NCBI RefSeq assembly: GCF_024300645.1
Contig: NZ_CP101291.1
Location: 1,612,001 to 1,676,000, forward strand
Reading direction: 5' to 3'
Length of the DNA stretch: 64,000 nucleotides
Source: Alteromonas sp. LMIT006
GTDB taxonomy: Bacteria; Pseudomonadota; Gammaproteobacteria; Enterobacterales; Alteromonadaceae
Positions 1 through 64,000 of this stretch are shown here, piece after piece. Within the stretch, counting starts at the first letter, position 1. Each line of letters starts with the position of its first letter. The notes below the pieces were generated by a model, which was given only the letters and a program-made list of their open reading frames with translations, had not been told where the DNA came from and did not search any database. The position numbers were made by a program, and so were the translations under genes.

Positions 1-324
1 GAAAGTCATTTTGCCCACTATCCTCCAGGGGCGTTCTACAAGCGCCATTATGATGCGTTTCACGGTCAAGCCAATCGAATCTTGTCTATAGTAGTCTATC
101 TCAACCCACACTGGCCATTAGCTGCAGGAGGCGAACTGGTCTTATATCGAGATGATCGGGATGTTGAGGGGATTAAAGTGACGCCAGCTCTGGGTACGAT
201 TGTCACTTTTTTAAGTGAAGAGTTTCCCCATGAGGTCTTACCGGCGACTCAAGACCGCTATTCTATCGCCGGCTGGTTCCGCTTGAATACTTCCATTAAT
301 AATCAAATTGACCCGTCCCGATGA
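1..324 (+). CDS. 2OG-Fe(II) oxygenase, prolyl 4-hydroxylase type (3' part)
   Basis: The reading frame is open from base 1, so the start lies outside the window; 107 codons are visible. The fragment holds the core of a 2-oxoglutarate/Fe(II) dioxygenase fold. An HxD pair lies in RHYDAF (codons 16-21) and a distal His in FPHEVLPA. An Arg in the downstream RYSIAGWFR strand would bind the 2-oxoglutarate carboxylate. This order (H-x-D, then H, then R) is that of the P4Hc/2OG-FeII_Oxy_3 family, which hydroxylates prolines or other protein side chains. The substrate cannot be told. A TTG at 82 could be read as a start but lies downstream of the HxD motif, so the upstream part must belong to the gene. 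Confidence 0.8.
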   Translation, partial: ESHFAHYPPGAFYKRHYDAFHGQANRILSIVVYLNPHWPLAAGGELVLYRDDRDVEGIKVTPALGTIVTFLSEEFPHEVLPATQDRYSIAGWFRLNTSINNQIDPSR

Positions 325-498
325 TGCTTTATGCGGCATAATTGAGTCCACACTCAGTCCTTCTGCGCATAGTCATATCGGTAATTTGGATCTATGACTA
401 ACTAACCATTTGGTTGGCGATAGATAGAATTCCATTGCAATCCTTGTAGCGGTTCGTTATTCTCCGCCTCCTCATTCATTACAGTTGAATAATCATCC

Positions 499-777
499 AT
501 GAACATTAATAAATATTTTGAAGACAACGTTATCTCGATTGGTTTTGATGCACCAGAAGGGCATGTCAGCTCTGGCGTGATGAGTCCTGGTGAGTATGCA
601 TTTGGTACCAGCCAAAAAGAACGCATGGTCGTCGTACACGGTGCATTAGAAGTGCGCCTTCCAAATACAACTGAGTGGCAAGTGTTTGCCGCGGGGACCG
701 AATTTAATGTGGATGCCAATGTGACGTTCGATGTGAAGGTCGCAGAGCCAACGGCGTATCTTTGTTACTATAGTTAA
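499..777 (+). CDS. ppnP: Pyrimidine/purine nucleoside phosphorylase PpnP (YaiE family)
   Basis: A 92-residue single-domain cupin of the DUF1255/PpnP family. It resembles E. coli YaiE along its whole length, with shared motifs SIGFDAPEG, GEYAFGTS, GALEVRLPNTTEWQVF and a VAEPTAYLCYY end. PpnP homodimers cleave several purine and pyrimidine nucleosides with phosphate, giving the base and ribose 1-phosphate in cytosolic salvage. Length matches the family (about 94). It stands alone between the oxygenase fragment and the convergent dgcA gene. Confidence 0.9.
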   Translation: MNINKYFEDNVISIGFDAPEGHVSSGVMSPGEYAFGTSQKERMVVVHGALEVRLPNTTEWQVFAAGTEFNVDANVTFDVKVAEPTAYLCYYS

Positions 778-791
778 TCTTAGCAAAAGCG

Positions 792-1775
792 CTATGTATA
801 AAAATCACTGCCCTTGATTTGAAAATATGGCGCGCTATCTTCGGCCAATAAAGCGGGTCCGTCTAAATCGATAACCGATGCATAAGTACTGAGCAACACA
901 CTTGGCGCCATCGCCAAGGAGGTGCCAACCATACAGCCCAGCATGATGATTTTTTCAAGTGTTTGGCAGGTATGTACCATCTTTATTGCTTCACTTAATC
1001 CACCTGATTTGTCTAATTTGATATTAAACGCTTGATACAAATGGGCTAAACGCTTGATATCTTCATGCGTATGGCACGACTCATCGGCGCAAATGGGGAT
1101 TGAGCCAGCGTAATGCACCAGTTGCTCATCCATTCCTGCGGGGATGGGTTGTTCAATTAACGCGATGGGCAATGACTCAAGTTCCTGGATCACTTCATTG
1201 AGTAACTCAATAGACCAGGCTTCGTTGGCATCAATGACGAGCGTGGATTGGGGGGATATTTGGTGAATTTGGGTTATTTTGGCCACGATGTCATGTGCAT
1301 CGAGTTTGACTTTGAGCCATTTGGGCTGGCCTAACGCTTGAGTTTCCTGCGTCATCACGTCAATGCTATCAACGCTGATCGTACGGCAAGTTTGGATGCA
1401 ATCTGGATAAACAAAGGGCTTAGGAAGACGCTCGACAAGTGGGGGAAGTTTGGTCAAAGGACATTGTTCTGTTTCGGCCCACAATGCCCACAGAGCACAA
1501 TTGACTGCGTTTTTAGCCGCGCCAGGTGGGAGCATTTTATCTAATACCACAAACGCATCAGTGATGTTAGCCGGTAATTGAAGAGATTGGATTTGCTCAA
1601 TGACCGATGACTGGGTTTCGTTGTAGCGCGAATAGGGGACGCATTCCCCGCGACCGGTTGCCTTACCCAATCTCAATTCCACCTCCACAACATCGGCATG
1701 ATGTTTCGTTGCGCGTGAAATTTTAAAGGCGCGCTTTAAGGGATATTGTCGAGGATGGGGGCTGATTGCGATCAT
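792..1775 (-). CDS. dgcA: Enolase-superfamily racemase/epimerase, probable N-acetyl-D-glutamate racemase DgcA
   Basis: A 327-residue member of the muconate-lactonizing/dipeptide-epimerase branch of the enolase superfamily. Visible catalytic features are the KxK motif (K155-K157 in KVKLD), metal ligands D182 (IDANEAW), E208 (IEQP) and D231 (ADESC), and the second base Lys in NIKLDKSGG (K253/K256). By itself it would be called L-Ala-D/L-Glu epimerase (YcjG/YkfB). Its start overlaps the stop of the preceding dgcN by ATGA, so the two are translationally coupled. In the D-glutamate catabolic pathway described in marine proteobacteria, DgcN acetylates D-Glu and DgcA racemises N-acetyl-D-Glu to the L form. 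The context therefore favours DgcA; dipeptide epimerase activity remains the alternative. Confidence 0.75.
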   Translation of the reverse strand: MIAISPHPRQYPLKRAFKISRATKHHADVVEVELRLGKATGRGECVPYSRYNETQSSVIEQIQSLQLPANITDAFVVLDKMLPPGAAKNAVNCALWALWAETEQCPLTKLPPLVERLPKPFVYPDCIQTCRTISVDSIDVMTQETQALGQPKWLKVKLDAHDIVAKITQIHQISPQSTLVIDANEAWSIELLNEVIQELESLPIALIEQPIPAGMDEQLVHYAGSIPICADESCHTHEDIKRLAHLYQAFNIKLDKSGGLSEAIKMVHTCQTLEKIIMLGCMVGTSLAMAPSVLLSTYASVIDLDGPALLAEDSAPYFQIKGSDFYT

Positions 1776-2767
1776 AATTGATCAATGATCGGCGCAACGC
1801 CATGTCGTACCGGATCAACACATGGTAATCCCGTTTCATCCGAATAGGCTTGGCACGCTTGTAAAGCCGTCTGCTCATCCACCGCAGAAGTATTTAAACA
1901 AATACCAGCGACACGACAATTGGGATTGGTACGTCTGGCGTGTAATAAATTAACGTCGATGGTCTCAGTGATACTCGGTAGTGCATAATCAGGCAACCCG
2001 CGCACGTGAGTGCGACCTAATGCATGGCATACCACGATGGCATCGGGCTGCGCACCGTGTATTAAACCAATAGTGACGCCAGCAAAAGCCGGTTGAAATA
2101 ACGACCCTTGTCCTTCAATGACATCCCAATGTGCTGGATCATTATCCGGAGTCAGCGCTTCAATGGCACCTGAGATAAAATCCGCCACGACACAGTCTAC
2201 GGCAACGCCTTCTCCGGCAATCAATATCCCGCATTGGCCTGTAGCACGAAACGTGGCTGGCTGGCCTCGGGCTTCGAGCTCTTTGTGTAAGGCGAGGGTA
2301 GAATACATCTTGCCAACAGAGCAATCTGTGCCCACCGTTAACAAGCGTTTCCCGGTGCGTTTTGCGCCATTTCCTGTGTGATAGCGAGTCGTAGGATGGC
2401 GTATATCTTGAAGCGCAACGTGATATTGAGCCGCAGCATTAGATAGCTCGGCTTGATCGCTGAGTTTATCATGCAAACCATTGACAATATTCATGCCTAG
2501 CGCCATGGCTTCTTGAATGATCGCAAAATGCTCAGGGTCAATGTGCCCACCGGCATTGTTAAACCCCAATACAAACGTTTTTGCACCGGCCTTAGCTGCT
2601 TCTTCAAGCGAGAGTGACTGCAATCCTGTTGAAACGGTACAGTCTGGGCCTTTGATTTCACCCACGCAGAGTTCTGGGCGCCAATAAGCAATACTGGCGG
2701 CCATTTTGAGGCCAAGGATATCGGTTGCGTTGCCAAGGTAAACAGCATATGGGGGAGTAAGTTGCAT
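1772..2767 (-). CDS. dgcN: D-glutamate N-acetyltransferase DgcN (DUF1611 family)
   Basis: A 331-residue DUF1611 protein. The N-terminal half is Rossmann-like (AVYLGNATD, FVLGFNNAGG). The C-terminal half is a P-loop-type domain with GTDCSVGK at about 146-153, and further conserved stretches are IEGQGSL and VCHALGRTHVRG. The frame stays open upstream to 2854, but that extension is not family-like; ATG at 2767 gives the usual N-terminus MQLTPPYAVYLG. DgcN family members acetylate D-glutamate as the first step of a D-Glu to L-Glu route. The gene overlaps dgcA by 4 bp (ATGA), supporting one transcript and one pathway. No dgcR-type regulator is visible next to it. The pathway assignment is from family and neighbourhood, not from a measured activity. 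Confidence 0.78.
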   Translation of the reverse strand: MQLTPPYAVYLGNATDILGLKMAASIAYWRPELCVGEIKGPDCTVSTGLQSLSLEEAAKAGAKTFVLGFNNAGGHIDPEHFAIIQEAMALGMNIVNGLHDKLSDQAELSNAAAQYHVALQDIRHPTTRYHTGNGAKRTGKRLLTVGTDCSVGKMYSTLALHKELEARGQPATFRATGQCGILIAGEGVAVDCVVADFISGAIEALTPDNDPAHWDVIEGQGSLFQPAFAGVTIGLIHGAQPDAIVVCHALGRTHVRGLPDYALPSITETIDVNLLHARRTNPNCRVAGICLNTSAVDEQTALQACQAYSDETGLPCVDPVRHGVAPIIDQL

Positions 2768-2837
2768 GATAAAAGACGTTATTAACTTGTGATGAATGCA
2801 ATGTATTTTATCTATGCTGAGATGTAAATAGGATAAT

Positions 2838-2869
2838 GGATAAAAGCTCTGCAATGCAGAGCTTTATCC
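2838..2869 (-). terminator. Hairpin terminator behind the RND efflux operon
   Basis: A near-perfect inverted repeat with a 14-15 bp stem (core AAAGCTCTGC / GCAGAGCTTT), one bulged A and an AAT loop. It lies just past the stop of the RND permease on the minus strand and is followed on that strand by a T-rich stretch. It also sits between this operon and dgcN, separating the two minus-strand units. Confidence 0.7.
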
Positions 2870-2884
2870 GTTCATTTCATCCGT

Positions 2885-5800
2885 TCAAATCACCTTAGGC
2901 TTGGTGTTTTTACCGAATCCAGAAGGGCTAGTGACTATTCGGTATACCCACTTAAACGGTTTGTTCAAGTCTTGCAAAATCAAATACAAACACGGTACGA
3001 GCACCAAGGTGACTAGGGTGGCATACATTACAGCGAAGCCTAGTCCGACGGCCATAGGGATCACGAAGGAGGCTTGTAAGCTGGTTTCGAACATGATGGG
3101 CAAGACTCCACAGAACGTCGTGATTGAGGTCAGCGTAATGGCACGGAAGCGCGCACAGCCTGCCTCTACGACGGCTTCTTTGATGGCCGTGCCTTGTCTG
3201 CGACGTTGATTAATGAAATCCGTCATGACCAAGGAGTCATTGATCACAACCCCTGCAGCGGCGATCAGACCAAACGTCGACATCATGGACAAATCCAATC
3301 CTAATAAGAAATGGCCCCATATCGCCCCAGTCATCGAAAACGGGATCACCGACATGATGATCAGAGGTTGCCCATAACTTTTGAGCGGTACGGCGAGTAA
3401 GATATAGACCAATATCATCCCGGCAACAAAAAACATGATCTGTTCGTTTTGTTGCGCTTGTTGCTCTTCGATGCTGCCACCAAGTTCGGTACGGACGTTA
3501 GGGAATCGCTCGAAAAGCTGAGGCAATAACTCATCTTTGATTTGTTTCACCACTTCATTAGGTTCGACTTGTTCCTCATCAATCGCGCCCCAAACATATA
3601 CAGAACGGTAGCCTGATTCACGACGAATATACGATACGCCTTCGGTTTCTATGAGTTCCACCACATCGCCGAGCATCACTTCTCCGCCACGCGGGGTTGT
3701 GATCAAAGTGTATTTAAGATCGGAGAAGCGTTCACGCGTGAGTTGTGGATAGCGCACCATGACTTTGACTTCTTCGCCGTTGCGAATGATCCGTTGCGCT
3801 TCTCCGCCATAGAAGCTTAAGCCCACTTGGCGAGCAATGCTCGACAGATCTAAACCCAGTTGCTCAGCCACAGGCAACAACCGCATTTGGATTTCTTTGT
3901 TGGCAGGATCAATAGTTGAGCTGATATCGAACAAGCCTTTTTGCTGTTGCAATAGCTCGATAAAGTAACGACCTGCGGCATTGAGAGTAGGGATATCTGC
4001 ACCATATATAGCGTATCCAAATTCACCATCCTGACCGCCGCCATTGACGTCATCTTGAATACTCAATGATTTCATGCCAGCAATTTCGGGCATGGCTTCT
4101 CGCCAGCGACGCGCCAGTTCAAAAGTGTCAATTGGGCGCAGCTCTTCATCGACCAGTGGGATCACTAAGCGACCATCGGTACGTCCTTGATTAAACGCGA
4201 GTAAATCACGGATCATCTTTTGTCCGTACTCTTTTTCGATTTGAGTATCGACGTCTAACACGACTTGCTCAATGGTTTTGATGGCATTCACTGTCGTGGC
4301 ATCTGAAACGGTCTCACTCATCTCAATGCGGATCGAGGGAAAATCATGTGGCACCTTGGGGTTCGGTACCATACGCACATAGTTGGCTTGAACCAGGCCA
4401 AAGCTGATCAGCAAAATCGCGGTAAACGCCGCAAACACCGACCAGCGCCAATGCGTACAACGCTCAATAAAACGCTTGTATTTACCATTAATGAAACCAA
4501 AGTACACGCCATTAAATTTGTGGCGCCAGCTGGTTTCTTTGAGTGGTTTGAAGTGGGTGTGTGCAATATGCGCCGGCAAAATCAATTTCGACTCAATCAA
4601 ACTAAAGGCCAAACATAAGATCACTACGACAGCAATATTAAAGAAGAACGCGCCTTCTGGGCCGGACGACATAACAAACGGCGCAAACACCGCCATCGTC
4701 GTTAACACCCCAAATGTGGCCGGGGTCGCCACGCGTTTGGCACCACGCACAACCGTATTCACACCGCCGCCGTCTTGTTCAATTTCAGTGTAGGCGGATT
4801 CTCCTATGACGATGGCATCATCGACCACAATTCCCAGCACCATGATGAACGCAAATAACGATAAAATATTAATGGTGACACCAAACACCGGCATCATCAT
4901 GGCTGCGCCTAAGAAACAGACTGGTAAGCCGACCATGACCCAAAAGGCGAGTTTAAAGCGCAAAAACAAGGTGAGCATTAACGCAACCAGAATTGCCCCT
5001 TGCACCAAGTTTCCTAACATCATGTCCAGTCGCGCATTGAGATAATAGGTCATGTCTACAAGGATCTTGATTTGCATGCCTGAGGGGAGTTCTGAGTTTT
5101 TCTTTTCGATATACGCTTTGACGCTTTCTGCGACTGGGATCGTATCTTGGGTTTTGGTGGCTTTAACCGACATAAAAATTGCATTATCACCCGAGTAGCT
5201 AAAATAGCGCTCGCCTTCGGTGAAGCCATCTTTGATGGTGGCGACTTCTTTGAGTAGCACTCGACCCCCATTATGGCCGATCACCACTGGGATGTTGCGA
5301 AACTCTTCGCCGTTGTACATTTGTTCTTCAACTCGAACGGCGATGGTGCCGCCGTCGGTGCGAACTTGACCAGCTGAGAAGTTCGCAGAATAGCGTCGTA
5401 CTGCATTTAAGACATCATTAATGGTTAGATTGTACTGACGCAAAGTATCCGGTAAAACTTCAATGGCAATTTCATCTTGCGGTGCACTGACGCTGGCAAG
5501 GGACACATTCTGCAGTTGCAGAAGTTCGTTTTCGATTTGCAAAGCAACGGGTTTGAGTTTTTCTAATGGATAATCACCCACTAAAGACATCTCAATCACG
5601 TCTTGCTGGAACTCGGCTTGGGTCACCTGAATCGGCTCCATATCTGCCGGAAAGGTACCGATACTGTCAACCCGAGTACGGATTTTGTCTAACACCACAT
5701 TGATGTCTTCACCCTCGCGAATGCGTAAGCTGATGCGGCCACCGTTGCGAAACGAGCGTGAAATACTTTGTTTGACTTCGGTAATATCTTTAATCGCTTC

Positions 5801-6061
5801 TTCGATTTTGATTAAAATACTTTCTTCAATTTCACGAGGAGCCGCGCCTGGATAGGTGGCTTGAATGTTGATCCAGTTAATTTCGATGTTCGGAAACATC
5901 TGGCGTTGAATGGTGTTGTAACTGACTAAGCCCATAACAATGATAAACACCATCATCAAATTGGCAGCCACTGGATTGTTGGCAAAAAAGGCTATTAAAC
6001 CGGTTTCTTTTTGGTATACCGGCTCTGAGGCTTGGGTGGGTGAATTAGGTAAATCGCTCAT
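2885..6061 (-). CDS. RND efflux permease (AcrB/HAE1-type)
   Basis: A 1058-residue inner-membrane pump of the resistance-nodulation-division family. The N-terminal helix starts at about 30 (NPVAANLMMVFIIVMG). Two large periplasmic loops follow, then the TM4 Asp pair (D414-D415 in VVDDAIVIGE) that carries protons in AcrB. In the TM10 region the sequence is GVVINDSLVMTDF, where AcrB has the relay Lys in AKNAI. This Asn-Asp version is seen in a subfamily of uncharacterised HAE-type pumps. Length is typical (1020-1060). The adaptor gene lies 9 bp upstream in the same operon; no outer-membrane factor is present, so a TolC-like partner encoded elsewhere is expected. The exported substrate is unknown. 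Confidence 0.88.
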   Translation of the reverse strand: MSDLPNSPTQASEPVYQKETGLIAFFANNPVAANLMMVFIIVMGLVSYNTIQRQMFPNIEINWINIQATYPGAAPREIEESILIKIEEAIKDITEVKQSISRSFRNGGRISLRIREGEDINVVLDKIRTRVDSIGTFPADMEPIQVTQAEFQQDVIEMSLVGDYPLEKLKPVALQIENELLQLQNVSLASVSAPQDEIAIEVLPDTLRQYNLTINDVLNAVRRYSANFSAGQVRTDGGTIAVRVEEQMYNGEEFRNIPVVIGHNGGRVLLKEVATIKDGFTEGERYFSYSGDNAIFMSVKATKTQDTIPVAESVKAYIEKKNSELPSGMQIKILVDMTYYLNARLDMMLGNLVQGAILVALMLTLFLRFKLAFWVMVGLPVCFLGAAMMMPVFGVTINILSLFAFIMVLGIVVDDAIVIGESAYTEIEQDGGGVNTVVRGAKRVATPATFGVLTTMAVFAPFVMSSGPEGAFFFNIAVVVILCLAFSLIESKLILPAHIAHTHFKPLKETSWRHKFNGVYFGFINGKYKRFIERCTHWRWSVFAAFTAILLISFGLVQANYVRMVPNPKVPHDFPSIRIEMSETVSDATTVNAIKTIEQVVLDVDTQIEKEYGQKMIRDLLAFNQGRTDGRLVIPLVDEELRPIDTFELARRWREAMPEIAGMKSLSIQDDVNGGGQDGEFGYAIYGADIPTLNAAGRYFIELLQQQKGLFDISSTIDPANKEIQMRLLPVAEQLGLDLSSIARQVGLSFYGGEAQRIIRNGEEVKVMVRYPQLTRERFSDLKYTLITTPRGGEVMLGDVVELIETEGVSYIRRESGYRSVYVWGAIDEEQVEPNEVVKQIKDELLPQLFERFPNVRTELGGSIEEQQAQQNEQIMFFVAGMILVYILLAVPLKSYGQPLIIMSVIPFSMTGAIWGHFLLGLDLSMMSTFGLIAAAGVVINDSLVMTDFINQRRRQGTAIKEAVVEAGCARFRAITLTSITTFCGVLPIMFETSLQASFVIPMAVGLGFAVMYATLVTLVLVPCLYLILQDLNKPFKWVYRIVTSPSGFGKNTKPKVI

Positions 6062-6070
6062 GAGAACTCC

Positions 6071-7291
6071 TTACTCACTTTGACTATCAGACGCGGTTGG
6101 GGTGGCCACGACTTCATTTTTGTCATTGGTGATCTTGACTTCCATCCCATCGAGTGGGTACTCAGGCAAGGTCATGACGACTTTATCATTTGGCTCTAGG
6201 CCGGAATCAATGTAAAAATACTTGCCTTCTTCACGCAACACGGTTACGTTTTTGATGCGTAATTTGTTCTCGTTATCCACCACCCAAACACGGCGATTAT
6301 TGACTAACGTTTGCGGCAGTTTATACACATTTTCAATCGTAATACCCTTGAATTGCACATCGACGAAGGTACCGAATTTAAGTGGCTCAGCATCGCTTAT
6401 TAGCCCGTATGGATCATTGATTTCGACCACTAACTGACTCATGCGTGTGTTGCTATCAACGATCCCCAAATCCCGGGTTATACTGCCTTTGCGAGTGGTT
6501 TTATCAATGTTTCTCGCATGCAAAGTGGCATTCGCACCAACGATATTGTCTGGTAAAAATACCGCATCAAATCCCGCTACTGGAAACACCAATTCAGCGG
6601 TTTCAATGTTATTTAAGCGCGCGACTTCAATGCCGCGATTCACAAACTGACCGACGCCAATATTGCGCATGATGATCAAGGCATCATATGGTGCTCTCAC
6701 CGTGGTGTCATTGAGATCGCGTTGCGCTAACTTGAGACGAGCTTGCGCGGATTTAACCGCAGCTTGGGCACTTAATAACTGAGGTTTGCGCAAATACAAA
6801 TCAGTGACGTTGACTTTGGGCAAGTTCTTCGCTTCGCGTTTGGCGACATTAGCGCGAGCCTGCTCTTCGATCAAAGCGGCTTGGGCGCGGGATAGTTCTG
6901 ATTCCGCTTGCCATACAGCGGCTTCATAAGCGTCTTTTTCGATGGTAAACAATACATCACCGCGCTTAACCAATCCGCCTGCAACAAAATTAGGATGCAA
7001 GCTCTCGACTTCACCAGACACCTGCGCCGAGAGAGCGGTGGATTCTTTGGGCTTGATTTCGCCGTTGCCACTGATAATAACCGTGTGGTCGGTCGGCTGG
7101 ATCGCTTGATAGCTAATGTTGGGACGTGTATCGACGGGCTTTTTTTCTTCGCTGTCTTGTGCGGTCGCTTTGATCCCTAACATACCCGCAATGCCAACCA
7201 CGAGAATCGCAATGGGCATGCCGATTTTGATAAGTAAACTCTTGCGAGTGCCGTTTGCAGATGTCTGTGAAGATGCGTTCGAGATGGACAT
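6071..7291 (-). CDS. RND efflux periplasmic adaptor (membrane fusion protein)
   Basis: A 406-residue HlyD/AcrA-type adaptor. A single N-terminal anchor (about 20-45, PIAILVVGIAGMLGI) is not followed by a lipobox. A barrel-sandwich/lipoyl half follows (SGEVESLHPNFVAGGLVKRGDVLF), then an alpha-hairpin rich in Ala, Gln and Glu (about 125-190), the second lipoyl half (TTVRAPYDALI) and a beta-barrel. The C-terminus is Ser/Glu-rich. It links the inner-membrane RND pump to an outer-membrane channel. It is the promoter-proximal gene of the two-gene operon and diverges from the DUF2202 lipoprotein gene; no regulator gene is adjacent. Confidence 0.87.
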   Translation of the reverse strand: MSISNASSQTSANGTRKSLLIKIGMPIAILVVGIAGMLGIKATAQDSEEKKPVDTRPNISYQAIQPTDHTVIISGNGEIKPKESTALSAQVSGEVESLHPNFVAGGLVKRGDVLFTIEKDAYEAAVWQAESELSRAQAALIEEQARANVAKREAKNLPKVNVTDLYLRKPQLLSAQAAVKSAQARLKLAQRDLNDTTVRAPYDALIIMRNIGVGQFVNRGIEVARLNNIETAELVFPVAGFDAVFLPDNIVGANATLHARNIDKTTRKGSITRDLGIVDSNTRMSQLVVEINDPYGLISDAEPLKFGTFVDVQFKGITIENVYKLPQTLVNNRRVWVVDNENKLRIKNVTVLREEGKYFYIDSGLEPNDKVVMTLPEYPLDGMEVKITNDKNEVVATPTASDSQSE

Positions 7292-7548
7292 GTGTTTACC
7301 TTAAAAATTTTGACAGGATAAGCATAACTGAACTAATTGTCAGTTTGTGTCAGCAAATGTAACAATCTGTTCGATCCTCACGTCATATTTGACATAGCAA
7401 GTGCCAGATATGGCATAACTGCATGGGATGATTTTTATCATTACATTAACTTCATTTATATCAATCACTTACGGTTAACTATTTTATGGCATATAGATTG
7501 CTATTGTTATCATGTTACAAAGCAATTATGTCAAAATCGGAGAAAAAA

Positions 7549-8235
7549 ATGAAATGTAGAATGATGTTCTTATTAGGTGCCATGACATCGCTCATCAATT
7601 GTGGTGGGAATCATAACACGGTCCCAACGCCGTTGGCTTCAACCAATCAAAATCAAAGCCAACAAACCGCCAACACGAACCCATTGTCAGCTCAACTTTC
7701 GCAACTGCCCTTAGGGACACTTTCTCCACTTGAGACAGAGGGGTTAGTGCTGATGAGAGAAGAGGAAAAACTCGCGCACGATGTATACCTGTCGTTATTC
7801 GAACTATATGGTACACCTATTTTTAAAAATATCGGTGACAGTGAACAAACGCATACCGATGCGGTGGCACAATTGCTGATTCGGTACGGCATTGACGATC
7901 CTGTACAAAACACGGCAATCGGTGCCTTTACCAATGATGAATTTACGTATTTATACAATGGATTTGTGCAATCGGGTGATGTATCCGAATTAGAGGCTTT
8001 GTATGTTGGTATAGAAATCGAAGAATTGGATATTTATGATATTGACCGGCTGAGTCAGGATGTGTATGACAATGATGATATCTTATTGGTATATAGCAAT
8101 TTGATAAAAGGGTCCAGAAATCATCTGCGAGCTTTTTACAAACAAATTCAAAACAACCAAGGCAGCTACACACCGAAATACATTTCACAGTCATTATTTG
8201 ATGAAATCGTTAATTCACCGGTTGAAAAAAATTAG
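7549..8235 (+). CDS. DUF2202 ferritin-like lipoprotein
   Basis: A 228-residue secreted protein. The chosen ATG at 7549 has a GGAG ribosome site 6 bp upstream and opens a short lipoprotein signal (M-K-C-R, hydrophobic stretch, lipobox LINC with Cys18). The frame continues further upstream to 7486, but that would bury the signal peptide. A Gln/Asn/Thr-rich linker leads to a DUF2202 domain from about residue 60 (EGLVLMREEEKLAHDVYLSL, SEQTHTDAV, KGSRNHLRAF). The spaced Glu/His residues resemble a ferritin-like four-helix diiron site. The function of DUF2202 is not established. The gene diverges from the efflux operon across about 250 bp, which holds the near direct repeats TGTCAG-TTTG-TGTCAG but no clear operator. 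Confidence 0.8.
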   Translation: MKCRMMFLLGAMTSLINCGGNHNTVPTPLASTNQNQSQQTANTNPLSAQLSQLPLGTLSPLETEGLVLMREEEKLAHDVYLSLFELYGTPIFKNIGDSEQTHTDAVAQLLIRYGIDDPVQNTAIGAFTNDEFTYLYNGFVQSGDVSELEALYVGIEIEELDIYDIDRLSQDVYDNDDILLVYSNLIKGSRNHLRAFYKQIQNNQGSYTPKYISQSLFDEIVNSPVEKN

Positions 8236-8266
8236 ACTTGTGTGCGTAGTCCATCCCCAGTAAACA

Positions 8267-8285
8267 AGGCAGCGAAGCGCTGCCT
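8267..8285. terminator. Short hairpin between convergent genes
   Basis: An 8-bp perfect stem AGGCAGCG / CGCTGCCT with a 3-nt loop lies between the stop of the DUF2202 gene and the stop of asnS. The minus-strand side is followed by TTGTTTACT, so it best fits termination of asnS; it may serve both directions. Confidence 0.55.
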
Positions 8286-8312
8286 GATTACGTCGAGTAG
8301 GACTGAGTCGAA

Positions 8313-9710
8313 TCAGTAGTTCGCATTACCCGGTGTGCGTGGGAAGGGGATCACATCACGCACATTCTGCATACCTGTGACATAGGCAACCAGTCGTTCG
8401 AAGCCCAAACCGAAACCTGCGTGAGGTACGGTACCATAGCGACGCAAGTCACGATACCAGCTGTAATCTTCTTTGCTCAGTCCCATTTCTGCTAAACGCG
8501 CATCAAAGACATCCAAACGCTCTTCCCGTTGAGAGCCACCAATGATTTCACCAATCCCTGGCGCCAAGACATCCATCGCGGCAACGGTTTTACCGTCATC
8601 GTTTAGGCGCATGTAAAATGCTTTAATGTCTTTGGGATAATTTTGCATGATGATCGGCGCACCAACGTGCTCTTCTGCCAAATAGCGCTCGTGCTCTGAT
8701 GACAAATCAATGCCCCAAGAAACAGGGAATTCAAAGTCCTTGCCACAGTTTTCCAAAATCGTGATCGCATCGGTGTAATCCATGCGCACAAAATCTTGTT
8801 CGATGACTTTCTCTAAGCGGGAGATGGCGTCTTTATTGATGCGCTGAGCAAAAAACGCCATATCGTCGGCGCGTTCTTCTAATACCGCTTTGAATACATA
8901 TTTCAGCATGTCTTCGGCCAGACCGGCGATGGTATTCAAATCGGCAAACGCGACTTCTGGCTCAACCATCCAAAACTCGGCCAAATGGCGCGACGTATTG
9001 GAGTTCTCGGCACGGAAAGTGGGGCCAAAGGTATATACTTTGGACATCGCTGTACAATAAGTTTCGACGTTGAGCTGACCCGATACGGTCAGGAAGGTCT
9101 CTTTGCCAAAAAAGTCTTCCGAATAGTCCACTTCGCCTTTGTCATCGCGTGGAATGTTCATCATGTCCAAGGTTGAGACGCGGAACATTTCACCGGCACC
9201 TTCAGTATCTGAAGCGGTTAGGATCGGTGTTGAGATCCACATATAGCCACGCTCATGGAAGAAACGGTGCACGGCTTGGCTCAAACAGTTGCGCACTCGT
9301 GTCACTGCGCCAATGACATTGGTACGAGGGCGAAGGTGTGCATGTTCGCGAAGGTATTCAATCGAATGGCGTTTGGCCGCCATAGGGTAGGTGTCTGGGT
9401 TTTCGACCCAACCGATCACGCGAATGTCGTTGGCCTCAAGCTCAAGCGCTTGGCCTTGCCCTTCGGAGGCTTTGACGGTGGCATCCACTTCTAATGAACA
9501 GCCCGCAGTTAATCGAGTGACTTCATCGTAATTGGCGAGGGTATTGAGGGCAATGACTTGTACGGGATCAAAACAGCTGCCATCGTGCAATGCAACGAAA
9601 GACAAACCAGCTTTAGAATCGCGTCGGGTGCGCACCCAACCTTTTACGGTGACCGTATCACCGATTGCATAAGTACCGTTTAGTACATCAGTCACTGCGG
9701 CATACGCCAT
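8313..9710 (-). CDS. asnS: Asparaginyl-tRNA synthetase
   Basis: A 465-residue class IIb aminoacyl-tRNA synthetase that charges tRNA-Asn. An N-terminal OB-fold anticodon domain ([16 protein letters not shown]) is followed by the catalytic domain. Motif 2 is [21 protein letters not shown]-like and motif 3 contains [12 protein letters not shown]. The size equals E. coli AsnS (466). An AGGAG ribosome site precedes the ATG, and a promoter is visible between this gene and bioA, so it can be transcribed independently of bioA. Confidence 0.96.
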
Positions 9711-9743
9711 AGTTAATTACTCCTAAATTTTTGCTTGCGCGGG

Positions 9744-9773
9744 ATTATACGCATATTGAAAGCGAATGCCCAA
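9744..9773 (-). promoter_or_regulatory. Sigma70-type promoter of asnS
   Basis: On the minus strand, TTGGGC and a perfect TATAAT are separated by 18 bp, with the -10 box about 35 bp before the asnS start codon. The -10 match is perfect; the -35 is partial. Confidence 0.55.
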
Positions 9774-9779
9774 TAAAAA

Positions 9780-11048
9780 CTAAATTTGCACCCCAGTATA
9801 TATCGCATCACATAAGGCTTTAATGTGCTCTGGTTCACTGATAAACGGCGGCATGATGTACACTAATTTGCCAAAAGGGCGGATCCACACGCCTTGTTGC
9901 ACAAAATGCGCTTGGATTTTGGCCACATCTACGGGGGTTTTGGTTTCTACCACACCAATTGCACCCAAAATCCGGACATCAGCGACCTGAGGTAACTCAG
10001 CGCACCGGGGTAAATAGGCCTGAAGGGCCTGTTCAATTTGCGCCACCTGTGCCTGCCATGCTCCGCTGGCGATAAGTTCTAGCGACGCCGAGGCCACAGC
10101 ACAAGCCAAAGGATTGCCCATATACGTCGGGCCATGCATAAACACTCCGGGGGCGCCTTGGCACACCCCTAAGGCCACATCTTCGGTGCACAAGGTCGCA
10201 GCCATGGTCATATACCCGCCTGTCAGGGCTTTACCCAGACACAAAATATCAGGGGTAATGCCAGCGTGTTCGCAGGCAAATAACTTCCCAGTACGTCCAA
10301 AGCCCGTGGCGATTTCATCGGCGATCAACAAAATATTATACTCATCGCATAGTTGTCTTACTCGACGCACATACTCAGGGTGATACAGGCGCATCCCACC
10401 AGCACCTTGTACGACGGGCTCCAATATAATGGCGGCGATTTCGTGATGATGATCATTGAGTGTATCAACAAGAGGGGCTAGCTCATCTTCGTTCCACGTT
10501 TGGCCAAAACGGGTTTGTGGCGCGGGCACAAAAATTTGCTCAGCGAGCACATTTTTAAATAACGAGTGCATGCCATTGATGGGATCACACACCGACATGG
10601 CCGCAAACGTATCACCGTGATAGCCATTGCGCGGCGAGAGAATTTTGTGTTTGTGTGGCTGACCTTGGCAGGCAAAATATTGCAACGCCATCTTAATGGC
10701 GACTTCAACCGATACGGATCCTGAGTCGGCAAAAAATACGCGATTTAACCCCTCAGGTACCATAGCCAATAACTGTTTAGCCAGTTTAATGGCTGGCTCA
10801 TGGGTCAAACCACCAAACATAATATGCGAAAACTCATCGACCTGACGCTTCACTGCGGCATTGATATGTGGGTGGTTGTAACCGTGGATCGCCGCCCACC
10901 ACGATGACATCCCATCGATGAGCATCTCCCCACTGGCAAGGGTGATATGCACGCCATCGGTTTTGCTCACCTCATAGCAAGGCAATGGCTCAGTTGCCGA
11001 GGTATAGGGGTGCCAGATGTGGGCTTTGTCGTAATCGATGTTGTTCAT
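9780..11048 (-). CDS. bioA: Adenosylmethionine-8-amino-7-oxononanoate aminotransferase
   Basis: A 422-residue class III PLP aminotransferase that converts KAPA to DAPA using S-adenosylmethionine as amino donor in biotin synthesis. The N-terminal HPYTS and SSWWAAIHGYNHP substrate-site motifs typical of BioA are present. So are the PLP motifs DEIATGFGRTG and LGKALTGGYM, which carries the Schiff-base Lys. Length is typical (about 430). The gene diverges from bioBFCD with the probable BirA operator in between, the classic enterobacterial arrangement. Confidence 0.95.
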   Translation of the reverse strand: MNNIDYDKAHIWHPYTSATEPLPCYEVSKTDGVHITLASGEMLIDGMSSWWAAIHGYNHPHINAAVKRQVDEFSHIMFGGLTHEPAIKLAKQLLAMVPEGLNRVFFADSGSVSVEVAIKMALQYFACQGQPHKHKILSPRNGYHGDTFAAMSVCDPINGMHSLFKNVLAEQIFVPAPQTRFGQTWNEDELAPLVDTLNDHHHEIAAIILEPVVQGAGGMRLYHPEYVRRVRQLCDEYNILLIADEIATGFGRTGKLFACEHAGITPDILCLGKALTGGYMTMAATLCTEDVALGVCQGAPGVFMHGPTYMGNPLACAVASASLELIASGAWQAQVAQIEQALQAYLPRCAELPQVADVRILGAIGVVETKTPVDVAKIQAHFVQQGVWIRPFGKLVYIMPPFISEPEHIKALCDAIYTGVQI

Positions 11049-11067
11049 TTGGTTGTTTTTTATACAT

Positions 11068-11100
11068 AGGTCAACTTCGTATGTTTTATTAAGTTGACAA
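11068..11100. promoter_or_regulatory. Probable BirA operator between bioA and bioB
   Basis: An inverted repeat with 9-bp half-sites AGGTCAACT and AGTTGACAA separated by 15 bp (perfect inner arms GTCAACTT / AAGTTGAC). This is the half-site size and spacing of the gammaproteobacterial BirA operator (TTGTAAACC-N14/16-GGTTTACAA). The right half contains TTGACA (11094-11099), which with TAGACT 16 bp on makes a plausible bioB promoter, so binding would block transcription. Biotin-loaded BirA as the ligand is inferred. Confidence 0.72.
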
Positions 11101-11164
11101 GTTGAAGCATGTGCATAGACTAAGCGTTAACTACGATTAAGTAAAGACTGCAAAAGTAACCAAG

Positions 11165-12226
11165 ATGAACGCGCAAATTCCCCAGGCCCCTGATCAAATT
11201 AGACACAATTGGACGCAAAGCGAAGTAGACGCTTTGTTTGCATTGCCTTTTAACGATTTATTATTCCAAGCACAAACGGTACATCGTACGCATTTTGACC
11301 CAAATCACGTGCAAGTCAGCACCTTGTTATCGATTAAAACCGGTGCGTGCCCAGAAGACTGTAAATACTGCCCGCAAAGTGCGCGGTATGACACCGGTTT
11401 AGAAAAAGAACGTTTGTTGGAAATTGAAAAAGTCATCGAGCGCGCGAAAGAAGCAAAGGCAGCCGGCTCGACCCGTTTTTGTATGGGGGCGGCGTGGCGC
11501 AATCCCAAAGATCGCGATATGCCGTATGTTGTGGATATGGTCAAACAAGTCAAAGCGATGGGCATGGAAACCTGTATGACGTTGGGCATGCTCACGCGCG
11601 ACCAAGCCTTAATGCTCAAGCAAGCGGGCCTGGATTATTACAACCATAATCTAGATACGTCTCCAGAATACTACGGCGATATCATTACCACGCGTACCTA
11701 TCAAGACCGTTTAGACACACTGCAAAATGTGCGCGATGCCGGCATGAATGTGTGCAGTGGCGGGATTGTCGGCATGGGCGAGTCAGCACAAGACCGCTCG
11801 GGCTTGTTGATGGCACTGGCCAATCTTGAACGCCACCCAGAGAGTGTACCGATTAATATGCTGGTCAAAGTCAAAGGCACACCGCTTGATAAGGTGGACG
11901 ACTTGGATGGCTTTGAGTTTATTCGCACCATCGCGGTGGCGCGCATCATGATGCCCAAATCCTATGTGCGGTTATCCGCAGGGCGTGAGGCGATGAACGA
12001 GCAGATGCAGGCGCTGTGTTTTATGGCGGGCGCAAATTCGATTTTTTATGGGTGCAAACTGCTCACCACATCAAACCCAGAATCTCACGCGGATGTTCAG
12101 CTATTCAAAAAGCTCGGGATTAATCGCGAAATGACCAAATCGTTTTCGGATGAAGCGTACGAAGCGGCGTTAGCCGATGAAATCTCAGCGCAAGCTCAAG
12201 CAGAGTTGTATACCGAAGTGAAATAA
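11165..12226 (+). CDS. bioB: Biotin synthase
   Basis: A 353-residue radical-SAM enzyme that inserts sulfur into dethiobiotin. The CxxxCxxC cluster motif appears as [11 protein letters not shown] at about 59-69. Further family motifs are [20 protein letters not shown] and the C-terminal AGANSIFYG, where ligands of the auxiliary [2Fe-2S] cluster lie. It is the first gene of bioBFCD, and its TAA shares one base with the ATG of bioF (TAATG). Confidence 0.97.
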
Positions 12227-13410
12227 TGGATATGTCTGATTCGTTTGCAAAGCGTTTCCGCGCAGCGCTCGCCAAAAAAGCACAAGAAGACTTACTGCGT
12301 ACTCGTCGTATTGTCGAGGATGATTACGCTGGTGTGCTCAATGTCGATGGCAAGGCGTATTTGAATTTTGCCGCAAACGATTATTTGGGACTGCGTTTTG
12401 ATGAGCGTGTATTGCAACCGTTTGTCGAAGGTCTGTCAAAATATGGCGCAGGCTCTGGCGCATCGCCACTGGTCACCGGTCATAGTATTGAGCATGCGCG
12501 CTTGGAAGCTTGGTTAGCTGAAAAGCTTGGCCGCGAAGCGGTGTTGTTGTTCTCTTCTGGCTTTGCAGCCAATCACGCCTTGTGCCAAGCGCTGTTACAA
12601 AAAAACGATGTGGTGGTAAGCGATAAACTGATGCATGCTTCGTTTATTGAGGGCGCCATGGTCAGTGAGGCGCACTTAAAACGCTTCGCCCACAACGATA
12701 TCGCACATGCGAGGACGTTACTAGACGGGATTGATTCAAGTCATGCGGTGTTGCTTGCGTCAGAAGGCGTCTTCAGCATGGATGGTGATACTGCTCCAGT
12801 GGCTGATTTAGTTTCGCTCGCACATGAGAGTAACGCCATGTTGATGCTTGATGATGCGCATGCATTAGGAGTGTTAGGTGACAGAGGCCTTGGCAGTGTC
12901 GATGCGTTTAATTTAACACAAGACGATTGTCCGGTATTGATGGGCACCTTTGGTAAAGCGGTGGGCACATCCGGAGCGTTTATTGCCGGTTCACATGAGT
13001 TGATTGATTATCTGGTCAATCACGCCAAACACTATATTTATTCTACCGCGATGAGCGCGGCCAATGCGCGGGCGACGTTGGCCAGTCTTGAGTTGATTGT
13101 AGCCGGTGAGCAGCGGACTCGTTTATTCGCTAATATCGCCCGTTTTCGTGACGGTGTGGCGCGTCACGGGTTACCTGTTTTGGCTTCCAATACTGCTATT
13201 CAGCCGTTTATTATCGGTTCTGCCGATGGCGTGTTACAGGCATCCGACTATCTTCGTTCATTGGGGGTGTGGGTCGGCGCCATTCGCTCGCCTACCGTAC
13301 CTAAAGGCTCCGACCGCTTGCGTATTACCTTATCCGCGGTGCATTGTGATAAAGACATCGATGCGCTGATTGATGCCTTGTGTTTGCTAAGAGAGCAAGA
13401 ATGGGGGTAG
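12226..13410 (+). CDS. bioF: 8-amino-7-oxononanoate synthase
   Basis: A 394-residue alpha-oxoamine synthase that condenses L-alanine with pimeloyl-thioester to make KAPA. Motifs seen are ANDYLGL, GAGSGASPLVTGH, LLFSSGFAANHA, HASFIEGA, DDAHALGVLG and TFGKAVGTSGAF, which holds the PLP lysine. It starts inside the bioB stop (TAATG), and its own end overlaps the bioC start by 10 bp, so the operon is tightly coupled. Confidence 0.96.
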   Translation: MDMSDSFAKRFRAALAKKAQEDLLRTRRIVEDDYAGVLNVDGKAYLNFAANDYLGLRFDERVLQPFVEGLSKYGAGSGASPLVTGHSIEHARLEAWLAEKLGREAVLLFSSGFAANHALCQALLQKNDVVVSDKLMHASFIEGAMVSEAHLKRFAHNDIAHARTLLDGIDSSHAVLLASEGVFSMDGDTAPVADLVSLAHESNAMLMLDDAHALGVLGDRGLGSVDAFNLTQDDCPVLMGTFGKAVGTSGAFIAGSHELIDYLVNHAKHYIYSTAMSAANARATLASLELIVAGEQRTRLFANIARFRDGVARHGLPVLASNTAIQPFIIGSADGVLQASDYLRSLGVWVGAIRSPTVPKGSDRLRITLSAVHCDKDIDALIDALCLLREQEWG

Positions 13411-14159
13411 TCAATACATCGCCCACGGTGGATAAAATGCGTGTGGCCGAACAGTTTTCACGCCATGCCTCAGAGTATGTTAAACAAGCAAAAGTTCAGC
13501 ACCGCATTGCGGTTGAAGGCTTGGCTCGAGCATCAAAATGGTTTGCTGGCCGTGGTGAGTGTGTTGTCGACTTAGGGTGCGGGGTAGGGCACAACTTAGA
13601 TGCGTTGAGTGAGTACGCTGAAAAAGTCATTGGGGTCGATATTGCCACTGGTATGGTGGCTAATAATGTCTCTTCGCATCTTATTGTACAAAGCGATTTT
13701 GACGAGTTGAGTTTACCAAATGCATCGGTCGATTTTGTATTTTCATCAATGGCCTTGCAATGGTCGAATTCTCCGATGCGAGTTTTGAGTCATATTCATC
13801 GCATTTTAAAGCCAGGTGGCCGAGCCATGTGTGCCATTATGGTGTCGCCAAGTTTTGTGCGGTTGCATGAGGCGTTTACCGCTGCGGGCTTACCAGGACG
13901 GATCAATGAATTTGCAGCGAGCTCAGCATGGCACAGTGAGTTATTCAGTGAGTGTCAGTTGGACGAGCAAGTGTTTGTTGATGAGTTTGACGATTTTCGT
14001 GCGATGATGGGCTCAATTAAAGAGATTGGGGCGAGTACCGTGATAAGTCAAGCCGATGTGTCTCCAATAGGTCGTGCTCAATATGAACACATTATCGATG
14101 GTTTAGAAGGTGATTACAGTCTGGATTATCGCGTGTGTTTTTTGTCTTTAGTTAAGTAG
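13401..14159 (+). CDS. bioC: Malonyl-ACP O-methyltransferase
   Basis: A 252-residue SAM-dependent methyltransferase that methylates malonyl-ACP to open the pimelate branch of biotin synthesis. The SAM-binding motif I is VVDLGCGVGHNLDAL (about 55-70), followed by the acidic end of strand 2 (VIGVDIA) and the post-motif FVFSSMALQW. The N-terminal VAEQFSRHASEY is typical of BioC. ATG at 13401 lies inside the end of bioF with AAGAGAG upstream; an ATG at 13437 is a possible later start. Confidence 0.92.
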   Translation: MGVVNTSPTVDKMRVAEQFSRHASEYVKQAKVQHRIAVEGLARASKWFAGRGECVVDLGCGVGHNLDALSEYAEKVIGVDIATGMVANNVSSHLIVQSDFDELSLPNASVDFVFSSMALQWSNSPMRVLSHIHRILKPGGRAMCAIMVSPSFVRLHEAFTAAGLPGRINEFAASSAWHSELFSECQLDEQVFVDEFDDFRAMMGSIKEIGASTVISQADVSPIGRAQYEHIIDGLEGDYSLDYRVCFLSLVK

Positions 14160-14173
14160 AGGGTATGAGAATT

Positions 14174-14854
14174 ATGCAGGCGTTTTTTGTCACTGGCACG
14201 GATACGGATGTAGGCAAAACCGTCATCAGTGCGGGTCTTATGTTGGCGCTGACACAACATGGTCATTCTGTGATTGGACACAAGCCCATTTCGGCTGGGT
14301 GCGAGCTGGTTATTGAAGATGGGGAAGCCGGCTTACACAATGAAGATGCCTTGGCGTTGATGGCGCAAGCATCGGTTCAACTGCCCTATGAATGGGTCAA
14401 TCCCATTGCGTTTGCACAGCCAATTGCCCCGCACATCGCAGCAGACATGGCGCATCAGGCAATCGATACAGCGGTATTGGATGAGGCGTTGGCGCGTTTA
14501 CAGCAAGTCGATGCAGATGTTTTGTTGGTCGAAGGCGCGGGCGGTTGGGCGTTGCCCATTGGCAATGGCAAGCTGTTGTCTGAGTGGGTGGCCAAGCATC
14601 AATTACCCGTTGTGATCGTGGTAGCGTTGCGTCTGGGGTGTCTCAATCATGCGTTGTTAACCTATCAGGCGGTCAAAGCCAGTGGCTGTGACGTATTGGG
14701 TTGGGTGGCGAATGATTTTTGTGACCAGCCGTTTGCGCAAGAGAATATCAAAACACTCAAATCCATGTTGGATGCGCCGTGTTTGGGTGTGGTGGGTAAG
14801 GTGTCGAGAGCAGAAGAAGTCGCGGCGCAATTGGATGTGAAGGCTTTGGGTTAG
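14174..14854 (+). CDS. bioD: Dethiobiotin synthetase
   Basis: A 226-residue ATP-dependent carboxylase of the P-loop family that closes the ureido ring to give dethiobiotin. The P-loop is GTDTDVGKT near the N-terminus. HKPISAG and VLLVEGAGGW are the substrate and switch motifs. AGAGGG at 14158 has good spacing to the ATG at 14174 but sits against the upstream ATG at 14165, which decides the start. It is the last gene of bioBFCD and converges on the PIN toxin gene. Confidence 0.94.
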   Translation: MQAFFVTGTDTDVGKTVISAGLMLALTQHGHSVIGHKPISAGCELVIEDGEAGLHNEDALALMAQASVQLPYEWVNPIAFAQPIAPHIAADMAHQAIDTAVLDEALARLQQVDADVLLVEGAGGWALPIGNGKLLSEWVAKHQLPVVIVVALRLGCLNHALLTYQAVKASGCDVLGWVANDFCDQPFAQENIKTLKSMLDAPCLGVVGKVSRAEEVAAQLDVKALG

Positions 14855-14860
14855 AGCCAG

Positions 14861-15283
14861 TTACTTTTTTAAGCTTTTACAAATTCTAATTAGCTCCAAT
14901 GGCTCGTATACTGGGAGCTGAATACCTTTATAGTCCTTTGGGTTTCGCGTGACAATACCATCGGCTTTGCTGCACATACCCGAATATACTTGAACTGCAT
15001 CTTCGAAGTCCTTTAGTTCTGAATGTAGTGCTAAGTCTATGACTTTAGAATCAACAGATGATAGTTCGAAAATTGTAAGTAACTTTTCAATACTTGAGCG
15101 AGCGTGTTTTCGATTGTAAGTTTTTGATATTAAGTAATCTAAAGTGGTGACAGTTGTTGCACACAAGAATCCTCTTAAACGTCCTTGCTCAACAAAACTT
15201 ATTAATGTCGAAGAGTTTTTTACAAATTCATCACGTTCAAGCAGGACATCGAGCACGATGTTTGTATCAAATAAGATTTTCAC
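14861..15283 (-). CDS. PIN-domain ribonuclease toxin (VapC-like)
   Basis: A 140-residue PIN-domain protein. The opening strand ILFDTNIVLDVLLER carries the first acidic residue (D6), with later conserved acidics around EDAVQ and ADGIVTRNPKDY. That set forms the Mg2+-binding nuclease pocket of PIN toxins. Translation starts at GTG, overlapping the antitoxin stop by 4 bp (GTGA), as in toxin-antitoxin pairs. It probably cleaves RNA when released from the antitoxin; the target is unknown. Confidence 0.82.
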   Translation of the reverse strand: MKILFDTNIVLDVLLERDEFVKNSSTLISFVEQGRLRGFLCATTVTTLDYLISKTYNRKHARSSIEKLLTIFELSSVDSKVIDLALHSELKDFEDAVQVYSGMCSKADGIVTRNPKDYKGIQLPVYEPLELIRICKSLKK

Positions 15284-15516
15284 AAATATTTGCTTTCAAG
15301 GTGTTTTTTGTAGTCATCAACTGTCAGTTTCACTTTTTTAGAAGAACCAACAAGAGAGCGTGTAATTGGTGCGAGTTCTTGCTTTTCTTCTTCGCTTTGA
15401 ATTGCTGCAAAGTAATTAGCAACCACATGCGAAAGTGAGACACCATTATGCTGAGCATACCTTTTTGCAGAATCAATAAGTCGTTCTTCTAATCTTAATG
15501 TTAGCTTGGACTGCAT
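15280..15516 (-). CDS. DUF6364-type ribbon-helix-helix antitoxin
   Basis: A 78-residue protein whose N-terminus SKLTLRLEERLIDSAKRYA looks like a ribbon-helix-helix DNA-binding domain (strand about 3-9, then two helices to about 45). A basic/acidic tail likely embraces the toxin. This layout matches the DUF6364 antitoxins found next to PIN toxins. It lies directly upstream of the PIN gene with a 4-bp overlap, and a GGAGG ribosome site precedes the ATG. An inverted repeat just upstream is its likely operator. Confidence 0.8.
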   Translation of the reverse strand: MQSKLTLRLEERLIDSAKRYAQHNGVSLSHVVANYFAAIQSEEEKQELAPITRSLVGSSKKVKLTVDDYKKHLESKYL

Positions 15517-15534
15517 AACACCTCCTTAAAAAAT

Positions 15535-15564
15535 GACGTATAAATTTATATATAATTATACGTC
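15535..15564. promoter_or_regulatory. Inverted repeat, likely autoregulatory operator of the DUF6364-PIN pair
   Basis: Perfect 9-bp arms GACGTATAA and TTATACGTC with a 12-bp AT-rich centre lie about 19 bp upstream of the antitoxin start, where an RHH antitoxin would bind to repress its own promoter. The role is inferred from position and symmetry. Confidence 0.6.
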
Positions 15565-15650
15565 TAACTACGTAAAGTGCAATAATGTAAACACAAACTT
15601 TTCATTTAAGCGTCTCCGATCAGAGGAGTTTTGCAAATACCCCAAAAAAA

Positions 15651-16346
15651 TTAAAGATAAAGATGACTCAAGTCACTTCCTTTAGACACAACCGTTTTCT
15701 CAGCGTTCAAAAACTGAATCCCATCTTCAATATCAGCCAATTCCAATGATTCTCCATGCAATATCAACGCACTGCCTTCGCGTATGCCAATGATGGGAAT
15801 GTGCGGATGCAACAAACTAAACTCCATGAGCCGTTGGTCACGCGTTTCACCGTGAAAATCCTTTGGATGCTCATCGGTATAATGCGGGTTGAGTTGGAAT
15901 GGGACAAAACCCAGGGCGTTGAATGAGGGTGGTTCGATGATCGGCATGTCATTGGTGGTGCGAATGGTGGCACCGCAGATATTGGAGCCTGCGCTCCAAC
16001 CAATGTATGGCGTACCGGTTTTGACCGCTTCTTGAATGGGCGCTATTAAGCCTTGGGTTTGTAACTGATACAACAGATGAAACGTATTGCCGCCACCAAC
16101 CAGTATGGCTTCAGCGTCTTTAACAGCTTGAATTGGGTCGCTGAAGGTATGGATCCCGACAACCTGATACTCGGGCAGTGCTTGTTGTACCATCGCCGTG
16201 TAGTCGTCATAAGAGATGCTGACCCCGGCAAAGGGAACGAATAAGAGCCGTTTGCGATCCCCAAGGTGACGGTCAATGAGATCACGATTTGGGGCTAGGT
16301 ATTCTGAATTATGAGCGCGGGAGCTAGAAAGCATTAGTACGTGCAT
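15651..16346 (-). CDS. pepE: Dipeptidase E (alpha-aspartyl dipeptidase)
   Basis: A 231-residue S51-family serine peptidase that hydrolyses Asp-X dipeptides in the cytosol; the Salmonella enzyme has 229 residues. The nucleophile Ser lies in GWSAGSNICG, the Asp in TTNDMPI and the His in NPHYTDEHP, the family's unusual Ser-Asp-His order. GGGNTFHLLY is also conserved. ATG at 16346 with AAGAAGA upstream is preferred over the longer frame start at 16370. Confidence 0.92.
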   Translation of the reverse strand: MHVLMLSSSRAHNSEYLAPNRDLIDRHLGDRKRLLFVPFAGVSISYDDYTAMVQQALPEYQVVGIHTFSDPIQAVKDAEAILVGGGNTFHLLYQLQTQGLIAPIQEAVKTGTPYIGWSAGSNICGATIRTTNDMPIIEPPSFNALGFVPFQLNPHYTDEHPKDFHGETRDQRLMEFSLLHPHIPIIGIREGSALILHGESLELADIEDGIQFLNAEKTVVSKGSDLSHLYL

Positions 16347-16501
16347 GGTGAAATATCTTCTTGTTAGCAATCATTAATGGAGTCATTCTATAACAGATTT
16401 AATCTCAAATTGAAAAACGGTTAATACTGAAGTAGTCCAAGAGGTAGAAAATTAGGCATGATAGGCTATGCTCTTGACAAACAATTTTGTTAGGAAAAAC
16501 T

Positions 16502-16693
16502 ATGTCACAATTCAATTTAAGCAACCTTAAACGCTCTCAACTCGTCATTATACCTGCCATCCTTGCCGCCTATAGCATGGGAGGTAAAGAGACATTTTTA
16601 GGTATGAAAAGTGAGCGGGTCTTTGTGATGTTACTCGCTGTCGTAGTGATTAATTTGATTCTTGAATGTCGCAAGATGGGGAAAGACGGCTAA
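16502..16693 (+). CDS. Small membrane protein, function unknown
   Basis: A 63-residue protein with no family that I recognise. Two hydrophobic stretches are visible, QLVIIPAILAAYSMGG (about 13-28) and VFVMLLAVVVINLIL (about 40-54), so it is probably a two-helix or hairpin membrane protein with basic ends. ATG at 16502 with TAGGA upstream is preferred over the frame start at 16487. It sits alone between pepE and the MazEF pair. Whether it is translated is not certain. Confidence 0.5.
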   Translation: MSQFNLSNLKRSQLVIIPAILAAYSMGGKETFLGMKSERVFVMLLAVVVINLILECRKMGKDG

Positions 16694-16743
16694 GGAGGCA
16701 TCGTTTTAAGCGAGGTTTTTGTACAGCATCAGGCCTCACATCA

Positions 16744-17103
16744 TCAAACGTTGGTACTTTGGGTGGGGCAGCCACTCTGAAATAATGCATTTATGGCCTG
16801 CTTAGTACGTGCACGATCAATCTCAGAGAGACGGCCGGCCCTTCGTAGGATTAGCTCAGCATCTAAAGTAAATATTTTCATTCGCACGATAGAAGGATGT
16901 GCTAATCCAGTAGAGTCCAAGTCCTTGATGTGGATATCCAATGGCCAGGGAAATTGCTTTGAACTAGTGATCATTGCCAACACATATTTTCCGCTTTTAG
17001 ACAATATATCATTGTTTAGAACCAAAGCAGGGCGTCTTTTAGAGGCAGATTTATCGGTAAATGGAAACGGAACCACTACGACATCAAATTGTTCATAAAT
17101 CAC
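16744..17103 (-). CDS. MazF/PemK-family endoribonuclease toxin
   Basis: A 119-residue toxin of the MazF/PemK fold. The N-terminus IYEQFDVVVVPFPFTDKSASKRRPA and the central PALVLNND are the family's S1-S2 strand signature. The frame has an ATG at 17118, but a GTG at 17103 with AAGAGG 6 bp upstream gives the standard N-terminus, so GTG is chosen. It overlaps the end of the antitoxin gene by 11 bp. It probably cuts single-stranded RNA. Confidence 0.86.
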   Translation of the reverse strand: MIYEQFDVVVVPFPFTDKSASKRRPALVLNNDILSKSGKYVLAMITSSKQFPWPLDIHIKDLDSTGLAHPSIVRMKIFTLDAELILRRAGRLSEIDRARTKQAINALFQSGCPTQSTNV

Positions 17104-17323
17104 GGTAGGCCTCTTCATCGTCTAGCGAGTTCCACTCTGTCATCGTTTCTTGCACAGCATGGGTAAATGCAAGGTCGATTGGTTGTGCCTTACGTAATGT
17201 AATGTGCCCAGATTGTTGTTCGAAAACGACTTGATCACCCGCATGTAAGCCGAGCTCCTCTCTCACGGCTTGAGGGATAGTTGCCTGATACTTTTGTGTT
17301 AACCGACTTAGACTGCTTTTCAT
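17093..17323 (-). CDS. PrlF/AbrB-type MazE antitoxin
   Basis: A 76-residue antitoxin. The swapped-hairpin AbrB/MazE DNA-binding domain fills the N-terminus (LTQKYQATIPQAVREELGLHAGDQVVFE, about 7-35), followed by an acidic toxin-binding tail (EWNSLDDEEAYRDL). It is encoded immediately before and overlapping the MazF-like toxin. A palindrome just upstream is the likely autoregulatory operator. Confidence 0.86.
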   Translation of the reverse strand: MKSSLSRLTQKYQATIPQAVREELGLHAGDQVVFEQQSGHITLRKAQPIDLAFTHAVQETMTEWNSLDDEEAYRDL

Positions 17324-17345
17324 AACTTATGCGCCTTTTGGTAAT

Positions 17346-17365
17346 GGGTAATACAAGTATTACCC
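17346..17365. promoter_or_regulatory. Palindromic operator candidate upstream of the MazE-MazF pair
   Basis: GGGTAATAC-AA-GTATTACCC, perfect 9-bp arms with a 2-bp centre, ends 23 bp before the antitoxin ATG. This is a typical position for binding by the antitoxin or the toxin-antitoxin complex. Confidence 0.6.
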
Positions 17366-17386
17366 CAGTATGGGCATTTTGCAAGT

Positions 17387-18748
17387 CTAGTGTGGCGAGA
17401 TATTATGCTGTTGCAACTTGCGGTACAAGGTGCGTCTAGATATCCCTAGTTGCTGGGCTAACTCGTCGATGTGACCCTCAAAATGTGCGATGCATTGCCG
17501 TAGATAGTCTGCTTCAGCATCAGCTAATGTTGTCAGTGCAAAGCCGTTACTGCCGGTCATTGACAGATCAACACTTTGTACGCAAGAGCTTTGCTCGTTT
17601 ACGTCAGGGGAGGGCTCATACTGGCGAATGTGTTCTGGCAAATCATCTGCTGTGATCTCGTCTTCCAGTGCCAGTAAAGCGGATTGCTCAACAATGGAGC
17701 GCAGTTCGCGGATATTCCCGGGAAAAGGGTACTTCAATAATAAGGCTAAGGCATCCGGATGAAATTGTTTTGTTACCGAGTCCACAGAAAGGTTGGACGA
17801 TTGTAAAAAGTGCTCAATTAACATAGCAATATCACTCTTGCGTTCGCGCAAACTGGGTAGATGGATCGGGAAGCCGGCAATACGGTAGTATAGGTCCTGT
17901 CGAAACTCCCCATCTTTGACCATCTGAGCGAGATCTTTGTGGGTCGCGCACACCAGTCTAAAATCTGCTTGTTTTTCGATTAAACCACCAACGGAACGAT
18001 AGCGTTTGGTTTCAAGCAGTCGCAGTAGTTTGACTTGCATGTTTAAGGGCACATCGCCGATTTCATCAAAAAATATCGTGCCGCCTTGGGCACTCTCGAC
18101 CAACCCTCGCTTTTTGAAATTGGCACCCGTAAACGCGCCTTTTTCATGGCCAAATAACTCGGACTCAAACAAATTATCATTAAGGCCTGCGCATTCAATG
18201 ATCACAAATGGCGATTGACTGCGCTGGCTTGAGGTGTGCAACGCCTGTGCCACGAGCTCTTTACCCGTACCAGTTTCTCCTTGTAACAACACGGCAATGT
18301 CGGCAGTGGCTGCACGGTTAATTTTATGCAGCATGTTTTTGAATGCTGTTGATTGACCCAACAGCGTATTGGCTTTACTCGCGACAGACGCGTAGGGCAC
18401 ATCGGTAATGATTTCGATGTAGCCTAGTAGTTGTGCTTCGTCGTCATAAATGGGTTTCATGACGATGTCGCAGTAGCGCTTGCCATTTGGCGTTTCATGA
18501 ACATGAATGACATTCGCAGGTCGCTGTGTTTCTCGACATTGTGCCAGAGGACAGGATTCACCATTTTGATCACAAGGTACATCAGAGTGATGCGATACTT
18601 TGTGGCATTTGCTCTCATCGATATCGACGAGCAAAGGCTGGCGTGCGGTATACGCATCGTTCGCCGCACGAATCGTGTATTGCTCATCGATAAACACTGC
18701 GGGTTTTTCGATCGCATTGATCATGGCTTGAATAATGTGAATGTTCAT
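17387..18748 (-). CDS. Sigma54-dependent activator, PAS-AAA+-Fis type, next to cydAB
   Basis: A 453-residue enhancer-binding protein. The N-terminal PAS-like domain (1-115) holds an unusual Cys/His set: C48-H49, H53, H54, C59, C66 and C71, spaced as CH...PC...CP...C. The AAA+ domain has Walker A GETGTGKE (157-164), GAFTGA (204-209, the sigma54 contact loop) and Walker [12 protein letters not shown] (about 222-232). The Fis-type helix-turn-helix is at the C-terminus ([18 protein letters not shown]). ATG at 18748 is chosen; the frame start at 18757 is a TTG. It diverges from cydABX-cydDC, so it probably activates cytochrome bd synthesis. The Cys/His set suggests redox, metal or NO/oxygen sensing, which is inference. 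Confidence 0.88.
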
Positions 18749-18771
18749 GTGTGTCAATTATGTTTTGGGTT

Positions 18772-18789
18772 TGTGCCAATTTTGGCACA
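18772..18789. promoter_or_regulatory. Palindrome in the regulator-cydA gap, candidate enhancer site
   Basis: TGTGCCAA-TT-TTGGCACA: perfect 8-bp arms with a 2-bp centre, 24 bp before the activator start and about 95 bp upstream of the candidate cydA -24/-12 promoter. Symmetry and distance fit a dimeric Fis-type activator site. Binding by the adjacent regulator is inferred. Confidence 0.5.
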
Positions 18790-18881
18790 GAAAGACCGTT
18801 TCATCTAGAAAAATGCAGGTTCAGTCGCCCGTTATGGTGACGGTTTGAATTTAGGTATTGATATTACTAGTTTTTTTATTT

Positions 18882-18898
18882 TTGGTATGTTTCTTGTA
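18882..18898 (+). promoter_or_regulatory. Candidate sigma54 (-24/-12) promoter of cydA
   Basis: TTGGTATG-TTTC-TTGTA resembles TGGCACG-N4-TTGCA: the GG pair and the downstream TTG have the invariant spacing, but the -12 dinucleotide is GT rather than GC. It lies about 52 bp before the cydA ATG, next to a sigma54 activator gene, which raises its likelihood. Confidence 0.42.
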
Positions 18899-18949
18899 AG
18901 TGTAAATAACAGAGATTCAACACATGTTTTTTACGCACAGGAGACCAAT

Positions 18950-20533
18950 ATGAACGAAACGGTCATCGAGTTATCGAGATTTCAGTTTGCCTTAACGGCC
19001 ATGTTCCACTTTATTTTTGTCCCGTTGACCCTTGGGTTGTCGTTTTTATTAGCGATCATGGAATCTGTTTATGTCATGACCGGCAAAGAGATCTACAAAC
19101 AAATGACCAAATTCTGGGGCAAGTTGTTCGGGATTAATTTTGCCATAGGTGTGGCCACAGGTTTGACCATGGAATTTGAGTTTGGCATGAACTGGTCTTA
19201 TTACTCGCATTATGTGGGAGATATCTTTGGTGCTCCTTTGGCGATTGAGGGATTGATGGCGTTTTTCCTAGAATCGACCTTCGTCGGCATGTTTTTCTTT
19301 GGTTGGGAGCGCATGTCCAAAGTCAAACACTTGATGGCAACTTGGCTGGTGGCATTGGGCTCAAATTTTTCTGCCTTGTGGATCTTAATTGCCAACGGCT
19401 GGATGCAGTATCCAGTCGGTGCTGAATTTAATATTGATACCATGCGTATGGAAATGGTGAATTTTGCTGAGGTAATATTTAATCCAGTGGCTCAAGTCAA
19501 ATTTGTGCATACGGTCTCTGCAGGGTATGTTACTGGAGCCATTTTTGTTCTCGCCATCAGCTCATGGTATTTGCTCAATCATCGTGAAATCGCCTTTGCC
19601 CGTCGCTCGTTTGCGATTGCCGCCGCATTTGGTTTAGCTTCTACCTTGTCGGTCATTCTGTTAGGGGATGAATCAGGCTATGAGCTTGGCGATGTACAAC
19701 AAGTCAAATTGGCCGCGATTGAAGCGGAATATACTACGCATCCGGCACCTGCGCCATTTACGGTGATTGGTGTGCCAAACGATGACACACAACATGTCGA
19801 TTATGCTGTGCGAATCCCGTATGTGATGGGGATCATTGCGACCCGTTCCCTTGATGAAGAGGTTCCAGGGTTAGATCAACATCGCATCGAACATCGTGAG
19901 CGCATCATTACTGGTGGTCAGGCACTGACGATGCTGGAACGAATCAAAAACGGGACGGCGACGCAAGCCGAAACGCTCTTTTTTGATACTCATAAAGATG
20001 ACATTGGGTATGGCATGTTGTTGCAGCCATTTACCAAAGATTTAGCGAACCCATCTGAGGAGGCGTTAGACAAAGCGGTGGATTACTCGATCCCGTCTGT
20101 TGCGCCATTATTTTACTCATTCCGCATTATGGTAGCTTGCGGCTTCGCGATGCTTGTTTTATTTGCTATTGCCTTTTACTACACTGCCAAAAAATCCATA
20201 CCTACCCCACGGTGGGTCTATAAAGCTGCGTTTTATTCACTGCCACTGCCTTGGATTGCTTCGGAAGCGGGATGGTTTGTAGCTGAGTATGGGCGTCAAC
20301 CTTGGACCATTGCCGAAGTATTACCCGTTCACGTAGCAGCCTCAAACCTGTCAGTAGGCGATGTGGTCTTTACCTTAATTGCTTTTACGTTGTTTTACAC
20401 GGCGTTTTTCTTCTTGGGTTTTTATTTGATGAAAAAATACATCGTCAAAGGCCCCACTCAATATTTTGCCGAAGCCGATGCTTTGCAATCCCAAGACGCT
20501 GATTTAACTTTGTCTAAAGGAGCTCAAGCATGA
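18950..20533 (+). CDS. cydA: Cytochrome bd quinol oxidase subunit I
   Basis: A 527-residue multi-helix inner-membrane subunit carrying hemes b558, b595 and d. It oxidises quinol and reduces oxygen to water with high affinity. Family motifs seen are LSRFQFALTAMFHFIFVPLTLGL, GVATGLTMEFEFGMNWSYYSHYVGDIFGAPLAIEGL, the periplasmic Q-loop (about 250-330) and GRQPWTIAEVLP. The frame extends upstream to 18845, but ATG at 18950 with GGAG just before it gives the normal N-terminus and E. coli-like length. It is followed by cydB with an ATGA overlap. Confidence 0.96.
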   Translation: MNETVIELSRFQFALTAMFHFIFVPLTLGLSFLLAIMESVYVMTGKEIYKQMTKFWGKLFGINFAIGVATGLTMEFEFGMNWSYYSHYVGDIFGAPLAIEGLMAFFLESTFVGMFFFGWERMSKVKHLMATWLVALGSNFSALWILIANGWMQYPVGAEFNIDTMRMEMVNFAEVIFNPVAQVKFVHTVSAGYVTGAIFVLAISSWYLLNHREIAFARRSFAIAAAFGLASTLSVILLGDESGYELGDVQQVKLAAIEAEYTTHPAPAPFTVIGVPNDDTQHVDYAVRIPYVMGIIATRSLDEEVPGLDQHRIEHRERIITGGQALTMLERIKNGTATQAETLFFDTHKDDIGYGMLLQPFTKDLANPSEEALDKAVDYSIPSVAPLFYSFRIMVACGFAMLVLFAIAFYYTAKKSIPTPRWVYKAAFYSLPLPWIASEAGWFVAEYGRQPWTIAEVLPVHVAASNLSVGDVVFTLIAFTLFYTAFFFLGFYLMKKYIVKGPTQYFAEADALQSQDADLTLSKGAQA

Positions 20534-21666
20534 TTGATTATGAAACGTTAAGAGTCATTTGGTGGGCCCTGGTCGGTGTATTACTGATCGGGTTTGTGAT
20601 AACCGATGGCTTTGATTTGGGTGTGGGGGCGTTGCTCACCATCATTGGCCGTACCGATCGCGAACGCCGCATCATGATCAATACTGTGGGTCCGCATTGG
20701 GATGGTAATCAAGTTTGGTTTATCACGGCTGGCGGTGCCTTATTTGCAGCGTTTCCCATGATTTACGCGACGGCGTTCTCTGGCTTCTATATCGCATTGT
20801 TTTTGGTGCTGGCGGCACTGTGGATGCGCCCGATAGGCTTTGATTATCGCGGTAAATTCGCTAAAGAAAGCACGCGCAATATTTTTGATTGGATGTTGTT
20901 TGCAGGAGGTTTAGTGCCTTCGTTGGTGTTTGGGGTCGCGTTTGGGAACTTGTTGTTAGGGGTTCCCTTTACCCTGGATGAGACCTTAAAAGCGACTTAT
21001 ACGGGGACCTTTTGGCAGTTGCTGAATCCGTTCGCTTTGTTGGTTGGGCTTATTTCATTGGGCATGTTACTGACCCATGGTGCAGCATGGTTACAGCTTA
21101 AAACCGACGGTTTTATTCGTGCCCGCGCACAAAAAACGGCTTTTTATCTCGGCATTGTCACCGTCGCGTTGTTCATCATTGCGGGTGTGTGTGTTGCCTG
21201 GTTTATTGAAGGGTATGTCGTCACCTCTGAGCTGGCAACCGATGGGCAATCTAATCCGTTACTCAAAACGGTTGGCACAGAAGTCGGCGCGTGGATGGAT
21301 AATTATGGCCACTATCCGTTGTTTGCCCTGGCACCGCTTATGGCCATTGTCAGCGGATTGTCTTGTAGTCTGTTCTCTGCTTTAGGACAGGCTGGAAAAG
21401 CATTTGTGGCCAGTGCGTTGCATATGACTGGCATTATTTTGACGGCGGGCTTTTCGATGTTCCCTTTCTTGTTGCCAAGCTCAGTACAGCCTGCAGCGAG
21501 TTTGACCATGTGGGACGCCACTGCGTCAGAATTGACGCTCAAAATCATGTTTTTTGTTGCCTGTGTGTTTGTGCCTATAGTGCTAGGTTACACCGCTTAT
21601 TGCTTCTACGTCATGCGCGGTCGTATTAAAGATAGCGATTTGGATAAGTCACATGCCATTTATTAG
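20530..21666 (+). CDS. cydB: Cytochrome bd quinol oxidase subunit II
   Basis: A 378-residue integral membrane subunit that pairs with CydA. Typical stretches are YETLRVIWWALVGVLLIGF, TDGFDLGVGALL, GPHWDGNQVWFITAGGALFAAFP and DYRGKF. The length matches E. coli CydB (379). It overlaps cydA by 4 bp and is followed 12 bp later by cydX. Confidence 0.96.
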   Translation: MIDYETLRVIWWALVGVLLIGFVITDGFDLGVGALLTIIGRTDRERRIMINTVGPHWDGNQVWFITAGGALFAAFPMIYATAFSGFYIALFLVLAALWMRPIGFDYRGKFAKESTRNIFDWMLFAGGLVPSLVFGVAFGNLLLGVPFTLDETLKATYTGTFWQLLNPFALLVGLISLGMLLTHGAAWLQLKTDGFIRARAQKTAFYLGIVTVALFIIAGVCVAWFIEGYVVTSELATDGQSNPLLKTVGTEVGAWMDNYGHYPLFALAPLMAIVSGLSCSLFSALGQAGKAFVASALHMTGIILTAGFSMFPFLLPSSVQPAASLTMWDATASELTLKIMFFVACVFVPIVLGYTAYCFYVMRGRIKDSDLDKSHAIY

Positions 21667-21678
21667 AGGAGTGTAATT

Positions 21679-21780
21679 ATGTGGTATTTTGCTTGGATCT
21701 TGGGTGTCTTGCTGGCCTGTGCTTTTGGCATCATCAATGCGATGTGGTTAGAGGCCAACGAAGATTTGGATAAGGAATAA
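21679..21780 (+). CDS. cydX: Cytochrome bd small subunit CydX
   Basis: A 33-codon gene beginning MWYFAWILGVLLACAFG and ending in an acidic tail (EANEDLDKE). One transmembrane helix is followed by a short acidic end, as in CydX/YbgT (37 residues in E. coli), which stabilises the heme site of the bd oxidase. AGAGGAG precedes the ATG, and the gene lies between cydB and cydD in the same operon. Confidence 0.92.
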   Translation: MWYFAWILGVLLACAFGIINAMWLEANEDLDKE

Positions 21781-21786
21781 CTTTTT

Positions 21787-23388
21787 TTGAAATTAGCGCG
21801 ATGGTTCGCCACTTTACCCAATATTAGCCCTTGGCCTTTCTGGTTGAGTGTTGGGTGTAAAGTGGCGCTTTTTGTTTTGATGCTGGTCGCCTTTTGGTGT
21901 TTTGCACAGGTCATTGATGCCTTTTTGGTGAACTTACAACCGCCACCCAAAATGATGCTGTTAGCTCTTATGGGGGTGCTGTCCAGTGTATTTTTGGTCA
22001 AAGGCGCGTTTATTTATATCCAGCATTGCAGTAAACGAGTGCTTGAGAATACCCTGCAAAAACAGCTACTTGAGCGGTTTCAACAAGAGCAACACGCCTT
22101 GTTGCGCCGTCGTTCTAGTTTTTATTGGCAAAGCTTATGGTTGACCCATATTCCTGCTTTACGTGATTGGCGCTATGATTATCAAGTGCAGCAATGGGTG
22201 GCTGTGTTAACGCCCATCGTCATTGTTGCTGTGGTATTACCCGTGAATTATGTAGTGGGTTTGACCCTAGTGTTGGCCATGCCATTGGTACCATTTTTTA
22301 TGTACTTGGTAGGGTGGGGAGCGGCCAATGCTCAGCGCAAACAGTTTGTCGCATTATCTCGACTCGGTGGTTTGTTTGTGGATCGGTTAAAAAAACTACC
22401 GATCATTGCCAGTTATAACGGTTTTACCCAACAATACTCGCTGTTGCTTCGAGCCAGTGAGCAATTTAATCGACGCACGATGAAAGTGGTGGCATTGGCA
22501 TTTTTATCCAATACCGTATTAGACTTTTTCTCTACCATTGCCATGGCATTAGTGGCGGTGTTTATTGGTTTTCGTTTGCTTGGCGAAATCACACTCGGTC
22601 CTGATATCGAATTTGCTCAAGGATTATGGCTACTGCTCAGTGCCCCTTTGGTGTTTAATGAGCTCAAATTACTGGGGCAGTTTTATCATCAAAAAGCCCA
22701 CGCAGAGACTGCCTATTCAGAGTTGCAAGCACTGTTGCCGATGACTTTAAAGCCATCAGATGAGGCCAAGTTTAATGGCATCAGGTGGGATGCTTTTCAC
22801 ATACCGGTCATTGACTTAAAGGCAAACCATTTGGCTTTGCAGGTGGGTGAATGTATTAAAGTATCTGGGCGTTCTGGGGCCGGCAAAACGATCTTTTTGG
22901 AAGCATTGTTGGGGCACCAATCGGCCTCACATCAACTAGGAACTGATTGCGTCATGCTCACGCAATCTCCTGTGATTTTACCCTCTAGTATTCGCGATAA
23001 TCTGTGTTTGGGGCATGATTATGACCAAACGGCCATGCACAACGTCCTGACTCAAGTAGGGTTGATGGAGTGGGTGAACGCATTGCCTGAAGGGATTAAT
23101 ACGGTTATGGGGCAGTATCCTCGACTTTCTGGTGGACAAGCGCAGCGCTTAGCACTCGCTCGGCTGTTGTTGCACCCAGCAAGTGTGTGGTTGCTAGATG
23201 AGCCAACGGCGCATTTACCACAAGCACAACACGAAGCGATTTCCACTTTAATCAAACAGTTAAGCCTAGGCAAAACCGTTTTGTGGTCAAGTCATAAAGA
23301 ATTGCCGGGTGAATGGTTTAATCAAACATGGCACATCGAATCTGGATCCGTCATGGTGCACACCCAGATGGAGGTCGAACATGGCTAA
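21787..23388 (+). CDS. cydD: Heterodimeric ABC exporter CydDC, CydD subunit
   Basis: A 533-residue ABC half-transporter: six membrane helices (about 20-300), then a nucleotide-binding domain with Walker A GRSGAGKT, signature LSGGQAQR and Walker B VWLLDEPTAH. With CydC it exports cysteine/glutathione to the periplasm and is needed to assemble cytochrome bd. The start appears to be TTG at 21787, with AAGGA at the end of cydX as ribosome site. It is somewhat shorter than E. coli CydD (588). The cydABX-DC order in one operon ties assembly to synthesis. Confidence 0.9.
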   Translation: MKLARWFATLPNISPWPFWLSVGCKVALFVLMLVAFWCFAQVIDAFLVNLQPPPKMMLLALMGVLSSVFLVKGAFIYIQHCSKRVLENTLQKQLLERFQQEQHALLRRRSSFYWQSLWLTHIPALRDWRYDYQVQQWVAVLTPIVIVAVVLPVNYVVGLTLVLAMPLVPFFMYLVGWGAANAQRKQFVALSRLGGLFVDRLKKLPIIASYNGFTQQYSLLLRASEQFNRRTMKVVALAFLSNTVLDFFSTIAMALVAVFIGFRLLGEITLGPDIEFAQGLWLLLSAPLVFNELKLLGQFYHQKAHAETAYSELQALLPMTLKPSDEAKFNGIRWDAFHIPVIDLKANHLALQVGECIKVSGRSGAGKTIFLEALLGHQSASHQLGTDCVMLTQSPVILPSSIRDNLCLGHDYDQTAMHNVLTQVGLMEWVNALPEGINTVMGQYPRLSGGQAQRLALARLLLHPASVWLLDEPTAHLPQAQHEAISTLIKQLSLGKTVLWSSHKELPGEWFNQTWHIESGSVMVHTQMEVEHG

Positions 23389-24913
23389 GTGCTCGCAAGC
23401 AACCCAGAAGTCATACTCATGGCGGGATATTCCATGGATAGCGCTACTCTTATCGGCTTTACAGGGCGCTGCTGGGTTATCACTGCTGATGATATCAAGT
23501 TGGTTTATTTGTGCCAGTGCAATAGCGGCGCCACAGTTCAATTACATGTTACCGGCCGTAGCCGTTCGAGGATTTGCGTTATTGCGTATTGCGTCAGGGT
23601 ATTTTCATTTGTATTTTGCGCATTCGGATTTGCTGAACAAAACAGGGCGATATCGCGCTGAGCTATTTGCACAGTTGCATGATGCACGGATCACTGAACG
23701 GTCAGGGTTCACCGAAGCCCTGGCTCATCATACTGAAAGTGTTGCCAGCGTGTGGATGGGATGGGTTGCGCAGCAAGCCAATGCGATTGTGTCTATCACT
23801 CTTGCTCTGTTCGTTAGTTTGTTTTGGTCATTACCAGGCCCTTTATACACTCTAGTATTAGCATCTGTGTGGCTTATCTTACTTGGAGGGCTGATGTGGC
23901 TGGGGGTGCATTATGCAGTACGCCAAGTGGCTGCCGAGCACGCATTTCGCGAACGATCTGAGACGGCTTTAGATACAAGTGCCATTTGGCATATGGCGCC
24001 CAATCAAGGCGCTGATTTTATGGCGCAGATGGATGCATCTAAGATGTGGCAGAGTCAGCAAATAGTGCGTCGTTACAGCGATTATGCGGTGTGGTGTTTG
24101 CAAGGAGTCTCGTTTGGGTTAGTAAGCCTGATGCTGTGGTGGCTGCCGCAAGATGAGTATGGAAATGCGCTATTGATTGTGACCCCTATTTTGCTACTCA
24201 CTGCACCGGATTGGTTGTCTCGTTCGTTGCAAGTCGCGCCAGTGTTTGGCCAATATCGACAAGCGCAAGCGTCATTATGCACAACGTCGGTGCAGTCTGT
24301 TCCAAGTTTCACCATACCAGAACCGTTGCAATATTTGCAAACCAATCAGCTGTTGGTAGAGGGGGGAAAGCCAGTGTCTTTGACCCTGGTATTGGGTGAG
24401 TTAATTGTGTTACAAGGGCCTTCTGGGGTAGGAAAATCCAGATGGATGCAAGGTCTCGTCGGGCATATACCCGCAAGCGGGCAGCGCTTTTGGAACGGTA
24501 AATGTCTCCAGCAGGGATTATGTCGGGATATGTTGTATGTGCCACAATCCCCACAAATCCTCAATACGACAGTGGCGGAGAACTTGCGTTTGGCTCAATC
24601 AGAGGCGAGTGATGACGATATACGAAAGGTTCTACAACAAATGGACTTAGCGCATCTGAATATCAATGCGTGGCTGGGCGAGCAGGGACTGGCCTTGTCT
24701 GGAGGTGAGGCAAAACGCTTGGCGCTTGCTCAAGTGTTGTTGAATCCGCCGAGTGTACTATTGGTTGATGAGCCATTTGAAGGATTGGATCATGAGCGCA
24801 TACAACTTGTCACGGAACACTTAAATGAGCTCAAGCGCACTTCACTGGTTATCGTGGCCACCCATATTGTGCCAGATGCATTGATGGTCGATTGGGATTA
24901 TACATTTTCTTAA
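23381..24913 (+). CDS. cydC: Heterodimeric ABC exporter CydDC, CydC subunit
   Basis: A 510-residue partner of CydD with six membrane helices and a C-terminal ATPase: Walker A GPSGVGKS, signature LSGGEAKRLALAQ, Walker B VLLVDEPFEGLD. ATG at 23381 overlaps cydD by 8 bp and gives the expected N-terminus; the frame runs back to 23309 inside cydD. It lacks about 60 residues compared with E. coli CydC (573), mostly in the N-terminal and linker parts, but all ATPase motifs are present. Confidence 0.88.
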   Translation: MAKCSQATQKSYSWRDIPWIALLLSALQGAAGLSLLMISSWFICASAIAAPQFNYMLPAVAVRGFALLRIASGYFHLYFAHSDLLNKTGRYRAELFAQLHDARITERSGFTEALAHHTESVASVWMGWVAQQANAIVSITLALFVSLFWSLPGPLYTLVLASVWLILLGGLMWLGVHYAVRQVAAEHAFRERSETALDTSAIWHMAPNQGADFMAQMDASKMWQSQQIVRRYSDYAVWCLQGVSFGLVSLMLWWLPQDEYGNALLIVTPILLLTAPDWLSRSLQVAPVFGQYRQAQASLCTTSVQSVPSFTIPEPLQYLQTNQLLVEGGKPVSLTLVLGELIVLQGPSGVGKSRWMQGLVGHIPASGQRFWNGKCLQQGLCRDMLYVPQSPQILNTTVAENLRLAQSEASDDDIRKVLQQMDLAHLNINAWLGEQGLALSGGEAKRLALAQVLLNPPSVLLVDEPFEGLDHERIQLVTEHLNELKRTSLVIVATHIVPDALMVDWDYTFS

Positions 24914-24967
24914 AATCTTGCTACATTGCGCATCATGATTTAGCAATTAAACAAGTGATGATTTGCA

Positions 24968-25453
24968 ATGGATAACTCGCAAGGAGCGATTTCGGTTGTC
25001 TTTATTTGTCTTGGCAACATCTGCCGTTCACCCACAGCTGAAGCGGTATTTCGCAAAATGGTCGCCGATCGTAACCTAGATGCACACTTTATCATTGATT
25101 CGGCAGGTACAGCCGGTTATCACGTCGGTGCCAAACCCGACGAACGGTCAGTCGAAGTGGCGAGTGCGATGGGATATGATTTTACCGGTATTCGTTGTCG
25201 CAAAGTCAGTGAAGAGGACTTTGTGAATGCGGATTATTTGCTCGCGATGGATGCCAGTAATGTGGAGAACTTGCGCAAAGTCTGTCCACAAGGGTACGAG
25301 CACAAAATTCGTCTTTTGGTTGAATTTGCTCCAGGCGATTATCCAGAGGTACCCGACCCGTATTACGGCGGGCGACGTGGATTTGAATTAGTTTTGGATT
25401 TGATTGAGCAAGGATGTGCTGGATTTATTGAGCATGTCAAACAGAATCACTAA
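24968..25453 (+). CDS. Low-molecular-weight protein tyrosine phosphatase
   Basis: A 161-residue LMW-PTP. The P-loop CLGNICRS lies near the N-terminus (VVFICLGNICRSPTAEAVF), and the general acid Asp lies in VPDPYYGG. It dephosphorylates phosphotyrosine or other small substrates in the cytosol. Unlike the Wzb gene further along, it lies next to btuCD rather than a kinase, so its substrate is unclear. Its 3' end overlaps the btuC start by 20 bp. Confidence 0.9.
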   Translation: MDNSQGAISVVFICLGNICRSPTAEAVFRKMVADRNLDAHFIIDSAGTAGYHVGAKPDERSVEVASAMGYDFTGIRCRKVSEEDFVNADYLLAMDASNVENLRKVCPQGYEHKIRLLVEFAPGDYPEVPDPYYGGRRGFELVLDLIEQGCAGFIEHVKQNH

Positions 25454-26384
25454 CACACTCATAGCGCTATCTATCAGCCTGCTGCTGGCGCATCTAGTTT
25501 TGACCGGCAATATCTTCAGCAATGAAATCATTCGTCATGTGTATCTGCAACTCGCTTTGCCGGAGTTACTGACGGCTTTGGTTGTCGGTATGGGTTTATG
25601 TATGGCCAGTGCATCGTTGCAAGTGTTATTACGCAACCCATTGGCCGACCCGAGTATCTTGGGGTTATCCAGTGGGGCGAGTGTCGTGGCTGGTCTATTA
25701 CTCACTACCCCTTTGATGGTGGTGTTAGATTCCCCTATTGTTTTGGTTTTGGGCTGTTTTGTCGGCGCGTTGTTCAGTAGTCTGTTGTTATTGAGCTTGA
25801 GTCGGCGCCTGTCGCGAGAGCATGGACAGATTTTATTGGCCGGTATTGCTATTACAACCTTAGCCAGTGCGGTGTTGGCGTGGATCTATGTGTTGGCGCC
25901 TCCGCAACAAAGCAAAACCTTAACATTTTGGCTGTTAGGCAGCTTTGCGCAAAGTGATTGGTTGCAGTTATTTTGGGTTGGGGGGGTGGTCAGTGTGTGC
26001 AGTGTTCGATTATTGCGCCACGCACACGCCCTCAATCAACTTATGGTCGGCGAAGCGATAGCCATTACTCATGGCGTGGATGTGCCAAAACTGCGTCGTG
26101 AATGTGTGGTGCTGTGTGCGCTGATTGTCGGGGCGTGTGTGGCGATAGCCGGCTCGATTGCGTTTGTGGGCTTATTGGTACCGCATTTTGTTAGACGAAT
26201 TTGGGGCGCGGATAATCGCCTTGTGATGCCGTTGAGTATGGCAATAGGGGCGCTGTTTATGGGCATGGTGGTTTTACTTAATCAAGCCACGTCGATTATT
26301 GCATTGCCTGTGTCATTGGTGACGGCCAGTATCGGTGCGCCGGTTTTTGTGTACGTATTATTAAAACATCGGGTGGCTGGATGA
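25434..26384 (+). CDS. btuC: FecCD-family ABC permease, probably vitamin B12 BtuC
   Basis: A 316-residue, roughly ten-helix permease of the BtuC/FhuB/FecD family. Typical stretches are LPELLTALVVGMGLCMASASLQVLLRNPLADPSILGLSSGAS and GSIAFVGLLVPHFVRRIWG. ATG at 25434 lies in the end of the phosphatase gene. BtuC rather than a siderophore permease is favoured by its length and by the short, BtuD-sized ATPase that follows. No substrate-binding protein or TonB receptor gene is adjacent, so the substrate remains inferred. Confidence 0.75.
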   Translation: MSNRITNTLIALSISLLLAHLVLTGNIFSNEIIRHVYLQLALPELLTALVVGMGLCMASASLQVLLRNPLADPSILGLSSGASVVAGLLLTTPLMVVLDSPIVLVLGCFVGALFSSLLLLSLSRRLSREHGQILLAGIAITTLASAVLAWIYVLAPPQQSKTLTFWLLGSFAQSDWLQLFWVGGVVSVCSVRLLRHAHALNQLMVGEAIAITHGVDVPKLRRECVVLCALIVGACVAIAGSIAFVGLLVPHFVRRIWGADNRLVMPLSMAIGALFMGMVVLLNQATSIIALPVSLVTASIGAPVFVYVLLKHRVAG

Positions 26385-27112
26385 TTCGTATTGCTCATTT
26401 GGCCATTAAAGATCGCATCGCCGTCGATCAAGCACAGTTTCATTCAGGGCAATTAAACGTGCTACTTGGGCCCAATGGCGTCGGCAAAAGCAGTCTCTTG
26501 TTGGCGATGGCAGGATTACTGGAAAAAGGTAATGCCCACAAGGCTATCCAATACGACGGTCATTCTCTTTATAAAATTTTGGATTGGCCTCATAAGCGCG
26601 GTCTCTATCAACAGACACAAGAACCTGAATTTGCGATCACGGTTGCACAAATGCTCGAGTTTTATCACTGTCCAGCTCGGACGTGTCATATGCCGGATGA
26701 GTTAGTTAATGCGCTAGGCATCGGCGAATTGCTCGATAAAGACTTACGTCAATGTTCTCAAGGACAGGCGGTAAGGGCGCATTTGGCGCGTGTGATGTTG
26801 TCTATCTGGCCGGCGCTGCGATCAGGCCAAGGTGTGCTGTTGCTGGATGAGCCATTAAATGGCTTAGATGTGCAGTATCAAATGAAATTACTGGATTGGT
26901 TGCATCAGATTGCCCACAACAACCTGGTGATCATGGCGTTACACGATATTGCGCTGGTATTGGCACAACCGAACACTTGCGTTACTTTATTAAAAGAAGG
27001 ACAGCGTCATGGTCACTGTGAAGGTCAATACGCTGTCGCCGAGTTGGCGTCAGATCCTTCTACGATATGCCGTTGTTTTTCTATCAATTCTTTGCCCATT
27101 TGGGTAAGATAA
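26381..27112 (+). CDS. btuD: ABC transporter ATPase, probably vitamin B12 BtuD
   Basis: A 243-residue ATPase overlapping btuC by ATGA. Walker A is GPNGVGKSS and Walker B is [12 protein letters not shown]. The H-loop His follows in [11 protein letters not shown]. The signature motif reads CSQGQ (in [15 protein letters not shown]) rather than LSGGQ, an unusual but positionally conserved version. The size matches E. coli BtuD (249). It powers import through the btuC-type permease. Confidence 0.76.
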
Positions 27113-27147
27113 CGTTATTCAAGAAACATACAAAATTTGAGAATATT

Positions 27148-28491
27148 ATGAGCAACTGGCGCATCGATTCCTGGCGTGACAAGCCAATCAAACAACAACC
27201 TACGTATCCGGACCAAGCGGCATTAGAACAAGTTGAAAGCCAACTTGCCTCGTATCCGCCCTTAGTATTTGCCGCGGAAGCCAGGCAGCTTTTGTCTGAG
27301 TTGGGCGATGTGGCTCAGGGCAATGGCTTTTTGTTACAAGGCGGTGATTGCGCAGAGTCCTTTACTGAGTTTAATGCTCCTAAGATCCGTGATACCTTCA
27401 AAGTCATGTTACAGATGGCCATTGTGCTGACCTTTGCCGGTCGCTGTCCGGTGACCAAAGTCGCGCGTATGGCGGGGCAATATGCCAAGCCGCGCTCAGC
27501 GGATATGGAGACCAAAGATGGCGTATCCTTACCGAGTTATCGCGGGGACATCATTAACTCGTTTGAGTTTACCGAAAGTGCGCGTGTGCCTGATCCCAAT
27601 CGCATGCTCGAAGCCTATCGCAACTCGGCTGCGACCTTGAACTTACTCAGAGCGTTTGCGCAAGGTGGCTTGGCCGACCTCAATCAAGTGCATCGCTGGA
27701 ATTTGGCATTTGTTGATAACAACCCCCTCAAAGAGCGTTATCAAGACATGGCGGATCGCATTGCCGATACGCTTGCGTTCATGGATGTGATTGGCATCAA
27801 TTCAGAGAGTCACCCGGCATTACATGAAACGGCTTTGTATACCTCGCATGAAGCCTTGTTACTGAACTACGAGCAAGCGCTGACCCGCGTGGATACGTTG
27901 ACAGGACTGCCGTATAACTGTTCTGCACACATGTTGTGGATCGGTGAACGCACGCGTCAGCTTGACCATGCCCATGTTGAGTTCTTCAGTGGCATCAATA
28001 ACCCGATTGGCGTAAAGATTGGTCCGACAATGACACCGGATGAGTTGATTCAACTGATTGATGCATTAAACCCGAACAATGTGCCTGGACGTTTGACCCT
28101 GATCACTCGAATGGGCGCAGATAAGTTAGCAGATAACTTGCCTGTTTTATTGCGTCGTGTCAAAGCGGAAGGTCGTCACGTGGTGTGGTCATCTGACCCG
28201 ATGCACGGTAATACCTTTTCAGCCTCTAGCGGCTACAAAACCCGTAATTTTGATGCGATTTTGCGTGAAATTCAGCAGTTCTTTACGGCACACAAGCAAG
28301 AAGGCACCCACGCGGGAGGCATCCACTTAGAGATGACCGGTCAGCATGTCACCGAGTGTACCGGTGGCGCGTATCAGATCAGTGATGATGATCTGGCACA
28401 AGCCTATCAAACCCAGTGCGACCCGCGCTTAAATGCCGATCAAGTGTTGGAGATGGCATTTTTGGTCTCTGATTACATCAAAGCACGTTAA
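27148..28491 (+). CDS. 3-deoxy-7-phosphoheptulonate synthase, class II
   Basis: A 447-residue class II (plant/Mycobacterium-type) DAHP synthase that condenses PEP and erythrose 4-phosphate at the entry of the shikimate pathway. Motifs are [73 protein letters not shown] and [15 protein letters not shown]. The frame runs back to 27067, but ATG at 27148 is the family start. It is followed by a strong hairpin terminator. Confidence 0.95.
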
Positions 28492-28520
28492 GCCCCAACG
28501 GCTGAAAACACTCATCAAAT

Positions 28521-28556
28521 ACAGCCCGTTCACAGAGGATCGAGTAAACGGGCTGT
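28521..28556. terminator. Hairpin terminator between the DAHP synthase and ABC exporter genes
   Basis: Perfect 10-bp arms ACAGCCCGTT / AACGGGCTGT with a 16-nt loop and a CTTCTT tail, located between two converging genes. It can end both transcripts. Confidence 0.72.
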
Positions 28557-28560
28557 CTTC

Positions 28561-30348
28561 TTATCCATCCTCGTGTTGCTGGGCTTGCCACAGTTGGTAA
28601 TAGACGCCTTGAGCACTTAGCAGTTCTGAATGAGCGCCCTGTTCGGCAATCTGCCCATGTTTTAAAACGATGATCTGATCCGCATCCTTAATCGTGGATA
28701 ACCGATGCGCAATGACAACGCTGGTATGCGCTTTTGCCAGCGCGTTCATCGCCGTTAAGATCCCTTGCTCAGATTGACTGTCCAATGATGAGGTCGCTTC
28801 ATCAAAGATCACAATCGGGGGATTTTTGAGTAGCGTGCGGGCAATGGCCACGCGTTGTTTTTCCCCACCAGAGAGCTTCAAGCCACGCTCGCCCACTTGG
28901 GTGTCTAAGCCATCGGGCAGTTGCGCGACAAAATCAGACAATTGAGCCATGTTGATGGCGTTTGATACTTCATCATCACGGGCTTCCACGCGGCCGTAGC
29001 GAATATTATTGCCCAATGTATCGTTAAACAGCACGGTGTCTTGAGGCACCATGCCAAGCTGCTTGCGCAAGGAATCTTGGGTGACTTGGTCAAGCGCTTG
29101 TCCATCAATGCTAATGCTGCCTTGAGTGGGTTCATAAAAGCGCATGAGCAGTTTGGCCAGTGTGGATTTGCCGCTGCCACTGGGGCCGACGATGGCGACT
29201 TTGGCACCGGCGGGAATGGTAAAGCTGACGTCTTTAATGATGGGGCGATCACAGTGATAGGCAAATGAGACGTGGCTAAAGTCAATCTGTCCTTTCGGGC
29301 ATTCGAGAGGCTTGGCATCGGGCGCGTCTTGTACGCTCGATGGGGTATTGAGCAAGCTAAATAAGTTTTCAATATTGGCGAGCGCGCCACGGATCTCACG
29401 GTACACAAACCCCAAGAAGTTCAGCGGCATAAAGATCTGCATGGTAAACGCATTGATCAACACAAAATCACCAATGGTCATGGTGCCGGCTTTGACTTCC
29501 AGCGCCGCCAAAATCATCATACTGGTCATGGCCCCGGCAATAATAAACGCCTGCCCGCCGTTTAACGCGAAGAGTGACAGGCGGTTTTTGCGTCGGGCGT
29601 GCTCCCAGGTGGCGAGATTGGAATCATATAGCTCAGATTCGTACTGTTCATTGTTGAAGTATTTGACGGTTTCATAATTGAGTAAGCTATCGATGGCGCG
29701 CGTGTTGGTGGTGTTATCCGCTTGATTGACTTCGCGCACGTATTTGGTGCGCCAATCGGTCGCTTTCATGGAGAAAAACACATAGAGCACCACAGACACG
29801 GCGATGATCCCGGCAAAGGTCGCGCCGTATTGAGTGAATAAAATAATGATGACAAAGCCAATCTCCAACAATGTCGGCCCGATATTAAACACCATAAAGC
29901 GCATCAAGAAGCTAATGCCGTTGGTGCCGCGGTCAATGTCACGCGATAGGCCACCGGTTTGGCGATTGAGGTGAAACGCGAGATCCAAGGCGTGTAAGTG
30001 TTTGAATACTTGTAGCCCAAGCCGGCGCATGGCGCGCTCCGTCACTCGACCAAACAAGGTGTCGCGCACCTCGCCTAAGATGACATTGAGAAAACGAAAC
30101 CCACCATAAGCGATGACTAAAGCGATGGGGCCCAATAGCAGCGGGGTGATGGTGTTTTCATTGTTTAGGCTATCGACACTGTATTTAAGGACAAAGGGCA
30201 GGGCGACGCTGGCCAATTTGGCCGCCACAAGGCACAACAAGGCCAGTGCGACGCGCTGTTTGAACTCACCTAAATACGGTAAGAGCTTGAATAAGACTCG
30301 CCAGGTCACGGGTTGATTGTTGGGTGTGTCAAATCGCATGGAGCGCAT
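28561..30348 (-). CDS. Atm1-type ABC exporter
   Basis: A 595-residue homodimeric ABC half-transporter of the ABCB7/HMT1/Atm1 family. Six membrane helices occupy about 30-320, including the conserved HLHALDLAFHLNRQTGGLSRDIDRGT and the glutathione-site-like NYETVKYFNNE. The ATPase has GPSGSGKST, LSGGEKQRVAIAR and VIFDEATSSLD. Family members export glutathione-linked metals or sulfur compounds. It diverges from ygaV-ygaP, a sulfur-handling pair, which fits that theme. Confidence 0.87.
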   Translation of the reverse strand: MRSMRFDTPNNQPVTWRVLFKLLPYLGEFKQRVALALLCLVAAKLASVALPFVLKYSVDSLNNENTITPLLLGPIALVIAYGGFRFLNVILGEVRDTLFGRVTERAMRRLGLQVFKHLHALDLAFHLNRQTGGLSRDIDRGTNGISFLMRFMVFNIGPTLLEIGFVIIILFTQYGATFAGIIAVSVVLYVFFSMKATDWRTKYVREVNQADNTTNTRAIDSLLNYETVKYFNNEQYESELYDSNLATWEHARRKNRLSLFALNGGQAFIIAGAMTSMMILAALEVKAGTMTIGDFVLINAFTMQIFMPLNFLGFVYREIRGALANIENLFSLLNTPSSVQDAPDAKPLECPKGQIDFSHVSFAYHCDRPIIKDVSFTIPAGAKVAIVGPSGSGKSTLAKLLMRFYEPTQGSISIDGQALDQVTQDSLRKQLGMVPQDTVLFNDTLGNNIRYGRVEARDDEVSNAINMAQLSDFVAQLPDGLDTQVGERGLKLSGGEKQRVAIARTLLKNPPIVIFDEATSSLDSQSEQGILTAMNALAKAHTSVVIAHRLSTIKDADQIIVLKHGQIAEQGAHSELLSAQGVYYQLWQAQQHEDG

Positions 30349-30455
30349 GAGGGATTAATCTATTTGTTTCTAGTTTCAATAGGATTATAAACACTTTTAC
30401 GCTGAATATGAGTCCTGTTGCAATAAAATTGCTCTTTTGTTTTTCATCATCTATA

Positions 30456-30484
30456 TTGACTATATAAGTAATTTCTAATATATT
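30456..30484 (+). promoter_or_regulatory. Sigma70-type promoter of ygaV-ygaP
   Basis: TTGACT (30456-30461) and TATATT (30479-30484) with an exact 17-bp spacer, 26 bp before the ygaV ATG. The surrounding AT-rich partial repeats (TATAT...ATATA) could be the ArsR-type operator, but no clear palindrome stands out. Confidence 0.6.
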
Positions 30485-30510
30485 TAATCCATCAACACAA
30501 CGAGGTGCTT

Positions 30511-30819
30511 ATGGATCTTCAACAGCTACAGAGCAACGCAACCAACGCAGAAACCTTACTCAAAGCCATGGCTAATCGCCACAGGTTGATGATTTTATGC
30601 ACTTTGCTGCGTCAGGAACGCGATGTAAATAGCTTAGCGAATGAAGTGTGCTTGTCCCAGTCTGCGGTGTCTCAGCATTTGAAAGTATTAAAAGATGCTA
30701 ATGTGTTGGGCGCGCGAAAAGACGGTGTCAAAGTGATTTATTCGATTGTCGATCCGCTCGTTGGTGCCATCTTGAGTAACTTATATCTGGCCTATTGCGG
30801 GCCACAATCTGATTGTTAA
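30511..30819 (+). CDS. ygaV: ArsR-family repressor, YgaV homologue
   Basis: A 102-residue winged-helix protein of the ArsR/SmtB fold (recognition helix in CLSQSAVSQHLKVLKDA, about 47-63). ATG at 30511 with GAGG upstream is chosen over GTG at 30505. It carries Cys30, Cys47 and two C-terminal Cys in AYCGPQSDC. In E. coli, YgaV represses the ygaVP operon. Here the next gene is a clear YgaP homologue, which supports the name. Sensing of sulfide or persulfide through the cysteines is an inference from related regulators (BigR/SqrR). Confidence 0.82.
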   Translation: MDLQQLQSNATNAETLLKAMANRHRLMILCTLLRQERDVNSLANEVCLSQSAVSQHLKVLKDANVLGARKDGVKVIYSIVDPLVGAILSNLYLAYCGPQSDC

Positions 30820-30843
30820 TTATTTTTTTGAGAGAGTATTATT

Positions 30844-31359
30844 ATGACCATTCAACAAATCACCCCAGAACAGGCCAAAACGTGGTTAGACAGCGATGAA
30901 GCGCTGCTGATTGATGTCAGAGAGCCGGCAGAACATCGTCATACTGCTATAAACAATGCGCATTTGGTGCCGTTAAGTAACTTGGAACTCGATCCCTCGA
31001 TTGCAAAGGGCAAAAAAGTCATCGTGCATTGCCAAAAAGGCGTGCGCGGCAATAAAGCCTGTGAACAGTTTGTCAAACGCCACCCGGAATTGGAGTTTGT
31101 TAATATGGCAGGTGGCATTGAAGCATGGCAAGCCGATGGTTTTGCTGTTATCAAAGGACAGAGCAACGTGTTGCCTTTAGATAGACAGGTGCAAATCATT
31201 GTCGGTGGCAGTGTGCTGGCAGGTGTCGTATTATCGCAAACCGTGGCGATGCCATGGGTGTGGTTATCGGGCTTTTTTGGAGCGGGTTTACTATTTGCTG
31301 GGTTAAGTGGCTTTTGCGGGTTAGCTCGGGTGTTGGCGCTTATGCCCTGGAATCGTTAG
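30844..31359 (+). CDS. ygaP: Membrane-bound rhodanese, YgaP homologue
   Basis: A 171-residue protein. The N-terminal rhodanese domain (about 1-105) has the catalytic Cys63 in HCQKGVRG; the C-terminal DUF2892-type two-helix hairpin has LDRQVQIIVGGSVLAGVVL and GLLFAGLSGFCGLARVL. This domain order and the LSGFCGLAR motif are those of E. coli YgaP (174 residues). It transfers sulfane sulfur to thiols or cyanide at the inner membrane. It lies 24 bp downstream of ygaV in an operon. Confidence 0.9.
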   Translation: MTIQQITPEQAKTWLDSDEALLIDVREPAEHRHTAINNAHLVPLSNLELDPSIAKGKKVIVHCQKGVRGNKACEQFVKRHPELEFVNMAGGIEAWQADGFAVIKGQSNVLPLDRQVQIIVGGSVLAGVVLSQTVAMPWVWLSGFFGAGLLFAGLSGFCGLARVLALMPWNR

Positions 31360-31393
31360 TGGATCCGTTGAGAATATAATATGAGGTAACAAT

Positions 31394-32887
31394 ATGGATT
31401 GGATGGTGTGGGTTGAGCAATATCAGTTGCCCTTACAAGGACTGGGTATTGCGCTAGGTGCGGCGTTTTTAACATGGCTTATCATGCGTGCAAAACAGCA
31501 TAAGCAGCAACACATCATCCAACACCAAGCGCAGCAAATTGTAGACATTCAGCAAGCACAGACAAAATTAAGTGAGGAGTTAGAAACAGCCCACACGACT
31601 TTATCAGAGCACAAGGCTGAGCTTGCGAGTGTCATTAGCGACAATGGGCATTTGCTCGATCGCAATGAAGAGCTCAAGGACACGCTCAAGGCCACCCAAG
31701 AACAACTGCTCAACAGCCAACAACAACTGCATCATGCCAATACACAACTGGCGAGCATGCAAGCCACTCAAGCTGAGCGCGAAGCCAATGTCAAAGAGCA
31801 GATTCAAATGCTCAATGATAATAAAGAGGCGTTACTCAAAGAATTTGAGCTGTTGTCGAAGCGGGTACTGGACGAACGCGCGCGTACTTTTAAACAAGCC
31901 AATCAAGAATCCATTCAAAGTCTATTGTTTCCGGTACAAAAAGAGCTCGGCGAATTTAAACAGCGCGTGGATACCGTTCACAGTGAGGAGACCAAACAAC
32001 GCGCGGAGCTCAAAGCGGAGCTTAAACAGTTACAGTCATTGAATGTGGCTATTACCGAGCAAGCTGACCGCTTATCCACTGCGCTCTCGGGCAATAAAAA
32101 GATGCAGGGCGGTTGGGGCGAGATGATTTTGGAATCCGTGCTAGATAAAGCCGGATTGCGCCTAGGACATGACTATCAACGCGAAGTGGCGTTAAATGGC
32201 GAAGACGGTAAATATCGCCCGGATGTGGTGGTGTATTTACCGCATAAAAAGCACTTGGTGATTGATGCGAAAACCTCGTTTAATGCCTATCAAACCTATG
32301 TGAATAGTGAAGATGAGATTGAGCGCCAGCAGGCACTCAATGCACACGTAGCGGCAGTCAAAGCACGACTCAATGAGCTGGCTGATAAGTCTTATTATCG
32401 CTTGGAGGGGCTGAATTCGCCGGAAGTAGTGATCATGTTTATTCCCATTGAGTCGGCCTACGTTGAAGCGCTCCAAGCCGATGAGCAGCTGTTTGCAGGG
32501 GCATTGGAGCGCAATATTTTGATTGCGACCCCCACAACATTGCTCACATCATTGAACATTGTGCGCCAGCTGTGGCGTTTTGAAGATCAGAATAAACACG
32601 CACTGGAGCTCGCTGGTCGGGCTGAAAAGCTCTATGCCAAGTTAGCGAGCTTTGTGGATTCGATGCAAAAAGTCGGCCGGCAAATTGACACCGCCAAAGA
32701 TACCTATGATAAAGCCTTCAATCAACTCTGTGCGGGTAAGGGCAATCTCATCAAACAGGCGTCTGAATTTAAAGAATTGGGTGTTGCGGTCCAGCGCGAG
32801 TTACCAGAGGACTTGGTGGATCAAGCGAGGTTAGAGTTGCCTAATGTCAAAGGGAGTGCAGCCGATTTGCTCGATACATCAGACTAG
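31394..32887 (+). CDS. rmuC: DNA recombination protein RmuC
   Basis: A 497-residue protein: an N-terminal membrane anchor (about 11-29), a long Gln/Glu-rich coiled coil (about 35-180), then the RmuC nuclease-like domain (KKMQGGWGEMILESVLDKAGL, YRPDVVVYLPHKKHLVIDAKTSFNAY, IESAYVEAL). The PD-(D/E)XK-like core D...DAK is visible. In E. coli it limits inversions at short inverted repeats. The flanks do not suggest an operon. Confidence 0.93.
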   Translation: MDWMVWVEQYQLPLQGLGIALGAAFLTWLIMRAKQHKQQHIIQHQAQQIVDIQQAQTKLSEELETAHTTLSEHKAELASVISDNGHLLDRNEELKDTLKATQEQLLNSQQQLHHANTQLASMQATQAEREANVKEQIQMLNDNKEALLKEFELLSKRVLDERARTFKQANQESIQSLLFPVQKELGEFKQRVDTVHSEETKQRAELKAELKQLQSLNVAITEQADRLSTALSGNKKMQGGWGEMILESVLDKAGLRLGHDYQREVALNGEDGKYRPDVVVYLPHKKHLVIDAKTSFNAYQTYVNSEDEIERQQALNAHVAAVKARLNELADKSYYRLEGLNSPEVVIMFIPIESAYVEALQADEQLFAGALERNILIATPTTLLTSLNIVRQLWRFEDQNKHALELAGRAEKLYAKLASFVDSMQKVGRQIDTAKDTYDKAFNQLCAGKGNLIKQASEFKELGVAVQRELPEDLVDQARLELPNVKGSAADLLDTSD

Positions 32888-33061
32888 ACGCCACTCGCGT
32901 AAGTCTCGCTGAACTACGATGTTCGTCGTAAGATGCCTCATTCACAAAACTTTCATTTGAGTCGTGTTAATAATACTGTTAGTTTTCATTCATTGAACAT
33001 ACATGGAGTGTACTGGGGATGGCATTCGCCATCAACGGATCAAATTGTGCGGTCAATTTGA

Positions 33062-33105
33062 GCAAGGATGCGTATCGATTACGACTCGTCCTTGCGGTAG
33101 CCTGC
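33062..33105 (+). promoter_or_regulatory. ops/JUMPstart antitermination element (copy 1)
   Basis: GCGGTAGCCTGC at 33094-33105 matches the core of the ops element (GGCGGTAGCNTG) recruited by RfaH at polysaccharide operons. Directly before it, GCAAGGA (33062-33068) pairs with TCCTTGC (33089-33095), so a hairpin leads into the ops core. A second copy with the same CCTTGCGGTAGCCTGC string and its own upstream hairpin lies near 37.7 kb. RfaH itself is not in the window. Confidence 0.72.
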
Positions 33106-33164
33106 ATAATTCTCAATAAAATTTTCAATAGTTTCAATACGTTATAATCTTCTTTTTGTGTGAC

Positions 33165-33179
33165 TAAGAAAATTTCTTA
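33165..33179. promoter_or_regulatory. Palindrome TAAGAAA-A-TTTCTTA (copy 1)
   Basis: A 15-bp inverted repeat with perfect 7-bp arms. The 17-bp string CTAAGAAAATTTCTTAT containing it recurs exactly in the leader after wzc. Candidate binding site of a regulator shared by both polysaccharide leaders; the protein is unknown. Confidence 0.5.
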
Positions 33180-33247
33180 TATACACAACACACTGCGTTT
33201 GAAACACTAACCCCAGATATAATTTTATTACCTAGTACGGGTCGTTT

Positions 33248-33550
33248 ATGAGTCAAAATAAAGCGGAATATCAAACGGCACAGCGCATCAAATTTGCCAT
33301 CGTGTCAGTAGTATTTGGTATGTTTGGATTGCATCGTTTCATGCGTCATCAATACCTCAGCGGTTTCGGTTTTTTGATTGTGTTTGGTGCGATGGTGTTT
33401 ATGATTGGCAACCCTACCAAACTGAGTATTGTGGTGGTAGGCTTAGTTATATTACTCATCTTGGCGGTGATTGATGCCATCACTATGCTCAGTCAGGGGC
33501 GTTTTTACTTGGATGAGCAACATGTTAAAATCAGCAGTAAAAGTTGGTAA
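33248..33550 (+). CDS. TM2-domain-like small membrane protein
   Basis: A 100-residue membrane protein with an amphipathic N-terminus and helices at about 16-32, 40-55 and 62-80. VFGMFGLHRFMRHQYLSGFGFLI has the G-x-HRF...G-x-G pattern of TM2 domains, seen in proteins of unknown function. It is the first gene after ops copy 1 and lies 73 bp before wza, so it is probably transcribed with the export genes. No direct role in polysaccharide export is known to me. Confidence 0.6.
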   Translation: MSQNKAEYQTAQRIKFAIVSVVFGMFGLHRFMRHQYLSGFGFLIVFGAMVFMIGNPTKLSIVVVGLVILLILAVIDAITMLSQGRFYLDEQHVKISSKSW

Positions 33551-33623
33551 ATCATGGATTTAGTATTTTATTCTCCAACCTAGTTCTGGTAGAATTCTAT
33601 AGTATTTTGTAAACGGACGACGT

Positions 33624-34724
33624 ATGAAACCAATTTCGACTGCACTGTGCGCCAGCCTAATGGCGACATTGGTTATGGGGTGTACACTGACCCCAGGTAG
33701 CCACTTGGAGGTGGCAGAGGCTCGCACTCATTTTGAACAAAACGGTGTGAGAGTAACGTTACAACCCATCACACCAAGTGTCATTGCCGAACTCGAGCAA
33801 ATGAACACCTCGGCATTTGACCCAGCTTCTTTAACCGACCTTACTGACGTGAGCGAAAGCCCTTATACCATCGGTATTGGCGATGTAATTACGGTCGTGG
33901 TGTGGGAACATCCTGAATTGACCAGTCCATTAGGTCAATTTCGTGCCTCAGACGAACAAGGCAACGTGGTGTACGAAGACGGGACCATCTTCTATCCTTA
34001 TGCGGGCAACGTACCGGTATTAGGTAAAACGGTCACCGAAGTCCGCCGCATGATCACCGAGCGCTTGCAAACCTATATTGAAAACCCTCAAGTGGATGTG
34101 CGTGTCGCGGCGTACAAAAGCCAAAAATATCTGGTATCAGGTGATGTGACTCAACCAGGCGTGTTTCCGATTAATAACGTACCGCAACGCGTCTTGGACG
34201 CATTATACACTGCGGGTGGGATCAGCTCAGAAGGTAATTTGCACGCAGTGACCTTGACACGTGACAATCAACAATACCACATTCCAGTCTACGACATCTT
34301 GTATGATGGCCAACAGCAGTTCAACGTTTTGTTGCAAGACGACGATGTTTTGCATGTACAAGACAGTGCGCCGCGTCAAATTTTTGTGATGGGCGAAGTC
34401 GTGCGTCCTCAATCGGTGGCTTTGTCTAGCCAACCCATGTCGTTGACCGAAGTGTTATCGCAAGCCGGTGGCTTGAACGAGCTGCGTGCGGATGCGCGAG
34501 GGGTGTTTGTGATCCGCGATGGTCAATCGCCCAGCGATATTCTGGTGTATCAAGTAGACGTGCATCAAGCTTACAACTTTGCGTTGGCGGATGAGTTTGT
34601 GTTGAAACCACGCGATATTGTGTACGTGAGCGCCGCGCCGATTACGCGCTGGAACCGCTTTATTTCGAATATTTTGCCATCCATCACGTCGATTCGAACG
34701 CTGGATGACATCAACCAGAATTAA
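33624..34724 (+). CDS. wza: Outer-membrane polysaccharide export lipoprotein
   Basis: A 366-residue Wza-family protein. The signal peptide ends at lipobox VMGC (Cys20). The poly_export domain (YTIGIGDVITVVVWEHPELTSP) and SLBB domains (YLVSGDVTQPGVFPI, IFVMGEVVRPQSVALSS) follow. The C-terminal amphipathic helix that forms the outer-membrane pore is near WNRFISNILPSITSIRTL. It forms an octameric channel with Wzc. The Wzb and Wzc genes follow with short gaps. Confidence 0.94.
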   Translation: MKPISTALCASLMATLVMGCTLTPGSHLEVAEARTHFEQNGVRVTLQPITPSVIAELEQMNTSAFDPASLTDLTDVSESPYTIGIGDVITVVVWEHPELTSPLGQFRASDEQGNVVYEDGTIFYPYAGNVPVLGKTVTEVRRMITERLQTYIENPQVDVRVAAYKSQKYLVSGDVTQPGVFPINNVPQRVLDALYTAGGISSEGNLHAVTLTRDNQQYHIPVYDILYDGQQQFNVLLQDDDVLHVQDSAPRQIFVMGEVVRPQSVALSSQPMSLTEVLSQAGGLNELRADARGVFVIRDGQSPSDILVYQVDVHQAYNFALADEFVLKPRDIVYVSAAPITRWNRFISNILPSITSIRTLDDINQN

Positions 34725-34732
34725 TCTTGGGT

Positions 34733-35167
34733 ATGTTTAGTCGAATCCTTGTTTTGTGTACGGGCAACATTTGTCGCTCTCCCGCGGCTGAACATTTGTT
34801 GCGCGCCCAATTACCTGACCATATTCACGTCGACTCCGCAGGGGTTGGGGCGATGGTAGGGCATGGTGCGGATGCCACCGTGCAAGAAATTACTCAAAAA
34901 CGGGGATTGGATCTTACCACCCATGAAGCCAAACAAGTGACACGGACCATGCTGGGGCAATTTGATTTGGTGCTGGTGATGGAACAAGAACACATTGAAG
35001 CGGTGACCCGTATTGCCCCCGAAGCGCGCGGCAAAACCAAATTACTTGGATGCTGGATAGGCAATAAAGCCATTCCAGATCCGTATAAAAAATCTTATGA
35101 AATCTACACCTTAGCCGATGATATGATTGCGCAAGCCGTCGAGTCATGGATGAAATATTTACGTTAG
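34733..35167 (+). CDS. wzb: Wzb-type low-molecular-weight protein tyrosine phosphatase
   Basis: A 144-residue LMW-PTP with the catalytic loop CTGNICRS near the N-terminus and the acid Asp in IPDPYKKS. It sits between wza and wzc and dephosphorylates the Tyr-rich tail of Wzc, which controls polymer length and export. The ATG at 34733 is chosen over a TTG at 34727. Confidence 0.93.
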   Translation: MFSRILVLCTGNICRSPAAEHLLRAQLPDHIHVDSAGVGAMVGHGADATVQEITQKRGLDLTTHEAKQVTRTMLGQFDLVLVMEQEHIEAVTRIAPEARGKTKLLGCWIGNKAIPDPYKKSYEIYTLADDMIAQAVESWMKYLR

Positions 35168-35186
35168 TCGGCATTCAACAAGAAAG

Positions 35187-37478
35187 ATGGAATCTACACC
35201 TATGCAGCAAACCAGCACACCCAACACACCTTCACAACACGATGATGAAATTGATTTGATGGAATTGTTCGCCAAACTGATGGCGCGCAAATACGTGATC
35301 ATCTTTGTGGTATTGGGCTTTGCGATATTGGGTATTTTGTATGCCAAACTGCAGCCTTCCATTTACCGCGCTGAGGCGATGCTGCAAGTGGAATCCAAGC
35401 AAGGTGGGTTGCCAGGGCTAAGTGAACTCGATAATTTGTTCGTGACCGAAAGCGAGGCCAGTACAGAGGTAGAGATCATCAAATCGAAAATGGTCATCGG
35501 TGAAGTGGTTGACCGATTGCAATTGGATATTGTGGTCACGCCAAAGATTGTCCCGTTTTTCTCTGATCAATACTACAACTCCATGCGTGGAGAGGGGAAT
35601 CTAGCCCCGGTCATCCTCGAAGGTTATGTGGCTGGGGGAGAGTCTGTTAAGGTGACTCAGTTCGACGTGCCCCGTGGATACTTGGATGTGGACTTTACGT
35701 TAAAACGCCTGGGGGAGGAGCGTTATCAATTGATATTGGGCGACCAGGTCGTTTTAACCGGTACCATTGGTCAATTAGCGCAGCAAAATGGCATCACAGT
35801 ATTTGTGCAGCAGTTTGAAGCCCATCCTAATACGGAATTTGGTTTGACACGTGTCACGCGTCTCAAAATGATTAACGCCATCACGCAAAACTTGCAAGTC
35901 TCTGAAAAAGGCAAACAATCGGGTATTTTGACTTTGGCTTATGAAAGCAAAGACGCTGGGTTCGCTGAAACTGTCCTACAAGCGATTGCTGAAACTTATG
36001 TCCGCAAAAACGTCAACAGGAACGCAGCGGAAGCCAGTAAAAGCTTGGAGTTCTTAGAATATCGTCTGCCTGAAATTGAAGCGGAATTGACAGCCGCCGA
36101 AACGCGTTTGAACGATTATCAGGTCAGTGCCGAGTCGGTCAATATTCTGTCTGAGACCGAAGCGTTGTTGACGCAAATGGTCGCCATAGAAGAGAAAATC
36201 TCAGAGCTGCAATTACAAGAGATTGAAATTCAGCGTCGCTTTACGCCCACTCATCCAAATTATATTGCCTACGTTTCCCAGATGGCCGAGTTGCAAGCTC
36301 GCAAAGCCAGCTTCAACCAACAAATCCGAAAGTTGCCCAAAACCCAACAAGAGTTGTTGCGGTTACGTCGTGATGTAGAAGTCAACACGCAGATTTACAC
36401 ACAGTTGCTTAACTCCATCCAAGAGCTCAATATTTTAAAAGCCGGTACCATCGGTAATGTACGCATCATTGACGAGGCTATGGCGAATTTTTATCAGCCA
36501 GTCAAGCCCAAGCGTGCTCTGATTGTGGTCTTAGCGGCCATGTTGGGCGGCATGTTGGCCGTGGTATACGTGTTGGTCCGTGCGTTCATCAAGCGCGGGG
36601 TTGAAAACCCGCAAGACATTGAGAATTTGGGCTTGCCAGTGCTCGCAGCAGTACCATACTCGCCATTTCAAGACGAGTTGATGACCAAAAAACTGTTTTT
36701 GAAAAACAAAGCCAAAGACGATTCGCGGGCCAATTTGTTGGCCATTGAAAAACCCACAGATATTGCGGTTGAGTCGATTCGTTCGGTGCGCACCGCGTTG
36801 CATTTTGCCATGGTAGAGGCGGCCAACAACCGCATCATGGTGACGGGCCCTAGCCCGGGTATTGGTAAATCGTTTATCTCAGTGAACTTAGCGGTGACCT
36901 TAGCGGAAGCAGGCAAGCGCGTGGTGGTGATTGATGCCGATATGCGTAAAGGGACCATTTATCGTTACTTTAACCTTGAAAAGACCAACGGGTTGTCCGA
37001 TTACCTGGTAGGGGATGTGGACTACGATACCATTCAGAGCCCATCAGGGGTTGAGAATTTGACGGTGATTGGGTCAGGGACCTTCCCACCGAACCCTTCC
37101 GAGTTATTGATGTCGCAACGTTTCCAGGCTTTCTTAGATAAGGTGTCTGAAGATTATGACTTGGTACTGATTGATTCACCACCCATCATGGCGGTGACCG
37201 ACGCCACCATCATTGGTCAATTGACCGGCACCAATTTGGTTGTGTGTCGTTATGGGGTGAACCCCATTAAAGAGATCGAAGTGACCGCCACGCGCTTAGA
37301 CCGCGCAGGCATTCCCATTAATGGGGTGGTCTTTAACGCCATGCAACAAGCCAAAGGCAAGTATGGTTATGGTTATGGTTATGGTTATGGTTATGGTTAT
37401 GGTTATTATACGTACGATTATGATAATGACCAAGCGTCTGGGCGCAAGAAACGTTCACGCAAAGACAAGAAAGCCTAA
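35187..37478 (+). CDS. wzc: Polysaccharide co-polymerase and tyrosine autokinase
   Basis: A 763-residue Wzc-type protein. A Wzz domain with TM1 (about 35-55, YVIIFVVLGFAILGILYA) precedes a periplasmic coiled coil (about 265-410) and TM2 (about 447-470). The cytosolic BY-kinase has Walker A GPSPGIGKS (about 553-561), Walker A' VVVIDADMRKG (about 578) and Walker B LVLIDSPP (about 657). The autophosphorylated tail is unusual: seven Tyr-Gly pairs in a row (about 725-738), then YYTYDYD, then a basic end. The pairs are encoded by seven exact copies of a hexanucleotide. Confidence 0.95.
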   Translation: MESTPMQQTSTPNTPSQHDDEIDLMELFAKLMARKYVIIFVVLGFAILGILYAKLQPSIYRAEAMLQVESKQGGLPGLSELDNLFVTESEASTEVEIIKSKMVIGEVVDRLQLDIVVTPKIVPFFSDQYYNSMRGEGNLAPVILEGYVAGGESVKVTQFDVPRGYLDVDFTLKRLGEERYQLILGDQVVLTGTIGQLAQQNGITVFVQQFEAHPNTEFGLTRVTRLKMINAITQNLQVSEKGKQSGILTLAYESKDAGFAETVLQAIAETYVRKNVNRNAAEASKSLEFLEYRLPEIEAELTAAETRLNDYQVSAESVNILSETEALLTQMVAIEEKISELQLQEIEIQRRFTPTHPNYIAYVSQMAELQARKASFNQQIRKLPKTQQELLRLRRDVEVNTQIYTQLLNSIQELNILKAGTIGNVRIIDEAMANFYQPVKPKRALIVVLAAMLGGMLAVVYVLVRAFIKRGVENPQDIENLGLPVLAAVPYSPFQDELMTKKLFLKNKAKDDSRANLLAIEKPTDIAVESIRSVRTALHFAMVEAANNRIMVTGPSPGIGKSFISVNLAVTLAEAGKRVVVIDADMRKGTIYRYFNLEKTNGLSDYLVGDVDYDTIQSPSGVENLTVIGSGTFPPNPSELLMSQRFQAFLDKVSEDYDLVLIDSPPIMAVTDATIIGQLTGTNLVVCRYGVNPIKEIEVTATRLDRAGIPINGVVFNAMQQAKGKYGYGYGYGYGYGYGYYTYDYDNDQASGRKKRSRKDKKA
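37362..37403 (+). repeat. Seven tandem TATGGT hexamers inside wzc
   Basis: Seven perfect copies of TATGGT encode (Tyr-Gly)7 in the Wzc tyrosine tail. Gain or loss of a unit keeps the frame and changes the number of phosphorylatable tyrosines. Confidence 0.95.
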
Positions 37479-37515
37479 TATTCATTGCCTATTCAAGGCA
37501 AAAAATTAAGAAATC

Positions 37516-37530
37516 TAAGAAAATTTCTTA
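37516..37530. promoter_or_regulatory. Palindrome TAAGAAA-A-TTTCTTA (copy 2)
   Basis: Identical to copy 1 over 17 bp. It lies upstream of ops copy 2, whereas copy 1 lies downstream of its ops element. Confidence 0.5.
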
Positions 37531-37699
37531 TTGTGTTCATGTAATGAACTTGCTAATGTTCGCAGTATGAACATATAAATTATTTTGATAAGGGATCTCA
37601 AAATATCGTCATAGCAGTATTGTGACATAGTTGCTTGGATGCACTCGCCTTCCACAAGTTCTATCGCTTCAATAATATTGCTTGATTCCCTTATCTACT

Positions 37700-37736
37700 C
37701 AAGGTATATGGCAACATATTCCTTGCGGTAGCCTGC
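37700..37736 (+). promoter_or_regulatory. ops/JUMPstart antitermination element (copy 2)
   Basis: GCGGTAGCCTGC at 37725-37736, identical to copy 1. It is preceded by an 11-bp stem with one T-T mismatch and a GCAA tetraloop (CAAGG.ATATG / CATAT.CCTTG, 37700-37725). The end of the right arm is the first base of the ops core. It lies 40 bp before the EPS-associated regulator gene. Confidence 0.74.
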
Positions 37737-37776
37737 CTGGCACAAAATTTTTAACTTATTTGACCCAATACTGACT

Positions 37777-38109
37777 ATGTCCTCAAACCAACGCGAAACG
37801 GTACGCTTACGTGTGTTACAAGCTATTGAAGCGCATCCAACGGCGTCTCAACGTGAATTAGCGAGCCTACTGGGTGTGAGTTTGGGCAGCGTGAACTTCT
37901 GTGTCAAAGCTTTGGTGGATAAAGGGTTAGTTAAAGTCGATAATTTTGTCCGCTCGGACAATAAGCGTGGTTACACATATTTTTTGACCCCAAAAGGCGT
38001 GGCTGAGAAGGGTGAAATCACAGCACAATTTTTAAAGCAAAAGATGCAAGAATATGAGCTACTGAAAGCAGAGATAAAGGCGCTAAAGCAGACATTGCAC
38101 GTGGATTAA
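37777..38109 (+). CDS. EPS-associated MarR-family transcriptional regulator
   Basis: A 110-residue winged-helix protein (helix-turn-helix about 25-50: SQRELASLLGVSLGSVNFCVKALVDKGLV) with a C-terminal helix rich in Lys and Glu. It matches the small MarR-like family that recurs inside exopolysaccharide loci of marine gammaproteobacteria. It is the first gene after ops copy 2. It probably regulates the locus; target sites are unknown, though the shared 15-bp palindrome is a candidate. Confidence 0.82.
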   Translation: MSSNQRETVRLRVLQAIEAHPTASQRELASLLGVSLGSVNFCVKALVDKGLVKVDNFVRSDNKRGYTYFLTPKGVAEKGEITAQFLKQKMQEYELLKAEIKALKQTLHVD

Positions 38110-38112
38110 ACG

Positions 38113-38988
38113 TCAAATATCCACCCACGCTCTTAAATACAATATGACTGTGGACGTAGCTTTCCAGCCGCCTTTGAGCATGATCTTTTCGATGGGTGTG
38201 CCTGATTCCAGTAAATCTAATGCGCCACCCACACGAAACGAATGACTACTAAAGGACTTACCTTTAATACGAGCTTGATACTGGATGTCACGTAATATTG
38301 GATTGATGCTAGGACTGTGTAAGGGTTTATCCGGTATCGTGTTCCCTCGAGTTACCGGTCTCAAGATTGGGCCACTGCATAGCTTGTATTTATCTTGCCA
38401 GCGTTGGATATATGGGCAGATGCTACCTGGAAGACCAATCCAGTGTCCGACGCCAGCTTGGTCGGTTTTGGAACGACGCAGTAAAATCGCCAGTTTACCA
38501 TTTGAATGATAACGTATGTCTTCAAACTGCAAGCTGCACAATTCTGAACCGCGGCGCATTGAGTGATACCCAAGCAAGAGTAATAGGGCATTACGCAACC
38601 CCAAAGCGGTTCTGGTATTGCAGGCCTTTAACATTTTGTCTAAGTCTGCTTTTTGTAATGGGCGAGCTTGCGCCTGCAGCGAACCAAATTGACGAGTGCG
38701 TTTGCGCAAAAATAATCGAACATCTGGATCCTGTGTGACGTTTGGTTGACCAATGTATTGAAGATACATTTGGTAGCAGCTGATGCGAGAACGAATGGTG
38801 GATGTCTTGACTTCGGTACAACTATTGTTTAGATAGTCAATGAGCTGCTCTGCGCTCAATTGATTGATGTGGTAATCATTGCTGAGGCAATAGGCATTGA
38901 GATGCAGCAAATCGCGTTCGTAGGCGCGTATGGTATGTGGACTGTAAGCGCCATCCATGCGCTGGATAAATTGGTCAATGCAGTTCAT
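38113..38988 (-). CDS. Tyrosine recombinase (solo integrase)
   Basis: A 291-residue phage-integrase-family protein with an N-terminal SAM-like core-binding domain (about 1-95) and a catalytic domain. The full set of catalytic residues is visible: R146 (RRGSEL), K174 (RSKTD), H249 and R252 (HSFR), W275 (GGW) and Y284 (ILYLRAW). It is therefore likely active. It points against the polysaccharide genes, its stop lies 3 bp from the EPS regulator stop, and no phage or integron genes are next to it. A MazEF pair lies behind it. I could not identify attachment sites. Confidence 0.88.
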   Translation of the reverse strand: MNCIDQFIQRMDGAYSPHTIRAYERDLLHLNAYCLSNDYHINQLSAEQLIDYLNNSCTEVKTSTIRSRISCYQMYLQYIGQPNVTQDPDVRLFLRKRTRQFGSLQAQARPLQKADLDKMLKACNTRTALGLRNALLLLLGYHSMRRGSELCSLQFEDIRYHSNGKLAILLRRSKTDQAGVGHWIGLPGSICPYIQRWQDKYKLCSGPILRPVTRGNTIPDKPLHSPSINPILRDIQYQARIKGKSFSSHSFRVGGALDLLESGTPIEKIMLKGGWKATSTVILYLRAWVDI

Positions 38989-39089
38989 GTGGTTTCGGTC
39001 GGGCTGGTGTCTAAGATAGCCTAGATGCTAGAGAATTTGGCGTCTTTTGGATACTGAACGAATGATAGGTTTTTAATTCCAAAAGACTT

Positions 39090-39122
39090 TTGCTCAAGTT
39101 AAGTAATTACATTATAATTACT
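39090..39122 (+). promoter_or_regulatory. Promoter/operator of the second MazEF pair
   Basis: TTGCTC (39090) and TATAAT (39113) are 17 bp apart. The -10 lies inside an inverted repeat AGTAATT-N7-AATTACT (39102-39122), placed for autorepression by the antitoxin about 30 bp before its ATG. Confidence 0.58.
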
Positions 39123-39153
39123 CATAAGTTTGTACAATACAAGGGACAACCTT

Positions 39154-39408
39154 ATGACACATCTAGTTCGAATTGGAAACTCTCACGGAATTAGAATTCC
39201 TAAACCGTTTATAGAGCAAGCTCAGCTTGATGGAAAAGAGTTAACCTTACAAATTGTAAGTGGCGGTTTATTGATAGCGCCTAAATCAACACCTAGAAAT
39301 GGTTGGAAAGAACAGATAGAACAATCCCTAAGTTCTAACGAGCCAGAATCATCAGATAACGACTGGCTAGATTTACCTTTAGATTCGGATAGTGAATTAG
39401 AATGGTAA
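39154..39408 (+). CDS. AbrB/MazE-type antitoxin
   Basis: An 84-residue protein starting at ATG 39154 with AAGGGA upstream. The N-terminal MazE/AbrB DNA-binding fold is LVRIGNSHGIRIPKPFIEQA (about 4-23). The tail is strongly acidic (SSDNDWLDLPLDSDSELEW) and should mask the toxin. Its end overlaps the MazF gene by 7 bp. Confidence 0.85.
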   Translation: MTHLVRIGNSHGIRIPKPFIEQAQLDGKELTLQIVSGGLLIAPKSTPRNGWKEQIEQSLSSNEPESSDNDWLDLPLDSDSELEW

Positions 39409-39725
39409 ATGTTAAAAGGTTTGATGTTTGGCTTGTTGATCTCAATCCTACTAAAGGTCGTGAACTAAACAAAACCCGCCCATGTGTTGTTGTTTCGCCT
39501 GATGAAATGTCTGGATTATCCACCGTGTTAATGGCTCCTATGACAACCAAAGGATTTGAGTTCCCATGTCGTGTAGCATGTAATTTCAAGAGTAAGGATG
39601 GATTAATTCTTCTTGATCAATTAAGGGCTGTTGATAAATCTAGACTTGTAAAAAAACTCGGTTCAGTGAGTTCTAAAACTCAAAAAGAACTCTGCTCATG
39701 TCTTCAAGAAATGTTTGAGCTGTAG
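39402..39725 (+). CDS. MazF-family endoribonuclease toxin
   Basis: A 107-residue MazF/PemK toxin: FDVWLVDLNPTKGRELNKTRPCVVVSPDEM is the classic N-terminal signature, and LMAPMTTKG and GLILLDQLRAVDKSRLVKKLG are the later conserved blocks. It is distinct in sequence from the MazF-like toxin near 16.9 kb. With its antitoxin it lies between the recombinase and the glycan operon, and it may stabilise this genomic segment. Confidence 0.9.
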   Translation: MVNVKRFDVWLVDLNPTKGRELNKTRPCVVVSPDEMSGLSTVLMAPMTTKGFEFPCRVACNFKSKDGLILLDQLRAVDKSRLVKKLGSVSSKTQKELCSCLQEMFEL

Positions 39726-39818
39726 ACGAAGAGTTTTAAAGGGTTGTTGATGGGAGTCACGAATAAATGACTGTGGCGCACATACAACACAGTAAAAATA
39801 TGCAATTAAGTAAAATGA

Positions 39819-39923
39819 TCAGGATGCCATTTTTTTCGCATCTCCGTAGTCAATTATCGCACCATCGACGATAAGGACGCGATACTGTTCATTATCGTCT
39901 TTTAAAAAATCAAGTTTATCCAC
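39819..39923 (-). pseudogene. Short open stretch, possible gene remnant
   Basis: A 34-codon minus-strand stretch from a GTG, with a protein-like composition (DKLDFLKDDNEQYRVLIVDG, then IIDYGDAKKMAS and a stop). The frame stays open further upstream until it meets the repeat array, without an ATG or ribosome site. It may be the 3' end of a gene truncated by the array. I do not recognise a family. Confidence 0.25.
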
Positions 39924-39966
39924 AAATTTTACTTTTAAGTGGACAAAATTTTTTAATATATTAAAA

Positions 39967-40085
39967 ATTTATGATTTATGATTTATGATTTATGATTTAT
40001 GATTTATGATTTATGATTTATGATTTATGATTTATGATTTATGATTTATGATTTATGATTTATGATTTATGATTTATGATTTATG
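39967..40085 (+). repeat. Tandem array of 17 ATTTATG heptamers
   Basis: Seventeen perfect, uninterrupted copies of ATTTATG (119 bp), about 145 bp upstream of pseB. It is non-coding. Perfect short tandem arrays change length by slippage; here a change would alter spacing or DNA shape upstream of the glycan operon. Confidence 0.97.
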
Positions 40086-40229
40086 TTGATATTTTTATTT
40101 AATGATCAAGAAATATATACTTCATGCCGAAAGAATAACATTGTTTTTGTTATGTAAAATAATAATTCCGTCTCAGTTAACTAGAATAATTGAGTATGTC
40201 TTAACATTAAAACCTAAATGGAAATCCCA

Positions 40230-41240
40230 ATGCTTAATAATAAAACAGTTTTGATCACTGGTGGAACAGGCTCATTTGGTAAGCAATTTATAAAAACAAT
40301 CTTAGCAAATTACCCAGATGTAAAAGTGATTCGTATTTATTCCCGTGATGAATTAAAACAGTTTGAGTTAAAACAGCAATATATAGGCAACTCAAAACTT
40401 CGTTTTTTCATTGGTGACGTACGAGATCAAAACCGTATGATTCAAGCATGTGAAGGTGTTGATGTTATTATTCATGCTGCGGCAATTAAACAAGTAGATA
40501 CTGCTGAATATAATCCTACGGAGTGTATACGGACCAATATCGATGGAGCTGAAAACGTAATTCAAGCAGCATTACAATGCAATGTTCAAGATGTGGTAGC
40601 ATTATCAACTGACAAAGCATGTGCACCAATTAACTTATATGGCGCAACTAAATTAGTTTCAGATAAGCTATTTACAGCTGCAAACAACATTAAAGGCTCA
40701 AAAGATATCCGCTTCAGTGTAGTACGATATGGTAATGTTATGGGCTCACGAGGCTCTGTCATTCCTTTTTTCATGAAAAAGAAAGAAGAAGACTTACTGC
40801 CTATTACACATGAAGAAATGACTCGCTTTAATATTTCATTGCAGGATGGTGTAAACATGGTGATGTATGCACTTGAAAATCACTTAGGTGGTGAGATTTT
40901 CGTTCCTAAAATTCCTTCATACAAAATCCTAGATATCGCTGAAGCAATTGCACCAGGCGTTGAAACCAAAGTGGTTGGGATTAGACCGGGTGAAAAGCTA
41001 CATGAAGAAATGATCACAGATACGGACTCACTAAATACTATTGACCTTGGTAAATACTACGCGATTTTACCTTCAGTCTCGTTTACTTACCAAGAAGCTG
41101 AATATATTGCACACCATAAAGCAGAAAAAGTACCATTTGGTTTTAAATACAATTCAGGTACCAATACTGAATGGGAAACCGTTGAGGGCTTACGAGAACT
41201 CATTAAAGAGCATGTAGACCCTAATTTTTTTGAGAGCTAA
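40230..41240 (+). CDS. pseB: UDP-GlcNAc 4,6-dehydratase (inverting), PseB
   Basis: A 336-residue SDR enzyme that converts UDP-GlcNAc to UDP-2-acetamido-2,6-dideoxy-L-arabino-hexos-4-ulose, the first step to pseudaminic-type sugars. Motifs are GGTGSFGKQF (NAD site), YSRDELKQFE, HAAAIKQVDTAEYNP, LSTDKAC with YGATK (catalytic Thr/Asp/Lys region) and RYGNVMGSRGSVIPFF. The ATG at 40230 gives the usual N-terminus; an in-frame ATG at 40218 is possible. pseF follows after 2 bp. Confidence 0.92.
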   Translation: MLNNKTVLITGGTGSFGKQFIKTILANYPDVKVIRIYSRDELKQFELKQQYIGNSKLRFFIGDVRDQNRMIQACEGVDVIIHAAAIKQVDTAEYNPTECIRTNIDGAENVIQAALQCNVQDVVALSTDKACAPINLYGATKLVSDKLFTAANNIKGSKDIRFSVVRYGNVMGSRGSVIPFFMKKKEEDLLPITHEEMTRFNISLQDGVNMVMYALENHLGGEIFVPKIPSYKILDIAEAIAPGVETKVVGIRPGEKLHEEMITDTDSLNTIDLGKYYAILPSVSFTYQEAEYIAHHKAEKVPFGFKYNSGTNTEWETVEGLRELIKEHVDPNFFES

Positions 41241-41242
41241 AA

Positions 41243-41932
41243 ATGAAAGTTCTCTTTATCATTCCTGCTAGAGGTGGCAGTAAAAGAATTCCTAAAAAAA
41301 ATATCAAATCTTTTTTAGGGAAGGAAATAATTAGTTACCCTATTAATGCAGCATTATCTTCGAGGTATTGCAGCAAATTAGTCGTATCAACTGATTCAGA
41401 AGAGATTATGCAAGTTGCTAATAAATATGGTGCTGAAACTCCATTTTTAAGAAGCGATAAAAACTCTGATGATTTTGCAACAACATACGATGTGATCGAT
41501 GAGGTCTGTAATCGGACGACTAATATCGCAGAATTTGATTATATTTGTTGTATATATCCTACTGCTGTTTTTGTAACAGATGTGGTTTTGGATGGTGCGT
41601 TTGATTTAGTTATAAAAAATAACAGCGATGGTGCTGTATCAATTTTAGAATATAGTCATCCGATTCAGCGAGCTCTTTGCGTGGATCAATCGGGGAATCT
41701 AAGGTCTATTAATCCAGAATATTATGATGTTCGAAGCCAGGATTTAGAGCCAACTTTTCATGATGCGGGCCAATTTTACATATTTAAATTGAGTTATGCT
41801 CAGAAAGAGAAAAAGCTAATTGCCGGAAATATCACTCCGATAGTCATTCCCCCAGCACGCGCACAGGATATCGATACAATGGATGACTGGGAAATGGCAG
41901 AAATAAAATACAAACATTGCTTTTATGAATAA
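41243..41932 (+). CDS. pseF: Pseudaminate-type cytidylyltransferase PseF
   Basis: A 229-residue nucleotidyltransferase of the NeuA/KdsB fold. IIPARGGSKRIPKKNIKSF is the CTP-binding P-loop-like motif, and STDSEEIMQVA, DAGQFYIF and IDTMDDW are the conserved downstream blocks. It activates a nonulosonic acid with CTP to the CMP-sugar. Sequence and the neighbouring pseB favour PseF over NeuA, but the actual acid depends on the unusual middle steps. It overlaps the next gene by 8 bp. Confidence 0.85.
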   Translation: MKVLFIIPARGGSKRIPKKNIKSFLGKEIISYPINAALSSRYCSKLVVSTDSEEIMQVANKYGAETPFLRSDKNSDDFATTYDVIDEVCNRTTNIAEFDYICCIYPTAVFVTDVVLDGAFDLVIKNNSDGAVSILEYSHPIQRALCVDQSGNLRSINPEYYDVRSQDLEPTFHDAGQFYIFKLSYAQKEKKLIAGNITPIVIPPARAQDIDTMDDWEMAEIKYKHCFYE

Positions 41933-42797
41933 TATTGAAAAAGTCCTAATTTTAGGTGGTTGTGGTTTGTTAGGTAAGCCTTTAACAAATTATCTGAAGG
42001 TAAATAATTTTGACGTTGTTACAGTCGCAAAAAACAGTCAAGAGGCAGATTATAATTTAGATGTCACTGATGAAGGGGCACTTTTTAGTCTTCTCATGAA
42101 AGTGTCGCCCGATTTGATCATTAACTTAGTGGCAATTACAAGTGTCGAATTTTGTGAGTACAATGTGCACGTTGCTTATAAAATGCATGTTGAACTTAAT
42201 GATAATCTCAATACTTACTGTAAAAATAGCAATGCTAGGATTCTACATGTTTCTACAGACCATTTTTATGATGCCAATAATTCTACTGAAATTGAAATTT
42301 GTCCGAAAAATGTGTATGCACTGACCAAGTTGATGGGGGAAAAATCATTTAGCACAGCAAATGCGGTAATCATTCGCACAAACTTTTTTGGTAAGAGTCA
42401 AACGACTGGTCGATTAAGTTTAACCGATGTTATGTATCGACAATCAACAGAAGGTGAAAACCTTAATTTATTTGATGATGTATACTTTTCTCCATTATCG
42501 ATATCTTCTTTATCTAAATATATTCTTCATATCATAAATAATTGGATTCCGGGTATTTATAATTTAGGTTCAAAAGAAGGGTTAAGCAAAAAGAATTTTG
42601 TGGTTCGATTTTTAATTAGCTGTGGTCTTAAAAATATAAATTACAAGAGTGTTTCTGTTAATGATAGTAATCTTAAGGTTGCGAGGCCAAAGGATATGAG
42701 AATGGATGTAACATTATTTGAAAATACATTTAATTGTAAACTACCATTGTTAACGAGTGAAATAGAAATTGTTGCAGGAGAATATTGTGAAAAATAA
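41925..42797 (+). CDS. RmlD-like SDR reductase in the nonulosonate cluster
   Basis: A 290-residue short-chain dehydrogenase of the dTDP-4-dehydrorhamnose-reductase/SpsK type. The nucleotide site is LILGGCGLLGKPL, the catalytic HVSTDHFYD is followed by YALTK (Y-x3-K), and IIRTNFFG and NLGSKEGLSKKNF are conserved. It lies between the cytidylyltransferase and the NeuB-type synthase. It probably reduces the 4-keto group of the PseB product, in place of the PseC aminotransferase step, whose gene is absent here. That role is inference. Confidence 0.75.
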   Translation: MNNIEKVLILGGCGLLGKPLTNYLKVNNFDVVTVAKNSQEADYNLDVTDEGALFSLLMKVSPDLIINLVAITSVEFCEYNVHVAYKMHVELNDNLNTYCKNSNARILHVSTDHFYDANNSTEIEICPKNVYALTKLMGEKSFSTANAVIIRTNFFGKSQTTGRLSLTDVMYRQSTEGENLNLFDDVYFSPLSISSLSKYILHIINNWIPGIYNLGSKEGLSKKNFVVRFLISCGLKNINYKSVSVNDSNLKVARPKDMRMDVTLFENTFNCKLPLLTSEIEIVAGEYCEK

Positions 42798-43869
42798 ATT
42801 TAGTAGAAGTTTTAATATCGGTCAGCATTTAATTGAACGAGAAGGTGAGCCTTATTTTATTGCTGATATTGGTGCAAATCATAATGGTTCCTTGGAGAAA
42901 GCTAAAGAATTAATCTATATGGCTGCAGAAGCTGGTGCTCATGCGGCAAAATTTCAGCATTTCAAAGCCGAAACAATTGTGAGTCGTGAGGGGTTTGAGC
43001 AATTAGGCACAAGGCAAGGTCATCAGTCTGGTTGGAAAAAATCCGTATTTGAAGTTTATAAAAGTGCATCTATTAATCTAGATTGGACTGAAGCATTAGT
43101 AAGTACATGTAAAGATGCCGGCGTTGAATTTTTCACCAGTCCTTATTCTTTAGACCTTGTTGACTTTGTTGACCCTTATGTACCGGCATATAAAATAGGC
43201 TCTGGAGACATTACTTGGCCGCAAATAATCGAAAAGATGGGCTCTAAAAACAAACCACTTTTATTAGCTTGTGGCGCATCGACAATGGATGAAGTTGATG
43301 CTGCGGTTAATAAAGCCTTGAATCTTACAAGCGATATAGTTTTGATGCAGTGTAATACAAACTATACTGCATCTTTAGAAAATTTTAAATACATCAATTT
43401 AAACGTTATTAAAACGTTACGTACTATGTATCCTGATGTTGTATTGGGCTTAAGTGATCATACACCAGGTCACTCAACAGTACTTGGCGCAATCACGTTA
43501 GGTGCAAATGTTATTGAAAAACACTTCACCGATAATAATTCTAATGAAGGTCCTGATCATAAGTTTGCGATGAACCCTACATCATGGAGAGAAATGGTTG
43601 AGCGCTCTCAGGAATTAAAGTTTGCCTTAGGTGATGGGGTTAAGAAGGTTGAACATAACGAAGAAGAAACTGTTGTTGTTCAGAGAAGAAGTGTTAGGGT
43701 TAAAGAAAGCTTACCAATAGGTCACACAATTTTAGAAAGTGATTTAGAGTGTTTAAGGCCGTGTCCGAAGGATGGGATTGAACCATATAATTTGCAAAAA
43801 GTTATAGGAAAACAATTAACTTCCTCCATAGATAAAGGCGGATATTTGAAGTGGAATCAACTCAAGTAG
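42787..43869 (+). CDS. NeuB-family nonulosonic acid synthase with SAF domain
   Basis: A 360-residue PEP-dependent synthase: NeuB TIM-barrel (about 20-270; IADIGANHNGS, AAKFQHFKAET, FFTSPYSLD, AYKIGSGDITW, GLSDHTPGHS, VIEKHFTD) and a C-terminal SAF antifreeze-like domain (about 295-360). The start is a GTG at 42787 with CAGGAG 6 bp upstream, inside the end of the SDR gene. It condenses a 6-carbon amino sugar with PEP to a 9-carbon acid. It differs clearly from the PseI-type gene at 44902, so the two may act on different sugars. Confidence 0.85.
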   Translation: MKNKFSRSFNIGQHLIEREGEPYFIADIGANHNGSLEKAKELIYMAAEAGAHAAKFQHFKAETIVSREGFEQLGTRQGHQSGWKKSVFEVYKSASINLDWTEALVSTCKDAGVEFFTSPYSLDLVDFVDPYVPAYKIGSGDITWPQIIEKMGSKNKPLLLACGASTMDEVDAAVNKALNLTSDIVLMQCNTNYTASLENFKYINLNVIKTLRTMYPDVVLGLSDHTPGHSTVLGAITLGANVIEKHFTDNNSNEGPDHKFAMNPTSWREMVERSQELKFALGDGVKKVEHNEEETVVVQRRSVRVKESLPIGHTILESDLECLRPCPKDGIEPYNLQKVIGKQLTSSIDKGGYLKWNQLK

Positions 43870-44552
43870 CTATTGTAATCCCGGCATATAATGAATCGCA
43901 AACAATCAAATGCGTAATTGATGAGCTTAAAGAAGAGCTCATCGGCCATAATTTTGAAGTGATTGTAGTAAACGATTGTTCAACAGACGATACAAGTGAT
44001 ATCGCAACTGCAACAGGGGCAAAAGTTATAAATTTAACCCGTAATTATGGTTACTCTGGAGCGATTGAGCAAGGATTCAATTATGTAACCACTAGAGATT
44101 TTGACTATGTACTTACAATGGATGCTGATGGGCAACACCATCCGTCTTCTGTAAAAAAAATTATAGAATGTTTAGAGCAGCAGAAGCCGAAAATGGTTAT
44201 TGGTGATAGAGGTGAATACGCTCGTTTAGGTGAATGGCTATATGGTAAGGTTTTTGAACGTTTATTAGGTATAAAAGACCCTTTGTGTGGTTTGAAAGCA
44301 TACGCCGTAGATGCATACAGAGAAATTGGTTTTTTTGAATCCTTTGACTCCATCGGTTCAGAATTATCAGTAAGAATGCTAAATAAAGAAGCCCACTATT
44401 GCTGTTCACCTGTGATTATAAGAAACCGTAAAGGTGAGGCAAGATTTGGTAATGGCTTGAAAGTTGAGCTTAGATTAATCAAAAGTTTGTATAAATCTAT
44501 CAGTTTCATAACAAAAAATTTTAAAAAGACAGAGCGACAGAATTCGATTTAA
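43851..44552 (+). CDS. GT2 glycosyltransferase, dolichyl/polyprenyl-phosphate-mannose-synthase type
   Basis: A 233-residue GT-A glycosyltransferase: IPAYNESQTIKCVIDEL, VVNDCSTDDTS, the DxD-like MDADGQHHP and an R-x-G-x-ARFG end are family marks. There is no C-terminal membrane domain. The start is a GTG overlapping the synthase gene by 19 bp. DPM1-like members transfer sugar to polyprenyl phosphate or to the growing repeat; the donor here is unknown. Confidence 0.82.
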   Translation: MESTQVAIVIPAYNESQTIKCVIDELKEELIGHNFEVIVVNDCSTDDTSDIATATGAKVINLTRNYGYSGAIEQGFNYVTTRDFDYVLTMDADGQHHPSSVKKIIECLEQQKPKMVIGDRGEYARLGEWLYGKVFERLLGIKDPLCGLKAYAVDAYREIGFFESFDSIGSELSVRMLNKEAHYCCSPVIIRNRKGEARFGNGLKVELRLIKSLYKSISFITKNFKKTERQNSI

Positions 44553-44901
44553 AATGATAAAAAGTCAATTTCTGAATGTCGCCGCAATTAGGTATTGAAT
44601 TTATCACCATTAAAGTTAATTTTCTATTCTGCATTAGTAGACTATTTACTTAGAGAGATGAAAGAAAGGATTATCTTTGAAGAAAAACAGGCTTGTAATA
44701 AATATTTATTACAAGCCTGAACAATATGGAAAAGAGCAAGACTTTTTAGCTTTGTCATTGTTTGATGTTATTCATTTTTGTAGTGTTATTCATGCGACTG
44801 TGATAGTAAGCTATGTCGCGTCATGAAAGTCCTTTGAAAAGTTTAGCCTCAAAAGAGTTTCTAAAACTGAATTCATTAGAACTCCAATAAAATAAAAGAC
44901 C
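44553..44901. other. Gene-free stretch with a 32-bp palindrome
   Basis: About 350 bp between the GT2 gene and the broken pseI. The only clear structure is a perfect palindrome at 44688-44719. I see no open frame of useful length and no clean promoter. Confidence 0.6.
44688..44719. repeat. Perfect 32-bp palindrome
   Basis: The 16-nt arm CAGGCTTGTAATAAAT is followed directly by its exact reverse complement. On the minus strand it is followed by TTTTTCTTC, so it resembles a terminator facing left, but no minus-strand gene ends here. It may instead end the GT2 transcript or be a relic of a mobile element. Confidence 0.7.
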
Positions 44902-45951
44902 ATGAAAAAGTGTATAGAAATAGACGAAAGAAAAATTGGTCCCAATTATTCTTCATATATTATCGAAGAGTTATCAGCCGATCATAATGGGGATATCGAG
45001 CGAGATTTAAAAATTATGGAAGAAGCAAAGCTCGCTGGAGCAGATGCTATAAAATTGCAAACGTACACTCATGATACTATTACCATTGATTGCGATAGCG
45101 AAGATTTTCAAAGCAAAGGTGGATTATAGGATGGGCAGAAATTTTATGAGTTATACAATGGAGCTCATCTGCCATGGGAATGGCATAAGACATTGTTTGA
45201 TGAGGCCGAAAAGCTTGGATTTACCATCTTTAGTACTCCATATGACCATACAGCTGTCGATTTCCTAGAAACTTTGAATGCACCTGCATATGAGATCGCG
45301 TCGTTTGAGTTGATCGACTTACCATTGATTCGAAAGGTAGCGGAAACAGGTAAGCCGATGATCATGTCAACGGGTAATGCGAATTTAGCCGAAATTGAAG
45401 AAGCGATAGCAGCAGCTAAAGCAGCAGGAGCTAAAGATATCGTGCTTCTTCATTGGACTAGTGGTTACCCAACACCTGCATCGCAGGCAAACATCTCAAC
45501 TATGGCTGTAATGCGAGATGCATATGGTGTTGAAGTAGATCTTTCAGATCATACTATGGACATTGGTGTATCGGTAGCAGCAGTAGCACTAGGCGCATGT
45601 GTCATTGAAAAACACTTTACATTAGCACGTGCTGATGGTGGTCCAGTTTCGGATTTTTCACTAGAAAGAGAGGAATTAAAGTCACTAGTCACTAACTGTA
45701 ATATGGCTTTTGAGTCTATAGGTAATCCAAATTTTAACAGTACAGAAGTGGAATTACAGACGAAAATACACAGACTATCACTATACATTGCCAAGGATAT
45801 TAAGCAAGGTCAAATATTTACACCAGAAAATGTTCGTTCAATAAGACCAAGTAAAGGGATATTATCAAAGTATATTAATGATGTAATTGGGAAAAAAGCA
45901 AAAAATGACCTTAATTATGGAACACCATTAAAAATCAGTCATTTTGAGTAA
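44902..45951 (+). pseudogene. pseI: Pseudaminic acid synthase PseI interrupted by one amber codon
   Basis: The frame runs 349 codons, the normal PseI length, with a single TAG at 45127-45129 (codon 76). The sequence reads GGL-stop-DGQKFYELY, where the family has a Trp (GGLWDGQ-like), so one G-to-A change of TGG explains it. All else is intact: LKIMEEAKLAGADAIKLQTYT, PWEWHKTLFDEA, STPYDHTAVDFLE, SDHTMDIGVSVAAVALG, VIEKHFTLARADGG and a C-terminal SAF domain. An SADHNG motif replaces the usual SANHNG near the N-terminus. Without suppression it gives a 75-residue fragment; internal starts such as 45193 lack the N-terminal barrel. A sequencing error is possible. Confidence 0.88.
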
Positions 45952-46123
45952 AAAAGTATTGATTATATGTTTAGTTGTAAACTTACCTTAAAAAACAAAA
46001 GTAATAATTAGAGGTTTCTGCAACATTATAAATATTAGAGGAACGTATCAAGAAGACAAAATTAACCGAACAATAGCTGTTCATTCAACTTTATGAAAGA
46101 TGCCCTGTATTCAGAGACTTGTG

Positions 46124-46414
46124 ATTTCAAAATCAATATTGTTATAGATGTGTCATTGTCAGCAAGTTGTGTTGTAAGGATATTCGAGAATCTTGAATGC
46201 GAACTAGGGCTCCAAAATGATTCTCATGTATAATGTCTCGGAAATGACCTTTCAGCTATTCATAGATTTGTTTAAATCAAATGATGTTGAATCCGTAGAC
46301 ATAAGCTGGGTAAACCGAATCAAAATACGTTCATTGAGAGGTTTAATCGGTTCTATAGAACCGAAGTACTGGACCAACATTTTTTCTCAACTCTCGAGTA
46401 AATTAATGAACTGA
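46124..46414 (+). pseudogene. IS3-family transposase (OrfB) remnant
   Basis: Two reading frames carry pieces of an IS3-type DDE integrase domain. The first (46124-46230) reads DFKINIVIDVSLSASCVVRIFENL, like the strand and helix around the second Asp. After a frameshift comes KLGKPNQNTFIERFNRFYRTEVLDQHFFSTLE with the Glu-helix signature (GKP..N..IERFN...R.E.LD). Stops and shifts make it inactive. No terminal inverted repeats were recognised. Confidence 0.7.
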
Positions 46415-46490
46415 GTAGTAGACTTGAGGTTATGTTTACGCTCTGACAACTTTAATTACCAGTTTTTAAAACACACTTGTAATCAATTAC

Positions 46491-46518
46491 TTAGATTTTT
46501 AGGTGGTTAAAAATCTAA
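46491..46518. repeat. 11-bp inverted repeat with 6-nt loop
   Basis: TTAGATTTTTA (46491-46501) and TAAAAATCTAA (46508-46518) are exact complements around GGTGGT. It lies between the IS3 remnant and the wecC remnant and could be a relic of an element end or a small terminator. Confidence 0.55.
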
Positions 46519-46523
46519 ATCTC

Positions 46524-46946
46524 ACTCCTAAAGAAGCTTGAATTATTCTTACGGCAAGAAAAGTGAATGATGCTAAACCTGATTGGGTTATCAACAAAGT
46601 TAAAATTGCAATTAGCGACTTATTTCAAGATAACCCAGATAAAACATCAAAAGAAGTGGTGGTAGCTTGCTATCGTCTAGCATTTGAACCTGACATTGAT
46701 GATCTAAGGGAAAGTTCAGCAATAGTAATCACTCAAAAGATTGTAGAAATGTATAGCGGTTGTGTTTAGGCAGTAGAACCAAATATAGAAAATCTTCCTG
46801 AAAAATTGAAACATATTGAACTTGTAGAATTTAATATCGCAGCAAAGGTAGCTGATGTACAAGTTTTGTTGGTTGAACATCAAGAGCTTACAAAGTTTAA
46901 AGTTCCCCAATATTTAATTATAGTCACCAAGGGCGTTTGGAAATAA
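46524..46946 (+). pseudogene. wecC: 3' remnant of UDP-N-acetyl-D-mannosamine dehydrogenase (wecC)
   Basis: One frame encodes the C-terminal NAD/UDP-sugar-binding domain of WecC: TARKVNDAKPDWVINKVK, then CYRLAFEPDIDDLRESSA (usually FGLAFKPDIDDLRESPA), MYSGCV-stop-AVEPNIENLP and a terminal TKGVWK. Two in-frame stops (46539 TGA, 46767 TAG) and the loss of about the first two thirds of the gene show decay. WecC oxidises UDP-ManNAc to UDP-ManNAcA, so an earlier version of this locus probably made a ManNAcA-containing glycan. Confidence 0.82.
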
Positions 46947-46950
46947 AAGG

Positions 46951-47815
46951 TTACAAACCTATACTCATGAAACTATAACTATGGTTTGTTACTCTGAAGT
47001 GTTTCAAATTCGTGGCGTTATGTGGGATAGGAAGCCCTTCTATCAGTTATATAAAGATGCTCAAATTCCATGGGAATGGAATAAACCTTTATTTCAAAAG
47101 CTCAAGAATTAGGTATTACTATCTTTAGTTCTCTTTTGATTTTACTGCGGTAGAACTTTTAGGAAAACTCGATGCTCCGGCTTAAAAGATTGCTTCCTTT
47201 AAAATGATTGACTTACCTCTTATTAAACGTGTAACTCAAACAGGTAATCCAATGATTATTTCAACGGGAATGGCGAATCAAGAAGAGATTAGTGAAGCTA
47301 TTAAAACAGTAAAAAGATAATGATTGCCAGGAACTAATCGCGCTTCATTGCTTCAGTGATGATCCAGTACCTGCAGACAATTACAATCCTAGAACGATTC
47401 CAGATATTGCAAAGCGTTTTGAAGTCATTACAGGTTTATCAGACCACACCATTGATAACTCGACAGCTCTGTCATCTGTTGCTCTTGCTTCTTGTTTAAT
47501 TGATAAGCATGTAACAATGTGTAGTAATGGTGGTGGTGCTGATGAAAGATTTTCGCTTGAACCTTTAGAATTAAAAGAGTTATGCAAGGATGCAAATATT
47601 GCTTAGAAATCACTTTTTAATGTAAATTTTAAAAACAACAGAAGAAGAAAAAGATAGTTCAAAATTAAAAAGATCACTATATGATGTTAAAGAAATAAAA
47701 ATAGTGAGTTATTCAATTCAAAAAATTTAAAAAGTATTAGCCCTTGCTTTAGTATGAAACCAAAATCCTTTGAAAAACTTATTCGTAAAAAGCGGTAGAA
47801 GATATAAAAAATAGA
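46951..47815 (+). pseudogene. Remnant of a second PseI-type synthase
   Basis: It starts abruptly with LQTYTHETIT, so the first 50 or so codons are missing, and continues MWDRKPFYQLYKDAQIPWEWNKPLFQ. A one-base loss near 47100 shifts the frame, then AQELGITIFS, MIDLPLIKRVTQTGNPMIISTGMANQEEISEAI, a further break, IALHCFSDDPVPADNYN, GLSDHTIDNSTALSSVALASCLIDKHVT and FSLEPLELKEL follow. A decayed SAF-like tail runs to about 47.8 kb. It keeps the Trp that is an amber codon in the 44902 gene. It joins the wecC remnant with almost no gap. Confidence 0.78.
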
Positions 47816-47986
47816 TTAATGTGATACTGAAAAATACTCCATAAAATATAAATCGAAAAAATCAATTATATTTTAATAATAAAATAAAATTCTATAAAGT
47901 GTTTATCCAATTCGTAATTAATATTTAAACATATGTAATGTTAAATTTTAGTGATTTAAAAAAATTTCCTATAATGGTATTGTTAA

Positions 47987-49270
47987 ATGAATAAAATAAA
48001 AGATTATAAGCATTTGTATAAAGCTACAGAACATTCAGCGCATCCAAATCTTTTAAATAAAACTGTAAAAAATTTAAAAATAAAAAAAATGGAAATCTTG
48101 AAGCTTTTTTGCAAAAGTTTGATTTCGCCTATTCTAGTGATATTTTCGAATAAAATATTAGTTGACAAGAATAATATAATATACATTGGGAATAAAAAAA
48201 AACTGAGTAATGAGTTCGAAATATTTTGTAACCACTCTTTTTTTAAAGAATATTATATAATTGATGATTCAATGTTTAATATTACTAGATTGTCAGTGAA
48301 GAAAGAATTAATCTATGAATATTTAAGAGATTATACGTTATTAATTTATCTATTAGTTGTAGAGGGATCGTTTGAAAATAAAATAAGGGCGATGTATTCC
48401 TTAATTTTTTTAAAACACTACTATAAGATAAGATCCTTAAATTTAAACAGTGAGTGTAAATTATTGAATTTATTTTCAGGTAGTCAAATTGGACATATTC
48501 TTAATCATCAATTAAAGATATTTGGAGGAAGATCATTTATATATAGCTGGGGAAGTAATGTTGCCTCGGAAGAGCAGAAGATAGTATCCGGTGATGTCGC
48601 TTTATTGAAAAATAAATATGAAAAAGAACTATATTCAATAAGAAAACAATATATAGTTGGAAATATTTCTTACAATCAAGAGCTAAAAAAGAAGTCCATA
48701 AATAGATTAAAAGAAAATATAAATCTACTTTTTATTGATACTTGTGAAAATAAAAATTTTGATGACATTTCAAAGTTCGAATTTTATAAAAATATATTTA
48801 TTATTTTATTGAAATTTGATTATGTATCAGTCAATATCAGGATGCATCCGGGAAGTGAAATTTCAACCGTTCAAAAATTAATAGAGATATTCGACTCTGA
48901 AAGGATAAATATAACATGTGATAATGTCTCTTTAGAGCAGACATGTACTATGTATGATGCAGTAATTAACGTAAATTCATCTTTATCAGCCTTATACGTT
49001 TTAAATTACATGCCAATAATAAACTTGTTCCCATTATATTTTAATATGTACGAAAATACATGTTCTAAAAACGTATATAAGCAATTTTTTGATTTACCAG
49101 GAAAAAATATATATTTTATAGATGATTTATTTGATTTATTGTGTTCAGTAAAAAAAATTAACAAATTTTTGAATGATTTTACTGGCTATGATAAATATAG
49201 ATGTGAATATATCCCCAAAAGTGGTAAAGACACTGCTGATGAAATTGCTAAAGTGATGTTATCGATATGA
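47987..49270 (+). CDS. Putative glycosyltransferase with HP motif, candidate nonulosonate transferase
   Basis: A 427-residue protein of no family that I can name. AT-rich codon use (Lys, Asn and Ile heavy) marks it as part of the imported cassette. VNIRMHPGSE (about 282-291) and INVNSSLSALYVLNYMPII (about 326-344) resemble the HP and Ser-Ser/Thr motifs of GT-B sialyl- and polysialyltransferases (GT38, GT52, GT80). LLFIDTCENKNF (about 243-254) could be the acidic motif. It is not membrane-spanning overall. Because the locus makes a CMP-activated acid and needs a transferase, this is the best candidate. Confidence in that role is low to moderate. Confidence 0.5.
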   Translation: MNKIKDYKHLYKATEHSAHPNLLNKTVKNLKIKKMEILKLFCKSLISPILVIFSNKILVDKNNIIYIGNKKKLSNEFEIFCNHSFFKEYYIIDDSMFNITRLSVKKELIYEYLRDYTLLIYLLVVEGSFENKIRAMYSLIFLKHYYKIRSLNLNSECKLLNLFSGSQIGHILNHQLKIFGGRSFIYSWGSNVASEEQKIVSGDVALLKNKYEKELYSIRKQYIVGNISYNQELKKKSINRLKENINLLFIDTCENKNFDDISKFEFYKNIFIILLKFDYVSVNIRMHPGSEISTVQKLIEIFDSERINITCDNVSLEQTCTMYDAVINVNSSLSALYVLNYMPIINLFPLYFNMYENTCSKNVYKQFFDLPGKNIYFIDDLFDLLCSVKKINKFLNDFTGYDKYRCEYIPKSGKDTADEIAKVMLSI

Positions 49271-50418
49271 AATATTTAAATATTTTATTTATAATAAACT
49301 CAGATTCTGGACCAGAAAACAAAAATGGTATAACGAAAATTTTACACAATATAAAACCACGGAAGTATATCAATGTGGATTTACTTTCACCATATAATTC
49401 AAACGCACCTAGTTATATAAAAAAAACATACAATTGTAAAATAAACAAATCCAAAAGAAAAAGCTCAAAAATTTCATCACTCCTTAATGGGTGGTGTGCT
49501 GAAGATTATCAGAAAAAAAATATAAATAGTGATATATTTCAATGTTTAAAAAATATTTGGTTCGATTATGATAGGATCTTTTTTATAGGTTCAAGCACCA
49601 TATCTATATATGACGATATCATTAAGTTCGGTTTTTTACCGATTCTAAGTAAATCAATTTTTTTCGCTATTGATAATAAATCAGTATATTTTAAGAGAGC
49701 AATTAAAAATAACACTTTTCCTAAAAATATTTATTATTGGCTTCAATATAGATTTTTTAAAAAAAGAAGCGAGGTAAAATATAAATTTTTTGACAAAGTT
49801 CTGTTTGTTTCTGATTATGATAGTTTAATATATAAAATTGATAATCCAGTTAGTGAAAAAAAAGTATTTACATGCACAAATGGTGTAATTATTCCAAATG
49901 AGTTTGAAAATTATAAAAAAAATAATGACATATACCTTCATGGAAATTTTTCATATGTTCCAAATATTGAGGCATATAAAAATAATATGTCAATTATTAA
50001 ATTCATAAGAAAGATAGATTGTGATGCAAAATTTATAATATTTGGTATCAATAGCCATTATTTTGAAAAGACAATTGAATTAACTGTGCATGGTGTGGTT
50101 GAAAACATTTACAGTTTCTTACCAAGTTATAATAATTATGTTTGCTACCAGGTAACTGGTGCCGGTGTAAAAAATAAAATATTAGAAGCCTTTTCGAAAA
50201 AAATGCTTGTATTCGCAAATAAAGAAGTAGTTAATGGTTTAAATGTAGAGCCAGGTTTTCATTATGTTGATATAAGTAATTTAATGTTTTCTGATATAGC
50301 CAATAGAATATTATCTATTACTTCTGAAGAAAGAATTTTTATATCAAATAATGCATATGAACTTGTTAAACATCAGTATTCTTGGGATTCTTTTTCAAAA
50401 AAGCTATTTGAATTGTAG
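49267..50418 (+). CDS. GT4-like glycosyltransferase
   Basis: A 383-residue, strongly AT-rich gene overlapping the previous one by 4 bp (ATGA). The N-terminus LNILFIINSDSGPENKNGITKIL and the C-terminal YLHGNFSYVPNIEAY...GAGVKNKILEAFSKKMLVFAN block are those of GT-B retaining transferases related to GT4 (donor-site Lys and Glu in KILEAF). Donor and acceptor cannot be told. It lies within a run of glycan genes. Confidence 0.68.
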   Translation: MKYLNILFIINSDSGPENKNGITKILHNIKPRKYINVDLLSPYNSNAPSYIKKTYNCKINKSKRKSSKISSLLNGWCAEDYQKKNINSDIFQCLKNIWFDYDRIFFIGSSTISIYDDIIKFGFLPILSKSIFFAIDNKSVYFKRAIKNNTFPKNIYYWLQYRFFKKRSEVKYKFFDKVLFVSDYDSLIYKIDNPVSEKKVFTCTNGVIIPNEFENYKKNNDIYLHGNFSYVPNIEAYKNNMSIIKFIRKIDCDAKFIIFGINSHYFEKTIELTVHGVVENIYSFLPSYNNYVCYQVTGAGVKNKILEAFSKKMLVFANKEVVNGLNVEPGFHYVDISNLMFSDIANRILSITSEERIFISNNAYELVKHQYSWDSFSKKLFEL

Positions 50419-50426
50419 TTATAATA

Positions 50427-51644
50427 ATGCATAAATTAAAATATGTTCTAATTATTTTATCACTTTCAATGCTGGTTGTGTTAGAACCTTTTTATCTAGG
50501 CCCTTTTAAGTTTGCAATCTTATGGAAATTAGCATTACTTTATTTAGGTGTGTCTGTACTTTTTTTAAAGAAATCAATAATAATTGATAAAATATCAATT
50601 ATTGCATTTTTACTAACACTTTTTTGTTTTATAGTATATGCAGATAACATTGATTATTTTGAACAAACAAAGAGTGCAGTTTACTTCATTTTTATTCCTT
50701 TTTTAATTGTATTGCTTCAAAATATTAAGTTAAATAGAAATATACAAGATAAAATAATTCTATGTGTTGCAATATCAATTGTAATAGTTTGTATTCCATA
50801 TTATTTCGGGATTTTAGAATCCTATGGTACAAGGTTTGATTTAGAAACCTTTGGACTTAATTCTTACGCTTTTTTGGGGCCATTTCAAACAACACACACA
50901 GCATCCGTTTTACTAGCTGTATCTTCATCTATTCTTTTATTTTCATTCTTTAATCTGCGAGGGGATTATTTTTATAGGATTTTATTTATTATTCTTTTCT
51001 TTATTTCTATATTTTTTGTTTATAAAACTTATGTTCGAACTGGTTATTTGGTTTGTGTTCTTTCTAATTTATACATTGTATATAAATTGAAATTTAAGGA
51101 TTTTGGATTTAAAAATAAATTATTTACAATAATCATATTTATATTCGTATTTTTTATGTTTGAATATATTAATCAGTCTGATGTTGTTTTTTCAAAGAGA
51201 ATTGCTGATCAATATACTGATAACTCTGAAATCGGTTGGCAAACAATTGGTTCTGGCAGATTGTTATTTGCTTTCGTAAATATTAATCATTGGCTAGAGG
51301 TCTCTCTTTTACAAAAATTATTCGGCATAGGTTATGTTGAATCAGTTAACTACATGTATAATGAGATTGGTCAAAGAATAATTAGTCATAATTTATTTTT
51401 AGATCTTTTAATTCAGCATGGTGTAATTGGCTTGCTTTTATATTTGATTGTTGTTTTTTTAATTTTCAAATCTATTCGTAATTCTATGAATTTTGGATGT
51501 CCTCCATTATATTTTTCTATTTATCTATCATATATAACATATCAATTTGTTCAAGGTTCTAATATATTTCTTTTTGATGTTTTATTAGTTTTATCGTACT
51601 TGTCTTCTAAAGAATTTTTAAATAAGAATGTTACAATTAAATAG
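50427..51644 (+). CDS. wzy: O-antigen/EPS polymerase (Wzy-like)
   Basis: A 405-residue integral membrane protein with about 10-12 hydrophobic segments (for example FAILWKLALLYLGVSVLFL and LFTIIIFIFVFFMFEYI). A larger loop between late helices contains GWQTIGSGRLLFAFVNINHWLEVS and SHNLFLDLLIQHGVIG, the pattern of Wzy_C/RfaL-type polymerases. It would join lipid-linked repeat units in the periplasm. Its 3' end overlaps wzx by 17 bp. Confidence 0.78.
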   Translation: MHKLKYVLIILSLSMLVVLEPFYLGPFKFAILWKLALLYLGVSVLFLKKSIIIDKISIIAFLLTLFCFIVYADNIDYFEQTKSAVYFIFIPFLIVLLQNIKLNRNIQDKIILCVAISIVIVCIPYYFGILESYGTRFDLETFGLNSYAFLGPFQTTHTASVLLAVSSSILLFSFFNLRGDYFYRILFIILFFISIFFVYKTYVRTGYLVCVLSNLYIVYKLKFKDFGFKNKLFTIIIFIFVFFMFEYINQSDVVFSKRIADQYTDNSEIGWQTIGSGRLLFAFVNINHWLEVSLLQKLFGIGYVESVNYMYNEIGQRIISHNLFLDLLIQHGVIGLLLYLIVVFLIFKSIRNSMNFGCPPLYFSIYLSYITYQFVQGSNIFLFDVLLVLSYLSSKEFLNKNVTIK

Positions 51645-52836
51645 TTTAGCTTTGGCACTTGCTCTTACTAGAGCTGGGATAATAATTTCAAGGTTTTTTT
51701 TATTTTTTTACATAGCTAAAAGACTGAGTGTTGAGGAATTTGGTCAATATAACTTATATATTGTGTTTCTCTCAATTGGTGTTTTTGTAATTGGTTTTGA
51801 TGTATATAATTTTTTTAATAAAGAAGTTGCTAGAGTTTTTGCTTCTGGGATTGAAAAAGTAAAATATTTATTACGTACTCAATTTTCACTTTATTATTTC
51901 GTTTATATAATTTTATTGATAATTACTTTTTATTATATTGGTACTTTAGAATTTTTTATTATTTTTATACTTATCTCTGAACATTTTGTACAGGAAGTAT
52001 CAAGGGTACTTAATTTTGTTGATGAGCAATTGATGTCCGCACTATTGATTTTTGCTCGTTCTGTTTTTTATCCCCTCTTATTATTGATTTTTAGTTTTTA
52101 TAGTGGTGATGTATCTTTATCACTGTTAATATATTTGTGGACGGCAAGTAATGGATTGGTTTTATTATTTTCCATTGTTTTTTTTGTTAAAAAGTTTGGT
52201 ATCACAATATTAATACCAAGGATTCGTGGAATTAATAGGTATAAAAAAAATATTTTTTATGGTTGTCTTGTTTTCTTTCCAGGCTCAATAGGTTTTAAGG
52301 TTGTAGAGTTTCAAGATAGAATCTTAGCATCTAATTTTTTAAGTGATTTTGATTTAGGTATTATTTCATTTTTTAGCTCTTTAGCAAGCATAATTCCTAC
52401 TTTGTATCTAACTATATTCATTCCATTGCGTTTGCCTAATCTTATAAATAATAAATTAAACTTTCATTCTTTTTTAAAGGAGTCATTGTTTTTTTTAGTG
52501 ATTTTTTTTGTACTGATATTAGTGCTAGTTAATTTTTTGGTAATTTATCTCTACACTGATTATGAACATTTTTTAATTTTGGGATTTTGTTTGATTGCTA
52601 CTCAGTTTATAATTAGCCTATCTCTTGTGTTTCATTACATCATTTATGCGTTGAGTGATTGTCGATATATTTCTTTACCGCCTTTTTTAGTGCTGCTGTT
52701 TACATTTGTAATGTCCTTTTATATGGAATCCGGTGCTGATATTTTTGAAATTGTAGTTGTTTTCACTTCTTCTTCTTTCTTGCTTCTTGCTTCTAGGTTC
52801 TTTATATTTAAATATTGTGTTTCAAAGGATTGCTAA
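51628..52836 (+). CDS. wzx: Repeat-unit flippase (Wzx-like)
   Basis: A 402-residue polysaccharide-transporter-family protein with about 12 membrane segments. The N-terminus LALTRAGIIISRFFLFFYIAKRLSVEEFGQYNLY is characteristic of Wzx/MOP flippases (R-x-L-x-x-EEFG-x-Y). It moves undecaprenyl-linked units across the inner membrane. The stop overlaps the next gene as TAATG. Confidence 0.85.
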   Translation: MLQLNSLALALALTRAGIIISRFFLFFYIAKRLSVEEFGQYNLYIVFLSIGVFVIGFDVYNFFNKEVARVFASGIEKVKYLLRTQFSLYYFVYIILLIITFYYIGTLEFFIIFILISEHFVQEVSRVLNFVDEQLMSALLIFARSVFYPLLLLIFSFYSGDVSLSLLIYLWTASNGLVLLFSIVFFVKKFGITILIPRIRGINRYKKNIFYGCLVFFPGSIGFKVVEFQDRILASNFLSDFDLGIISFFSSLASIIPTLYLTIFIPLRLPNLINNKLNFHSFLKESLFFLVIFFVLILVLVNFLVIYLYTDYEHFLILGFCLIATQFIISLSLVFHYIIYALSDCRYISLPPFLVLLFTFVMSFYMESGADIFEIVVVFTSSSFLLLASRFFIFKYCVSKDC

Positions 52837-53333
52837 TGTTGCTTTCAAAATTAATTATGTTAGTTAAAAAGTTTTTTTCTATTATAAAGTATCTTGATAG
52901 ATATTCGCAATATTATTTTTACTATGATAAATATGATATCTCAAAAACCTTTATATTTTCTGGACGTGATATAGAACTTTATGGCGGTGGTGTAATTAAA
53001 ATAAATGGACCTGGCTACTGTGGGAATAGGACTGTGATACAATCAGTTCAAGGTTGCAAAGTTGTTATTGGTTCTAATGTTTCTATTAGCCATAATGTAA
53101 GAATATACACTTCTAGTAGAAATCCACAAGATATAGTTAGTCAACGACAACATATTAGCTATATTGAAATGGATGTTTTAATTGGTGATAATTGCTGGAT
53201 AGGAGCTAATGTTTTTATCAATCCTGGTGTGGTAATTGGGAATAATTCTGTGGTTGGTGCAAATAGTGTTGTTACAAAGAACATTCCACCTAATTCTGTG
53301 TTTGCAGGTTGTCCTGCAAAAAAAATTGGTTGA
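52836..53333 (+). CDS. Hexapeptide-repeat acyltransferase
   Basis: A 165-residue left-handed beta-helix acetyltransferase of the maa/nodL type. Hexapeptide turns are visible from about 75 ([15 protein letters not shown]) to the end ([47 protein letters not shown]). The extended N-terminus has a hydrophobic stretch. ATG at 52836 fused to the wzx stop is chosen over 52815. It probably acetylates a sugar of the repeat unit. Confidence 0.82.
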
Positions 53334-53341
53334 AGGTTTTT

Positions 53342-53827
53342 ATGTTTAAATTTTATCAAGAGCTATATTGTTTAGGCAGTAATACAAAAGGAAAGTTTTT
53401 TATCTTTTTTTTTCGTATTTCTTCCTATCAAGGTAGTAATATTTTATTACTTATCTTTTCTCGGTTATTTAGATTGTTTTATTCAATTATTGTTCAATGG
53501 TTTATGGGTATCGATGTTCCCCCACTTACTAAGATTGGGTTTGGTTTCACTCTTTTTCATGGAACTGGCCTAGTTATTCATCGGAATACTATTATAGGAA
53601 AAAATGTGAGAGTAAGGCAGTCTACTACTATTGGTACTGCAAAATTTGATCATGATACTCCAGTTATAGGTGATAATGTAGATATTGGAGCTAACACGGT
53701 TATTATTGGTGCAATTAATGTTGGCGATAATGTCATAATAGGTGCCGGTTCAGTTGTTACGAAAGATATCCCTTCTAATTCTATAGTAGTGGGGAATCCA
53801 GCAAGGGTTGTGTATGAGAAGGGTTAA
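53342..53827 (+). CDS. Serine-acetyltransferase-like hexapeptide acyltransferase
   Basis: A 161-residue protein with the CysE-like active region [22 protein letters not shown] and the hexapeptide stretch [50 protein letters not shown]. Such short CysE relatives are common in glycan clusters (WcaB/EpsC types), where they O-acetylate sugars. ATG at 53342 with GAAGG upstream is used. It overlaps the next gene by 14 bp. Confidence 0.82.
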
Positions 53828-54860
53828 AGTGATCGTAGTTGGTTCTTCACGCCAGACTAGAGGTGGGATAACTAGTGTAATTAAGGCTTATGAAAACTCT
53901 GATATTTGGGACAAATTCAATTGTGTTTGGGTTGAATCTCACATAGATAGTGGAATATTTAATAAGCTGTTTTATTTTATGGTTGGGCTTATAAAGTTTT
54001 TATTTGAAATTGGTGGTGCAGATATTGTGCATATACATCATAGCGAACCTGTTTCAACAATACGAAAAATTCCTTTCATTTTATTAACTAAATTATTTAG
54101 AAAAAAACTAATTATGCACTTCCACTCTTTTTCTGCTGACACTACTATATGTGGAAAATTTAGGGACTTATATAAGTTTGTGTTTAAAAAGTCGGACTTT
54201 GTAATAGTTTTATCCGAATACTGGAAGGATCTACTTTATCATGAGTTTGAATTATGTGAAAAAGTTCATGTCATTTATAATCCTTGTCTACCATTGAAAG
54301 ATAACATTGTTACTAGAGAAAAAACCATTTTATTTGCTGGAACAATAACTAGTAGAAAAGGTTATAGTGTTCTTTTAAAAGCTTTCTCGATGTTTAATAA
54401 AAAGATTCCTGGTTGGAATTTGGTGTTCGCCGGTAATGGGGAGATTGAAAAAGCAAGAAGAGAAGCAAGAGATTATGGAATAATTGATAATACCAAGTTT
54501 TTGGGATGGGTTTCGGGGACTGATAAAGAAAAAGTCTTTGAAAGTGCTTCAATATTCTGTTTGCCTAGTTTTGCAGAGGGTTTTCCCATGGCTGTGTTAG
54601 ATGCCGTTTCATTCGGTGTTCCAGTTATTACAACACCTGTAGGTGGTATTCTTGATGCTTTTGAACATAAAAGTAACGCACTTATTTTTGAGCCTGGAGA
54701 CAGTGACGCGTTATGCTTGTGTTTAGAAGAATTAGCTTTAAATAATTCTTTAAGGGAAAGTATTAAACTACAAGCATTTAAAACTGCTAAGGATAGATTT
54801 GAAATTCAAACTTTAAATACTCTAATGGAAAAGTTGTATCTTCGGTTGTTGATGCACTAA
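53814..54860 (+). CDS. GT4 glycosyltransferase
   Basis: A 348-residue retaining GT-B enzyme. Motifs are RGGITSVI at the N-terminus, [30 protein letters not shown], and the E-x7-E donor site in [30 protein letters not shown]. The start is taken as ATG 53814 in the end of the acyltransferase gene. The donor could be GDP-fucose or GDP-mannose, given the downstream genes, but this is not shown by sequence. It is the last gene of the extreme AT-rich cassette. Confidence 0.86.
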
Positions 54861-54890
54861 TTTTACAAAATTTTAATTAAGGAAATTTAT

Positions 54891-56006
54891 ATGAAAAAAG
54901 CTTTAATAACTGGCGTAACAGGACAAGATGGTTCATATTTAGCTGAATTCTTGTTACAAAAAGGTTATGAAGTCCATGGTATTAAACGTCGTGCATCAAG
55001 TTTTAACACTGAGCGTGTAGATCACATCTATCAAGATGTCCACGAAGATAATCCTAAGTTTTTTTTACACTATGGTGATTTAACAGATACATCAAATCTC
55101 ACCCGTATTTTGAAAGAGGTTCAGCCAGATGAGGTTTACAACTTAGGTGCACAAAGCCATGTTGCTGTCTCATTTGAATCACCTGAATATACTGCAGATG
55201 TAGATGCTATTGGAACATTGCGCTTGTTAGAGGCTATACGTTTTTTAGGTTTAGAAAAGAAAACTAAGTTTTATCAAGCTTCGACCTCTGAACTTTACGG
55301 TGAAGTACAAGAAATTCCACAAAAAGAATCAACACCATTTCACCCTCGTTCACCATATGCTGTAGCTAAAATGTATGCTTACTGGATAGCAGTAAACTAT
55401 CGCGAATCATATGGTATGTACGCATGTAACGGTATTCTATTTAACCATGAATCACCTCGTCGTGGTGAAACATTCGTTACACGTAAGATTACTCGTGGAT
55501 TATCTAATATTTCGCAAGGTTTAGAAAAATGTTTATATCTAGGAAATATGGATGCACTTCGTGACTGGGGGCATGCTAAAGATTATGTTCGTATGCAGTG
55601 GATGATGCTTCAACAAGATACCCCTGAAGATTTTGTGATTGCAACCGGTAAGCAAATTTCTGTACGTGAGTTTGTAACACTTTCGGCTAAAGAGCTCGGT
55701 ATAACCTTAGAGTTTAGTGGTGAAGGGGTTAATGAAATTGCCACTGTAGCTGCTATTGAAGGTGATAATGCTGAAGCACTAAGTTTAGGTGATGTAATTG
55801 TTCGCATAGACCCTCGTTACTTCCGCCCTGCAGAGGTAGAAACGTTACTTGGCGATCCAACAAAAGCGAAACAAAAATTAGGTTGGGAACCTGAAATTAC
55901 TGTAGAAGAGATGTGTGCTGAAATGGTGCAAAGTGATCTAGCTAAAGCCAAACAGCATGCAATTTTAAAGTCGCACGGTTATGACATTAGTGTTTCTGTA
56001 GAGTAA
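54891..56006 (+). CDS. gmd: GDP-mannose 4,6-dehydratase
   Basis: A 371-residue SDR enzyme that turns GDP-mannose into GDP-4-keto-6-deoxymannose. Motifs are [15 protein letters not shown] (NADP site), [45 protein letters not shown] (catalytic Tyr/Lys) and [24 protein letters not shown] precedes the ATG. fcl follows after a small hairpin. Confidence 0.96.
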
Positions 56007-56034
56007 CTATAAGCCTTATAATCATAAACTTATT

Positions 56035-56060
56035 AACCCAGCGTAAATCTGGGTTTTATT
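56035..56060 (+). terminator. Small hairpin between gmd and fcl
   Basis: AACCCAG / CTGGGTT with a 7-nt loop, followed by TTATT. It looks like a weak intrinsic terminator inside the operon and could reduce read-through into fcl. Confidence 0.45.
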
Positions 56061-56072
56061 ATGGAAAGAGCA

Positions 56073-57038
56073 ATGCAAGCTAAAACTATTTTTGTCGCTG
56101 GCCATAACGGAATGGTTGGCAGTGCAATTGTTAGGCAATTACAAAAGCAACCTGAAGTGACCGTTATCACTCGCTCTCGCTCAGAGTTAAATCTATTGGA
56201 CCAAAGTGCTGTTGCTAATTTTTTTGAATCGAATGATATTGAACAAGTGTATTTAGCTGCGGCTAAGGTTGGTGGGATTATTGCTAATAATACTTACCCT
56301 GCAGAGTTTATATATGAGAACTTGATGATTCAAAATAATATAATTCATAGTGCTCATTTAGCTGGGGTAAATGACTTGCTGTTTTTGGGGTCTTCATGTA
56401 TTTACCCTAAATTAGCTGAACAACCAATGCAAGAAAGTGCCTTATTAACAGGTACGTTAGAGCCAACTAATGAACCATACGCAATTGCTAAAATTTCCGG
56501 CATTAAAATGTGTGAATCATATAACCGACAATATGGGCGAAATTATCGCTCAGTGATGCCAACAAATTTATATGGTGAAAATGATAACTTTCATCCAGAA
56601 AACTCTCATGTAATACCTGCATTATTAAGACGCTTCCATGAGGCAAAATTAGCTGGTGATGACAAGGTTATTGCTTGGGGCTCAGGTAAACCTATGCGTG
56701 AATTCTTACATGTTGATGATATGGCTGCAGCCTCTATTCATATTATGAACCTTAGTAATGATGTTTATAACTCAAATACACAAGAGATGCTTAGCCATAT
56801 TAATGTGGGTACGGGTATCGATTGTACTATTCGTGAGTTAGTAGAAACTGTAGCTAAAGTTGTTGGCTTTAAAGGTGATATTGAATTTGATACTTCAAAA
56901 CCAGATGGTGCGCCTCGTAAGCTTATGGATGTTTCTAGATTAAAGTCTTTGGGTTGGCAATATAAAATCAGCCTAGAGGAAGGGTTAACACAGACGTATG
57001 AGTGGTTCTTAGCCAACCAAGACAACTTTAGAAAATAG
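56073..57038 (+). CDS. fcl: GDP-L-fucose synthase
   Basis: A 321-residue epimerase/reductase completing GDP-L-fucose. Motifs are [49 protein letters not shown] and [16 protein letters not shown] at 56073 has GGAAAGAG just upstream; ATG at 56061 is in frame but lacks a site. With gmd and manC it gives GDP-fucose for the surface glycan. The gmm start follows directly. Confidence 0.95.
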
Positions 57039-57039
57039 T

Positions 57040-57507
57040 ATGTTTTTAGAGCAAACAACGTTTGAGACAGTTATCGACAGTACCCCTCTGGTATCCATAG
57101 ACCTTGTTGTACTTAACGAAAATAATGAAGCGTTACTTGGGCAAAGGTTAAACCGCCCAGCTGAAGGGTTTTGGTTTGTTCCAGGTGGTCGTATTTTAAA
57201 AAATGAGTCACTGGCTAATGCTTTTAAAAGGCTAACACTAAATGAATTAGGAATTGAACTTGAATTATCAATTGCTGAACTGCTTGGCCCTTATGATCAT
57301 TTTTATGATGACTGTGTATTTAACGATAAAATAAAAACACACTATGTCGCAATTGCTTATGTATTAAGGCTTACAAAGCAACAGCTTGATGCATTACCAT
57401 TAAACGAACAGCATGCAGCATATAAATGGCTTAGTTTTGATGAATTACTCAAATCGCCTATGGTCCACAAGCATACAAAATGGTATTTTGAAGCATTAAT
57501 AGAATAA
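57040..57507 (+). CDS. gmm: GDP-mannose mannosyl hydrolase (Nudix-like)
   Basis: A 155-residue GDP-sugar hydrolase of the Gmm/WcaH type. VSIDLVVLNENNEALLGQRLNRPAEGFWFVPGGRI is the start of the modified Nudix box (GGRILKNESLANAFKRLTLNELGI), in which one of the standard Glu residues is altered, as in all GDPMH enzymes. It hydrolyses GDP-mannose or GDP-fucose and may tune the pool. It is placed in the usual spot after fcl. Confidence 0.9.
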   Translation: MFLEQTTFETVIDSTPLVSIDLVVLNENNEALLGQRLNRPAEGFWFVPGGRILKNESLANAFKRLTLNELGIELELSIAELLGPYDHFYDDCVFNDKIKTHYVAIAYVLRLTKQQLDALPLNEQHAAYKWLSFDELLKSPMVHKHTKWYFEALIE

Positions 57508-57522
57508 ACACAGGGAATTATT

Positions 57523-58926
57523 ATGATTTTACCAGTAATCATGGCGGGTGGTTCAGGCACACGCTTATGGCCATTATCGCGTGGCAACTATCCAAAACAA
57601 TTTTTATCGCTTAACGGCGATCAGACAATGCTACAAGATACGCTAAACCGCTTAACGGGCTTAGCGCACTCAGCAGCCATGTTAATTTGTAATGAAGAAC
57701 ACCGTTTTATTGTAGCAGAGCAAGTGCGACAATTAGATACAGACCATGGCGGTATATTTTTAGAGCCAGTAGGCCGTAACACGGCACCAGCTATTGCTTT
57801 GGCTGCTTTTAAAGCCATTGAAAATGATCAAGATCCATTATTACTAGTACTTGCAGCAGACCATGTCATTGAAGACTCAGCGGCGTTTCAGGCTAGTGTA
57901 AATAAAGCAGCAGAGTTAGCAAACCAAGATAAATTAGTTACATTTGGTATTGTAGGTAACAGCCCTGAAACAGGTTATGGCTATATTAAACGAGGTGACG
58001 CTGTAGAGCATGGCTATGTGGTTGACAGTTTTGTTGAAAAGCCAAATTTAGAAACAGCCAAGCAGTATATTGAAAGCGGTGATTACTACTGGAATAGTGG
58101 TATGTTTTTATTTAAAGCAAGTCGCTATTTAGAAGAATTAAAAGTATTTCGTCCCGATATCTACGAGGCCTGTGAAAAAGCCATTGCAGTTCAAAACAGC
58201 GATATGGACTTTATTCGCGTAGATAAAGCTGCTTTTGAGTCCTGCCCTGATGAGTCGATTGATTATGCTGTAATGGAACACACGAAAGATGCTGTTGTTG
58301 TGCCTATGGATGCAGGCTGGAGCGACGTCGGTGGTTTTGCTGCCCTTTGGGAAGTGTCGTCAAAAGATGAAAATGGCAATGCCTTTAAAGGTAATGTAAA
58401 AGCGGTAGATACAATAAATACACTTGTATTTGGTGAGGATAAACTCGTCGCAACAGTAGGTGTTGAAGACCTAGTGATTGTAAATACGAAAGACGCTATT
58501 TTAGTTGCCCATAAAGATAAATCACAACAAGTTAAAGCGATTGTAAACCAGTTAAAAGCGGAAGGACGTTCAGAAGTGACTTTCCACCGTGAAGTGTATC
58601 GTCCATGGGGTAAATACGATTCAGTTGATAATGGTGAGCGTTTCCAAGTCAAACGTATCACCGTAAAACCAGGTGCGAAGTTATCGGTACAAATGCACCA
58701 CCACCGCGCAGAGCATTGGATCGTGGTATCGGGTACTGCAAAAGTGCAAATTGATGATACAGAGCAATATATAACAGAGAATGAATCAGTTTATATTCCA
58801 ATTACAGCTGTCCATGCTCTAGAAAATCCTGGAAATATTCCACTCGAATTAATTGAGGTTCAATCCGGCTCCTATCTTGGTGAAGACGATATAGTCCGTT
58901 TTGAAGATAAATATGGGAGAAAGTAA
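57523..58926 (+). CDS. manC: Mannose-1-phosphate guanylyltransferase / mannose-6-phosphate isomerase
   Basis: A 467-residue two-domain type II PMI-GMP. The N-terminal nucleotidyltransferase has [20 protein letters not shown] and [13 protein letters not shown]; the C-terminal cupin has [18 protein letters not shown]. It makes GDP-mannose, the substrate of gmd. AGGGA precedes the start. No phosphomannomutase gene is in the window, so ManB must come from elsewhere. Confidence 0.96.
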
Positions 58927-58928
58927 TA

Positions 58929-59696
58929 TTGCTAAAATATACTAAAGTTTTTGGTTTTGACATCGTGACTAATCCAGTTCATGAAATAGTTCAAAAGTCC
59001 CTATGCGATACTGGGACCACAGTTGTGAATACAATAAATCCACACTCATATATTGAAACAAAAAAAGATAAGGTATTTTACTGCGCTCTTCAAAGTAGTG
59101 ATGTTCTAATTCCCGATGGAAGCGGAATTGAATTGGCAATTAAAATTATAAATAAAATTTCAGTAAAAAAGATAGCTGGGGCCGATTTGTTTCAGGAAAC
59201 TATGCGTGTATTGAATGTGTCTCATGGTAAAGTTTTTTTATTGGGATCTTCAGACAAAGTCTTAGCAAGTATAGTAAAAAATAGCAAAAATGAATTCCCG
59301 AATGTTACTGCAAAGGTTCTATCTCCTCCTTACAAAGAAACCTTTAATAAAAATGACATCACAGTCTTTGTTAATGCAATAAATGATTTTTCACCTGATG
59401 TTTTATTTGTAGGCTTAACAGCACCTAAACAAGAAAAATTAATCAACCAGTTGAAACATGACATTAATGTGAGCATGATAAGCGGTATAGGCGCTGTATT
59501 CGACTTTTACGCCGGAACTGTAAGGCGTCCCTCAGCTTTTTGGATAAACTTACATCTAGAATGGTTGGTTCGTCTGATTGGAGAACCTAAAAGATTATGG
59601 AGAAGAAATTTTGTTTCAACACCATTATTTTTATTTGAAATTATTCTCGCAAAGCTAAAAATAAAGACATTCAAAGGTAATAATAAATCTTGTTAA
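58929..59696 (+). CDS. WecG/TagA/CpsF-family (GT26) glycosyltransferase
   Basis: A 255-residue GT26 enzyme. TINPHSYIETKKD, SSDVLIPDGSGIELA, KIAGADLFQETM, FVGLTAPKQEKLI and the GAVFDFYAGTVRRPSAFWINLHLEWLVRLIGEP-type C-terminal block define the family. Members add the second sugar to a polyprenyl-PP-GlcNAc made by WecA, usually ManNAc or ManNAcA. The start is a TTG right after manC. Its presence beside a wecC remnant suggests an older ManNAcA-type glycan; its current donor is uncertain. Confidence 0.88.
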   Translation: MLKYTKVFGFDIVTNPVHEIVQKSLCDTGTTVVNTINPHSYIETKKDKVFYCALQSSDVLIPDGSGIELAIKIINKISVKKIAGADLFQETMRVLNVSHGKVFLLGSSDKVLASIVKNSKNEFPNVTAKVLSPPYKETFNKNDITVFVNAINDFSPDVLFVGLTAPKQEKLINQLKHDINVSMISGIGAVFDFYAGTVRRPSAFWINLHLEWLVRLIGEPKRLWRRNFVSTPLFLFEIILAKLKIKTFKGNNKSC

Positions 59697-59863
59697 TTTA
59701 GTTGGTAATATAATATCCCCGAAAAAGAGAGCAGTTTTAACGTTGTTTTAAAGCCTATTTCTTAGATGGATTAAAATACCTATACGAATACATGTTAATA
59801 TATTAATATTTTCACGAAATTTATCGAAAGTTCAAAGGGAGCTGCCTCGCAGTTTGTATCAAT

Positions 59864-60898
59864 ATGTCAAATATTTTAGTCACCGGTGGCGCCGGCTACA
59901 TCGGTTCACATACTCTCATCCAACTAATAGAACATGGTTATTCACCAGTTGTGTTTGATAGCCTTGTTAATGCATCTATTCTTGCCCTAGAGCGAGTTGA
60001 ACAAATCACTGAAACTACGATTCCGTTTGTACAAGGTGATATACGTGATGAAAACTCGTTAAGAGCTTTGTTTGAACAGTATGAATTTCAGTCTGTCATC
60101 CATTTTGCTGGATTAAAAGCGGTGGGTGAGTCGGTAGCAAATCCTATCATGTATTATGAAAATAATGTCTTTGGCAGTATGCAACTGTTTAAGATCATGT
60201 CGGAATATCAGGTCAGAAATATCGTGTTTTCTTCTTCCGCCACGGTATACGGTGACCCGGTTTCATTACCATTGCATGAGGCAATGCCTACTGGTGTACC
60301 CACAAACCCTTACGGCATGTCAAAGTTAATGATTGAGAATATACTGAAAGACCTTCATGTCAGTGATAACGACTGGCGCATTGTTAATTTACGTTATTTT
60401 AATCCGGTTGGTGCGCATAGTTCCGGGTTAATTGGCGAAGATCCCAATGGTATTCCTAATAATCTGATGCCATTTATTGCACAAACGGCAACGGGTCTTC
60501 GTCAAGAACTGTCTGTTTTTGGAAACGATTATGATACGCATGATGGAACCGGCGTCAGAGATTATATTCACGTTGTCGATTTGGCCTTTGGGCACATTCA
60601 AGCACTGAAAAAAATAGAATCTGAACGTGGTGTCTGGACAGTCAATTTGGGAACCGGTATGGGGTATTCGGTACTTGATATGGTCAAGGCATTTGAACAA
60701 GCTTCTGGCAAAATGGTGCCTTATGTTATTGTGGATCGTCGTCCGGGTGATGTGGCTGCGTGTTATGCGGATCCGTCTTATGCAAAAAAGGTATTAAATT
60801 GGGAGGCAAAAAGAGATCTAAATGATATGTGTCGTGATACTTGGAATTGGCAGTCCAAAAATCCTCAGGGATTTAATTCTATGGATCAAAAACCATAA
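59864..60898 (+). CDS. galE: UDP-glucose 4-epimerase
   Basis: A 344-residue SDR epimerase: GGAGYIGSHTLIQL, HFAGLKAVGES, SSSATVYGDP, YGMSK (catalytic Tyr/Lys), RYFNPVGAH and VRDYIHVVDLA. It interconverts UDP-Glc(NAc) and UDP-Gal(NAc). The AAGGGAG ribosome-like site lies 22 bp before the ATG, with a small CTGC/GCAG hairpin between them, which may shorten the effective spacing. Base composition returns here toward the backbone value. Confidence 0.94.
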   Translation: MSNILVTGGAGYIGSHTLIQLIEHGYSPVVFDSLVNASILALERVEQITETTIPFVQGDIRDENSLRALFEQYEFQSVIHFAGLKAVGESVANPIMYYENNVFGSMQLFKIMSEYQVRNIVFSSSATVYGDPVSLPLHEAMPTGVPTNPYGMSKLMIENILKDLHVSDNDWRIVNLRYFNPVGAHSSGLIGEDPNGIPNNLMPFIAQTATGLRQELSVFGNDYDTHDGTGVRDYIHVVDLAFGHIQALKKIESERGVWTVNLGTGMGYSVLDMVKAFEQASGKMVPYVIVDRRPGDVAACYADPSYAKKVLNWEAKRDLNDMCRDTWNWQSKNPQGFNSMDQKP

Positions 60899-60943
60899 AT
60901 ATTATGTCATGTGATAAGTTAAGTAGAATTTGTTATCGATAAA

Positions 60944-62086
60944 TTAATTAGATTTTGTTTTCTGCTCTTCCAAATTACTCAATTGGGAATTTGTTTTCAC
61001 AGGCCTCAAAGGAACAAACTCCCCCTCACTCTGCTTCATCGCCTCATCCATTAGCTCTGCTACACGTTTAGGCCAATTCCTAAGTAGCGTGATTGAGTAC
61101 AGCGCAAATGTAACCACAAATCCCCAAAACAATATCACTTCGGACACCACAAAATATTCACCCAACACACCCACTAATGCGCAGGTTGCACTGAATGAAC
61201 AGATGGTAAATAACGTAGCCAATTTACTTAGACCAACACGTTGAAATATGTGATGCAAATGGTCACGGTCCGGATAAAACGGTGACCGTCCTCGCTTGAC
61301 TCTGCGATACATAATTGCAGCCATATCCATCAAGGGCAGGGCAATTAACCACAGCGCCGTGACGGGGCGCATTATAGGAGTAGCAGTTGGCTGTGTAATG
61401 GTTAACAACATCCAAATCACCAAAAAACCAATCATCATTGAGCCAGCATCGCCCATAAAGACTCTGCGCTCTCGACCCAAGAACCCCATATTCATCATGA
61501 CGTAAGGCGCCATAGCGACGACCACAACGACGCACACATACGCAAGTTCATGTTGTTGGCTTAGATTCAATAAAACTGCCATGCCGGTAAATGTTACCAT
61601 CGACAACCCACCCAATAAGCCATCGATACCATCGACCATGTTAAAGGCGTTGATGGCGGCCAATACTGCAAATATTGTGACAACGGATGCAGCCCAACCA
61701 AGACTCATGTCACCCAACCCAAAGATATTCCCAATAAAATTGAGTTCCAATCCGGTGAAATACATCATGACACAGGTCAAAGCGACTTGAACGGCTAGAC
61801 GGTATTTGAAGCTGATATCAAATTTATCGTCAATAGCACCGACCACAATGAGGGTGAACAAACACAACAGCAAAAGTCCGGTGTGAGGTAAGATGTCAGG
61901 ATGAGAAAATAAAAAATAAGAAATGGAACTGAAAACGGCAATCCCGCCAACCAGAGGCACAACCCCTTCGTGTTGTTTACGAAGGTTCGGCGTATCGACT
62001 AACCCGATGTGTTTTGCCACTTTGCGAAGTACAAATAGCGCTGCAAAGGTAAAAAAGAAGACAAAAAAGAGCTCAATAATCATCAT
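60944..62086 (-). CDS. wecA: Undecaprenyl-phosphate GlcNAc-1-phosphate transferase
   Basis: A 380-residue polyprenyl-phosphate HexNAc-1-P transferase with about 11 membrane segments. Motifs are the Mg-binding DDKFDI, the catalytic NAFNMVDGIDGLLGG, GDAGSMMIGF and the HHIFQRVGLS carbohydrate loop. A hydrophilic C-terminal tail is present. It starts the lipid-linked unit on the inner leaflet. It is transcribed against the rest of the locus and diverges from the WbpM-like gene. Confidence 0.93.
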   Translation of the reverse strand: MMIIELFFVFFFTFAALFVLRKVAKHIGLVDTPNLRKQHEGVVPLVGGIAVFSSISYFLFSHPDILPHTGLLLLCLFTLIVVGAIDDKFDISFKYRLAVQVALTCVMMYFTGLELNFIGNIFGLGDMSLGWAASVVTIFAVLAAINAFNMVDGIDGLLGGLSMVTFTGMAVLLNLSQQHELAYVCVVVVVAMAPYVMMNMGFLGRERRVFMGDAGSMMIGFLVIWMLLTITQPTATPIMRPVTALWLIALPLMDMAAIMYRRVKRGRSPFYPDRDHLHHIFQRVGLSKLATLFTICSFSATCALVGVLGEYFVVSEVILFWGFVVTFALYSITLLRNWPKRVAELMDEAMKQSEGEFVPLRPVKTNSQLSNLEEQKTKSN

Positions 62087-62209
62087 ATTCCATTAAATTC
62101 GTCTTGAACGTGGTGAGTATAGCACATAAACTGAACATTGACGATGCATGTAATATGATGGTTTTGTGACATAATATTACGGATGCAATAAGGGCATGAA
62201 AACACCGAT

Positions 62210-63916
62210 ATGAAAAGAATCTTTCAATCAATGCGATCCAAACGCTATGTGGCCAGTGTTTTATTGGTACTGTGTGATGCGCTTGCGTTTATGGGCATTG
62301 GCTTGACCTTTTCCTTGATGGATCCGTCTCTTACACCAGACCTTCCATGGACGGTGCCCATCTCATACGCCATTGCGCTGTGCATCATTATGATGCTGTT
62401 GTTCAAATACGATTTTTACACCTGTTATCATTCCCAACAACGCCATTATCAAAATAAGGTGATTGGCTTGTTAGTCAGTTTGTGCACGTTCTTTTTGTTG
62501 TGCACGGTGATTGTATTACAACACCCTGTGGATACGTTGCCGGCGCTAGTCATGATCTTTGGTTTCATGGGCTATGTCTTGTGTTCACGTCTGGTGGCGA
62601 CGGTGTTTTTTAAACGCCGAGAAAAGGTGGTCTATTGGGGAGATCACATTGATATCGCCATGGCGTGTCCTGAAACGGCCAAAGCGTATTTGGTTGGACA
62701 GGTTGTGTGTCGTGACAGTATTCCGTTGGATTTCACCATTTATAAACGGGTAACGGATCATCAATTTTTTACTAAAAAATATCGTTTTCATACCTTAATC
62801 ATCGATGACAAGGTGCTGTGTCGACTCAATTTGACGCAGTTCCAAGAGTTGTTGATTGAGCCAATTGTTTTACGGGTCTTTGATACACAGTCTAAACGCA
62901 TCCGTCGACTCAATGCACTCGAGTTGATGCAGGCCACGCAAGCACACATCGGTGTCTATGGGACGCAAAGCCACACCACCAAGCAAACCGTTCCTGTTGT
63001 ATTGGACGGGGTCTGGCCAGAGACACTCAGAAATGGCCTAATTTCACAGATAACAACAACCGATGATGTGAATGCCGCAAACGTTCGCTGTGTGTATTTG
63101 CACTGCGCACTGGACGATGAGCACGTCCAGAAAATCCAATCTGACATCGAGCCTATTGCGGTGCAAAATGCATTACGGCAAGCATTAACTGAGATTGATA
63201 AGCTCAGCGCAGAGACGCATCTGATTGTGGTGTCGCAGTTCAGGCAAGGGATGTCTTTGCCTGCACGTTTATTACAGGGATGGTTAGAATTGGCCTATCA
63301 ACACAAAGCCGCAATGGTCAACGCATCCATCAATGTGGTGCGATTAGACAATACCCTTGACGATGTTGAACATTATTTGGGGACGTGCCAAACATCAGTG
63401 AACCAGCATCGCGCTTTGACCTTATTGTCCCCATATGAGCAGGTACGAGTGCATACACCGAAACAACTTTATGCCTGGGCGCGCTTTATCCACCAACTCT
63501 GTGAGAGACAACAATCAGGCATGTATCGCATCGAAAACAGTGTGCCATGGCATGAACTCATGTTGATGGAACATATGATTTTAGCCGAAGGGTTATCGCC
63601 TAAGATATATGGACAAAGTGTCCTGAGGCCGTATGAAGTCGCTATTGATTTTAGACAGGACAATGCGTTGTCGATACAAGACTATTTTAAGCACTCAGGG
63701 AAAGGGACTGGATGGCAGCATGTCATCGAATTACCTCAATCATCAATGACTCGAACGCAATTCAATCAAACCATGCATTGGTTGTTATCGCAAGATGCGG
63801 CGGCCCTATCAAGCCAAATGCTAAGGGTCTTACAAGGTGATGCGATACCTTCTGCCAAAGAGACTGATAAAGTCGTGAACGTGAGATTTGGTGAAATCTT
63901 TACGCAAAGAGGTTAA
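62210..63916 (+). CDS. WbpM/CapD-like membrane protein with a degenerate SDR domain
   Basis: A 568-residue protein. Four N-terminal helices (about 14-135) and a CapD-type CoA_binding_3-like domain (about 140-240) resemble WbpM/PglF nucleotide-sugar 4,6-dehydratases. The C-terminal half follows the SDR outline but without the catalytic motifs. PVVLDGVWPETLRNG stands where TGAGGSIGSEL should be (about 262-276), VYLHCALDD stands for YHAAAYKHVP, and VSQFRQGMSLPARL for STDKA...GASKR. Later blocks (MVNASINVVRLDN; PYEQVRVHTPKQLYAWARFIHQL; GMYRIENSVPWHELMLMEHMILAEGLSP) keep the order of the family. It is therefore probably a non-enzymatic relative. The alignment was made by eye. Confidence 0.62.
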   Translation: MKRIFQSMRSKRYVASVLLVLCDALAFMGIGLTFSLMDPSLTPDLPWTVPISYAIALCIIMMLLFKYDFYTCYHSQQRHYQNKVIGLLVSLCTFFLLCTVIVLQHPVDTLPALVMIFGFMGYVLCSRLVATVFFKRREKVVYWGDHIDIAMACPETAKAYLVGQVVCRDSIPLDFTIYKRVTDHQFFTKKYRFHTLIIDDKVLCRLNLTQFQELLIEPIVLRVFDTQSKRIRRLNALELMQATQAHIGVYGTQSHTTKQTVPVVLDGVWPETLRNGLISQITTTDDVNAANVRCVYLHCALDDEHVQKIQSDIEPIAVQNALRQALTEIDKLSAETHLIVVSQFRQGMSLPARLLQGWLELAYQHKAAMVNASINVVRLDNTLDDVEHYLGTCQTSVNQHRALTLLSPYEQVRVHTPKQLYAWARFIHQLCERQQSGMYRIENSVPWHELMLMEHMILAEGLSPKIYGQSVLRPYEVAIDFRQDNALSIQDYFKHSGKGTGWQHVIELPQSSMTRTQFNQTMHWLLSQDAAALSSQMLRVLQGDAIPSAKETDKVVNVRFGEIFTQRG

Positions 63917-64000
63917 CCTTTTTTGGCAAACTCATCCGAGGCTGAAGCGGTCGATGAAGTCGATGCGGGAGAACGCACGGCACGGATGGAGGACAACGTG
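63913..64000 (-). CDS. 3' end of a minus-strand gene
   Basis: The minus strand is open from the window edge to a TAA at 63913-63915, which interlocks with the TAA of the WbpM-like gene (shared TTAA). The visible 28 codons read like a Ser/Ala-rich C-terminal tail ending ASDEFAKKG. No family can be assigned from so little; reality is judged from the clean convergent arrangement. Confidence 0.4.
   Translation of the reverse strand, partial: TLSSIRAVRSPASTSSTASASDEFAKKG

Follow-up and report, generated by a model that had tools for sequence, protein, structure and literature searches.

An orphan gene for a predicted membrane protein between two wecA paralogues at the end of a Wzy-type capsule locus, and its comparison with WbpM

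Proteins of the WbpM/PglF/CapD type, which are membrane-anchored UDP-GlcNAc 4,6-dehydratases, have a hydrophobic N-terminus of four segments followed by a long soluble part. This is also the layout of the open reading frame (ORF) product described here, which is about 70 residues shorter than the WbpM median of 640 aa (66 frames). WbpM genes can adjoin wecA (L065 and L079, divergently in L079) or sit two genes off (L088), with full-length WbpM present in 3 of the 78 named wecA loci scanned, and WbpL is itself of the WecA type. WbpM has a membrane anchor at its N-terminus and an SDR region at its C-terminus, and both WbpM and PglF are described as carrying TDK...Mx3K (PMC8987622). One study reports that, across all the Pseudomonas genomes it examined, the two conserved genes of the O-antigen cluster region are WbpL and WbpM (PMC6804347), and another that cell-wall metabolites inhibit CapD in S. 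aureus (PMC6441080); it is therefore reasonable to consider a WbpM-derived partner for WecA. The literature searched yielded no paper on WbpM together with a pseudoenzyme; papers that mention both short-chain dehydrogenases and pseudoenzymes do exist.

Unlike WbpM, the ORF product lacks a Gly-rich loop, has no TDK...Mx3K in place, and gives no sequence signal over the whole soluble part. Two further groups of proteins invite comparison. The polyprenyl-phosphate sugar transferases (PHPT; TIGR03025, TIGR03022) resemble the ORF product weakly at the N-terminus, whereas the part after the membrane segments is without PHPT signal. RmlD and other extended SDRs have a strand-helix order that by eye is similar over residues 256-480, but the ORF product has neither their motif nor a significant profile match.

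The ORF lies near the end of the 64,000-nucleotide stretch of DNA that was analysed (the window), in the small genome of a marine bacterium, one contig of 2,533,120 bases. For Opacimonas immobilis LMIT016T, very probably the same species as the host, a 2.53 Mb genome with three Group I capsule loci is described (PMC12844025). A Wzy-type capsule locus ends with the ORF and includes wza, wzb, wzc, pseB, glycosyltransferases, wzx, gmd, fcl, manC, wecG, and galE; these names were mostly given by reading the frames, with PF02719 found at pseB and Pfam run for wecG, galE, and both wecA genes. A tyrosine recombinase gene (Phage_integrase, Pfam) is situated inside the locus at 38116-38988, between wzc and pseB. 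The features in and around the ORF, in window coordinates, are as follows.

60944..62086, minus strand: wecA paralogue 1 (Glycos_transf_4, Pfam), divergent from the ORF with 123 bp between the starts
62210..63916, plus strand: orphan ORF of 568 aa with a hydrophobic N-terminal part and a soluble part of about 430 aa (from frame, hydropathy, and codon score)
62210..62623, plus strand: residues 1-138, predicted membrane part with 4 hydrophobic segments and weak, unspecific resemblance to WbpM and PHPT
62624..63913, plus strand: residues 139-568, predicted soluble part, without significant relative in the searches
63002..63028, plus strand: LDGVWPETL, residues 265-273, proposed in the initial annotation as the site of the Gly-rich NAD loop
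63233..63250, plus strand: SQFRQG, residues 342-347, proposed there as the site of STDKA
63913..64000, minus strand: 3' end of wecA paralogue 2 (Pfam), convergent with the ORF and running on past the window

The position beside wecA that had been noted initially is borne out, and a second wecA flanks the ORF on its other side, where the two stop codons overlap by 4 nt. The wecA paralogues share 57% identity (G000:C1 1672947-1674086 and 1676006-1677052; window 60944-62086 and from 63913 on). Among 10 genus genomes only 2 had wecA matches at E <= 0.001, the ORF genome and O. viscosa; in the latter 57 bp separate the wecA frames and no ORF lies between them, so that absence of the ORF with the same wecA pair is seen in one sampled relative. 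Pairs of wecA occur elsewhere too, close together in O. viscosa as in the ORF genome, adjacent in G219, separated by one frame in G076, and on opposite strands in G042. An imperfect 16-nt inverted repeat (88%; 62078-62093 and 62148-62163) spans the start of wecA paralogue 1 and the divergent intergenic region, and is a possible operator. Locus L002 encodes 2 long proteins of 754 and 800 aa (9033-11297 and 13238-15640) that are N/D-repeat-rich by reading and had no Pfam match at E 0.001; with a CsgG-type gene close to both (15647-16477), they are perhaps oversized curlin-like subunits.

The ORF begins with ATG and continues for 568 codons with 0 in-frame stops, against 22 to 32 stops per frame when the same stretch is read in the five others. 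Its codon score of 0.147 compares with 0.127 for the neighbouring wecA and with negative values in the five other frames, is positive in 10 of 10 listed 100-codon windows, and goes with a GC3 of 0.50. The ORF is a genuine coding-like orphan gene, and the full-length, clean frame claimed for it initially was confirmed, with host-like codon use. The accompanying claim that it is kept by selection agrees with codon use, but the collections searched yielded only the one copy. No well-placed Shine-Dalgarno site was seen by eye ahead of the ATG, promoter-like sites in 61900-64000 numbered 5 against 4.3 in shuffles, and a repeat search of the flanks gave no clear insertion repeats. The possibility that a frameshifted WbpM is encoded in a different frame or on the opposite strand was rejected: with 5 profiles run on all six frames, no frame other than that of the ORF did better than E 0.07.

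The reading that we tentatively favour, at somewhat less than even probability, is that the ORF product is a lineage-specific, non-catalytic accessory or regulatory partner of WecA-type capsule priming in the inner membrane. Four N-terminal helices would be followed by about 430 probably cytoplasmic residues, and the protein would act with one or both of the flanking WecA-type transferases at the capsule-polysaccharide priming step. We infer the topology, the partnership, and the lack of catalysis, and gene position is the one thing that ties the product to WecA. Counting for this accessory role are the coding frame, the WbpM-like hydrophobic layout, a TIGR03025 match in the membrane part, a WbpM-profile score of that part on a level with PHPT N-termini and reached by few other membrane windows, the two wecA neighbours, the O. 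viscosa pair that lacks the ORF, and a soluble part with no significant family match. Counting against it are a membrane-part score far below that of WbpM members and reached by part of the window-shuffled copies, other membrane families that match equally well, the want of a well-placed Shine-Dalgarno site, and promoter-like sites hardly above the shuffled number; a new enzyme with motifs of its own is also possible.

By sequence comparison, the ORF lacks a convincing homologue in the collections searched. The protein retrieved itself alone from 40 relatives (E <= 0.001) and from 395 family genomes (E <= 0.005). At E <= 1, matches were obtained in 28 of 295 family genomes including its own, and these were weak (best other E 0.0176); at E <= 0.05, they were obtained in 14 of 394 order genomes including its own, the best other being a GGDEF-type membrane protein at E 0.0012. 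The family and order genome sets overlap. Four of the weak order-genome matches (E 0.001-0.03) were read and rejected, and proved to include that GGDEF-type protein, two transporter-like proteins, and soluble frames. A tblastn search of fetched loci gave E 0.003 for L140, one of the weak matches (residues 124-207, 29% identity). We judge the weak genome matches, L140 included, to be chance matches, and most weak-match loci had been picked because they scored.

Other collections gave a similar picture. A peptide-pattern search of 84,980 species found no relative of the ORF, and the pattern matches present in genome contigs and viral contigs included none. Plasmids gave one match at E 0.7, phages none at E <= 0.01, and comparison of the product with Pfam, PHROGs, and solved structures nothing below E 0.003; the soluble part (residues 139-568) had no significant family match. 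Diverged orthologues beside wecA were sought in 12 mapped regions and in 13 of the 78 named loci, and none had an ORF match clearly below E 0.1. A layout scan for frames of 400-900 aa in 129 loci listed 18 from WbpM and a single other (L054), situated inside a PHPT match.

These results bear directly on the first alternative, that the product is an orphan membrane protein of unrelated origin, acquired by the Opacimonas immobilis lineage at the wecA junction, and that its fold and role have no connection with nucleotide sugars. The protein's solitary retrieval from relatives and family genomes, the weak and unconvincing matches or none elsewhere, and the O. viscosa wecA pair without the ORF are all consistent with such an origin. 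Its place in a capsule locus, flanked by two genes for priming transferases, argues the other way, as does an anchor score slightly above that of most other membrane windows (see below), and we regard an unconnected orphan as doubtful.

A second alternative, which we consider unlikely, is that of a WbpM/CapD-derived pseudoenzyme that has kept the anchor and a degenerate SDR domain, has lost nucleotide binding and catalysis, and may dock WecA as a scaffold. It draws first on the anchor. Four N-terminal helices had been proposed, and four hydrophobic segments are indeed present in residues 1-138 (predicted helices, centred on residues 23, 56, 93, and 121 in a simple hydropathy scan that found none after residue 138). 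Four segments were likewise counted in 16 of the 18 WbpM frames from the layout scan and three in 2, in a scan that selects for such a layout. The membrane part matched TIGR03025 (EPS_sugtrans, NCBIfam) over residues 24-140 at E 0.0037, with 16.5 bits where the family cut-off is 295.55, and TIGR03022 (WbaP) matched the N-terminus at E 0.038, far under the family cut-off. Other families did as well as TIGR03025 on the same stretch (7TMR-DISM 17.8 bits, DUF2339 16.0 bits).

Against a profile of 66 WbpM sequences, the score of the membrane part was reached by 0 of 200 shuffles in three settings (z 5.0-5.8) and by 0, 1, and 0 of 1223 mixed windows. An 18-sequence WbpM profile gave a weaker signal, reached by 6, 0, and 12 of 300 shuffles and 11, 2, and 18 of 1282 windows. 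With 1066 control membrane windows of 3-5 hydrophobic segments each, the score was reached by 6, 1, and 15 on the WbpM profile (three gap settings) and by 11, 6, and 3 on the PHPT profile. Shuffling within 20-residue windows left 9 and 2 of 300 sequences at or above the score, and shuffling within 10-residue windows 42 and 34 of 300. In local HMMER runs 4 of 646 membrane windows and 7 of 637 reached it, and the best of 297 whole shuffles beat it on the WbpM profile; another profile run gave the membrane part E 0.0084 for one sequence. On the WbpM profile the membrane part scored 41 and 45, compared with medians of 40 and 41 for PHPT N-termini (n=29), and far below the medians of 258 and 256 for WbpM members. 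The profiles were built from 66 of 78 WbpM loci (12 were dropped for want of a frame > 500 aa with a Gly-rich motif), 29 of 30 PHPT loci, and 17 of 30 RmlD loci, and the profile tests were run at more than one gap cost and degree of profile softness. Together, the comparisons are suggestive of a likeness between the membrane part and WbpM but are not specific, and a membrane part of WbpM/PHPT type is plausible.

The initial annotation had gone further, describing a WbpM/CapD-like protein whose NAD-binding and catalytic motifs were replaced. LDGVWPETL and SQFRQG are at the quoted residues and no NAD or catalytic motif is present there, but to call the motifs lost presumes an undemonstrated ancestry, since the tests do not separate the soluble part from shuffled or unrelated sequence. 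A pattern scan of the product found no G..G..G, G.G..G, YG.G, or STD, and the Gly-rich NAD(P) loop (GAGGSIG) and the catalytic TDK plus Mx3K of WbpM/PglF/CapD were not found. A looser glycine run, GKGTG, occurs at residue 497 near the C-terminus, far from the expected place of an NAD(P) loop; the sole TDK, at residue 552, is also far from its expected place. The sole [YM]...K is at residue 62 in the membrane part, and the soluble part contains no Yx3K or Mx3K.

The order of the later blocks, which had been said to follow WbpM, was not confirmed beyond what chance gives. In a MAFFT alignment with 17 WbpM-type SDRs the ORF keeps 10 of 48 near-invariant SDR residues; at least as many are kept in 113 of 150 shuffles and in 200 of 228 unrelated proteins. 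The same count in SDRs of the host is 38/53 for PseB, 23/54 for GalE, 17/54 for Gmd, 16/54 for Fcl, and 15/53 for an RmlD-like protein, and thus has little power for SDR families other than the WbpM type. The by-eye pairing of later blocks (VVRLDNT with MVRFGNV) was rejected because MAFFT aligns equally many conserved residues to shuffled or unrelated sequences, and by-eye block order is, as that count shows, easily matched by shuffled sequence. The whole SDR block gave z 0.7 and 1.3, the SDR-plus-tail block z 0.2 to 1.3 across the shuffle types used, and the CoA-binding-like block z -0.8 to 0.4. The SDR-block score of the ORF is -66, compared with 373 for PseB, 100 for GalE, 58.5 for Gmd, 17.2 for Fcl, and -20.4 for the RmlD-like protein of the same genome. 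No PF02719 or WbpM profile match across an SDR domain was found, and hhalign of a WbpM alignment with the ORF gave a probability of 0.4% over 16 columns. An AlphaFold2 single-sequence model made with no alignment had a mean pLDDT of 38.8, too low to be interpreted.

Some shorter blocks scored better. Over residues 372-560, 3 and 0 of 300 shuffles reached the WbpM score (2 and 1 of 300 with 10-residue windows), and over residues 290-560, 1 and 0 of 300; both blocks were picked post hoc, after the alignments. On a broad profile of 107 SDR sequences with free placement, the stretch from strand 6 to the end was reached by 1 to 4 of 230 unrelated proteins. WbpM near wecA in L065, L079, and L088 also favours the pseudoenzyme, as does the lack of a full-length WbpM in the ORF genome, where PF02719 at E <= 1e-90 is found in PseB only; 4 of 9 congeners (G001, G004, G006, G009) have PF02719 frames of 633-663 aa, and G005 has a split match. 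Weighing against it, in addition to the whole-block, motif-residue, and SDR-block scores above, longer blocks of the broad profile were reached by 25-71 of 230 (from strand 4) and 67-97 of 230 (from strand 1, in the settings that gave a value). The 66-sequence WbpM profile with free placement was reached by 13 and 71 of 236 from strand 6 to the end, and by 20 and 109 of 236 from strand 4. Taken as a whole, the signal of residues 372-560 is weak and mixed. These free-placement controls are a fairer version of the fixed-end scores, in which 0-3 of 1500 real windows reached the ORF from strand 6 to LRP, with ends chosen by eye. The full-length ORF gave an intermediate result: 2 and 0 of 200 shuffles that kept the two parts apart reached its score, as did 18 and 16 of 200 (20-residue) and 63 and 43 of 200 (10-residue) window shuffles. 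WbpM ancestry of the ORF is possible, while descent of the soluble part from WbpM was not supported by the profile, motif-count, or whole-domain tests. A more specific proposal, that a WbpM-descended, membrane-anchored pseudo-dehydratase replaced the active enzyme and became a scaffold or regulator choosing or gating which of the two duplicated WecA proteins primes the capsule, seems improbable to us.

The product might also be a divergent active enzyme, with an SDR or another sugar-nucleotide or transferase fold, that uses different residues. By eye, residues 256-480 have strands and helices in an order that fits an extended SDR, and on the RmlD profile that stretch was reached by 3 of 150 shuffles and by 13 of 600 windows of real sequence. 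Residues 285-500 and 370-500, however, did no better than chance, with 28 and 23 of 150 shuffles reaching them, and the later parts of the RmlD profile with free placement were reached by 27-103 of 230. No SDR family was listed for the ORF at E <= 10, in searches whose HMMER filters drop most matches > 0.1, and no PF04321 (RmlD) domain match was listed. RmlD ancestry was rejected, since 15 and 5 of 230 unrelated proteins matched the score of the ORF on the whole profile in free placement. For the soluble part, PHPT ancestry was likewise rejected (z -0.07, with 104 of 200 shuffles reaching the post-membrane score), and the C-terminal sugar-transferase domain of PHPT (TIGR03025) was not found. 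With these values, and with a soluble part devoid of Yx3K and Mx3K, a divergent enzyme is very improbable.

A non-functional relic, or a newly born frame yet to gather stops, would suit the one known copy and the failure to see a well-placed ribosome site, but is scarcely probable given 568 open codons, a codon score positive in every listed window, tight packing against wecA paralogue 2, and a genome (very probably that of Opacimonas immobilis) described as streamlined (PMC12844025).

If the ORF product is a partner in capsule priming, as we tentatively propose, it would add a new, non-enzymatic component to the initiation of Wzy-dependent polysaccharides. Opacimonas immobilis is described as a diatom-attached bacterium with a streamlined genome, whose surface polysaccharide is thought to help it attach (PMC12844025), and a priming partner of this kind would have been retained there despite streamlining.
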